This document shows positions 1 to 37,519 of a stretch of 37,519 nt of DNA, in pieces. The position numbers and the translations under genes were made by a program. Every line of letters starts with the position of its first letter. Within the stretch, counting starts at the first letter, position 1. This stretch comes from a virus: IMG/VR virus record IMGVR_UViG_3300030102_005027, positions 309 to 37,827 of that record. One strand, written 5' to 3'. The notes under the pieces are model-generated. The model made no database searches. It was not told the DNA's origin and saw only the letters and a list, made by a program, of their open reading frames with translations.

Positions 1-588
1 TTCTAGTATTCTTAGTTTCCATATGTCGTCTATCATTGAGTACTTTCCTTGTTTGTATGCTACGTAAGAACTTTTAGCATCATCAGGAACATCGAACACA
101 AACAGAACGTGATAAGGATCTGGGTCCTCACGACGTCTGAAATTTCTGAACGAGCATAGAGCTGATTCAAACTTGGTAAAGGTTGTCTCACCCGAGAACC
201 GATACAGCAGAGCGATGCAATCATCGTCTTCATCTGTACCAATAAAGGCATTGACAAACAGTGAGTCCCACAGCATCAGCCTCCTGTTCATACCCATCAA
301 GGGTAGAACAAAGATGCTGCTGTCTGTAAGTCTGGCCACCGTCAAGTCATAGAACTTAACTTTACCTAGCTCCTTGTGAGCTCTGATTACATTCACACGA
401 TAGGGAGACTTAGCACGAGGCCGTATAGTCTCACCCAACTTGATTGTGTATTCACACTCAGGGAACTGACAGGTGATAGATATTATCACCCCATGAATCT
501 CCTCTATGTCACACTTAGAGAGATCCCCAGTCAGACGTACAGTTCTCCCACTAATGGGAGTGAATTGTATGTCCTGACATTTTACCAT
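1..588 (-). CDS. Unrecognised phage protein, partial (C-terminus beyond the left edge)
   Basis: From an ATG at 588 the frame stays open for 196 codons to base 1, so only the N-terminal part is in the window. It begins MVKCQDIQFTPISGRTVRLT and continues as a mixed alpha/beta, soluble-looking sequence with no membrane segment. The start overlaps the stop of the upstream exonuclease gene (ATGGTAA), with a purine-rich GGAAGAGC just ahead, so the two genes are probably translationally coupled and this is the next member of the minus-strand replication operon. I recognise no domain. Position suggests a role in DNA metabolism, but that is inference only. Confidence 0.75.
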   Translation of the reverse strand, partial: MVKCQDIQFTPISGRTVRLTGDLSKCDIEEIHGVIISITCQFPECEYTIKLGETIRPRAKSPYRVNVIRAHKELGKVKFYDLTVARLTDSSIFVLPLMGMNRRLMLWDSLFVNAFIGTDEDDDCIALLYRFSGETTFTKFESALCSFRNFRRREDPDPYHVLFVFDVPDDAKSSYVAYKQGKYSMIDDIWKLRILE

Positions 589-1343
589 AGCTCTTCCTCT
601 TTTTGTATTGTGTCGACTTCTAGTGTGGGGAGTATCAGCTGTGTCTCACGAGTTACATCCTCAGGTGTCTTTAGCAAGTACACCAGTCTGAATGTTTCGT
701 GGAACTTCATGATACCATCTACCATACCAAACTTCTCAACGTACTTCTTCAAAGCGAATGCTTCGAAGTCGTTCTTCCGGTTCTTCAACCAGTTCTCAGA
801 AGTCTTTTCACCGACACCAGGAATGCCCTGGATATTGTCAGTACTATCACCCATCAGCACCTGCTTCCATAGGAACTTCAGTGCCTCATCGGGTGTAGTA
901 TGAAGGAACTCACCTTTCTGATAGTTGTAGTGCATACCTACGCATTGATACAAGACGTCCTTATCTGGTGAACAGATAATGGTGGAGCGCTTATCCGTGT
1001 ACGAATAGTAGCTCACCAAGTCGTCTGCCTCAAAGGCGTACATGCCCCAGAAGTTATACTTCTGTACAAGGTACTCACGAATTGCAGAAAATACAATAGG
1101 CTTAGGCTTACCCTTCCGATTACCTTTGTAACCAGGGGTTACCTTATACCTAAAGCAGTTCTTCTCAGTGAGGAATCCCACATACTGTGAGGTATTACAA
1201 GCCCCAAGCATGTGGGATATCCTCTCATCTATGCCATACAAAGCCTCCTCTAACGTAGGCTTATGCATTTCATAGTAGATCAAAGAGTCTGCGTCTATCA
1301 GACAGATGTTTCCGTCTCTGGGTAGTCTCTCGATGCTGCTCAT
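582..1343 (-). CDS. 5'-3' exonuclease / flap endonuclease (FEN, PIN-like)
   Basis: Structure-specific 5' nuclease that would remove primers and flaps during phage replication. Seen in the 253 residues: metal-binding acidic residues D17 and D19 near the N-terminus, an EADD motif at 105-108, SPDKD at 125-129, and a helix-hairpin-helix (H3TH) segment MGDSTDNIQGIPGVGEKT at about 163-180. This order is that of the FEN/PolI 5'-nuclease family (T7 gp6, T5 FEN). The family A polymerase at 12792-14645 starts directly with a 3'-5' exonuclease domain and has no 5' nuclease domain, so this separate gene supplies that activity. Its start lies one base beyond the rIIB-like stop. Confidence 0.92.
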   Translation of the reverse strand: MSSIERLPRDGNICLIDADSLIYYEMHKPTLEEALYGIDERISHMLGACNTSQYVGFLTEKNCFRYKVTPGYKGNRKGKPKPIVFSAIREYLVQKYNFWGMYAFEADDLVSYYSYTDKRSTIICSPDKDVLYQCVGMHYNYQKGEFLHTTPDEALKFLWKQVLMGDSTDNIQGIPGVGEKTSENWLKNRKNDFEAFALKKYVEKFGMVDGIMKFHETFRLVYLLKTPEDVTRETQLILPTLEVDTIQKEEELW

Positions 1344-1344
1344 A

Positions 1345-2511
1345 TCACAGCATCTTTATCTCCGCGACCTTGTCTGAACGTTTGTTGAATTTGTCTATTA
1401 TCTCGTCCTTCATTTCCTCCCACTGCTCGTTAGTGAGCTCGGCATACTTAGAAGAATGATACATACTACCGTTCACACCAGCCAAGCTAGAGTGTACAAA
1501 GTACTGAAGACAACGAATAGCACCATCCTCTGAATCAGGGACAGCACCAACGTGCATTGGGTCTACAAAAACATTATGAATTTCACCACTGTACCAAGCA
1601 ATGTACTTGAGACCACCAACGTGCAGACCCTTCACACAGCTACGATCATCGTTGGTGTCTACCATATCCCACGATGGGAGTCTGTGTACACAACCAACCT
1701 TGATGAAGTACTGTGGGTTGTCATACCCATTGGCTCCCTCGCAGTAGAACTTGTCACCACTTTGCCAAACAGCAGGTTCGAAGAGTCTGTCCTCCACAAA
1801 TTCTGGGAGTCCATCGCCTTCAATCTCACCTGTGTCAACGTTGAAGGTACGCTCATAGCGAGGAACTTCTTCCCCAGTCTGAGAGTCATACTTGTGCAGT
1901 ATCTCACGAGATACTTTGAAAGCATTGACAAGACCTTCCTTGGTGATCTTAACTTGATACATGGTTGCTCGCTGTTCGGCGAGCTCTTCACTCAGTCCGT
2001 GCTCCTCCATAAACTCATTCTTGAGTGTGGGGTGCACGTACTTCATGTCGATAAATTCAAAGAAGCGCTTGGTGAACTCTTCACCTGTGCCCTTCTTCGA
2101 CTTCTTGCGAAGTATAGGATTACGTAGCCATCTCAACCAGAGCTTAGCCAATGGTGTAGTATCCGCTCCTGTGTCAAAGGAGTCAAGGATTCTATCAACC
2201 AAGGACTCAGGCATCGGGGTATCGAGAAGATACCCGTCTGCCAGCTCCATGAAATATCTACCAGCGGAGTCTTTAGATATGTAGATGTCACCTGCAATGT
2301 CTGCAACGTGATGTCTAGTCTTAAGATCCTCTGTAGTAAGCAATGAGAACTCTGCAAGTATCCCATTGTATTCTTCAACCGTAGCAGCTTGGTCAGCATC
2401 GTCAGCGAGCTTGACCATCTGCTCATAGATATCCTTCTCGTATGTGCGAGAGAACGGGGTGTTACCGTAGCTACCGGATATCAAGTCACCTATAACATTA
2501 ATAGATATCAT
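1345..2511 (-). CDS. rIIB: rIIB-like protein
   Basis: 388 residues, longer than T4 rIIB (about 312). The C-terminal half carries the recognisable rIIB segment: SCVKGLHVGGLKYI at about 290-303, then VFVDPMHVGAVPDSEDGAIR, matching the Cys-x-x-Gly-Leu-His and V.V.P..V..VP pattern of T4 rIIB. The N-terminal half is less conserved. Its ATG overlaps the stop of the rIIA-like gene (ATGA), the same rIIA-rIIB pairing as in T4. In T4 the rII proteins are membrane-associated and block exclusion by the lambda Rex system; the biochemical role here is unknown. Function is inferred from family and pairing. Confidence 0.8.
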   Translation of the reverse strand: MISINVIGDLISGSYGNTPFSRTYEKDIYEQMVKLADDADQAATVEEYNGILAEFSLLTTEDLKTRHHVADIAGDIYISKDSAGRYFMELADGYLLDTPMPESLVDRILDSFDTGADTTPLAKLWLRWLRNPILRKKSKKGTGEEFTKRFFEFIDMKYVHPTLKNEFMEEHGLSEELAEQRATMYQVKITKEGLVNAFKVSREILHKYDSQTGEEVPRYERTFNVDTGEIEGDGLPEFVEDRLFEPAVWQSGDKFYCEGANGYDNPQYFIKVGCVHRLPSWDMVDTNDDRSCVKGLHVGGLKYIAWYSGEIHNVFVDPMHVGAVPDSEDGAIRCLQYFVHSSLAGVNGSMYHSSKYAELTNEQWEEMKDEIIDKFNKRSDKVAEIKML

Positions 2512-5210
2512 AATGGTGGGTTGAATTCGTGTCTTTGTTTAAGCTCAAGATACGCACGTATCTCCTTCCAGAACTTATCACAGTCGTTATTCTCACTGCG
2601 GTAAGGGAAGTTGATGCGTTCGAAGAGTGGATATAGTGGCTCAAGGAACTCGTCCAGGTACTGACCGATTGCATGGATATCGCTATCAGCAATCGTACAA
2701 TCTGCATCCGCCACCTTAAACAGCTCCATAGACTTCTGGGCAACGGCTTCATCATCGTGATCATCTAGCATGAAGGTCTGCAGCTGGTGCATCTTCTTCA
2801 TGAGATCAATGATCTCTTTGAATTCATCATCGTTGTGGTTCCAGTATCTACTGTGGTGACGGTACTTGTCGTACGGCCGAAGCTTATCCAGCACATCATT
2901 ATACTTAGGATCGACTTCTTTCAACTTTTCAAACCAAGTTGGTACATGAGGCAACATACATCCTGTTGCCCACTCTCGAACTTTACTGTGCATACTCCAT
3001 TTGTTTTCATCTAGGACGGAAAAGAACTCACTGATGTGCTTGATGTTGTTACCCACCATCTTCTTAGACAATGCAGCTGACACTTTGTACAGCTGTATGT
3101 CTGTGATAGCAGCGGGCTCCTTGTCTACTTCACTTTGCCAACCACCAGTGTAATCATTACGGAATCTGTGTGGCCTGAACTCTGTAAATACAGGGTTCTC
3201 ATTAGCCACGTCAGTGTCCGTGTTTGAGAACGGGTGGTACATGGACAGTGTAGTGTACACATCTTGCCAGCTAGGAACTGTAGGGGCGCAGATAGTAGCA
3301 GCCAATTGCAGCATAGACTCATCTTCACTGGTGCCATAGTATGTTTCTATGTCAGTGTCCTGAATCAACTGCAGTGGTGCCTCCACCTTGTCCCATACCC
3401 AATCTGAAATGCCATTACACCACCTCTTATCACCAGTGTGCGGACGTCGTAAGGTGTAAAGGACGACCTCATTAGCTATGCTACGTCGTTGTTCTGGTGA
3501 CATGTAGCGGTATCTGTTCTTCAGCTCTTCCTGTTGTTGCTTAGCATCCATGGCCTCATCGAAATCGGCCGGTACTTCTATCTCTTCATAGTCAAACTTC
3601 AGCAGAGGACAGTCCTTGATGAGTTCCCAATTAGATGCCCTGTGTAGATTGATGGAGTCAATCTTCATTTGCACCTTATCGTCATTCATCATGTTAGTCA
3701 TGTGATGTTCTGTAATGAGAGTAAGGGTTCCATTCTGCAGCAAGTACAGGTCTTTGCGTGCTGAAGGGTTACCTTTGACGAAGTACAGGTTGTCCCAATT
3801 GACTTGGCCCCATCCTACATCTTCTCGTTCAATCTGATACTTTCCATTCTTGTAAACTCTAGACACATTACGGACCTTGTAGCCTTTCAGGATACCGCCA
3901 GGGGCGGCAAAGGTTATGCCCGTATGGAACTTAGGTTTGATGCTCTCTTTATCGACCATCTCACTGAGCTGTCTAAGTACACCGTCATTGTCGTTATTCT
4001 TGTAGATAACTTCGCTGCACTTTTTGACCCACGTAAGGAAGTCCTGTTCATCTAGCTGCTTTGTAATTACATCGGCTGCGTCTTGAGCTGCCCTCTCAAT
4101 AGCGCCTTGGATATATCTCTTGGTGTGCTCATTCCATATTACCTTTTCACGTGACGGGGTGACTTCGACGCCATCCTGAATGACGACTTCGTTACCCGCA
4201 TCATCTAGATAAGCCTGACGTGCTGGGCATTTGATTGCCACTGCACCCCATAGCTGCTCCATCTCGAGCTCGCGGAAGTCCACGTACCCATAGTTAATAC
4301 CCGTAGTGGCTCCTTGGGATTTAACCATGACGATGTGGGGCCTTCTCCAAGCCCAAGTGTCTGAGATGATAAGGTTGTCAGAGTTGTAGAGGACATCACT
4401 CCGAACACTCTTGTCCATCTCAGTACCATCTTCATAGACATACTTCATGTCAACGTTGTCGATGTAGTTCAGTTGATCCTGTACTGCATCCACAAACTTT
4501 GTGCGGTTGTGCCGCTTGACACCGAAGGATATCTTGGTGAAGTTGGGTGAGTTAGTCTTGATATAGTTGACCTGTGTCCCATCACTGAATGTAATGTGAC
4601 CGTCGGCATCAAACTTCCCAATCAGGAAGTCTGTCTTGTATGCAAAGCAGTTCATCTTGAACAGCTTTCCGTTGTGTGCTGTCTCCACGGTGTAGAAATC
4701 TACACCAGTAGAGAGCGGTACCTTAGCGCCTAGTCCAAAGGCTCCGAAGTTCTCTGCTGTGTTTCTTTTAGTTGAGAACCCCAGCTCGAGGTAGCCTTCG
4801 AGTCTAGACCCGCCGATACCCACGCCGTAGTCAACAACACTAAAAACATCACAATAGCCAGTACCGTCATTTTCTTTGTATCTAACGACAACCCTGTTGT
4901 TGTCGGCGCAAAGATACTCAGGATCATAGTATTCTGGTGTGAAGTTTGAGTCAACATACTCTTCGTCATCACGTGTGATGTAGTAGTCTTCGATCTTCTT
5001 CTTGCCTGACAATATCTCCAACGCAATCTCTTTCTCGCGTTGTGAATCGCAGGCATTGGTTACCAGCTCACGTACGGTTGAAGGTATAGGTGTGGAGTAT
5101 TGTGTAGACTGAAGAACATCGAAGACAAGTTTCTCAGCGGACTTGTTGATCCGCTTCTGTAAGCCAGCCGAGCTGCTCTGCACTGACTTACCAATTGTCT
5201 TGATGCTCAT
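2508..5210 (-). CDS. rIIA: rIIA-like protein with GHKL-type ATPase domain
   Basis: 900 residues (T4 rIIA is about 725). The N-terminal domain shows all three GHKL ATP-binding motifs: the N box RELVTNACD at 47-55, G1 DYGVGI near 127-132, and G2 GAFGLGAK near 156-163. The remaining 600 residues are less distinctive, with acidic and Tyr/Trp-rich stretches. It lies directly upstream of the rIIB-like gene with an ATGA overlap. rIIA/rIIB pairs occur in many large phages and are linked to protection against exclusion or to membrane effects; the ATPase motifs are intact, so an active enzyme is plausible. The start at 5210 follows a terminator hairpin, so this pair may be transcribed partly independently. 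Confidence 0.85.
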   Translation of the reverse strand: MSIKTIGKSVQSSSAGLQKRINKSAEKLVFDVLQSTQYSTPIPSTVRELVTNACDSQREKEIALEILSGKKKIEDYYITRDDEEYVDSNFTPEYYDPEYLCADNNRVVVRYKENDGTGYCDVFSVVDYGVGIGGSRLEGYLELGFSTKRNTAENFGAFGLGAKVPLSTGVDFYTVETAHNGKLFKMNCFAYKTDFLIGKFDADGHITFSDGTQVNYIKTNSPNFTKISFGVKRHNRTKFVDAVQDQLNYIDNVDMKYVYEDGTEMDKSVRSDVLYNSDNLIISDTWAWRRPHIVMVKSQGATTGINYGYVDFRELEMEQLWGAVAIKCPARQAYLDDAGNEVVIQDGVEVTPSREKVIWNEHTKRYIQGAIERAAQDAADVITKQLDEQDFLTWVKKCSEVIYKNNDNDGVLRQLSEMVDKESIKPKFHTGITFAAPGGILKGYKVRNVSRVYKNGKYQIEREDVGWGQVNWDNLYFVKGNPSARKDLYLLQNGTLTLITEHHMTNMMNDDKVQMKIDSINLHRASNWELIKDCPLLKFDYEEIEVPADFDEAMDAKQQQEELKNRYRYMSPEQRRSIANEVVLYTLRRPHTGDKRWCNGISDWVWDKVEAPLQLIQDTDIETYYGTSEDESMLQLAATICAPTVPSWQDVYTTLSMYHPFSNTDTDVANENPVFTEFRPHRFRNDYTGGWQSEVDKEPAAITDIQLYKVSAALSKKMVGNNIKHISEFFSVLDENKWSMHSKVREWATGCMLPHVPTWFEKLKEVDPKYNDVLDKLRPYDKYRHHSRYWNHNDDEFKEIIDLMKKMHQLQTFMLDDHDDEAVAQKSMELFKVADADCTIADSDIHAIGQYLDEFLEPLYPLFERINFPYRSENNDCDKFWKEIRAYLELKQRHEFNPPL

Positions 5211-5215
5211 AGGTG

Positions 5216-5252
5216 TAAAAGAAAATGGCCCTCACAAAACTGTGGGGGCCAT
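5216..5252 (-). terminator. Rho-independent terminator between nuclease and rIIA-like genes
   Basis: On the minus strand a seven-pair stem ATGGCCC/GGGCCAT, plus an inner CAC/GTG, encloses a short loop and is followed by TTTTCTTTT. The hairpin contains the last codons and stop of the DUF1064-type gene, so that protein's C-terminus (MAPTVL) is written in terminator sequence. Confidence 0.8.
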
Positions 5253-5708
5253 CATCTCTAAGATTTTGTTTACTGTTTCAATGTTCTGTTTCTGATTTCT
5301 CGGAACAAACAACACGGGAGGGTCTCCTTGTTCCATCAACAGTTTCTTAAACATCTTCCACTTGAGTGGGAAGCGTTCATTTGCGTAGCCTTTACACTCG
5401 ATGACCCATCGACCCTGTGGGTCTACGAAGTCAGGAGTGTATGTAATATCACGGACCTTGTACTTCTTCTTGTCCTGATAACCTGTCTTGCCGTTGTCTT
5501 CGTACGAGGAGTTGTCGTAGTGAAAGCCCTCCATGAGGACATACTTCTTCTTCTCGTAGTTCGCAGGTATACCTGCATCTCTAAGCTGTCTGTAGCAGTG
5601 GGCCTCTAGCAAAGACCTAAACTTGATACCGTCTACTTCTTTAGCTTTGGCATTCCGTACTTTCTTTCTTGACGTACGACTGCCTGTTCTCCGTCCCCTT
5701 GATGACAT
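5232..5708 (-). CDS. PD-(D/E)XK-type endonuclease, DUF1064-like
   Basis: 158 residues with a very basic N-terminus (RGRRTGSRTSRKKVR) and then the pattern of DUF1064/T7-endonuclease-I-like phage nucleases: FRSLLEAHCYRQL (conserved Glu near 35), YTPDFVDPQGRWVIECKGY (Asp of PDF and the ECK catalytic pair near 95-111), then basic residues. Such proteins resolve or trim branched DNA during recombination or packaging. The gene overlaps the primase 3' end by 68 bases, consistent with a compact operon, and ends inside a terminator. Family assignment is from motif layout; substrate preference cannot be read from the sequence. Confidence 0.75.
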   Translation of the reverse strand: MSSRGRRTGSRTSRKKVRNAKAKEVDGIKFRSLLEAHCYRQLRDAGIPANYEKKKYVLMEGFHYDNSSYEDNGKTGYQDKKKYKVRDITYTPDFVDPQGRWVIECKGYANERFPLKWKMFKKLLMEQGDPPVLFVPRNQKQNIETVNKILEMMAPTVL

Positions 5709-6669
5709 GTTTAGCTATTTCTATACCATGATCTTTAACTAGATCCGATATATCCTTACTGCAATAATGAGAAGGAATAACCAAATTGTCAAGTCCATAC
5801 TCTTCACAGATGCTCTTAGCCATGGTTTGACCAGGGTTAGAGGCCTTATCAAAGTCGTTGTCGTAAAGTATAATTACTTCTTCGAATCTAGATTTGGCCA
5901 CTTCGATCGTGGTCGGCCTTGGCATAAGCATCTCTGATTGTAGAGCAATGGATGGGTAACCAAGCACCGCCAAGCACATGACATCCTTGAGGGAACTTGT
6001 GAGAACCAGAGTCCGACCACCTTCAGGTAACTGCTGGTAGCCTTGTATGCATTGTACACCCACGTTAGAAAACCATTTAAAGTCTTCTTCAAGAGGACGA
6101 TAAATCTTATAACCGCAGTCAAAGCGGTAACGATAGCTGATAGTATTACACGTAAAACGTTGTTCATTTATCCAATAGTGTGAGATAGGGTGAACGTCAA
6201 ATTTACGCAAAATATCTACAGTTATCCCAAAGTCTGACCAGTAATAGTAATCTTGTGCATTAAATGGTCGAGTCTTTACTTTGATTATAGTCTCTTTGAA
6301 CGTGACTTTTCTTGTTGTTTCCAACGTTGGTACAGGCCGTGACAAACTAGCACTAGTAGAGAGCCCCAGACCAAACACCATATCAATGTGCTTGAGTGTT
6401 TCATAAAACGTAAGGTTGTATTTGTATCCGACATACCCGAAGCAGTCAAACTTGTGCTCAGGGTATCCGAAGTCTTTGTACCATAGCCTGCCGCTACGCA
6501 ACACGGCAATAGATACAGTTGGACTGTTGTCCTCTCGTAGATCGCTAGTGAACTTCTTACCAACGTCTTCAAACGATGGGCAGAAGTGTTTGAATATCTG
6601 ATACTCCGACACCTTGGAGAGTAGACACTCCTTGGTCAGCGTATCTTCACTCTTTCGATGTTGTATCAT
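5641..6669 (-). CDS. DNA primase, DnaG-type with TOPRIM domain
   Basis: 342 residues. The N-terminal 80 resemble the zinc-binding domain of DnaG primases in layout (KKFTSDLREDNSPTVSI, then LWYKDFG, then DCFGYVGYKYNLTFYETL), but the Cys/His zinc ligands are missing, so this domain is degenerate. The central and C-terminal parts look like a TOPRIM fold: RTLVLTSSLKDVMCLAVLGY at about 219-238, and VIILYDNDFDKASNPGQ with the acidic D-x-D near 267-270. It would prime lagging-strand synthesis together with the DnaB-like helicase at 8542-9519. Zinc-less DnaG-like primases are known in phages, so loss of ligands does not imply inactivity. Confidence 0.8.
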   Translation of the reverse strand: MIQHRKSEDTLTKECLLSKVSEYQIFKHFCPSFEDVGKKFTSDLREDNSPTVSIAVLRSGRLWYKDFGYPEHKFDCFGYVGYKYNLTFYETLKHIDMVFGLGLSTSASLSRPVPTLETTRKVTFKETIIKVKTRPFNAQDYYYWSDFGITVDILRKFDVHPISHYWINEQRFTCNTISYRYRFDCGYKIYRPLEEDFKWFSNVGVQCIQGYQQLPEGGRTLVLTSSLKDVMCLAVLGYPSIALQSEMLMPRPTTIEVAKSRFEEVIILYDNDFDKASNPGQTMAKSICEEYGLDNLVIPSHYCSKDISDLVKDHGIEIAKHVIKGTENRQSYVKKESTECQS

Positions 6670-6679
6670 AGTGGTAGGT

Positions 6680-6714
6680 GGGGGAGGTCAAACCCAAATA
6701 TTTACTCCTCCCCC
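6680..6714 (-). promoter_or_regulatory. GC-rich hairpin between ssb-like and primase genes
   Basis: Eight-pair stem GGGGGAGG/CCTCCCCC with a 19-base AT-rich loop in the short gap between the two genes. No T-run follows, so a full terminator is unlikely. It could be an attenuator or a processing site that lowers primase expression relative to the upstream protein. Confidence 0.55.
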
Positions 6715-6721
6715 GTTCGGT

Positions 6722-7495
6722 TTACCAACCGAAGTCTTCGTTGACTTCTACTTCTTTGGTTGGGGTCTCGTTAGATTCCACAACCTCAGGTGAGTATGAC
6801 TGCAGCTTGAGATCTGCATTGTACTCAGCGTTGAAGCTGCCGTAGTCTTGATTCAAGGCACGGACAAAGTAGCTGTCATTGCGTGGCTTGAGACGACCAA
6901 AGTGCTTCATGTAGACTTGCTGATACTTACCAGACTTCACACCGAGGAGGACACGAAGCTTGTTGTCCTTCAACGTAGTGATGAGCTGCTTGATCTCTGC
7001 TACGTCACCAGCCATGATGCTAGCAATAGTAGAGAACGTGCACTCACCATCGTTAGGAACGTTAGCCCATGCCTTCACGAAGTTGATAAGTGTCTCTTCG
7101 CCAACGTATGCAGGACGCACACCGTCTGCCTTGAACCACTCATACGCACTAGATGCGGGAGTGTCAATAGCAGAGTATGCAACCTGACCAAACTTGTTGA
7201 CCCACTGCTTCTTGTCACCATTACGAGAGACCTTCTCCTCAGGCTTGACGAGGATCTCCATACGGCTCAAGAAGTTGTGCTCTTCATTCTGCAACCAGAA
7301 GGCGAGCTTGTTGTAGGTGTCACCACCCACGTTTGCATTGAGATAGGTAGGCTCGTTCTGCATGTTGACGCCGATTGCTGCCAACTCACCAAGGGTTGGG
7401 TTGATAGCTACGACACGCACAGGAGCGATGCCAGTGAACAGGGGAATACCACCACCGACGACTTCTACGTCGGACGAGTTAGATTGAATAGCCAT
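6722..7495 (-). CDS. Putative single-stranded DNA-binding protein
   Basis: 257 residues. The evidence is indirect. It sits in the replication operon between a HTH-like gene and primase, has a beta-rich, Asn/Lys/aromatic-rich body (F-T-G-I-A-P-V-R-V-V-A near the start, then WLQNEEHNFLSRMEILVKP), and ends in an acidic tail closed by aromatics (KEVEVNEDFGW). This resembles the acidic tails by which phage and bacterial SSBs contact polymerase and helicase. I see no signature OB-fold motif by eye. A DNA-binding structural role is the alternative. Its ATG overlaps the stop of the preceding gene (TAATG). Confidence 0.5.
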   Translation of the reverse strand: MAIQSNSSDVEVVGGGIPLFTGIAPVRVVAINPTLGELAAIGVNMQNEPTYLNANVGGDTYNKLAFWLQNEEHNFLSRMEILVKPEEKVSRNGDKKQWVNKFGQVAYSAIDTPASSAYEWFKADGVRPAYVGEETLINFVKAWANVPNDGECTFSTIASIMAGDVAEIKQLITTLKDNKLRVLLGVKSGKYQQVYMKHFGRLKPRNDSYFVRALNQDYGSFNAEYNADLKLQSYSPEVVESNETPTKEVEVNEDFGW

Positions 7496-7842
7496 TAGTC
7501 TTGTATTTCAGATTGATTGTCGATTTGTGGAGTGACATCACGCGATGTGATCTCAGCTTCCCTGTCTTGTATCTCTTGGTGCAGTGTGATCTGCGCATCT
7601 TCCGTGTCATCAATCAACTGGAATCGCATGACCTTAGCCTTGGGCTTACGAATACCCTTGAGCTTGGGGTGAGAGAACACATGCTTGAACTCAGCCAGAG
7701 TCATGCTGTACTTCTTGCGGATCTCGTCACGGGTCATACCATCCTCCTTGATGTGGCTGATGATCTTGGATATAGTCAACACCTTGGGTGTCTCCTCTTG
7801 CACTACCTCAGTGGTAGTGTCTACTCTTGCGTCTATAGACAT
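7495..7842 (-). CDS. Small protein with helix-turn-helix-like segment
   Basis: 115 residues, not recognised. The N-terminal 20 are acidic and probably disordered. Residues about 20-70 read as a helical segment, ISKIISHIKEDGMTRDEIRK then KYSMTLAEFKHVFSHPKLKG, consistent with a HTH fold. The tail is acidic and Gln-rich. It lies between the Sak4-like ATPase (11-base gap) and the putative SSB (TAATG overlap), so it probably works with them in recombination or replication. It could be a recombination mediator or a regulator; the sequence does not decide. Confidence 0.65.
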   Translation of the reverse strand: MSIDARVDTTTEVVQEETPKVLTISKIISHIKEDGMTRDEIRKKYSMTLAEFKHVFSHPKLKGIRKPKAKVMRFQLIDDTEDAQITLHQEIQDREAEITSRDVTPQIDNQSEIQD

Positions 7843-7853
7843 TTGAAATGTTA

Positions 7854-8564
7854 TTAGTCAATGAAAATTGTACCCCAGTCCAACTCGTCGTTCTTAGCGA
7901 TGAGGTGGTCACAACGCGAACCTGCAGTGTCGTTGTTGCTGGAGTCGAAAGATAGCATGGTCTTGCCATCCTGTCTGTACATGTAGCCAATAGCATCTGC
8001 ATTAGCACATGCAATGCTGCGGAGCTTACCGCTCAAGTCGAGATCGTTAGCTTTGACTTCCTTTCCTGTTTTGTCTTCGAGATACTTATCTTTAAGGTGT
8101 CCAATAAAGATGACGTGAGGTGCCAGTTTAGACAGTCTGTGGAACCAATTCATGAAAGCCTTACGCAAGTACAGATACCCAGCACCGTTAGGCAGTGACA
8201 GCACTGAGAGTCCTTTGTTATCCTTGTCGAAGTTTTTGCCCATAGCAGTTTGCTGGTACATCTTCTTACCTTCCTCTTCACACCACACCTCTAACTGTGT
8301 GATGGTATCGATAGCAATGTACTTGTAAGGTTTCCCCTCGCTGATGATAGCCTTCCCAATCTTAGCGAGATCAGCGAGTGAATCTGCTTTGACCTTGAGT
8401 GCGTCCACCATGTCTGACCCGTCCTCGAGGTCAATGATGAGACAGCCATCAAGCTGTGAGAGTGCTGTGGTCTTACCCACCTTGGGTGGACCATACATGA
8501 TCATATTCTTAGGTGACTTGCGGGCAGCCTTGATCACCTGTTTAGGTAGTTGTAATTCGCTCAT
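7854..8564 (-). CDS. Sak4-like / RecA-fold recombination ATPase
   Basis: 236 residues, single-domain P-loop ATPase. Walker A is GPPKVGKT at 25-32; Walker B is in YKYIAIDTITQLE near 80-92; a sensor-like region is VIFIGHLKDKYLE at about 150. The size and the LIIDLEDGSD strand after Walker A are typical of the phage AAA_24/Sak4 family, RecA-like proteins that support single-strand annealing recombination, often with an SSB. Its neighbourhood (SSB candidate, nuclease, helicase) fits that role. The 23-base overlap with the DnaB-like gene indicates coupling. Confidence 0.8.
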   Translation of the reverse strand: MSELQLPKQVIKAARKSPKNMIMYGPPKVGKTTALSQLDGCLIIDLEDGSDMVDALKVKADSLADLAKIGKAIISEGKPYKYIAIDTITQLEVWCEEEGKKMYQQTAMGKNFDKDNKGLSVLSLPNGAGYLYLRKAFMNWFHRLSKLAPHVIFIGHLKDKYLEDKTGKEVKANDLDLSGKLRSIACANADAIGYMYRQDGKTMLSFDSSNNDTAGSRCDHLIAKNDELDWGTIFID

Positions 8565-9519
8565 TGATTGTGAATGTTGAAAGGTCTGTTTCGAATGGAA
8601 TCATACCGAGGATACCATCACGGTTCTTCTCGATATGACAAGCCATGAGTCCTATTGGGTCATGGCCACAGTATTTGTCTGTGATACCGTACAGGTCGTA
8701 CGGACGCTGCAACATCATGACGACGTGTGCATCCTGACCGATAGAGTCACCACCAAACAAGTCTGTGAGTAGAGGCTGATACTGTTGTTTAGCACGGAAC
8801 TCCTGCTCGATGTTACGATTGAGCTGCGACAGCAGTATCGTAATGCAGGTCATGCGTGCTTGCATCCACATACACGCCTTAGATAGCTCGTTGAGCTTCT
8901 TAAGTTCTGTGTCTGCTTTTGAGCGAACCAGCCGTGAGTGGTCAATAAGGTTGATGACTGTGGTACCAGGGTACCGTATGAATACGTCTTCATTTACCTT
9001 CTTGACTCGCTCCATATTCTGCGGGATAGAGCAGAAGAAGATTGGGTATGTCTTGTACTTCTGTACCATACCCTCGTAGGTTTTGAACTTCTCATCGCTG
9101 AGCTTGTGTTCAACAGACAATAGTTCGAACGTCTGCATCTTAGTGTCCTTCGAGCCTGCACGTAGTATCTGCTGATACCCTGGCATCTCGAATGACCAAT
9201 ACAGAACGACGACGTTCTTGCCCTTGTTGTAGTCCAATACGTCGAAGATCAACTGGTTTGAGAAGGCTGACTTCCCAACACCAGGTCGACCTGCAATGAC
9301 ATACATCTTACCGGGCTGTAAGCCCCCCATCAAGTTCTTGTTCAGCTTAGGCCACCGCGTAGGGTAGACTACTCTGTTACCCCACATACCAGACTTAACC
9401 TCAGCGACAGACTTGTCGACTGAGTATGCGATATGTTTGAGTTCCTTGATGCCGCCTAGATCATAGCGTGCGTGTGATGCGTCCTGTGGATTCTGTGGGT
9501 TGTTCATGTTTCTGCTCAT
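8542..9519 (-). CDS. Replicative DNA helicase, DnaB-like (RecA-fold domain)
   Basis: 325 residues, containing only the C-terminal ATPase domain of DnaB-type helicases plus a short N-terminal extension. Walker A is GRPGVGKS at 77-84; Walker B lies in TVINLIDHSRLV at about 190-200; ILLSQLNRNIEQE at about 229-241 matches the conserved SQLNR motif (H3/H4 region) of DnaB and T7 gp4-type helicases. The DnaB N-terminal primase-interaction domain is absent, so primase contact must be made otherwise. It would unwind DNA 5'-3' at the fork with primase and PolA. The start at 9519 overlaps the upstream gene by 59 bases; an in-frame ATG at 9507 is an alternative. Confidence 0.88.
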   Translation of the reverse strand: MSRNMNNPQNPQDASHARYDLGGIKELKHIAYSVDKSVAEVKSGMWGNRVVYPTRWPKLNKNLMGGLQPGKMYVIAGRPGVGKSAFSNQLIFDVLDYNKGKNVVVLYWSFEMPGYQQILRAGSKDTKMQTFELLSVEHKLSDEKFKTYEGMVQKYKTYPIFFCSIPQNMERVKKVNEDVFIRYPGTTVINLIDHSRLVRSKADTELKKLNELSKACMWMQARMTCITILLSQLNRNIEQEFRAKQQYQPLLTDLFGGDSIGQDAHVVMMLQRPYDLYGITDKYCGHDPIGLMACHIEKNRDGILGMIPFETDLSTFTINERITTT

Positions 9520-10012
9520 ACTGTTCCCAAGTATGCCTATTGACCCACGTTTGTAGCATCTGCATATAGCCCAGAGTATTGGTCGACTTACGAAGCTCCA
9601 ACTCGTTCTTCAAACACTGAACGATGTGGTCATGCTTCTTCTTGTCTTCCCCAATAACTCTTTCGTATGCTTTCTTAGCCTTAGCGTTGTTCTTAGCGTC
9701 TGCGCTAGCAGCTCTAAGTATCCTGAGGTGCCCTTGATTGTGCACCTTAATAGGAAAGTGGGAGAGAAGCTCAGACCACATCTGATCGAATGGCACCTGG
9801 AACATGTCCAGAAAGTCCTGTCGTACTGTGTGATCTTGTAGCTCCTCCCCCAACTTAATTAGGCCCTTGGTTTGCAGGTCCTCAGGGTTTGGTCTAAGAC
9901 TTAGATTTGATAACAAATCATAGTGCTTGGCATGCAAGAGATACAAATATAAGAAATCATCACTAGATATCCCAAGTTCTTTGAGAACTTCAGTATTGAC
10001 TTCTACAATCAT
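9461..10012 (-). CDS. Unrecognised helical protein upstream of the helicase
   Basis: 183 residues, almost entirely helical-looking, with a charged C-terminal third (KNNAKAKKAYERVIGEDKKK then HDHIVQCLKNELELRKS). There are no catalytic motifs and no membrane segment. It sits directly before, and overlaps, the DnaB-like helicase gene, a position where other phages place helicase loaders or helicase-associated factors. That role is inferred from position only. Confidence 0.7.
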   Translation of the reverse strand: MIVEVNTEVLKELGISSDDFLYLYLLHAKHYDLLSNLSLRPNPEDLQTKGLIKLGEELQDHTVRQDFLDMFQVPFDQMWSELLSHFPIKVHNQGHLRILRAASADAKNNAKAKKAYERVIGEDKKKHDHIVQCLKNELELRKSTNTLGYMQMLQTWVNRHTWEQYEQKHEQPTESTGRITRTL

Positions 10013-10017
10013 ACCAA

Positions 10018-10323
10018 TTACTTAAACACTGCAGTAATCTCCTTGCCTCTAATCTCCAGAGTGACGTTCTCTCTGGTCATCAGTAGGTCCACAATCTGCT
10101 GACGTACGTCAGGAGTCTTAGGCGTTGTAGACTTAGCTTGAGCCTTAATGGTCCAATACCTACCACATACAGCACTGGTAGAAAACTTCTGACCTGTAGC
10201 CTTGAATAGCTCCTGTCTGATCTTCTTGGCTGCAGTTGTCTGCGAATTGTTACCACGTGACTCCATACCTTTTGTGATAATAGAATCTGTCTCCTTGGTG
10301 TGTTTCATGTACTTACGTGCCAT
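10018..10323 (-). CDS. Small basic protein, Myb/SANT-like HTH
   Basis: 101 residues, basic. Residues 8-55 have the spacing of a SANT/Myb or similar three-helix DNA-binding domain: HTKETDSIITKGMES, then TTAAKKIRQELFKATG, then FSTSAVCGRYWTI, where the last helix would read DNA. The C-terminal third is a beta-like tail. It lies between the SF2 helicase (11-base overlap) and the helical protein. It is probably DNA-binding, either a regulator or a helicase accessory; no closer identification is possible. Confidence 0.65.
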   Translation of the reverse strand: MARKYMKHTKETDSIITKGMESRGNNSQTTAAKKIRQELFKATGQKFSTSAVCGRYWTIKAQAKSTTPKTPDVRQQIVDLLMTRENVTLEIRGKEITAVFK

Positions 10324-11509
10324 GGAATAAGGTGTTTAGGTTTACGTTTAGATTTACATTGTTAAGAGTCTTTACGGCTGACTCTAGCCATTTCTGTTCT
10401 TGGGAATCCTTGACGTACAGTATGTACACCTTTCCCACTTTGTCTTCCGACTTGCGAAGCAGTCGTCCAAGGCGCTGTATCATAGGCAAAGACTTGGAGT
10501 CCAGACCAGCAATGATACCAATGCCTACGTCAGGTACGTTGAAGCCTTGGTTCAAGGCCTTGGTAGAGCACAATACCCTACAGCTACCATCACTAAAACA
10601 TTGGAGTGCATACTCCCTGTTCTTCTTGGTTAGCTTAGAGTGATAGGCTTCACCATCCAGTGCCTCAGCCATACGATCAGTGAAGTCATTCGAACCAGCA
10701 AAGGTTAGAATCTTCTCACCTGCATGGTGATCCACAACAGTACGTGCAACCTCTAGCTTGGACACAGCGTGCTGCACCACAGTCTTACGCTTCCTAATGG
10801 CTGCGTAGAACTTAGCTGCTGCTGCCTTGTCACCGGCTAGCTTACCGCCTAGAATAGCTTGCGCATTCTTGAATGCATCGAACCCACCAAGCAAATACTT
10901 GGCATGGACGAACATCCTATTGGCTTTGTTGTACTCTGTCTTTTCTTCTGGTGACAGTTCCACAGGCACACAGTATATCTGATAGGGGGCTACCAAACCA
11001 AGTGCAACGCACTGGTCTAGAGTTATCCTGTATGCTGTTGGTGCGAGTTCGCTCAACAACTGCCTGTACTCATCCTCCTCTGGGGGAGTAGCAGTCATGC
11101 ACAAGATTTTGTCGTACGTGTTGTTCATGAAGAACTCACGATAGACGGGGGATAGTCCGAGGTGAACCTCGTCACACACTACAATATCATAGTGTTCATC
11201 CTTGTACTTATGCGCTGACTGATAACATACAATCTCAGTGTGGTCTAGGCAGTGTTCTGCTTCCCACTTTCTGAATTCTTCTGCGAACTGGTCTTGGAGT
11301 TGGACGGTGGGGACAAGAACAATAGCTCTACCACCAGCAGCAAGAACATGCTTAACAGCCATAACACCACACCGGCTTTTCCCAAAACCAGTACCAGCAA
11401 TAATAGTGCCTGTATAGTTCTGCCCAGCCCAAGCATTGAGCGCTTTACGTTGTTCCGCATCTTTAACCTCGTTCGTAGAAATCTTCTGGGTCATACTTAT
11501 TGCGTTCAT
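10313..11509 (-). CDS. SF2 DNA helicase (DEVH-box, UvsW/type III restriction-like)
   Basis: 398 residues with complete SF2 motifs: Walker A AGTGFGKS at 38-45, motif II DEVH near 113-116, motif III MTATPP near 138-143, motif V region LNQGFNVPDVGIGIIAGLDS and motif VI QRLGRLLRK in the second RecA-like domain. Length and motifs fit compact phage SF2 helicases (UvsW-like, or the helicases called SNF2 in crAss-like genomes) that remodel forks and recombination intermediates. The first ATG (11509) overlaps the preceding gene by 47 bases; an internal ATG at 11494 (MTQK) is a possible alternative start. Confidence 0.88.
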   Translation of the reverse strand: MNAISMTQKISTNEVKDAEQRKALNAWAGQNYTGTIIAGTGFGKSRCGVMAVKHVLAAGGRAIVLVPTVQLQDQFAEEFRKWEAEHCLDHTEIVCYQSAHKYKDEHYDIVVCDEVHLGLSPVYREFFMNNTYDKILCMTATPPEEDEYRQLLSELAPTAYRITLDQCVALGLVAPYQIYCVPVELSPEEKTEYNKANRMFVHAKYLLGGFDAFKNAQAILGGKLAGDKAAAAKFYAAIRKRKTVVQHAVSKLEVARTVVDHHAGEKILTFAGSNDFTDRMAEALDGEAYHSKLTKKNREYALQCFSDGSCRVLCSTKALNQGFNVPDVGIGIIAGLDSKSLPMIQRLGRLLRKSEDKVGKVYILYVKDSQEQKWLESAVKTLNNVNLNVNLNTLFHGT

Positions 11510-11702
11510 GATCTTCGATTATCTCTTCTATTACATGTTCGTCAGGTTTCTCCATTTCAATTTTAGTATCAATTAGGTAGACAGAGGGAGGTTCACTCGG
11601 GTGATGGTAATCACCCAGACTCCCGTGACTTATCTCGTAGGTAAACGTCACGAGTAAGGTTCCGATTTCTGTCTCCAGCTCCGTTTCTAGTTTGTAGCTC
11701 AT
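11463..11702 (-). CDS. Small acidic protein
   Basis: 79 residues, acidic, with a beta-like first half (LETEIGTLLVTFTYEISHG) and a charged helical end (EHVIEEIIEDHERNKYDPED). It is not recognised. Its codon use and amino-acid pattern look genuine. The 5' 92 bases overlap the coiled-coil ORF upstream in another frame, and the 3' end overlaps the SF2 helicase start by 47 bases, forming an unusually tight overlap chain. Confidence 0.65.
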   Translation of the reverse strand: MSYKLETELETEIGTLLVTFTYEISHGSLGDYHHPSEPPSVYLIDTKIEMEKPDEHVIEEIIEDHERNKYDPEDFYERG

Positions 11703-11820
11703 ATTGCATTTCTTGATATTTAACTATAACTGATACTAGCTGCCTGCGCGTCGCAGACAAGTCTTTCTTCAGGAGCTCCATCTGGGTAGAGAGTTCCTGA
11801 AGTTTCAAGTTCGTATCCAT
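11611..11820 (-). CDS. Small coiled-coil protein, overlapped on both ends
   Basis: 69 residues. The first 45 form a convincing amphipathic helix (LKLQELSTQMELLKKDLSAT, then RRQLVSVIVKYQEMQYELQT); the last 25 (Arg/Asp/Asn-rich) look like read-through of another gene's frame. Only 17 bases are unique: the 5' 101 overlap the end of the DnaA-like gene and the 3' 92 overlap the 79-residue gene. Either it is a real overprinted gene or its first half is translated by frameshift from the DnaA-like gene. It is kept as a gene because the N-terminal heptad pattern is better than the overlapping DnaA-like tail. Confidence 0.45.
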   Translation of the reverse strand: MDTNLKLQELSTQMELLKKDLSATRRQLVSVIVKYQEMQYELQTRNGAGDRNRNLTRDVYLRDKSRESG

Positions 11821-12208
11821 TAGATGTTAGTTTTTTTGCCGCCTGATATAGACAGCGGTAATACAAAGTCCTGAAGTCCTTCTCAATCTCTATCAGTTCG
11901 CCTGCCCTAGCATTAGAGTAGACAACTGTAGAGTGATCACGTTCTCCAAGATATTCACCAAGCACTCTGAACTGAAAGTTGAACAGCTCCCTACCAATCT
12001 TGAAGAATATCTTCCTCACGTCTGATAGGTGTCGTGTTCTTAGTTTGCTTATCAGTTCTTCGCTTGTAACGTCAGATGTCTCACATACAACCTGAAGCAA
12101 GATGTCAAGCTCGCCCCTATTGAAGCTTCTCTTGTATCGTATGGTTGATTGTGAAGATGTGTGTAATCCTGCGTACACATATGGATGAGGTCGAGGTGTT
12201 TGATTCAT
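11720..12208 (-). CDS. DnaA domain IV-like DNA-binding protein
   Basis: 162 residues. The core (about 44-110) matches DnaA domain IV: a SKLRTRHLSDVRKIFFKIGR helix in place of the basic-loop RQ(V/I)AMYLARE segment, then FRVLGEYLGERDHSTVVYSN, which preserves the (G)xRDHxTV signature that contacts the DnaA box, then an acidic helix (AGELIEIEKDFRTLYYRC). The AAA+ ATPase and other DnaA domains are absent. Known DnaA binds TTATNCACA boxes through this domain. Here the protein could bind the phage origin, compete with host DnaA, or regulate promoters. The last ~30 residues are poorly protein-like and overlap a coiled-coil ORF. Confidence 0.8.
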   Translation of the reverse strand: MNQTPRPHPYVYAGLHTSSQSTIRYKRSFNRGELDILLQVVCETSDVTSEELISKLRTRHLSDVRKIFFKIGRELFNFQFRVLGEYLGERDHSTVVYSNARAGELIEIEKDFRTLYYRCLYQAAKKLTSNGYELETSGTLYPDGAPEERLVCDAQAASISYS

Positions 12209-12233
12209 TTGGAATGTAGTTATGTGTTTGCTG

Positions 12234-12306
12234 TGCGCCTGGTAGGACTTGAACCTACGGCCAATTGATTATGAGTCAACTGCTCTAACCACTGAGCTAC
12301 AGGCGC
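12234..12306 (-). tRNA. tRNA with CAU anticodon, likely tRNA-Ile2 (AUA-reading)
   Basis: A canonical cloverleaf folds by eye: acceptor GCGCCTG/CAGGCGC, D-arm GCTC/GAGC, anticodon stem GTTGA/TCAAT with loop CTCATAA, T-arm GTAGG/CCTAC, discriminator A; CCA is not encoded. The anticodon is CAU. C4-G69 and C5-G68 in the acceptor and the C32 loop (ACTCATAATC) are the features of E. coli tRNA-Ile2, the substrate of the lysidine synthase TilS, rather than of elongator Met tRNA, whose loop starts TTCAT. I therefore favour an AUA-decoding tRNA; Met remains possible. It is immediately downstream of a terminator. Confidence 0.9.
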
Positions 12307-12335
12307 AAAAAGGGCCAGTGACGTTTCACCGGCCC
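12307..12335 (-). terminator. Rho-independent terminator between tRNA genes
   Basis: On the minus strand the stem GGGCC/GGCCC is continued by GTGA/TCAC around a short loop and is followed by TTTTT directly before the CAU tRNA. It would end transcripts coming from polA and the Arg and tRNA-like genes. The CAU tRNA and the DnaA-like gene would then depend on read-through or on a promoter that I cannot identify. Confidence 0.75.
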
Positions 12336-12380
12336 CGCTGCTGAATGAAACACGTGGGAGCTGTTATCGCCTCACACGCG

Positions 12381-12457
12381 TTCTCGAGGCGGGGCTTGAA
12401 CCCGCATGTAACCAGTTACCCTTTCAACAAGGTATAAGCTTGAGGGGATACTCGAGA
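12381..12457 (-). tRNA. tRNA-like gene without a D-arm (isotype uncertain, possibly UAU)
   Basis: The acceptor stem is perfect (TCTCGAG/CTCGAGA, discriminator A) and so is the T-arm (GCGGG, loop TTCAAGC, CCCGC), but no D-arm exists. Between them, CAAG/CTTG closes a seven-base loop CTTATAC with U33 and anticodon TAT (12434-12436); TA-CCC/GGGTA can close a longer stem around it. A different fold, TACCT/GGGTA with an eight-base loop, is also possible. The 3' end is separated from the tRNA-Arg gene by one base, so processing from a common precursor is likely. It may be a degenerate pseudo-tRNA or a non-canonical functional one. Confidence 0.5.
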
Positions 12458-12458
12458 G

Positions 12459-12532
12459 TACCTCAGGCGGGACTCGAACCCACAACCTACAGCTTAGAAG
12501 GCTGTTGCACTATCCAGTTGTGCTACTGAGGC
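12459..12532 (-). tRNA. tRNA-Arg (UCU)
   Basis: Full cloverleaf: acceptor GCCTCAG with CTGAGGT (first pair G-U), D-arm GCAC/GTGC, anticodon stem ACAGC/GCTGT with loop CTTCTAA (anticodon TCT), T-arm GTGGG/CCCGC; CCA is not encoded. It reads AGA/AGG, which are the commonest Arg codons in many genes of this window, notably the tail fibre and portal. First of the minus-strand tRNA group, downstream of the small gene at 12541. Confidence 0.93.
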
Positions 12533-12540
12533 ATAGAGAC

Positions 12541-12804
12541 CTACTCTTTGAGTAAGTCGTCGATACTTTGCTCCAGTGCATCTACAGCCTGATTGATAAA
12601 CACAGATAGACTGTCGTCATTCATGTTTATCCCGAGTACCTTGTCAAGCTGCTGTTGCATACCACTAATGTGGTGCTTCAGCTTATGCTTGAACCTGGTC
12701 TCGCCTTGTGTTTCATCGAGTAACTCCTGCAACAACAGTGATGTAACGAATAGTTTCACCTCCAGCTGTTGTATGGTCTTACCTCCTACTGTTACTTCTC
12801 CCAT
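12541..12804 (-). CDS. Small helical protein downstream of DNA polymerase
   Basis: 87 residues, largely helical, with a hydrophobic heptad-like run (LEVKLFVTSLLLQELLDETQ) and an acidic C-terminus (DALEQSIDDLLKE). It has no known domain. The start overlaps the polymerase 3' end by 13 bases, so it is co-translated with it. It could be a small accessory to polymerase, but no sequence feature shows this. Confidence 0.65.
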   Translation of the reverse strand: MGEVTVGGKTIQQLEVKLFVTSLLLQELLDETQGETRFKHKLKHHISGMQQQLDKVLGINMNDDSLSVFINQAVDALEQSIDDLLKE

Positions 12805-14645
12805 GTTGTTGATATGTTTGTGTCTGCTTTGAGCAAGCCGTTGGGTATAATAACCTTGGCTGCCTTTTCCATGAGCTCAGTCATTCTGACTGCCCATTCT
12901 TCTGATATCTCTTCCTTACACACAGTGTCAATCTGGTCATGAACGGTCATGACTATCTTGACCTTACCCTGCCAGGACTCTCTGATTTCTCTGTAGATGT
13001 ACACCAAGGCAAGCTTGGTCATGTCTGCAGAGGAGCCCTGAATGGGTGTGTTTTTGCTAGCACGTTCGATACTACCTAGTTCCATCATTTTATCTCTGTC
13101 ATTCCACATCTTGGGATACCAAGAGTCGAACCATCGACGTCGTTTGAATGGTTTAAAGGTACGGATATATCCGTTACGTGTACCGAATGTACCAAGCTTT
13201 GTTAGGAAGTCTCGGATGTTAGGGAACTCTGTAAAGTATTTCTCTATAAGAGCCTCTGCATCCTTCTTACTGATCTGCAGTGTGTCTGCTAACTTAAAAG
13301 GACCCATTCCGTATGCGAGTCCGAAGTTAATGGCTTTGATCTGGGTTCTAAGTTCCTTACGTGTAGCGTCGTCTGCTTGTCTCCATTTGTCTTCGAAGAC
13401 GAGATCAGCACATACGCCGTGCAAGTCCAGGCCTCTTCTAAGAGCATCCAACCACACTGGATCTTGTGATCCGTAGGCGATGACATTTAGTTCCTGTGAA
13501 GAGTAATCGGAAGAGACGAAAACCCATCCTGGCTCGGTAACGAAACAGTTTCTAAAGGTATTATCGCTCGGAATTTGCTGCATGTTAGGTTTAGAGGACG
13601 AAACTCGTCCAGTATCCAAGATCTGAGAGAAGTTAGTGTGGACTTTTCCGTCACAATTGACGTAGTTGAAGAACTTAGTACCATAGGCGTTCGCCAGTTT
13701 GGTTCTTTCTTTATAGCGTATATAGTCATCGATAAGCTTGTGTTTGTACCTGTACTTGTTCAACTTCTTACCGTTGACATCCTCAAGATCAGGCACGAGG
13801 TTTCTAAATAGCTCCAAGGTCTGCAAAGGGGAGCTCCACTTGATTGCAGTGTGTCTGACCTCCTCCATTGGAGCAAACATATCTACCTGCACAGGGATGC
13901 GGTAGTGTTGTAGCAATGGATGTGCCAACACAGCTTTATCTAATGTTATCTCTTGTTCTCGTGCCAACTTGACATTTTCTTCTGCCATAGCTGTCCATCT
14001 GTCTTTGTCAATCATCAAGCCTTCATACTCAATCTCTGAGAATACAAGTACTACTTGATTCTCAAGACTGGCGACTTGCTCCAACTCAAGCGAGCGAAGT
14101 AACTCAAGCTGTTTCTCCCGAATGTCCAGCAGATACACCACATCGTTCGCCCCGTACGTAATCTGATCGACGGTATAAGGTTGACCTTTGAGTCCGATGA
14201 ATTTATTCCGCGTCTCCTTATCGAGAGTTTGATTGAGGTATCTCTCTGTGCACCTGGCAAGAGAGTATCCATAGTCTTGCTTACCACAATTGAGAACTCT
14301 CTCCACAAGAAACGTATCGTATACTTTCTCCACCGATATTCCAGCCCACATCTTGATGAACTTGTAATCGAACTTAGCGTTGTGAAAAACCTTGACGATG
14401 TCGTCCGACTCGAGTATCTCTCTGAGTGGTTCAATGTCGACTTCTCGTGTGTCGATGACGTACTGTCGCTCTCTGTCTCCGATTTGAAACATGATGAGCT
14501 TCTTGCATGTGAAGTCAAAACCCTCCGTCTCGGTGTCCACCCCCAGAACTGTCTTGCTTTCACAATAAGCCTTGCATTCTTGTATCGTCGCTGTCTGGAT
14601 ATCATTGAGAGGACTGTTTGTCCCTATGAATCTTACGCTCTGCAT
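12792..14645 (-). CDS. polA: DNA polymerase, family A, with 3'-5' exonuclease
   Basis: 617 residues: a proofreading exonuclease domain followed by the polymerase palm/fingers, with no 5' nuclease domain. Exonuclease motifs: Exo I DTE at 37-39, Exo II FHNAKFDYKF near 89-98, Exo III YGANDVVYLLD near 168-178. Polymerase motifs: A SSDYSSQELN near 385-394, B KAINFGLAYGMG near 443-454, C TVHDQID near 575-581. In motif C the usual VHDE is VHDQ; the metal-binding Asp is kept, so activity is expected. It is the main replicase of the left arm. The start at 14645 overlaps the small upstream gene by 44 codon-sharing bases. Confidence 0.95.
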   Translation of the reverse strand: MQSVRFIGTNSPLNDIQTATIQECKAYCESKTVLGVDTETEGFDFTCKKLIMFQIGDRERQYVIDTREVDIEPLREILESDDIVKVFHNAKFDYKFIKMWAGISVEKVYDTFLVERVLNCGKQDYGYSLARCTERYLNQTLDKETRNKFIGLKGQPYTVDQITYGANDVVYLLDIREKQLELLRSLELEQVASLENQVVLVFSEIEYEGLMIDKDRWTAMAEENVKLAREQEITLDKAVLAHPLLQHYRIPVQVDMFAPMEEVRHTAIKWSSPLQTLELFRNLVPDLEDVNGKKLNKYRYKHKLIDDYIRYKERTKLANAYGTKFFNYVNCDGKVHTNFSQILDTGRVSSSKPNMQQIPSDNTFRNCFVTEPGWVFVSSDYSSQELNVIAYGSQDPVWLDALRRGLDLHGVCADLVFEDKWRQADDATRKELRTQIKAINFGLAYGMGPFKLADTLQISKKDAEALIEKYFTEFPNIRDFLTKLGTFGTRNGYIRTFKPFKRRRWFDSWYPKMWNDRDKMMELGSIERASKNTPIQGSSADMTKLALVYIYREIRESWQGKVKIVMTVHDQIDTVCKEEISEEWAVRMTELMEKAAKVIIPNGLLKADTNISTTWEK

Positions 14646-14808
14646 CTTGCATAAATATTAGTATCTGTTTAGCATCACTGACTGTGTACTGTTTGCCTAG
14701 GAAAAATACAGCATTTCTCCCAGTACGCTCAGCAACATCAATCATTCTCTTAAGGTCTTCGCTGCGTCCGTCTTCGACCATCGCAGCAATCTGTCCCATT
14801 TTACCCAT
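14602..14808 (-). CDS. Small unrecognised protein upstream of polA
   Basis: 68 residues from the ATG at 14808 (MGKMGQIAAMVEDGRSEDLK), helical and basic towards the end. A longer frame back to 14904 exists, but its N-terminal part is encoded by the terminator hairpin at 14831-14860, so the shorter start is preferred. The 3' end overlaps the polymerase start by 44 bases, suggesting coupled translation. No domain recognised. Confidence 0.6.
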   Translation of the reverse strand: MGKMGQIAAMVEDGRSEDLKRMIDVAERTGRNAVFFLGKQYTVSDAKQILIFMQDAERKIHRDKQSSQ

Positions 14809-14830
14809 AGCGTAAGATTTAAGGTGTTTG

Positions 14831-14860
14831 AAAAATGAATGGGGGACGTCTCCCCCATTC
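14831..14860 (-). terminator. Strong rho-independent terminator upstream of the polA operon
   Basis: Perfect ten-pair stem GAATGGGGGA/TCCCCCATTC with a four-base loop, followed on the minus strand by ATTTTT. It ends the transcript of the 193-residue gene before the polA group. Confidence 0.88.
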
Positions 14861-14911
14861 GGTGTCTTTGTTATACTTAACCAAAGTACTGATGCGTCCA
14901 TCAATTCGCAG

Positions 14912-15493
14912 TTACGACTGCAAACCAGCGCCCTCCATCTGGAGAGTCTCCACGATCTGCGTAGCAGGAGCTGCAGATGCAGGAGTGGCTTGCAAGAAGC
15001 TGTGGTTAATAGCTTCTGCCGCAGTCAACTTGGTGTGACGGTAGACAGGCATGCTCGTCCCAGTAGCTGGGTTGAGAGCCTTGACAACCTCACCGGTTGA
15101 CGGATTTACCTTTGGCTCCTGTTTTTCGGAGTATGGGTTACGTTCGAAGTTCTCTACAACTTCGATACCCATGGCAAATCCATAGACATCGTCTGCATAG
15201 TGCAGCTTGTCTCCATCATTGTAGCATGTGCCTTCCATGGCACCAAAGATTTTGACAGCCTGCTCAGCAGACAGTGAACGAATAGCGGTCACACCCGTTG
15301 TGTTACCAAGCTCAGGAGTACCCTGCTCGAAAGCAATCATCTTGCTCTCGATGCTACCAGCAGTTGCTGGACGCTCAATCTGTTGAGCAAACTGCACGGA
15401 TACCTGGTTCTTAGTAGAACGAGGGTTAACCCACCAACGACGTACCACGGTTTTGCCTGTGGTCAGGGCATTTTGATAAGCTGTTGAAGCCAT
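14912..15493 (-). CDS. Unrecognised 193-residue protein in its own transcription unit
   Basis: Not recognised. The N-terminus is basic and aromatic (TGKTVVRRWWVNPRSTKNQV); the middle is mixed alpha/beta (LHYADDVYGFAMGIEVVENF); the tail is Ala/Pro-rich and probably flexible. It is bounded by strong terminators on both sides (14831-14860 and 15515-15548), so it is a monocistronic gene, which in phages often means high expression, for example SSB, DNA-binding or structural proteins. The leader just upstream is very A-rich on the plus strand (T-rich on the minus strand) because it is the preceding terminator's tail. An abundant nucleic-acid-binding protein is a reasonable guess, no more. Confidence 0.75.
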   Translation of the reverse strand: MASTAYQNALTTGKTVVRRWWVNPRSTKNQVSVQFAQQIERPATAGSIESKMIAFEQGTPELGNTTGVTAIRSLSAEQAVKIFGAMEGTCYNDGDKLHYADDVYGFAMGIEVVENFERNPYSEKQEPKVNPSTGEVVKALNPATGTSMPVYRHTKLTAAEAINHSFLQATPASAAPATQIVETLQMEGAGLQS

Positions 15494-15514
15494 CGTAAAA
15501 AAAATTAAGAAAAG

Positions 15515-15548
15515 AAAAAAAATGGGGACACTTGATGGTAGTCCCCAA
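15515..15548 (-). terminator. Rho-independent terminator with long T-run
   Basis: Stem TGGGGAC/GTCCCCA with an 11-base loop, followed by eight T on the minus strand and further T-rich sequence. It ends the envelope-gene cluster at 15559-17041. Confidence 0.88.
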
Positions 15549-15558
15549 CACCATACGA

Positions 15559-15735
15559 TTATCCAAATGATAGCCTGAAGCCCATGTACATGAGCAGGGC
15601 AATCAAGATGAAGTAATGAAGCTTGTCATTTGTGTAGATCCCAAATGGATCAAAGCCCTTGTACTTAGCGTACAGAAGGGTAAGAGTACCTACAATAAAT
15701 AGAATAGTCATAGCGTGTAAATCTATCCCAATCAT
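15559..15735 (-). CDS. Small two-pass membrane protein (holin-like candidate)
   Basis: 58 residues from the ATG at 15735, chosen because it overlaps the lipoprotein stop as ATGA; a longer frame upstream lies inside the lipoprotein gene. Two hydrophobic segments, AMTILFIVGTLTLLYAKY and LHYFILIALLMYMGFRL, are separated by a short polar loop (KGFDPFGIYTNDK). Size and topology match small phage holins, and the neighbours are a lipoprotein and a peptidoglycan-enzyme-like protein, so a lysis role is plausible. A small superinfection or signalling membrane protein would look the same. It is on the early-side strand, which argues some caution about lysis. Confidence 0.65.
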   Translation of the reverse strand: MIGIDLHAMTILFIVGTLTLLYAKYKGFDPFGIYTNDKLHYFILIALLMYMGFRLSFG

Positions 15736-16205
15736 GCTACCTGTAATGAAGCACAACCGAGGGTTACCCCAACTGCAAATGCAACTGCACACTCAGGACA
15801 CAGAGCAGCACCAACAAAGCTGACAGCTGTGTGATCATCAATGACTTGGTCGAAGGTGTCTTCGATGCAGTCACCAATACACTCCCAGCATACTGACTCT
15901 GGTCCGTTAAGGTCGTACATCTCCCATGCATTCATTGCATCGTTGAGTTGAACAACATACTGAATACGAGTGTGTCGACTGTATACTTCCATGATAATGG
16001 CACTGTTCTTAGTACCCATGTCGTATGCATTCCAACGAACACCCTGTTTGTACTTGCCTTGATCAATGAGCTTGTACTCACGACCAGACTTTGTTGTAAG
16101 AGTAGGAATAGCCTGCTCCTTTGTACATGATGCGAGTGACATGATAGTCACTGCCATTGCTGCTACGATAGCGTAGCGAAGTATAACTCCATAGAATTCT
16201 CTCAT
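15732..16205 (-). CDS. Cys-rich lipoprotein
   Basis: 157 residues. A lipoprotein signal is clear: basic start, hydrophobic core (AIVAAMAVTIM), then a LASC lipobox with Cys27 as the lipidation site, followed by TKEQ, a composition common in Bacteroidota lipoproteins. The mature part has a Tyr/Lys-rich region and several cysteines (CWECIGDC and CPEC), suggesting disulfides or metal binding after export, and ends in a hydrophobic Ala/Val/Gly tail. It is in the periplasm or outer membrane of the infected cell. Phage lipoproteins often act as spanins or superinfection blockers; neither can be decided here. Coupled by ATGA to the downstream membrane protein. Confidence 0.75.
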   Translation of the reverse strand: MREFYGVILRYAIVAAMAVTIMSLASCTKEQAIPTLTTKSGREYKLIDQGKYKQGVRWNAYDMGTKNSAIIMEVYSRHTRIQYVVQLNDAMNAWEMYDLNGPESVCWECIGDCIEDTFDQVIDDHTAVSFVGAALCPECAVAFAVGVTLGCASLQVA

Positions 16206-16216
16206 AGTAAAATTGT

Positions 16217-16771
16217 TTAGTCAATGATTGATGACCTCAACCTGTACAGCTTGTGTACTGGGTAGGTCCATGTGTTTACATCATTTACTTGTCCTCTCCC
16301 AATGTTGTGCATCACACGGTTGTTATTCACAACCACACCAATGTGATCAGTATACCCACCGAGCTTCCACCAGATGATGTCACCAGGTAGTGGTGAGTCA
16401 TTCATGATTTGTACCCACTCAGTTGATGAAGCTAGATAGTCACCAATGTTAGGGACACGACGGTGGTCAATGTTGGTGTCAACAGTCCTGCCTGTAGTTC
16501 TACGCAGGTATGCAACCTCTTGTTGCAAGTCAACCCCAACACCACGGAATGTGCGTATGACTACGTCAGTGCACACACCTTGAAGCGGGTCAATGTCACC
16601 CATTGGGTAATCAATGCCTTGATAGTCAGGTACATACTTGACATCAGGATTGAAGATGGCAAGAGCTGCTGCCGTCACTTCATTCGGTGTGACGTCTTCG
16701 AACACCACAGGTAGTGGTGTGCATGTTGCACAGTTAGCTGCCAACACGACTTGTGCTAGTAAGTTTATCAT
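16217..16771 (-). CDS. Exported DUF1287-family protein (NlpC/P60-like fold)
   Basis: 184 residues from the ATG at 16771; a longer frame begins inside the terminator hairpin and is rejected. The N-terminal 16 residues are hydrophobic (INLLAQVVLAANCATC), perhaps a short signal. The body matches DUF1287: QGVCTDVVIRTFRGVGVDLQ with the candidate catalytic Cys67, TNIDHRRVPNIGDYL, LPGDIIWWKLGG and TDHIGVVVNN with the candidate catalytic His. This is the NlpC/P60-type cysteine hydrolase layout, so peptidoglycan cleavage is the likely activity. Next to a lipoprotein and a membrane protein it suggests a cell-envelope module separate from the amidase at 24869. Confidence 0.8.
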   Translation of the reverse strand: MINLLAQVVLAANCATCTPLPVVFEDVTPNEVTAAALAIFNPDVKYVPDYQGIDYPMGDIDPLQGVCTDVVIRTFRGVGVDLQQEVAYLRRTTGRTVDTNIDHRRVPNIGDYLASSTEWVQIMNDSPLPGDIIWWKLGGYTDHIGVVVNNNRVMHNIGRGQVNDVNTWTYPVHKLYRLRSSIID

Positions 16772-16790
16772 ATTATCTAGAGTTTGAGGT

Positions 16791-16815
16791 AAAACGGGGA
16801 GCCGAAGCCCCCCGT
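16791..16815 (-). terminator. Rho-independent terminator with TTCG-type loop
   Basis: Minus-strand stem of about eight pairs (ACGGGG/CCCCGT, inner GC pairs) capped by TTCG and followed by TTTT, just after the EF-hand-like gene and before the DUF1287 gene. Confidence 0.82.
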
Positions 16816-16840
16816 CCACTTATCTACATCCTATTCATGA

Positions 16841-17041
16841 TCACTTCTGATCCATGATAGGTCTTTCGACAGAGCTGTAGTCTGGCTGCTGATTTGCAAG
16901 CAGCTCCAACCAATCCAAGACATTGACAATCCCGTTGCCGTCAAGGTCATACCCTGTCCCAGGTGTCACGGTTTCTCCGTAGTGTTGGAAGAACCCGAGC
17001 AACACCTGCATAAAATTGAGGAAGATTTCATTCCAAGCCAT
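16841..17041 (-). CDS. Small protein with EF-hand/dockerin-like calcium loop
   Basis: 66 residues. After an aromatic helical N-terminus (NEIFLNFMQVLLGFFQHYGE) comes DLDGNGIVNVLDWLELLANQ, a calcium-loop plus helix of the dockerin/EF-hand type (acidic positions 1, 3 and 5, a Gly at 6, a hydrophobic at 8 and an Asp at 12). Paired dockerin repeats of this form are frequent at the C-termini of secreted marine Bacteroidota proteins; here a single loop stands alone in a tiny protein. It may be a calcium-binding adaptor or derive from a host gene. No signal peptide is evident. Confidence 0.7.
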   Translation of the reverse strand: MAWNEIFLNFMQVLLGFFQHYGETVTPGTGYDLDGNGIVNVLDWLELLANQQPDYSSVERPIMDQK

Positions 17042-17051
17042 AGCGTTGTGT

Positions 17052-17381
17052 TTAATGTGAAACGTAGTTTGGCTTTGGTCTCCTCAGTACGAGTCGGTTT
17101 AAGTCTGCACAAGCTTCCATGTGTGTAGCTTGTACTAGTATCAATAGTTTACCCACCGCCTTGAGTTGTGACTCAACACGATGGAGTTGACGTTCGTTAG
17201 GGTAAGGTGTGGCATATTGTTGTTCCCACTGTTCCTTATTCCTACATAGCCAACGATAGTGGCGTTGGATGTCTGCGTGCTGACTATTTATGATAGCCAA
17301 CACACGAGACATACCATCGCAAAGTCCTTGGTTGTGCGTCAAGTTTACTTGTTCGCCCCATTCAACAGTGTAACCAATCAT
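17052..17381 (-). CDS. Unrecognised helical protein
   Basis: 109 residues, His/Gln/Arg-rich and helical throughout (INSQHADIQRHYRWLCRNKE, then LHRVESQLKAVGKLLILVQA). No membrane segment or motif recognised. Its ATG overlaps the stop of the preceding small coiled-coil gene (TAATG), so both are made from one message in the early-side gene group. Confidence 0.65.
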   Translation of the reverse strand: MIGYTVEWGEQVNLTHNQGLCDGMSRVLAIINSQHADIQRHYRWLCRNKEQWEQQYATPYPNERQLHRVESQLKAVGKLLILVQATHMEACADLNRLVLRRPKPNYVSH

Positions 17382-17569
17382 TATTCAAGATCGATCTTTT
17401 TAAGCTGGGCAAGTGCAACACGCAAGGACATACGCTCTTCCTTGAGATTCTCGATGAGGTCATCGATCTCATCCAGACGTTTGTTCACGTCATACTTCTG
17501 TTCAGTAACGAATGCTCTGATTGTCTGAACTCTTTGGACACCAGGTGCCACAAGTCTATTACCTTCCAT
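17381..17569 (-). CDS. Small coiled-coil protein
   Basis: 62 residues from the ATG at 17569 (MEGNRLVAPG). The longer frame to 17641 runs through a hairpin and the A/T-rich leader and is rejected. Residues 20-60 form a strongly charged heptad-like helix (EIDDLIENLKEERMSLRVAL) predicted to dimerise. The leader upstream shares a TTAGTTAACCTTA-type element with two other small genes of this region. Function unknown. Confidence 0.65.
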   Translation of the reverse strand: MEGNRLVAPGVQRVQTIRAFVTEQKYDVNKRLDEIDDLIENLKEERMSLRVALAQLKKIDLE

Positions 17570-17641
17570 GATATATTGTTTAAGGTTAACTAAGAAATGA
17601 GAATGGTTAGCTGTGAGTGGGAAGGTATACCAGCCTTCCAA

Positions 17642-18158
17642 TGAACGTCAGCTTTAAGTTACGTGGTTACTCTTGTAGCACATCTGGGTTGTTAATCCAT
17701 CAAGCTGGCCAGCGAGATTTCGCCAGTACTATTTGAGTATCACTTCACGAGGCTGCAACTCGATTGAAGTTCACACGCCACACTAATAGGTAATTAATGT
17801 GTATTCGTTCATGCCACCTTGCTACGGATGCTTCACGCATCAGCCCACCAGAAGATACCACGCTTGTGATATAACCAGCTGCCTGTAGTCGGCGCACATT
17901 ATCCCCTCAGTGTAGAGGGATTATTCTGTCACACTCCAGACGGCGGATGATCAATCCTATGTCTGTTTGACAGCTAACCAAAGACGGTAACGGGAAGAGG
18001 TAGTAATCCTAACTACACTCATACATCTTGAGCCGGCTCAGTAGGTCATGCCACTCTTCCCGAACTATTGTACCACTCAGTACTAAAGGGATAGTTACTC
18101 CCGCATGTATAGAGGACATGCGACCCCACCTTGAATAGGATATAGTTAACCCAAGGAT
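17642..18158 (-). ncRNA. Candidate large structured non-coding RNA region
   Basis: About 515 bases without a convincing gene, dense in hairpins: 17780-17800 (eight pairs, ACATTAAT/ATTAGTGT on the minus strand), 17827-17841 (GATGC/GCATC), a bulged stem around 17901-17921 (ATCCC..GGGAT), the long-range nine-pair stem 17991-17999 with 18054-18062, inner stems at 18001-18016 and 18030-18040, and 18103-18121 (GCATGT/ACATGC). In the first hairpin one pair is G-U on the minus strand but A-C on the plus strand, which favours minus-strand RNA. Identity is unknown; no terminator was found at its end. It could instead be an origin or packaging region. Confidence 0.4.
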
Positions 18159-18287
18159 TTATTTGTGTGCGATTTCCATATCTGCATACGCTGCGCAGTA
18201 CTGTCCTTGTGTACCACACGATGCCAACATCACGATGATTGCAATAAGCGCAAACCATCCAGCCAGATAAGCAAGCAAAGTCTTCAT
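18159..18287 (-). CDS. Very small lipoprotein (42 residues)
   Basis: Short gene read from the ATG at 18287: MKTLLAYLAGWFALIAIIVM followed by LASC and GTQGQYCAAYADMEIAHK, ending TAA at 18159. Positive start, a 17-residue hydrophobic core and an LASC lipobox make this a confident lipoprotein signal, with only 18 mature residues after the lipidated Cys plus a second Cys. Similar micro-lipoproteins are common in Bacteroidota and their phages. It may act at the membrane in superinfection control. A 97-residue frame covering the same bases (18046-18339) has no such logic and is rejected. Confidence 0.75.
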   Translation of the reverse strand: MKTLLAYLAGWFALIAIIVMLASCGTQGQYCAAYADMEIAHK

Positions 18288-18411
18288 GTTCAGTGTTATT
18301 TAGGGTTATCGAAGAGAATAAAAAGCAGTTTGTCTTCATGCTTAGGAATACGACGTTGCCATTGCTGACTGTGTGTGACTTAATGAGAACACGTACGTCC
18401 TTTCTAATCTG
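18288..18411 (-). other. Short gap with an open frame lacking a start codon
   Basis: No gene can be assigned. The minus strand between 18379 and 18296 has an open stretch ending RRIPKHEDKLLFILFDNPK then TAA that looks protein-like, but it contains no ATG, GTG or TTG after the upstream stop. It may be a gene remnant. The segment 18299-18315 carries the leader element CTTCGATAACCCTAAATAA ahead of the 42-residue lipoprotein. Confidence 0.35.
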
Positions 18412-18477
18412 TTACTTGGAAGGAGTGTAGTCCCGCAATGGGATCAACACACCGTCCACCATTACGTATGTAATCAT
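18412..18477 (-). CDS. Candidate 21-residue micro-protein
   Basis: Frame from ATG at 18477 to TAA at 18412: MITYVMVDGVLIPLRDYTPS plus a final Lys. The residue pattern is protein-like and the sequence around the start (ACGAGTCATGA) repeats that of the 82-residue gene at 18894 (TCGAGTCATGA). It is too short for statistical support; it could be a leader peptide. Confidence 0.4.
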   Translation of the reverse strand: MITYVMVDGVLIPLRDYTPSK

Positions 18478-18621
18478 GACTCGTGGGTTAACTAAGGTTA
18501 TCTAAGAAGTGACATAGTGTACTATGTCGAAGAACTGTAGTGGTGGTAGAATGTGGGAAAAAGTGGTGAGTGAGACCTAGTCCAAGCATTCACGAACACT
18601 AACTAATGTTTCTTGATTGGG
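18478..18621. other. Gene-free spacer with a perfect inverted repeat
   Basis: 144 bases with no convincing frame (only a 33-codon His/Thr-rich minus-strand frame). It holds the shared leader element near 18485-18509 and the inverted repeat at 18511-18528, and lies downstream of the terminator of the 82-residue gene. A promoter for the small early-type genes would be expected here, but I cannot identify one. Confidence 0.4.
18511..18528. repeat. Perfect inverted repeat, operator-like
   Basis: GACATAGT-GT-ACTATGTC: eight-base arms around a two-base centre. No T-run follows on either strand, so it is not a terminator. It is 34 bases upstream of the 21-residue ORF start on the minus strand, a fitting place for a dimeric regulator to bind. 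Confidence 0.6.
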
Positions 18622-18654
18622 TAAGAAGGGCGAAGCCCGCACTCGTTAGAGTGC
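18622..18654 (-). terminator. Tandem-hairpin terminator after the 82-residue gene
   Basis: On the minus strand two adjacent hairpins, GCACTC/GAGTGC (loop TAAC containing the gene's stop codon) and GGGC/GCCC with a TTC loop, are followed by TTCTTA. The T-run is imperfect, so partial read-through into the small genes is likely. Confidence 0.65.
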
Positions 18655-18894
18655 AAGGCTTTCGACCGTCTCGTAGCTATTCACAGTAGCGATGTGGATA
18701 GTCTCGCCAGTTACCTTGTCTTGCGTAGCAAGCACCTGGTACTCTGCGAGTTTGCCGTCCTTGGACTTGTTGCCGATAGGCATTGAGGACGTAGTACCGT
18801 CAGCATTTGTGACTGACAAGAAGGCTCCGTTAGGGCCGTTGACTTTGGCAACGTTGGTAGCACCACGTTGCTTGAGGAAATCGATGAGTTTCAT
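18646..18894 (-). CDS. First early-side gene: 82-residue unrecognised protein
   Basis: 82 residues from the ATG at 18894 (MKLIDFLKQRGATNVAKVNG); a longer frame to 18981 crosses the promoter-proximal spacer and is rejected. After a short basic helix it is beta-rich and polar (GPNGAFLSVTNADGTTSSMP) and ends in a strand-like VNSYETVESLAL. It is the gene nearest the divergent control region on the minus strand, so it is probably among the first transcribed after infection. Function unknown; a small host-takeover factor is one possibility. Its 3' part contains two inverted DnaA-box-like sequences (18677-18701). Confidence 0.7.
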   Translation of the reverse strand: MKLIDFLKQRGATNVAKVNGPNGAFLSVTNADGTTSSMPIGNKSKDGKLAEYQVLATQDKVTGETIHIATVNSYETVESLAL

Positions 18895-18980
18895 GACTCG
18901 AGATTTAAGTTTAACATAGGGGGATACCCCAAAAGACGCTGTATAGGGCCGGTCTGTGATTGTGGAGGTTAACGCGCTCA

Positions 18981-19018
18981 AAAATTTTACCCCGAAAAAA
19001 TTTTTTTTTGTATATTGC
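18981..19018 (+). promoter_or_regulatory. Bacteroidota-style promoter for the late (right) arm
   Basis: A-tract/T-tract (CGAAAAAATTTTTTTTTG) directly followed by TATATTGCCGCGC at 19011. TATATTGC resembles the Bacteroidota -7 element TAnnTTTG with two mismatches; the AT tract is a typical upstream element, but no clear -33 TTTG lies 19-21 bases ahead. The same TATATT(A)GCCGC core recurs before the GroES-like gene. It would start the tail-fibre transcript with a leader of about 240 bases. Confidence 0.5.
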
Positions 19019-19026
19019 CGCGCGTA

Positions 19027-19266
19027 ATAGAGACCACATCCTAGTGATCGGCCTTAGGTAACCAGTAAAGGCCTAGACATCGGGTTACATTAACCACCAA
19101 CATAGGTGATGAACGTCGTCCCCGGTAGTCTCGAAAAGTGCGTTGGTATAAAACTCGGGAGGGAACAAGGCTATGGGCTGATAGAAATGCCCCCTCATAG
19201 GCTCAACACGGCGAGTGGAAGTCCAACGTTAGACAAAATTCCTCAGGGGGATAAGTGTGCCCAATA
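19027..19266 (+). promoter_or_regulatory. Long, possibly structured 5' leader of the tail-fibre transcript
   Basis: About 240 bases between the promoter-like site and the fibre ATG. GGCCTT (19050-19055) pairs with AAGGCC (19068-19073), and GTAACC in that loop (19058-19063) pairs with GGTTAC (19083-19088), giving an H-type pseudoknot. A further hairpin joins CTATG (19171-19175) with CATAG (19196-19200). The 3' part also reads as a 52-codon frame, listed separately. AGGGGG at 19245-19250 is the only Shine-Dalgarno-like run. Confidence 0.45.
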
Positions 19267-19267
19267 A
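19109..19267 (+). CDS. Candidate 52-residue leader protein coupled to the tail fibre
   Basis: ATG at 19109 (preceded by AGGTG) opens 52 codons, MNVVPGSLEKCVGIKLGREQ onward, ending ...PQGDKCAQ. Its stop overlaps the tail-fibre ATG as TAATG, the same coupling used by several certain gene pairs here. That junction is the best evidence. Against it: the frame is short, lies in a potentially structured leader, and its composition is not strongly protein-like. No domain recognised. Confidence 0.4.
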   Translation: MNVVPGSLEKCVGIKLGREQGYGLIEMPPHRLNTASGSPTLDKIPQGDKCAQ

Positions 19268-22200
19268 TGAACAAGTCAAATAGGAGAGCTAAGTACGTAA
19301 GGCAGGATGCTGCTGAAAAAGCTGGTGAAAATACTAACCAGATTCGCGGAGTTACGCCCGGTCGTAGAATGAGCTCTGACCCTAAGCGTGTTGAGGAGAT
19401 AGCACGGCAGATGATAGACGACGGGGACCTCCCAGGCTGGGCAGTCTTCGAAGATAGGATGCGATGCTGCCCTTCAGATGTACTTGTCTACGACACAATC
19501 GAGGATATGCAGTCAGGCACCTACTACGCGTGGGGAAATGACGTAGCAGAAGAGACAGTAGACACGTTCGAGAACCCTAACCCCATCACATACTTCCCAC
19601 AAGAGGGGCAGATGTGCATAGTTCCAGGACCACGTGGGGGAATATTTAGATTTGTAGAGGAAGATAGCACCGACCCAGACGATCACCCGCTAGAAGACGG
19701 GGGTATTGTCTTTGGGGCAGGGACATTGGCGGAAATAGAGGGAGATATCAAGCTATATCTGTACGCCCCCATGGCAGATGCGTCATCTAGGGGGTATTGG
19801 ACCAGTAGTTTTGTAAGACACTACGGAACCATAGGAAATAACGATGGTAATACGCACTATCGTGACTTTCCTCAGGAAATAAGCTGGGAGATAAGGGATG
19901 CTGACGGCAATGTCATACACACTGCTGTAGATTTTGCAGTCGACGGTTCAAATGTACAGCTGATAGCAGAAGTACCAGAGGGAACGTACACGCTCGTAAT
20001 GACTAACAACACAAACGGTGTTAGTCTCCCAATAGATGGGTATGATGACGGAGGAGCAGAGTACTTCCCTAACGGGATGGGGTGGGCAGAGTTCAATTGG
20101 AACTTGTTCTTAGACAACCAAAACCCTACAAGAGTATACCCGCACAACCAAGCTACTGTATGTGCACGCACCCCGCCCAACTTTGAACCACAGTTCATAG
20201 ATGACAGAACAGGTAAGAGGTACAACCCACTATTCTCACCAGGAGAGGGGCTTGAGCAAGAGCATACGTTTGAGGTAAAGCACAAAGCACGTAGGACTGG
20301 GCACAACTACTACAACGCTTACTGGATAAGAGAAGGTACAGAACAAGCCAAGGAGTGGGAAAGCAAATGGTGGTACGACCCAGACGCAGAGGATGATGCA
20401 GATCACATCAACCAGATGTTCAATTCTGCAATCTACAAGAAGTACTACGAAGGCGGGAATGAGCCAAACTTCGTAATATCTCCAGGAGACTACACAACAC
20501 TATCCCCGATACGCATACCACATGGTATGAGGAACTGGGGTAGGGTACAGATACATGCTTGGGGAGCTCACATTAACGTACACCACTGGGCAGCAGGTAT
20601 CTCATCAAAGCCCCTGCTTAGCGAAGTCAACTCGAGTCAAAAAAGTCAGTGGGAACTGCTCCACAACTGGAGCACAAACTGTGCATTTGACATACAGGGC
20701 TTTACCCTAACAGGACTTTTAGGAACCACCCCAGAAAAAAGCAACTATCCAGACCAGACATACTACGAGCCCCTGCTGACAATGTCTCAGTACAACCTCT
20801 TCGAGGATTGGTACAACCCGTATGAAGAGATAGAGACGTTGTGGGGAGCTACAGAAACGGATGAGGATGGTAACCTCATACCTCTGATAGGAACAAACAA
20901 TGGGTACACGGTAGACGAGACCCGTGCTGCACTCGTAGCTGTAGCAACGCACTACTCTAGTGTAATGATAGAGATAGGTGGGGGATATGCAGGTGGGATA
21001 GAAAACAACACTGTAAAGCAGGGTGCAGTAGGCATAAGAACTGTACTGGGACTGGGGTGGTTGATACAAAACAACCTGACTTACAACCATGGCTTCTCGA
21101 ACATCGAACCTCAGCAGGGTAACAGAATACTAGTAGAACCGTTCCCATGGATATCTGTAGGAGAATACGGCTACCAAGAATTTACAGAGGCTGTAACCTC
21201 AGATGCACTCAGAGAACTAAGAGATACAGACGCAGATCCTAATGCACCTGAGTACCCACTAGATACAGGAGACAAGTATGGAGAGACTGGGAGACTGTGG
21301 GCATCAGATGTAGAAGAAGAAGACCCAGCATATAAACTGTACGAGGTACGAACTGACGTTACAACACATACTAGAGAAGTAGTACCTACAGAGATTGACG
21401 AAACAACCGGGACGACATTAAGTGAGGGGGTACAAGAAGAGTTTGAAGAAACTGTACCTGCAATACAATACATACGCTCCAACCTCAAGAACAGAGCGAA
21501 CAGACAAGACTCAGGGTGCACTGACCACATAGCGTGCAACTACGACCCGACAGCACCATGGGACGATGCAGTATCTCACAGCGATGGTACGTGCATTTAC
21601 CCGTTTGCAGAAGATGTGATACCTCTGAACGGGTGCTACGACTGTGCAGGTAACATGCTCTGGAGAAGAATAGGGGTGGGTATGAGTTTCTCAAACTCAC
21701 AGTCTAACGTAGCCACAATAAAAGACAATCGAGGCTACAACTACGACGGTTGCTTTGCCTACATATTCTCACAGTCAAACGGGCTGCTCCTAAACCAGAA
21801 TATATCTGAAGGGGCAAGAACATACTATGGTATATGGCATACAGGTGGGTCAAATGTAAGAGGCATCAGGTCATACAGCTTATGGGTGGAGGAACCTACA
21901 GGTCCTAGTATCAGAGGTAGGTTGTACGCAGAGAACAACTACCACTACTACCAAAGAGTAAACAACGTAGACCAGCACGTACCCCCAACTGATCCTTTGT
22001 ACGGCCAGTACAAGAATCCCGGTTTACCTTCAGGTGATGGGTGGGTGTATAAGGTGCGGGGCACAGACCCAATCACCATAGAAGAGATTTACCACCAGTA
22101 TGCTCCTAGGATAATACACTCGACAAGTTCAAACGTAACTATCAGGAGGATATCGTGGTTGGCTAACGCAAACCCTCCTTTCTTCGGGTACAAGAGACCG

Positions 22201-24429
22201 TCGTATATACAACAGAACACGTTCTCATCTAGAACGGTCCTCAGTCTTGCAGCACTCAACTCAGCACAACAATCATTCGCCCCAGGCAACTGGCCTTTCT
22301 ACCACACTACATATGGTATAGGGGGAGACAATACTGTAGAATACAAGGGTGGTCAAATAGAGTTCTTCTCAGACACAAGCATCGTATGTAAGAGAAACGC
22401 AACGTTTAGGATTGGGGAAGGGCAACAGGTTAACTGGACCGTTCTTCAAAACGTCAATAAAGAAAATCCTAAGGCAAGAAATGTCTTCAACTGGGAGCTG
22501 CACTATGATGAGATAGATACATCTTCATACGGATATGAAGGTCTATACGGAGACAACAATGCTGTAGTTGTAAAGAGGATAGAACAGTTTGTGCCATTTC
22601 AGAGTGCTAACCTAAAACTTCATCCCTACTGGCCAGATCAAGAGGGAGTACATGGGTGGTCAGGCGCTTGGACTGGGTACGGGTTTGAGAATGATGGACT
22701 TGTTTGGGGAAATACACACTCAGGTCTTACGTGGACAATAGGTAACGCAACACTGCTCGGGGTAAGATCTGTCATGGGACATGGTTACTACCAAGGCAAT
22801 ATCTACGCAGGATACAACATATACTCATCTGCAGCGTGCCAAGGCACGTTCAAGATCATGGGAGGTTTCACAGGAACTATCCCAGGCGGGTGGCAAGAAT
22901 ACCACGGAGGAGAAGGAACATTCGATGCTAGGCAGTCTGCTGAGATATGGATGTACGAGAATAAGACCAATGGCAACAACTACATCAAGCTCAAAGCCCA
23001 AGAAGACCTAGCCTCCAACTTCACAATCACAGTCCCAGGCATTACTGGTACTATGATGCTGAACGTAGTCGAGGACACCACTCCACAGCTTGGGGGTGCT
23101 CTTGATGTAAATGGTCAAATCATTACATCTGCATCTAACGGGAACATTACCCTTGACCCTGACGGCACTGGTTCTATCATATTCAAGTCTGACGATATAC
23201 AGTTCCAGACTGCAGCAGCAGCCATAGCAGGGGGAGACCTTAGACTGTACGAAAGCAGCCTACTTACACCTCAGAACTTCATAGCTATACAGGCCCCGGC
23301 TTCTGTCACCGCAGACACGACACTTGTTTTGCCTGATGGAGCTGGTTCCAACGGGCAGGTGCTTAGCACAAACGGGTCAGGAACACTGTCATGGCTTAGC
23401 GTACTAACAGCCACAAACCCAACTATAAACAATACTCTGGCCCTACAAAGTATTGATGGGGTTAATGCAGCTCAGATACTTATATACGATCTTGACGGTA
23501 GCCACTATGTTAGAATTGGGGTAGACAGTACCCTCACATCTAACGTAGAGTTTGTACTACCTACAAGCAATGGCTCAAGCGGACAGGTACTAGCAACCAA
23601 CGGTTCTGGGGTGCTCAGCTACGTTGACCAGACTACAGACACCAATACAAACCTTGGTAATAGTGACCTTACGCTGTCTGCTGAAAGAACTATTGATACG
23701 GGGAATAACGCTCTCGTCTTTGAGACTACCGGTAACGTAGTTGCAAAAATATGGCCAGCTGGATATGTGCAGGCTAAGGGCAGGTTGATAGTTGAAGGTA
23801 CCACTGCCCTAGGTGGGGTGCTAAGGATACATGATGCAGACGACAGTCACCGGATAGATATAGGAGCCCCAGCAACTCTTAGCAGCAACCTGTCATTTAT
23901 ACTACCAGATGCAGATGGTAGTGCGGGACAGTTCCTCAAGACAGACGGCGCAGGTAATCTCTCGTTCGCTTCTGCAAGTGGTGGTGGCAGTAGCGTCGAT
24001 GAGGTTGTATCTACGGGCGAGCACATACTAAAGCAAACCAAAACTACAATAAACACCAGTGCGTTCAACTCATTAAACACTACCCCCGTGGAATTGGTCG
24101 CAGCACAAGGAGCTGACAAGATGATAGTTCCTACTGAAGTAGTTGTGTTTGCGGACAGGGCGTTAACCAACACCAATGCTACCGATTTGATCGTAGCCTA
24201 CAACGGTGGAACTAATTTTTTGACAGCTGTAAAGTATGCTAGGAGGTTTATGCTTAACGTTTCCACAGACAGAATAACCATCATGAACACTTATGTTGGA
24301 ACAGCGTCAAACGATCTAACCACTCCACTCAACAGCAACCTAACAATGGCCCTAGGTGCAGCGCCAACAACAAACTGCATGACAAGCCTAACCGTTTTCA
24401 CTAGCTACTACGTAATAGACGCATCATAA
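19267..24429 (+). CDS. Giant tail fibre / receptor-binding protein
   Basis: 1,720 residues from the ATG at 19267; an in-frame GTG at 19255 sits closer to AGGGGG and is an alternative. The N-terminal ~40 residues are basic (virion attachment?), followed by a long beta-rich region with aromatic and Asn-rich segments. Around 749-778 is a Cys-rich module, GCTDHIACNYDPTAPWDD, completed by GTCIYP, of a type widespread in secreted marine Flavobacteriia proteins. The C-terminal third has GGALDVNGQIITSASNGNI (fibre knob-shaft motif also found in cyanophage fibres) and three repeats of LP..xGSxGQxLxTxGxGxLS starting near 1355, 1431 and 1546. It would bind the host surface. It uses many AUA and AGA codons. 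Confidence 0.88.
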   Translation: MNKSNRRAKYVRQDAAEKAGENTNQIRGVTPGRRMSSDPKRVEEIARQMIDDGDLPGWAVFEDRMRCCPSDVLVYDTIEDMQSGTYYAWGNDVAEETVDTFENPNPITYFPQEGQMCIVPGPRGGIFRFVEEDSTDPDDHPLEDGGIVFGAGTLAEIEGDIKLYLYAPMADASSRGYWTSSFVRHYGTIGNNDGNTHYRDFPQEISWEIRDADGNVIHTAVDFAVDGSNVQLIAEVPEGTYTLVMTNNTNGVSLPIDGYDDGGAEYFPNGMGWAEFNWNLFLDNQNPTRVYPHNQATVCARTPPNFEPQFIDDRTGKRYNPLFSPGEGLEQEHTFEVKHKARRTGHNYYNAYWIREGTEQAKEWESKWWYDPDAEDDADHINQMFNSAIYKKYYEGGNEPNFVISPGDYTTLSPIRIPHGMRNWGRVQIHAWGAHINVHHWAAGISSKPLLSEVNSSQKSQWELLHNWSTNCAFDIQGFTLTGLLGTTPEKSNYPDQTYYEPLLTMSQYNLFEDWYNPYEEIETLWGATETDEDGNLIPLIGTNNGYTVDETRAALVAVATHYSSVMIEIGGGYAGGIENNTVKQGAVGIRTVLGLGWLIQNNLTYNHGFSNIEPQQGNRILVEPFPWISVGEYGYQEFTEAVTSDALRELRDTDADPNAPEYPLDTGDKYGETGRLWASDVEEEDPAYKLYEVRTDVTTHTREVVPTEIDETTGTTLSEGVQEEFEETVPAIQYIRSNLKNRANRQDSGCTDHIACNYDPTAPWDDAVSHSDGTCIYPFAEDVIPLNGCYDCAGNMLWRRIGVGMSFSNSQSNVATIKDNRGYNYDGCFAYIFSQSNGLLLNQNISEGARTYYGIWHTGGSNVRGIRSYSLWVEEPTGPSIRGRLYAENNYHYYQRVNNVDQHVPPTDPLYGQYKNPGLPSGDGWVYKVRGTDPITIEEIYHQYAPRIIHSTSSNVTIRRISWLANANPPFFGYKRPSYIQQNTFSSRTVLSLAALNSAQQSFAPGNWPFYHTTYGIGGDNTVEYKGGQIEFFSDTSIVCKRNATFRIGEGQQVNWTVLQNVNKENPKARNVFNWELHYDEIDTSSYGYEGLYGDNNAVVVKRIEQFVPFQSANLKLHPYWPDQEGVHGWSGAWTGYGFENDGLVWGNTHSGLTWTIGNATLLGVRSVMGHGYYQGNIYAGYNIYSSAACQGTFKIMGGFTGTIPGGWQEYHGGEGTFDARQSAEIWMYENKTNGNNYIKLKAQEDLASNFTITVPGITGTMMLNVVEDTTPQLGGALDVNGQIITSASNGNITLDPDGTGSIIFKSDDIQFQTAAAAIAGGDLRLYESSLLTPQNFIAIQAPASVTADTTLVLPDGAGSNGQVLSTNGSGTLSWLSVLTATNPTINNTLALQSIDGVNAAQILIYDLDGSHYVRIGVDSTLTSNVEFVLPTSNGSSGQVLATNGSGVLSYVDQTTDTNTNLGNSDLTLSAERTIDTGNNALVFETTGNVVAKIWPAGYVQAKGRLIVEGTTALGGVLRIHDADDSHRIDIGAPATLSSNLSFILPDADGSAGQFLKTDGAGNLSFASASGGGSSVDEVVSTGEHILKQTKTTINTSAFNSLNTTPVELVAAQGADKMIVPTEVVVFADRALTNTNATDLIVAYNGGTNFLTAVKYARRFMLNVSTDRITIMNTYVGTASNDLTTPLNSNLTMALGAAPTTNCMTSLTVFTSYYVIDAS

Positions 24430-24863
24430 TGGCACTATCATCAAAAAAACACGAAAAGTTTTATGCTACATCAGGCGGAGGCGCAGATGAGATATCGACT
24501 AAGGAGCTGTCACGAGCAACAGCTGCTTGGAACGACAGCAAAGCCAATGGGTGTAAAAGATATCTCAACGACCCCATGCTCGCCCCAATCGTGTATCAGC
24601 TACAGCAGATGCAGGACGAGATTGATTACCTCAGAACAGAGATTAGCGACAACAAAGACAAGACGAGCATGACTCTTGGGACAACTAGCTCCACAGCTCT
24701 AGCTGGTGACACAAAGCTTATAGGCATTGGTGCGAACACCACGGTGTCATTCGGGGAAATGACACAAGTGGGTAAGGGTTACACTATAGACGTAACCGTC
24801 ACCAGAAATTTTGGAGGCAAGACAGGAAGCGTAACAAAGAGCACTACACTAACACTAACGTAA
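24429..24863 (+). CDS. Tail-fibre-associated protein
   Basis: 144 residues in two parts: a helical N-terminal half with a coiled coil (VYQLQQMQDEIDYLRTEISD at about 56-75), and a beta-rich Thr/Gly/Ser C-terminal half (IGIGANTTVSFGEMTQVGKG, then YTIDVTVTRNF). The layout resembles small fibre or fibre-cap subunits that trimerise through a coiled coil. Its start overlaps the fibre stop as TAATG, so it is made together with the fibre. Role inferred from position and shape. Confidence 0.65.
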   Translation: MALSSKKHEKFYATSGGGADEISTKELSRATAAWNDSKANGCKRYLNDPMLAPIVYQLQQMQDEIDYLRTEISDNKDKTSMTLGTTSSTALAGDTKLIGIGANTTVSFGEMTQVGKGYTIDVTVTRNFGGKTGSVTKSTTLTLT

Positions 24864-24868
24864 TAACT

Positions 24869-25285
24869 ATGAGAGACATCAATAGAATCATCATGCACTG
24901 CTCAGCTACAAGAGAGGGGCAAGACATTGACGCAGCTACCATCAAGAGATGGCATACAGAAGACAGGGGCTGGTCAGATATCGGGTACCACTACGTTATC
25001 AAACTGGACGGATGCCTAGAAGCTGGACGCCCACTTGACCGTACAGGTGCTCACGTCAAAGGCCACAACAAAGACTCAATAGGTATCTGCTACATCGGAG
25101 GCTGCGACGAAGACATGAACCCAAAGGACACGATGACACCAGAGCAGGAAGACACAATGCGCGAGCTGATCTTCTCTCTACGTATGGTGTGGGACAAGGA
25201 CTTAACACTCCATGGACACAACGAGTATGCCAACAAAGCATGCCCTAGCTTTAAGGTCAGCGAGAAGTTCAAGGATATCCTATAA
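24869..25285 (+). CDS. N-acetylmuramoyl-L-alanine amidase (T7-lysozyme-type endolysin)
   Basis: 138 residues, a single Amidase_2/PGRP domain. Zinc ligands are visible as H10 (RIIMHCSAT), H117 (HGHNEY) and C125 (NKACPSF); Y40 (DIGYHYVI) and K123 correspond to the catalytic Tyr and Lys of T7 lysozyme. It cleaves the amide bond between MurNAc and the peptide in peptidoglycan. There is no signal peptide, so release needs a holin or other membrane lesion. It follows the fibre genes on the late strand, matching late lysis. Whether it also inhibits an RNA polymerase, as T7 lysozyme does, cannot be told; no phage RNA polymerase is present in the window. Confidence 0.93.
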   Translation: MRDINRIIMHCSATREGQDIDAATIKRWHTEDRGWSDIGYHYVIKLDGCLEAGRPLDRTGAHVKGHNKDSIGICYIGGCDEDMNPKDTMTPEQEDTMRELIFSLRMVWDKDLTLHGHNEYANKACPSFKVSEKFKDIL

Positions 25286-25289
25286 GACA

Positions 25290-25322
25290 TTTGGTTATAT
25301 AATACCAATTGTTATATATTAG
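25290..25322 (+). promoter_or_regulatory. Bacteroidota sigma-type promoter for the GroES-like gene
   Basis: TTTG at 25290-25293 and TATATTAG at 25315-25322, 21 bases apart, match the Bacteroidota -33 TTTG / -7 TAnnTTTG consensus with one mismatch in the -7 box. A start point just beyond would leave a leader of about ten bases before the ATG at 25339. It is one of the best promoter candidates in the window. Confidence 0.65.
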
Positions 25323-25338
25323 CCGCAAACCAACACTT

Positions 25339-25614
25339 ATGGCAAAGATAAACTTCATACCTACCCGAGACTGGGTAGTGCTCCCTCTTAAGAGAGAGAA
25401 CGAAACAGAAGCAGGTATCCTACTTAGCGAGGCTACTGCAAACGCTTTACGTACAAACATTCTTGAGGTAATTACATGTGGACCTAACTGTGAATACGTT
25501 AAGGAAGGCGACACTGTAATGGTGCACCCATCCTCTGAGGGTCTCGTAGTAGACATCGAGGGCACGCAGTACGTAATGGTTAGCGAGTTTCAAATCTGCG
25601 GGGTTATGCCATGA
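25339..25614 (+). CDS. GroES-like co-chaperonin (Cpn10)
   Basis: 91 residues from the ATG at 25339 (MAKINFIPTRDWVVLPLKRE); the longer upstream frame crosses the promoter. The GroES architecture is readable: N-terminal strand with RDWVVLPL, a mobile loop ETEAGILLSEATANALRTN in which GILL stands for the GroEL-binding hydrophobic tripeptide (GIVL), then ILEVITCGPN, VKEGDTVMVHP and a final beta strand ending GVMP. Phage versions (T4 gp31, RB49 CocO) replace host GroES so that GroEL can fold the large capsid protein. No GroEL-like gene is visible here. It has its own promoter just upstream. Confidence 0.85.
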   Translation: MAKINFIPTRDWVVLPLKRENETEAGILLSEATANALRTNILEVITCGPNCEYVKEGDTVMVHPSSEGLVVDIEGTQYVMVSEFQICGVMP

Positions 25615-25850
25615 ATGGCACAGTCAGCATCTCATTAGAAGACTTTGATAACTTAAGAGGAGCTCACGGCACAGCATCGGAACAGAAAGAAAAACTGCAC
25701 CGAGCAGCCAAAGAGCTGGAGGTCTTCTTGTCATTCCTGGCTACAAGAGAGTCGATCATGCCGCTGGTTGAAGAGTTCAACAGACAGTCAGCCACATGCA
25801 GGATAGATATCGTAGACGGGAGAGCAAAGATAGTTTTTAGAAATGAGTAG
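25611..25850 (+). CDS. Small unrecognised protein
   Basis: 79 residues: a helical, charged first half (TASEQKEKLHRAAKELEVFL) and a short beta hairpin at the end (CRIDIVDGRAKIVFRNE). It overlaps the GroES-like stop by four bases (ATGA) and the next gene by eight. No motif recognised; co-expressed with the co-chaperonin. Confidence 0.6.
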   Translation: MNGTVSISLEDFDNLRGAHGTASEQKEKLHRAAKELEVFLSFLATRESIMPLVEEFNRQSATCRIDIVDGRAKIVFRNE

Positions 25851-26166
25851 GAAAATAAGCATACCAGTAAGCACCACGTTTCAGTACCTGCAGATATTCA
25901 ACGGACTGCTGGAGTTGACAGACAAAGAACTAGAGATACTATCTAAGTTCGTGGACCTGTCGACCACAGTCAATCTGTGTTCTGCAGAGAATAAGCGTGC
26001 AGTAGCAGAGTCACTGGGGATGTCCGACCCCAATACGCTGAACAACTACGTCAAGCGACTCAAAGACAAGAATGCTATACAGAAGACAAAGAATGGGTAC
26101 AGGCTGTCACCGCTACTGAAGATAGATAGCAAGGTAAACCTAGAGATAATATTTAATGCCGAGTAA
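25843..26166 (+). CDS. Winged-helix/HTH DNA-binding protein
   Basis: 107 residues. Residues 27-75 fit a helix-turn-helix: LTDKELEILSKFVDL, then ENKRAVAESLGMSDPNTLNN with YVKRLKDKNAIQKTKNGYRL, where SDPNTLNNYVKRLKDK would be the recognition helix and the last part the wing. It lies in the late gene run before the terminase genes, so it may be a late-gene regulator or a packaging-related DNA-binding protein. No family named with confidence. Confidence 0.65.
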   Translation: MSRKISIPVSTTFQYLQIFNGLLELTDKELEILSKFVDLSTTVNLCSAENKRAVAESLGMSDPNTLNNYVKRLKDKNAIQKTKNGYRLSPLLKIDSKVNLEIIFNAE

Positions 26167-26299
26167 GGTGGTAGAAACCAGGTGGTTATACTATCCATGG
26201 CATATAGTCATCCACCAGGAAGGTGATGGCAAACTGATAGGAGTAACAACATACAATATAGAAGAAGACGATGGGGAATTCTATCTTCCAGATGATTAA
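26156..26299 (+). CDS. Small acidic-tailed protein (47 residues)
   Basis: Short gene from ATG 26156 to TAA 26299: MPSKVVETRWLYYPWHIVIH, then GKLIGVTTYNIEEDDGEFYL and PDD. It overlaps both neighbours (11 bases upstream, 29 downstream) and closes an otherwise empty gap. The aromatic-rich beta-like body and acidic end look protein-like. Function unknown. Confidence 0.6.
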   Translation: MPSKVVETRWLYYPWHIVIHQEGDGKLIGVTTYNIEEDDGEFYLPDD

Positions 26300-26606
26300 G
26301 ACGTTTGCTAAGGAAGCAGCACTCTACGCAAAGAATGGTGCACCTAACGTCACACAAAAAGAATACAGGAAGAGACTAGAAGCATGCAACATATGCCCTC
26401 ACCTCAGGAAGGAGTTAATGAGATGCGGAGTATGTGGATGTCTCGTAGAACACAAAGCTAAGTGGCAGACGTCACAATGCCCAGATGAACCACAGCGGTG
26501 GGCTAAGATAATAGTAGGAGCAAAAGGTAAAAAGCTGAACATTGGACGAGAAAGTAGCAATACAGATACTAGCGACGCAACACAACCTACCGATACAGAA
26601 GGTTGA
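26271..26606 (+). CDS. Zinc-ribbon protein (four-Cys, DUF6171-like)
   Basis: 111 residues. The centre holds four to five well-spaced cysteines in the pattern EACNICPHLRKELMRCGVCG, then CLVEHKAKWQTSQCPD, a compact zinc-binding ribbon seen in small phage proteins near terminase genes. The N-terminus is helical (IFQMIKTFAKEAALYAKNG) and the C-terminus Thr/Asp/Ser-rich and disordered. The start at 26271 overlaps the preceding gene; an ATG at 26292 is an alternative. Function is unknown; a packaging or tail-assembly accessory would fit the location. Confidence 0.7.
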   Translation: MGNSIFQMIKTFAKEAALYAKNGAPNVTQKEYRKRLEACNICPHLRKELMRCGVCGCLVEHKAKWQTSQCPDEPQRWAKIIVGAKGKKLNIGRESSNTDTSDATQPTDTEG

Positions 26607-26757
26607 GGAGGCAGTGTACTACCAGTTCAGGTACGTAAGCAGAATAATGAAGATGGGCAAGTTTGAGCCTGTACGACTGCCGTACTTGGGCAAGTTCCAC
26701 GTGCTCCCAAGCAGACTCAAATATTTACAGAATGCGGGATCTGATAACAGTAAGTAA
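26542..26757 (+). CDS. Small protein with HU/IHF-like C-terminal segment, TTG start
   Basis: 71 residues. The start codon is TTG at 26542; no earlier ATG exists and the sequence from LDEKVAIQILATQHNLPIQK onward is continuous with the fold. A helical first half is followed by YYQFRYVSRIMKMGKFEPVR and LPYLGKFHVLPSRL, where LPYLGKF resembles the conserved beta-arm region of HU/IHF-type proteins. IHF-like subunits are typical of crAss-like phages, but this similarity is by eye only. It overlaps both neighbours. Confidence 0.55.
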   Translation: MDEKVAIQILATQHNLPIQKVEEAVYYQFRYVSRIMKMGKFEPVRLPYLGKFHVLPSRLKYLQNAGSDNSK

Positions 26758-27229
26758 CAACGTAGTTGTCCCAAGCGCGTACGCACTGACCATCGATGAG
26801 TTCAAAGGTTTGAAAGCCCAAGAACTGGGTGCCGTATACTTCTATACGGACCACCGTTCCCCCTACGCTGTGTACGAGGAGGAAGAGAGAATGAGTAAGA
26901 TTAGTAAGGATCTTAAGGTTAAGTTTACTGCTAAGACACTAGCAGCAGTAGATAAATATAAGGAACTATCAGAGACATCAGCTATCAAGCTGCTTAAATC
27001 TGCACGTAACTCAGTAACAAAACTTGAACGTTACTTTGCTACAATAAACCTGAATGTTCTCGATGACAACGGGAAACCAATCTACCACGCAAAAGACCTG
27101 ATCGCCAACCTTGCCAACATGGGTAAGGTCGTCAATGGTCTAGAAGAGCTGGAGGCTATAGTCAAGAAGCACGAGCAGAAGGATAACCCTAACCGTGGTG
27201 GGGTAGTAACGAACAAGTACTCACAGTAA
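26732..27229 (+). CDS. Putative small terminase subunit
   Basis: 165 residues from the ATG at 26732 (MRDLITVSNNVVVPSAYALT). The middle is a regular helical array (TAKTLAAVDKYKELSETSAI, KLLKSARNSVTKLERYFATI) followed by another helix and a basic flexible tail. It ends one base into the terL start (TAATG), the usual place of TerS. TerS recognises the packaging site and loads TerL. Direct motifs for TerS are weak, so the call rests on position and helical layout. Confidence 0.5.
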   Translation: MRDLITVSNNVVVPSAYALTIDEFKGLKAQELGAVYFYTDHRSPYAVYEEEERMSKISKDLKVKFTAKTLAAVDKYKELSETSAIKLLKSARNSVTKLERYFATINLNVLDDNGKPIYHAKDLIANLANMGKVVNGLEELEAIVKKHEQKDNPNRGGVVTNKYSQ

Positions 27230-29178
27230 TGTTTAAAGACAGTGTCAAGTACTCACCTGCAGCACAACACTATCTGGACCATGGCTTCTACACAGATGCT
27301 CTTCCAGGTACTAGGGAGTACTATGACTACTGGGACGAACAAAGAGAACGATGCGTACAAGGCTATCTAGGTATTACAGGATACCACTACTTCTATCTAA
27401 ACTTCTGCCCTATCGACCGAGTCGTAGACGAGTTCCTGGCAGATGGTACAAAGATCGCACGAAGAGACAGAACATTTCCTGCCTTCTACGACGGAGACCA
27501 CGAGTACTTCACTGCGGTAGACACTGCCCGAAAAACCAACAAACACCTGGTTGTTCTAAAGGCTAGACGTAAGGGTTTCTCCTACAAAGCTGGTGCGATG
27601 CTAGCACGCAACTACTTCCTGATGCGTAACTCCAAGAACTACGTATTTGCATCGCAGAAAGAATACCTGATCGGTGACGGACTCCTAAGCAAAGCTTGGG
27701 ACTTCTTGTCCTTCATCGATGACAATACAGCGTGGACACAGCCACGACTGAGAGACAGAGAGATGCACAAGCAGTCTGGATACAAGAAGAACGTCAACGG
27801 TGCAGACGTAGAACTTGGTATGAAGTCACAGATTATAGGTGTATCTTTGAAAGATAACCCGGACAAGGTCCGTGGTAAGGCAGGTGATCTTATCTTCTTC
27901 GAGGAGGCAGGTTCATTCGGTGGCCTCCTGAAAGCATGGGAGGTTGCTATGCCTACAATGCGTCAAGGCTCCAAGACACTTGGGACCATGATAGCATTCG
28001 GTACTGGTGGTGAAGAAGGCTCTGGCTTTGAAGGCATGGAAGAGCTGTTCTACCACCCAGAGTCCTATGACTGCATGGCATTCGACAATGATTGGGATGC
28101 AGGAGCCATGGGAACTAAATGCGGATATTTCGTACCTATCTATCAGAACCTAGATGGATTCATCGATAGTGATGGTAACTCACAAAAAGAAAAAGCTATA
28201 GAACATGAAGAACAACAACGCGAAAAAAAGAAAGGGGCCAACGACCCAAAAGCGCTCGACCAGTACGTCGCAGAGCACCCGTTCACCCCGCAAGAGGCGA
28301 CCCTCCAAGTCACAGCAAACCTCTTCGACGTCAACTCGCTCAAAGAGCAGTACAACAAAATCAAAGCGCACGGCCTCCAAGCCGAAGGCACAGAAGGTAT
28401 CCTCTACCACAAGGATGGGAAGGTTGCGTTCCGCCCTTCGTCGGACGTGGACGCGGTTTACAAATTTCCTCACAGGAAAGGGGACAAGATAACAGGAGCA
28501 GTTGTGATGTACGAACCTCCCTTTCTAACGAAAGAGAACGAAGTACCTCACAACCTCTACCTCATCTGTCATGACCCGTATGCACAGTCCCGCTCTACAA
28601 ACAACGAATCGCTTGGAGCAGCGTATGTAATCAAGAGACCCAACAACCTGTCCAAACCGGATGATATCATTGTAGCTAGCTATGTCGGTAGACCTAAAAC
28701 GCAAGATGAATACAACAGGAATCTATTTATGTTGGCAGACTACTACAACGCCAAAATTGGGTTCGAGAACGATCGTGGCGAGCTTATTGCTTACGCGAAA
28801 AGATATCGCAAACTACATAAGCTACAGGAGGAGTTTGAGATGTTGGACAAACGAGAGCTCAGATCCAGAAATGTAAAGCGTCAGTACGGTATGCACATGA
28901 CCGAACAACGCAAACGACAAGGGGAACTGTACATACGTGACTGGTTGATCACACCTAGGCACACAGACGAGGACGGGAACGTCACTCTAAACCTGCATAA
29001 GATCTACGATCCAGCACTTTTGCAGGAGCTAATCAAGTTCAATCACAAGGGAAACTTTGACCGTGTGATGTCCTTAATGATAGGTATGTACCACACGCGA
29101 GAGTTATATAATAGAGAGGTAGTAGAAATTCTTGAAGACCGGTCTACAGACGACTGGTTTGATCGTAATTATAGATAA
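27229..29178 (+). CDS. terL: Terminase large subunit (ATPase and nuclease)
   Basis: 649 residues. The ATPase domain has an atypical Walker A, LKARRKGFSY near 110-118, a Walker B LIFFEEAG near 220-227, and a TMIAFGTGGEEGSGFEG coupling motif region after it. The nuclease domain begins near 440 with LICHDPYAQ (first catalytic Asp) and includes the conserved NDRGELIAYAKRY region. It cuts and pumps DNA into the prohead. Bases 28200-28470 have much higher G+C at third positions than the rest of the gene, suggesting a recombinant patch. The ATG overlaps the preceding stop (TAATG). Confidence 0.92.
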   Translation: MFKDSVKYSPAAQHYLDHGFYTDALPGTREYYDYWDEQRERCVQGYLGITGYHYFYLNFCPIDRVVDEFLADGTKIARRDRTFPAFYDGDHEYFTAVDTARKTNKHLVVLKARRKGFSYKAGAMLARNYFLMRNSKNYVFASQKEYLIGDGLLSKAWDFLSFIDDNTAWTQPRLRDREMHKQSGYKKNVNGADVELGMKSQIIGVSLKDNPDKVRGKAGDLIFFEEAGSFGGLLKAWEVAMPTMRQGSKTLGTMIAFGTGGEEGSGFEGMEELFYHPESYDCMAFDNDWDAGAMGTKCGYFVPIYQNLDGFIDSDGNSQKEKAIEHEEQQREKKKGANDPKALDQYVAEHPFTPQEATLQVTANLFDVNSLKEQYNKIKAHGLQAEGTEGILYHKDGKVAFRPSSDVDAVYKFPHRKGDKITGAVVMYEPPFLTKENEVPHNLYLICHDPYAQSRSTNNESLGAAYVIKRPNNLSKPDDIIVASYVGRPKTQDEYNRNLFMLADYYNAKIGFENDRGELIAYAKRYRKLHKLQEEFEMLDKRELRSRNVKRQYGMHMTEQRKRQGELYIRDWLITPRHTDEDGNVTLNLHKIYDPALLQELIKFNHKGNFDRVMSLMIGMYHTRELYNREVVEILEDRSTDDWFDRNYR

Positions 29179-29188
29179 TTTTGCAAGG

Positions 29189-31399
29189 ATGTACGGCAGC
29201 CACAAAATCCCGCAGCAACGACTCCCATTAAGTAAGAAGAATAAGAAGTGGAGAGAGGAGTGCGTTGAAGCATTTATTGATATATCAAAGTTTGGGCTGT
29301 CTGAAAGACGCTCAAGACTTAAGTCGTACTATGACTTCTACAACGGTACGATTGACGAAACAGACTATAGACACGTACTGAAGCCATACGGGAAGACTCG
29401 AGAGAACTTCCCATCTAAGCTCAGGAACTACCCTATCATCAAGCCTATCATTGACTTGTTGCTTGGTGAGAAAGCAAAGCGCCCACTCAACTATACAGTC
29501 ACTGTGGCCAACTCTGACTCTGTCTCCATCAAAGAGCAGGAGAAAAAGTCCAAGCTCATGGAAGCTGCAATACGCATGTTTGCAGAAGCTATAGATGGGC
29601 AGGAGGTAGATCAGACTCTGCCTAAGCAGATAGCAGAGCAGTTCGACATGAACTACGTAGACAGACGAGCCATGCAAGGCAACGCTGCATTGAGATACAT
29701 CATGCAGGACCAAGAAGTCTACGACAAACTGCAGAAGGGTTTCTTCCACTATTTGGTATCAGGAGAGGTATACTCACAGAAGGGTGTACGCAGAGGTGAG
29801 CCGTTCTATGAGATACTCAACCCACTTGACGTAGACTTTGACAAAGACCCAGACCTGGACTTCGTAGAAGATGGGGACTGGGCAATGACACGTAAGTTCG
29901 CGCATGCGTCTTCTGTCATAGATGCATTTGGACCATACTTGACTGACGAGCAGATATTGGAGATAGAAGAACCCAGACACGGATCAGTAGATAGCTATCT
30001 ATTGTACCGCTCAGAAGCTACAGGTTCAGACGACAACATCTACAGAAACAGACTCGTGGAGTGTGTAACTGTATACTGGAAGAGCCGTAAACGTATCGGG
30101 TTCCTCACATACCTAGACCCAACCACAGGTACGATGGAGGAGCAAGAGGTAGACGAGAAGTTCAGGCTGTCTGCAGAAATGAAAGCAGCAGGAGCTGTAG
30201 TCAACTTCGAGTGGGTAAATGAGGTGTGGGAGGGTACACGTATTGACGGTAGATTCTACGTCAACATCAACCCAATCCCTAACCAACGTACATCCATGGA
30301 GAACCCGTCATTGTGCAAGCTCCCAGTCAATGGGCGTAAGTACTCTGACATCAACTCAGATAACATCTCGTTGGTAAGCCTAGGCGTCCCGTTCCAAATC
30401 AACTACAACATCTTCAAGTACCGCATGGAGCTGGCGATTGCAAGGTCAAAAGACATCATCGCTCAGTTTGACATCAACATGATCCCCAAGAAGTGGGACA
30501 TGGACAAGTTCATGTACTACGTAGAGGGTACAGGTATTGCTTGGGTTGACTACAACAAAGAAGGCATACAGCTGTCTCCACAGCACCAGTCTGTACTAGA
30601 CATGTCTATCAAGACTATCGCACAGTATCTGCAACTCCTTGAGTCTATCATGCAGGAGTGGGAAAAGATATCTGGGGTAAACAGACAGAGACAAGGGTCA
30701 ATCGGTGCATACGAGGGTAAGGCATCTAGCCAACAGGCTATTATGCAATCTTCACACATCACCGAGGACATCTTCCGCAAGTTCTCACGCTTCGAACAAA
30801 GAGAACTGCAGGGCCTTATTGACTATTCTAAGGAAGCATGGCTAGATGGTAAGACAACCATGTATGCTATGCCTGATGCTACAATCGACACACTCGATAT
30901 GGACATCAACGATCACATGGAGAGCGAGTACGGAATATTCGTAACTGATGCAGGTGGAGAACTGCAAAAGCTCGATCAGGCTAAGCAGCTGTCTCAGGCA
31001 ATGATCCAGAACGGTATGCCAGTGTCTGAGGTACTCGATCTCTTTGATACAGATAACTTCATAGGTATCAAGAATAAGATTAAGAAGGCGGAGAAAGCTA
31101 GGCAAGATCTTGAGCGTGCACAACAAGAAGCACAAGCTCAGCAAGCTCAACAAGCACAACAAGTTGAGATGCAGAAAGCTCAGATGGATATGATCGATAA
31201 GGAGAAGGACAGAGCAGTAGAGATAGAGAAGGCACTGATAGCAGCAGAAGCTAGGGATCAGTCAGCCAAGCTTGCACTAGATCAAGAGAAGATAAAGCTG
31301 GATGCTGAAGCTAGAGCTAGAGAGATAGACGTTAAGAATAAAAAGATAGATACCGATGCTCAACAACAAGCAGCGCAGAGAGCTTCTGACAAGGGCTAA
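29189..31399 (+). CDS. Portal protein
   Basis: 736 residues from the ATG at 29189, which has AAGG ahead; an in-frame TTG at 29132 inside terL is rejected. It follows terL, as portals usually do. The N-terminal third is helical with RNYPIIKPIIDLLLGEKAKR, a segment typical of crAss-like/P22-like portals; the middle has the beta wing domain (DVDFDKDPDLDFVEDGDWAM); the C-terminal 150 residues form a long Gln/Ala/Lys coiled coil (RAQQEAQAQQAQQAQQVEMQ) with an extended basic/acidic end. It forms the dodecameric ring at the packaging vertex. Size agrees with crAss-like portals. Confidence 0.88.
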   Translation: MYGSHKIPQQRLPLSKKNKKWREECVEAFIDISKFGLSERRSRLKSYYDFYNGTIDETDYRHVLKPYGKTRENFPSKLRNYPIIKPIIDLLLGEKAKRPLNYTVTVANSDSVSIKEQEKKSKLMEAAIRMFAEAIDGQEVDQTLPKQIAEQFDMNYVDRRAMQGNAALRYIMQDQEVYDKLQKGFFHYLVSGEVYSQKGVRRGEPFYEILNPLDVDFDKDPDLDFVEDGDWAMTRKFAHASSVIDAFGPYLTDEQILEIEEPRHGSVDSYLLYRSEATGSDDNIYRNRLVECVTVYWKSRKRIGFLTYLDPTTGTMEEQEVDEKFRLSAEMKAAGAVVNFEWVNEVWEGTRIDGRFYVNINPIPNQRTSMENPSLCKLPVNGRKYSDINSDNISLVSLGVPFQINYNIFKYRMELAIARSKDIIAQFDINMIPKKWDMDKFMYYVEGTGIAWVDYNKEGIQLSPQHQSVLDMSIKTIAQYLQLLESIMQEWEKISGVNRQRQGSIGAYEGKASSQQAIMQSSHITEDIFRKFSRFEQRELQGLIDYSKEAWLDGKTTMYAMPDATIDTLDMDINDHMESEYGIFVTDAGGELQKLDQAKQLSQAMIQNGMPVSEVLDLFDTDNFIGIKNKIKKAEKARQDLERAQQEAQAQQAQQAQQVEMQKAQMDMIDKEKDRAVEIEKALIAAEARDQSAKLALDQEKIKLDAEARAREIDVKNKKIDTDAQQQAAQRASDKG

Positions 31400-32726
31400 T
31401 GAAGCCGAGTTTCCAGGAAGCATACTCGACGTGTTTAGAGGTGCTGAGCAAGGCAGGGATCTCATCGGTGAGTTCACGATGTCGCAAGGAGATCCGATGG
31501 CTATGGCGTCTACTCCTGAAGAACAAAATAGAGGTCTAAGACCTTTCCATGATGCTGGGAGAACGGACATGTCTATGACATTCACGGATGTGCCTCCTAA
31601 TACTCCATTCAATACGGTGGGCATGAAGAAGCCCATAGATATCAAGACGTATGATAGGCAGGGACATCTCGTCAAGTCGTATGACGCCGTTCCTCCTGGC
31701 ATGACTGGGATGAGCTCAGGTCCTAACTCTGCATTCGCAGTTGAAAGACCAACAAAAGCACAGAGTTCAGTATCCCCGATAAACTATCTACTGGATACGC
31801 TCAATCAACCTGACCCTGTAAGGTATGCTGGTGAGCAGACAATGCAAGCTAGTGATGCACTAAGAGCAGAGACTGAGAGAGTGGCAGACGTAAGAGCTAA
31901 CGTACTTACTCAAGCTCAGAACATCGAACAAGGTCAAGCTGATCTAACTGATGAGGCAAGGGAATCTTACAGATTCTACCAAGACACATCAAGGGACCTG
32001 AGAGGAGAAACTCCGCAGGCTGTACGTGCTGAGCTTATGCGTAGGCAGCAGATGCTCCCAGACTCAGTCAAAGAAGTGCTTCCTGCTGAGGGCAGGTACA
32101 ATGTCTTTAATGTATCTCCTGAGATGTACACTACCTCTAGACAGCTGTACTGCACACCTTACGGATGTTTGCCGTATCAGAAAGCTGGAGCCAGTGACCT
32201 ACCCATCGTACACTCTAACCCTAAGTTCAGAGCAGGAGCGAGGAGCGGATCACTCCCGTTCCAATCAATACCTGCATCTGAAAGACAGCCTGGCGATATA
32301 GCACTACAGGTGGGTATGGCACCAGCTGATTATGGACAATCATCAGGCAGCTACGTACTTAGACCTCACCACACAACTATATATTCAGGTGAAGCTGAAG
32401 GAACAACTGACTTTAATGACCCAGAGTCAGTCATGGCGTACAATGCACGAGGTGGTGTAGCTATGAGATTTGGAGAGTCAGAGATAGACAGAGAGGAAGC
32501 ACCATTGGAGTTCTACAGATACGTAGGACAAACCCCACAGATGCAGCAAACACTTGAAGCTAGACAGATGGTATCTAGAGCAATGCCGCTCCCTACAGTA
32601 GAACCACTAGGGATAAAACCTATCCCAACTAGCAGACCCGCTCAACAACTGCAGGCACGGACTACGTCACCAGAAGTGCTCACAGCAGCACGCAGACGTA
32701 GAAGGCCAAGATTTAGACGAGTGTGA
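31356..32726 (+). CDS. Virion-associated protein with NlpC/P60-like signature (candidate)
   Basis: 456 residues. The N-terminal ~230 are disordered to helical (Gln, Ala, Glu-rich). From about 268 comes LYCTPYGCLPYQKAGASDLP, then a gap, QPGDIALQVGMAP and RPHHTTIYSGEAEG: a Cys, a PGDI turn and a His on a strand, the order of NlpC/P60 and CHAP cysteine peptidases. The tail ends in an Arg cluster (RRRRRPRFRRV). It would be a structural protein that degrades peptidoglycan during DNA entry, but the catalytic assignment is inference. The start overlaps the portal by 44 bases. Confidence 0.6.
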   Translation: MLNNKQRRELLTRANEAEFPGSILDVFRGAEQGRDLIGEFTMSQGDPMAMASTPEEQNRGLRPFHDAGRTDMSMTFTDVPPNTPFNTVGMKKPIDIKTYDRQGHLVKSYDAVPPGMTGMSSGPNSAFAVERPTKAQSSVSPINYLLDTLNQPDPVRYAGEQTMQASDALRAETERVADVRANVLTQAQNIEQGQADLTDEARESYRFYQDTSRDLRGETPQAVRAELMRRQQMLPDSVKEVLPAEGRYNVFNVSPEMYTTSRQLYCTPYGCLPYQKAGASDLPIVHSNPKFRAGARSGSLPFQSIPASERQPGDIALQVGMAPADYGQSSGSYVLRPHHTTIYSGEAEGTTDFNDPESVMAYNARGGVAMRFGESEIDREEAPLEFYRYVGQTPQMQQTLEARQMVSRAMPLPTVEPLGIKPIPTSRPAQQLQARTTSPEVLTAARRRRRPRFRRV

Positions 32727-32793
32727 TATAGTAATAGCGGGTATAGAAAAATTTTTTACAACAGCAATCAATCAAACACTAAATATTTTTGCC

Positions 32794-33918
32794 ATGGCAG
32801 AAGAAAGAAAAATCGATTTTGGTAGTATCTCCTTCGACGATGTATTAGGAGATGGAATCGAGTCAACTACCGTAGAAGAGCCTCAAGAACCACAGGTTGA
32901 AGAGGATGAAGTAGAACAGGGAGAACCAGCCCCAACTAACGAGTTGGATGCTGATGCCGACCGCAAAGACAGGGGAGATGAAGACCTCGAAGATGAAGAA
33001 GCTGCTGACCAGTATGAACGTGAAGATGATCATACTGTTGAGGATAACGTGGAAGAAGAAGAAGGAGACGACGTTACAGTCGCTTCTGAGATCTCTAAAG
33101 TCCTCGGCTTCGAAGTAGACAACGAATACGCAGACACAGTAGAAGGTCTGACAGAGTTCGTACGAGACATCTCCCAAGACGTCGCGGAAAACCAGATACA
33201 GGAATTGTTTGAGCAGTTCCCTCTGGTACAACAACATCTGGATTACGTACTCGCAGGAGGCGATTCAGAAAAGTTCTTTGAAAGCCATAACCCACAGCTT
33301 GATTACGCTCAGATACAACTGAGAGAGAATGATCAAGGTACACAGCGAGCTATCCTTGCACAGTACTTCCAAGCTAAGGGTCACGATAATGACTTCATCA
33401 ACGAGATGTTGGAGGATTACGAAGACTCAGGCAAGATGTTTGCCAAAGCAGAAGTAGCTAAGAACGCACTGGCCAATGCACAAAAAGAAGAAAGAGACCA
33501 GTTGCTGGAAAGACAGCAAGAACAATACGAAGCTCAGGCAAAGCAGCAGGAAGAGTTCTGGGATGGAGTTGCACAGACAATAGAGTCAGGCAACGAGTTC
33601 GCAGGCATACGTATCCCAGACAGGGACAAGCGTAACTTCTTCGACTATATCTCTGCTCCCATGGATAACGGGAGAACACAAAGAGACATCGATTACGCAG
33701 AGGCACCTATGGAGGTGAAACTCGCTATCGACTACCTAATGTACAGTGGGTTCAAGCTTGACGACATTATTCAGACTAAGGCACGCACAGAAAGCGTGAA
33801 GAGTCTGAAGAGCAGAATTAGAAATACAGAGGAGCGTGTGAAGAACGCACGTAAGACACAACGTTCCGCTGGTAAGAAATTTGATCCAGATCAACTGGAC
33901 ATAAACGCGCTTTTTTAA
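32794..33918 (+). CDS. Acidic scaffold-like head protein
   Basis: 374 residues directly before the capsid gene. The first 100 are extremely acidic (Glu/Asp-rich, EDLEDEEAADQYEREDDHTV), the middle is helical and Gln-rich (LLERQQEQYEAQAKQQEEFW), and the C-terminus is basic (RIRNTEERVKNARKTQRSAG). This charge distribution and the position just upstream of the major capsid protein are typical of scaffolding proteins, whose basic C-terminus binds the capsid. The leader is AT-rich with TATTTTTG at 32784-32791, too close to the ATG to be a sure promoter. Confidence 0.75.
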   Translation: MAEERKIDFGSISFDDVLGDGIESTTVEEPQEPQVEEDEVEQGEPAPTNELDADADRKDRGDEDLEDEEAADQYEREDDHTVEDNVEEEEGDDVTVASEISKVLGFEVDNEYADTVEGLTEFVRDISQDVAENQIQELFEQFPLVQQHLDYVLAGGDSEKFFESHNPQLDYAQIQLRENDQGTQRAILAQYFQAKGHDNDFINEMLEDYEDSGKMFAKAEVAKNALANAQKEERDQLLERQQEQYEAQAKQQEEFWDGVAQTIESGNEFAGIRIPDRDKRNFFDYISAPMDNGRTQRDIDYAEAPMEVKLAIDYLMYSGFKLDDIIQTKARTESVKSLKSRIRNTEERVKNARKTQRSAGKKFDPDQLDINALF

Positions 33919-33943
33919 GCATAAACCTTTTAAATAAACAATC

Positions 33944-35431
33944 ATGGCTTTGATGCAAGTACTGAAAACGTACTATAATGACTCGCAGATGACCGACACT
34001 AACTCGTTGGTCAATGCCCTGATGGAGAAGCCCGAAGAGCTCTCTCCCATCATTACGCACCTGGCCGGACGTGAAGAAAAGAAATTTCCTCTTTCTTTCT
34101 TGACTGAGGGGGTTGGCAACACACGCTCGATCGATCGTTACGAGTACGAGTATCGTGTCAAGACCCATGAAGTTAACGTTCGACCAGTTATCCGGGTAGC
34201 AGAAATCGCTGCTGGCGGCGACCTCGCAATCGGTTCTAAGGGTTCAACCTTTAAGGTTGTCTTCCCTGACAAGTGGTTTGTCTTCCCATACACCCTCGTT
34301 TCTCAAGAAGGAAACTTGGCTCGTATTATGGCTGACCCAGTTCCTGTTGCAGACGGATACGAATACACTCTTCAATTGGTTAAGCCTGACTCAGGTGGAA
34401 TCAGCGCTGCTACAGGCGGTGAACTCGCTGCAGGTGCACTCTGGGGTATGTTGTTCGCAAACGTTGGAATCGACTTCTCTCGCGGAAACGCTTCTAACTG
34501 GACAGCTCCTGGTTTGGTCCGCTCTAAGATTGGTACCGTCCGTAAGTCTTACCAGTTCTCTGGTAACGCTAAGGACTACGTTGCTGAGTTTGAGCTCCCA
34601 TTGAAAGAGGGTTCTTCTACCAAGTTGTGGATGGACTACGAAGAGTACCGTCACATGCTCAAGTTTAAGGAAGAGTGTGAGATGTACTACTGGTACGGCA
34701 ACCGTACGTATGACGACTCTGGCCGTAACCAAATGGTCGACGAGAATGGACAGCCAGTTATCTCTGGTCCAGGTTTGTTCGAGCAGATCATCAACAAGGA
34801 CACCTACTCCAACCTCACTCAGAAGAAGATTGAGGATGTTATCGGTGACTTGTTCTACGGAATGACCGACGCTACCGACAAGCAGGTGACATTGTTCACT
34901 GGTATTGGTGGTGCACGTGAGTTCGACAAGGCTCTCCGTAGCTACTACGCTAACGGTGTTAGTGGCACAGGCGTTACTACTGGATCAGGTGTGAACACTT
35001 ACCTCAGAACTACTGAGTCTAAGTTCATCACTGGTAGCGGTCGCGGCTTGGGTATCACTGGTTACTTCACTTCGTACGACCACGTCGATGGTCACACAGT
35101 GAACGTGGTCAAGGTCCCATTGTTCGACCATGGTCCTGTTGCTCAGGCTTCGAAGAAGCACCCAGAAACTGGATTGCCTCTCGAGTCATACCGCATGGTG
35201 TTTGTTGACCAGTCTAACTACGACGGTGAGAACAACTTGCAGATGATCAATAAGAAGGGTCGTGAGATGTTGCGTTGGGCTGTTGCAGGTTCAGTTGTGC
35301 CTAAGGGCTTCACTGAGACTGACACTCGCGCAAGTGATATAGACGGTGCTTCCGTGCACATGTTGAAGACAGCTGGTATCCTGCTCCGCAGATTCGATAC
35401 TTCGCTCGACTTGCAGTGCACTGCATCGTAA
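33944..35431 (+). CDS. Major capsid protein
   Basis: 495 residues. The gene follows the scaffold-like gene and precedes head-completion genes. The sequence fits an HK97-fold capsid: an N-arm helix (SPIITHLAGREEKKFPLSFL), strands rich in Val/Lys (FKVVFPDKWFVFPYTLVSQE), an acidic E-loop-like region and a C-terminal region with LPLESYRMVFVDQSNYDGEN. Codon use shifts from the AGA/AUA-rich neighbours to CGT, GGT, GTT and ATC, as expected for the most abundant protein. The length is that of crAss-like capsids. No Shine-Dalgarno; an A-rich leader (AAATAAACAATC) precedes the ATG. Confidence 0.88.
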   Translation: MALMQVLKTYYNDSQMTDTNSLVNALMEKPEELSPIITHLAGREEKKFPLSFLTEGVGNTRSIDRYEYEYRVKTHEVNVRPVIRVAEIAAGGDLAIGSKGSTFKVVFPDKWFVFPYTLVSQEGNLARIMADPVPVADGYEYTLQLVKPDSGGISAATGGELAAGALWGMLFANVGIDFSRGNASNWTAPGLVRSKIGTVRKSYQFSGNAKDYVAEFELPLKEGSSTKLWMDYEEYRHMLKFKEECEMYYWYGNRTYDDSGRNQMVDENGQPVISGPGLFEQIINKDTYSNLTQKKIEDVIGDLFYGMTDATDKQVTLFTGIGGAREFDKALRSYYANGVSGTGVTTGSGVNTYLRTTESKFITGSGRGLGITGYFTSYDHVDGHTVNVVKVPLFDHGPVAQASKKHPETGLPLESYRMVFVDQSNYDGENNLQMINKKGREMLRWAVAGSVVPKGFTETDTRASDIDGASVHMLKTAGILLRRFDTSLDLQCTAS

Positions 35432-35441
35432 TTTGGTGTTT

Positions 35442-35490
35442 GGTTTGCAAAGGGGGGAGCTGAAAAGTCGGCTCTCCCCGATTTGCAACC
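35442..35490 (+). promoter_or_regulatory. Large inverted repeat downstream of the capsid gene
   Basis: GGGGGGAGC (35452-35460) pairs with GCTCTCCCC (35471-35479) and the outer GGTTTGCAA with TTGCAACC (35483-35490), making one long hairpin. A weak T-rich stretch (GTTTATTCTT) follows. It is probably a partial terminator or an mRNA-stabilising 3' element that raises capsid mRNA relative to downstream genes. Confidence 0.65.
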
Positions 35491-35520
35491 ACTACTAGTT
35501 TATTCTTAACTCAAAAGAAC

Positions 35521-36324
35521 ATGAAAAAAATATACATAAGACGGAAGGAGCAGAATGGCTACCTTCCTAAGGAAGTCCTTGCGACAGCAAGGGTGACCAT
35601 CGGTTCAATCTTTGTAGGTAGACAACCCCTCAAAGGATTCAACGAAGAAGAGGAAAAGAAGTATCTGAGAACTCTTATTGACGTACCACCAGATCATCAA
35701 GACTGGCCAAGACTAGTAAAAGAGTTTTGGGCAAACATGAGACTACGAATACCCTTTGAGGGTGTAGAGCTCGATGTCACTGTTGATGATGATGGAATGC
35801 CATTGAATCCTACTGATTACGCATCATACAGATGGTGTAAGGTACACCGTCAAGTTGCAGCGTCTAAGGAGGAGATGAGCAGAGATGCTAGGAAAAAGTT
35901 CTACCTCTATGATCCAGAAGGAGACTTGATTAAGCAAAACGCTAAGATCAAGCTCAAGAAAGATGCCGATAAAGAGTACATCAAGATATCTGCAGACGCA
36001 GATAAGATGAAGAGAGTGTTGTGGGTGATGACTAAACAAAACCCAGCTCAGCTCAACGAGCTAGAGATTGAGAACAAACTCTACGCTTTGAAAGACAGTG
36101 AACCAGCACAGTTTCTTAAGATCAGCCTTGACAAGAACCTTGACGTAAAGGCAGAGATCGAAGAGCTTATTGAGGCTTCAGTTCTCAGAAAGATTGGCAA
36201 CCAGATCATCTATGGTGATGAGACAATCGGTGAGAACATGAGCGACACGGTAGTTTACTTTAAGAACAAGAAGAACTCTGGAGCGATCAACTCGATGAGA
36301 GCCCAGCTTAAAACAATAGCGTGA
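35521..36324 (+). CDS. Head-associated protein, function not assigned
   Basis: 267 residues following the capsid gene: basic N-terminus (MKKIYIRRKEQNGYLPKEVL), a central charged helical part with Lys/Asp runs (IKLKKDADKEYIKISADADK) and a C-terminal helix-rich tail ending ...RAQLKTIA. No enzyme motif. Position in the capsid-to-tail run suggests a head-completion, decoration or connector role. Its stop overlaps the next start by four bases (GTGACA..), so the pair is coupled. Confidence 0.65.
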   Translation: MKKIYIRRKEQNGYLPKEVLATARVTIGSIFVGRQPLKGFNEEEEKKYLRTLIDVPPDHQDWPRLVKEFWANMRLRIPFEGVELDVTVDDDGMPLNPTDYASYRWCKVHRQVAASKEEMSRDARKKFYLYDPEGDLIKQNAKIKLKKDADKEYIKISADADKMKRVLWVMTKQNPAQLNELEIENKLYALKDSEPAQFLKISLDKNLDVKAEIEELIEASVLRKIGNQIIYGDETIGENMSDTVVYFKNKKNSGAINSMRAQLKTIA

Positions 36325-37508
36325 CAATAAACGAGATGCATATAGCGGTAGACCTGGGGGTGCAGAAAGTAGCATCCTTCCAGGCAGATACCCTTTTGCC
36401 TCAAGAGATCGACCATGAGCTGAATATGGCCATGGACCGATTCGTGAAGCAGAGATACAATCCCCTGTCCAACAGATATAGACGAGGCTTTGAACAGTCT
36501 CAGAAAAGGATTGATGATCTGCGTACACTGATAGAAGATGTAACTATCCCACAGACGGCAACGTTTGGGGTAGTATACAATAGCAATGCGGGGAAGATTA
36601 CAGCGGACAGGTTCGTCTTCCCCGTAGACTATCAGTTCTTGCTCAACGTTAAGGCAAGGGTATTCTTTGAATGCCCATACAAACCCATAGCTACAAGCAC
36701 AACTACAAAAGATGTGCAGTATATCAAGGTTCCACTAGATAGGAAGCCTGGGTACAAAGTACAGAAGATAGAGAGGTACGATGAGGAAAGCACCACCTTT
36801 AAAACGGTGATACAAGCAGAAGTGCTTTCAGAAGGTTTGACTAACGAACAACTGTTTCAGCAAAATCTGTACACTGACGGTATCGTCGCTAGCCAAAGCT
36901 TTGATGACTCTCAGGGTAACTTAGGACAGTTAACTGGAGCACAGTACACCACTACACCCCCTACCGCTGATTCTCCCATAGCAGATGGTAGTGAATTTTA
37001 CCTGAGAGCTGAAAGAGAGTTAGACTCTGAGTATGACACTTTTTCTGCGGAGCCTGGCACAGGGACTATGCTGAAGATTTTGTATATTCGCCCGGGTGTA
37101 GGAACTCCAGAAAGTGTATCTATAACTACGGGGTTAGGTGAGGTTCAACACATAAGCAGACAATCTAGGATCACCTCAAAGAAGCTAACTAGCTGCAAGT
37201 TTGTCACTCAGGATGAGATCCACACATTGCTGGACGATCCTTTCAACACCACAAAAGACGGTGGACCTCTGTACACTGTCCAAGAGAATTCGATTGACGT
37301 TTATTGCCAGGAGAACTTCGTGGCTTCAAACGCAATCATAAGATACTTGCGCCGACCACAGCGAATGGATAAGTCGTTGTTCGTCGGTTGCGAACTGCCA
37401 GAACACACTCACGCTGAGATAGTGGAGATGGCAGTTAAAAGCATCTTGGAAGGCTTCGAGTCTCCGAGATATCAAACGCAAACCGGGGAGGTCCTGGAAA
37501 GCGAATAA
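36321..37508 (+). CDS. Head-tail connector / ring protein, crAss-like
   Basis: 395 residues. The N-terminus MTINEMHIAVDLGVQKVASF then QADTLLPQEIDHELNMAMDR reads like the conserved N-terminal helical region of crAss-like ring (connector) proteins. The frame opens at GTG 36321 (GTGACAATAAACGAG), so GTG is the likely start. The rest is beta-rich with RYDEESTTFKTVIQAEVL, polar linkers and a C-terminal helix. It would sit between portal and tail. The start overlaps the preceding stop by four bases. Confidence 0.7.
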   Translation: MTINEMHIAVDLGVQKVASFQADTLLPQEIDHELNMAMDRFVKQRYNPLSNRYRRGFEQSQKRIDDLRTLIEDVTIPQTATFGVVYNSNAGKITADRFVFPVDYQFLLNVKARVFFECPYKPIATSTTTKDVQYIKVPLDRKPGYKVQKIERYDEESTTFKTVIQAEVLSEGLTNEQLFQQNLYTDGIVASQSFDDSQGNLGQLTGAQYTTTPPTADSPIADGSEFYLRAERELDSEYDTFSAEPGTGTMLKILYIRPGVGTPESVSITTGLGEVQHISRQSRITSKKLTSCKFVTQDEIHTLLDDPFNTTKDGGPLYTVQENSIDVYCQENFVASNAIIRYLRRPQRMDKSLFVGCELPEHTHAEIVEMAVKSILEGFESPRYQTQTGEVLESE

Positions 37509-37519
37509 TGTTTAATGTT
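37508..37519 (+). CDS. Start of the next gene, partial
   Basis: ATG at 37508 overlaps the preceding stop (TAATG) and gives MFNV before the window ends. Overlap with the stop is the only evidence. Confidence 0.4.

Follow-up and report, generated by a model that had tools for sequence, protein, structure and literature searches.

A gap between two genes in the window (the whole stretch analysed, 37,519 nt, positions 309–37827 of the 68.6-kb viral record IMGVR_UViG_3300030102_005027) very probably encodes structured RNA, judging from compensatory changes among related sequences. The best reading, and one we hold to be somewhat better than an even chance, is an array of small RNA cassettes that are transcribed leftward and can be exchanged. 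The minus strand would encode at least two small, independent RNAs: module B (~237 nt) and a 72–75-nt cloverleaf, the latter preceded by a separable 5′ domain, A5. That these RNAs are separate, exchangeable units is likely.

Genomic setting and limits of the gap

Genes for a terminase, polA, a primase and a helicase were named via PHROGs. The major head protein had 138 matches in the phage collection, mostly in crAss-like phages or in phages of Bacteroides and Flavobacterium (best match ~28% identity). We infer that the phage is crAss-like, and marine as read from the sources of related contigs. Among named phages the window had no nucleotide relatives; the matches were due to chance or to ordinary tRNA only. 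Genes of the left arm lie on the minus strand and those of the right arm on the plus strand.

The gap (17570–18158) lies inside a leftward replication/lysis operon on the minus strand. Its upstream neighbour (18159–18287, minus strand) encodes a 42-aa lipoprotein-like product and has a stop codon that adjoins the gap; the downstream gene (17381–17569, minus strand) encodes 62 aa. An earlier note had described a gene-free gap at 17642–18158 (~515 bases). The absence of genes held but the limits did not, because the downstream gene most likely starts at the ATG at 17569, which makes the gap ~589 bases long. In agreement with the earlier finding of no convincing gene, no ORF of ≥25 aa within the stretch was conserved as a protein. 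Short DNA matches to two relatives (L036 and L019) fell on both strands and in two minus-strand frames, and ended after 20–29 residues. A 97-aa ORF (18046–18339) was rejected because it runs across the lipoprotein gene in a different frame and its protein is not conserved. A scan for sigma-70 promoters found none. The claim that the rest of the left arm is uniformly packed with genes proved incorrect: tRNAs lie at 12209–12540, and ~360 bases at 18288–18646 have no long ORF.

Two other features of the window were observed. A segment of ~215 bases (19044–19258), directly upstream of the first plus-strand gene, was 81–87% identical in many relatives and may be a conserved promoter, leader or small gene. 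An H-type pseudoknot (15554–15524, minus strand) lies directly upstream of gene 14912–15493; both of its helices carry compensatory changes among relatives, and it is reminiscent of leaders that act in autoregulation, as in T4 gene 32.

An origin of replication had been named as the main alternative, and a long, hairpin-bearing gap near both the switch in gene direction and the turn in cumulative GC skew (~18.0–18.5 kb) would suit one. However, the skew turn coincides with the change in coding direction and is thus not independent evidence for an origin. No iteron-like repeats were found, and the modules described below are absent from most relatives’ versions of this part of the operon. We consider an origin very improbable.

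The gap had also been called hairpin-rich, but by energy it did not exceed chance: the whole region had z values of −2.0 (plus strand) and −1.8 (minus strand), and 120-base windows inside the gap averaged −0.31 on the minus strand versus −1.12 across the whole arm. The named hairpins were themselves exact, both the nine-pair stem (17991–17999 with 18054–18062) and the hairpin at 17780–17800, including its U-G pair on the minus strand. Since the remainder of the arm is at least as stable as this region, nothing follows from folding energy by itself, and the relatives must decide. That is, hairpins spotted by eye are no evidence, and the earlier conclusion of structured RNA was right on other ground. 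A long-range closing stem (~18154/17690) in the single-sequence fold was rejected, since A5 closes locally in the relatives.

The RNA modules and their relatives

A search with polA recovered 28 related viral contigs; all contigs compared in this study are metagenomic assemblies. Nucleotide comparison of the gap with these relatives gave patchy matches, of which the significant ones were all in the minus-strand sense, and the pattern of matches split the gap into three units: A5, the cloverleaf and module B. The remainder (17570–17739, minus strand, 170 bases) had no relative in the nucleotide search. Degenerate pattern scans of sequence records gave mostly chance matches, and those in L031, L033, L034, L035, L050 and L054–L065, including three in cellular genomes, were rejected as such.

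Module A5 (18098–18157, minus strand) matched L036, L019 and L008, and partly L001/L002/L007/L027. It contains a helix (18156–18152/18133–18129, CCUUG/CAAGG), a conserved GGUGGGG and a hairpin (18122–18116/18108–18102, CGCAUGU/ACAUGCG). Its 3′ neighbour varies among the cloverleaf, a different hairpin (L019) and a tRNA-like element (L008). Between A5 and the cloverleaf in the window lies a minus-strand hairpin (18063–18096, AACUAU/AUAGUU) that in L019 reads AACCAU/AUGGUU, a compensatory change.

The cloverleaf (17989–18063, minus strand) was identified by folds, covariation and a covariance model. In the window it has a 9-bp closing stem (18062–18054/17999–17991), a 4-bp arm, a 5-bp arm with the 7-nt loop AGAUGUA and a 5-bp arm with the 7-nt loop UAGGAUU, joined at a four-way junction with no unpaired linkers. 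Across the window, L007 and L052 the closing stem has 8–9 bp, and the last arm has 4–5 bp and the loop UAGGAU. Each of these three sequences has the cloverleaf as its own minimum-energy fold, the centroid structure of the window being different. Matches were found in L001/L002, L007/L027, L052 and L053, and L036 has a degenerate copy (30.6 bits); support thus comes from two diverged groups plus the degenerate copy. Four pairs were changed on both sides, compared with none when the partners were slid. In two inner stems, compensatory changes set the window apart from the others, whereas the closing stem and loops are nearly constant, apart from the outermost one or two closing pairs, which are lost in L052 and L053. 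We built a covariance model (R2) from L001, L007, L052 and L053 with the fold of L007, holding out the window. The model recovered the window cloverleaf at 61.8 bits (E 7e-13). In a cloverleaf model, L007 scored 101 bits, versus 17 bits on its reverse strand.

The four helices form a cloverleaf as those of a tRNA do, and the topology and arm sizes (4-bp, 5-bp/7-nt, 5-bp/7-nt) resemble phage tRNA genes. Unlike these genes, it has no TTC in the third loop, no variable loop and no linkers; sequence and alignments also revealed no T-loop UUCRA motif, U33 or 3′ discriminator/CCA. ARAGORN did not report it, and it had no match to the Rfam tRNA model.

Module B (17740–17976, minus strand) is homologous to L020 3938–4195, its only match, so that its support rests on two sequences (61% identity over the aligned module B region, in a 311-column alignment). 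The 5′ ends of its helix strands are at 17973/17931, 17965/17941, 17957/17948, 17921/17908, 17871/17861, 17841/17831, 17801/17786, 17769/17747 and 17762/17751. Among the 62 pairs of the joint fold, 18 were changed on both sides, nine on one side and none was broken. Examples (window versus L020) are CAGAC/GUCUG versus CAACC/GGUUG and GGAU/AUCC versus GAGG/CCUC, helices that are separated by a 3 × 3 internal loop in both sequences, and the hairpins UAUCAC-AAGC-GUGGUA versus UUACUCC-AAGC-GGAGUAA. We treated 80 coding segments alike as controls. These reached up to 16 double-changed pairs, so the 18 of module B are not decisive alone. The consensus energy is decisive: module B had a z of −9.8 (reverse complement −10.5), compared with −0.49 ± 1.43 and a minimum of −3.98 in the controls. 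In absolute energy, the consensus fold was stronger on the minus strand (−64.1 versus −48.1). Compensatory changes among homologues, the check that had been proposed earlier, exceeded the control.

Large phages encode big structured RNAs such as GOLLD and ROOL, and many GOLLD RNAs are longer than 800 nt. The earlier note had proposed a candidate large structured RNA of this sort; the structure is borne out by the compensatory changes, but the stretch proved to consist of several separable modules, not of a single RNA. A cmscan of the stretch against all 4227 Rfam families, ROOL and GOLLD included, returned nothing even at E 10, and the relatives had no Rfam match at the gathering threshold. 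The modules, ~60–240 nt each, also occur separately in relatives, which does not fit a single large RNA. GOLLD and ROOL are structured RNAs from phages; their function is unknown, and they often lie close to tRNA islands (PMC12286853). The array likewise lies in a phage, with tRNA genes in the same arm. Given the Rfam result and the modularity, membership in either family has almost no likelihood.

Exchange of the cloverleaf and turnover of the operon slot

Two of the records that carry the cloverleaf, L052 (64.5 kb) and L053 (35.7 kb), lacked any polA match with the window phage, and their terminase match to it was marginal at most (E 2.6e-5, 21% identity). They resemble each other and share neighbouring genes, so we counted them as one other lineage. 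Their cloverleaves were identical to those of L001 and L007 at 68–70 of 72 positions, versus 9–15 of 50 positions in the 50-base flanks; for L007 and L052 the values were 70/72, with flanks of 15/50 and 12/50. Similarity stopped exactly where the fold ends, and each carrying record had one copy. From these alignments we concluded that unrelated phages have exchanged the 72-nt cloverleaf as a unit whose edges coincide with the ends of the fold.

Sharp ends at an inverted repeat, occurrence in unrelated phages and cassette-like turnover of the slot could also mark a mobile DNA element or recombination site, a tiny palindrome with the closing stem as its terminal inverted repeat. The single copy in every searched record argues against this explanation, as do inner stems that covary, with G-U pairs on one strand only, and loops that stay constant. 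By eye, the crAss-like copies showed no clear target duplications. We regard a DNA element as distinctly unlikely.

The exchanged unit also bears on the main rival, in which the structures stay part of the operon mRNA and work there in cis as a leader or spacer, affecting how the downstream genes are processed, stabilised or translated. The array does lie inside an operon between co-directional genes, and structured leaders do occur in this operon: in relatives, the next conserved gene is directly preceded by a covarying pseudoknot. However, the gene downstream of the array varies: the window has the 62-aa gene, L001 a homologue of 15732–16205, L007 a 14912–15493-like gene, and L052 and L053 unrelated genes. 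The cloverleaf, moreover, is kept without its flanks. Weakened in this way, a cis role seems rather unlikely, and we continue to favour an array of exchangeable RNA cassettes.

In the relatives, the slot is the part of the operon before the 14912–15493-like gene or its upstream neighbours. It is hypervariable in these marine crAss-like phages, and relatives carry other RNA cassettes there. Some are tRNA-like RNAs in which the T arm is canonical and the acceptor stem has 7 bp, but the body is abnormal, the other arms being rebuilt or missing. A motif scan, which yields 0.05 matches per random window, located them in L036 (6765–6820 and 6991–7094), L009 (9716–9792), L010 (9708–9787), L016 (9687–9803) and L019 (~8917–9003); further slot copies occur in L008, L020 and L021. 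L036 7772–7848 belongs to the same family of tRNA-like RNAs. The order in L036 is a tRNA-like element, A5, the cloverleaf and a second tRNA-like element.

Several observations concern neighbouring or similar RNAs. In the window, a tRNA-like RNA (12382–12457, minus strand) adjoins tRNA-Arg and was missed by ARAGORN and Rfam. The unrelated phage L052 carries the same body (11818–11893) with a different yet paired acceptor stem; the RNA is absent from the other relatives and looks precisely inserted. A ~220-nt noncoding slot element, 92% conserved between L044 (4661–4880; same contig as L009) and L020 (5048–5268), is probably another structured RNA. L008 361–468 has paired ends and a T arm, and by eye its 5′ part looks like the beginning of a tmRNA; it had no Rfam match.

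Possible roles of the RNAs

We propose that the array is transcribed from the operon and that its RNAs would then be processed from the operon transcript, the released RNAs acting in trans. Because the closing stem, third arm and loops of the cloverleaf are constant while two stems only keep their pairing, it looks as if a partner may read the RNA at these constant places. Given the shape of the cloverleaf and its tRNA-like company, our leading guess is tRNA mimicry toward a host factor, which might belong to tRNA processing, translation or a tRNA-targeting defence. Such mimicry is possible rather than probable. Plant RNA viruses carry tRNA-like structures within their RNA genomes. A possible common point with the cloverleaf is mimicry of tRNA shape (lead: PMC5723415); unlike them, the cloverleaf lies in the interior of an operon in a DNA phage.

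A search of open-licence literature found no description of these RNAs, which would bring two or more phage RNA families that Rfam lacks. One of them is a 72-nt RNA gene that unrelated phages have exchanged, with its edges set by the fold, and it is small enough for direct expression and testing. The slot points toward a reservoir of tRNA-like RNAs that are unannotated and escape standard tRNA finders. In the broadest reading, which we consider quite doubtful, marine phages would trade genes for small structured RNAs, cloverleaves of tRNA shape and rebuilt tRNA-like RNAs among them, in an operon slot dedicated to such genes, each gene moving as a precise cassette; the RNAs may then serve as tRNA mimics or decoys against the host.
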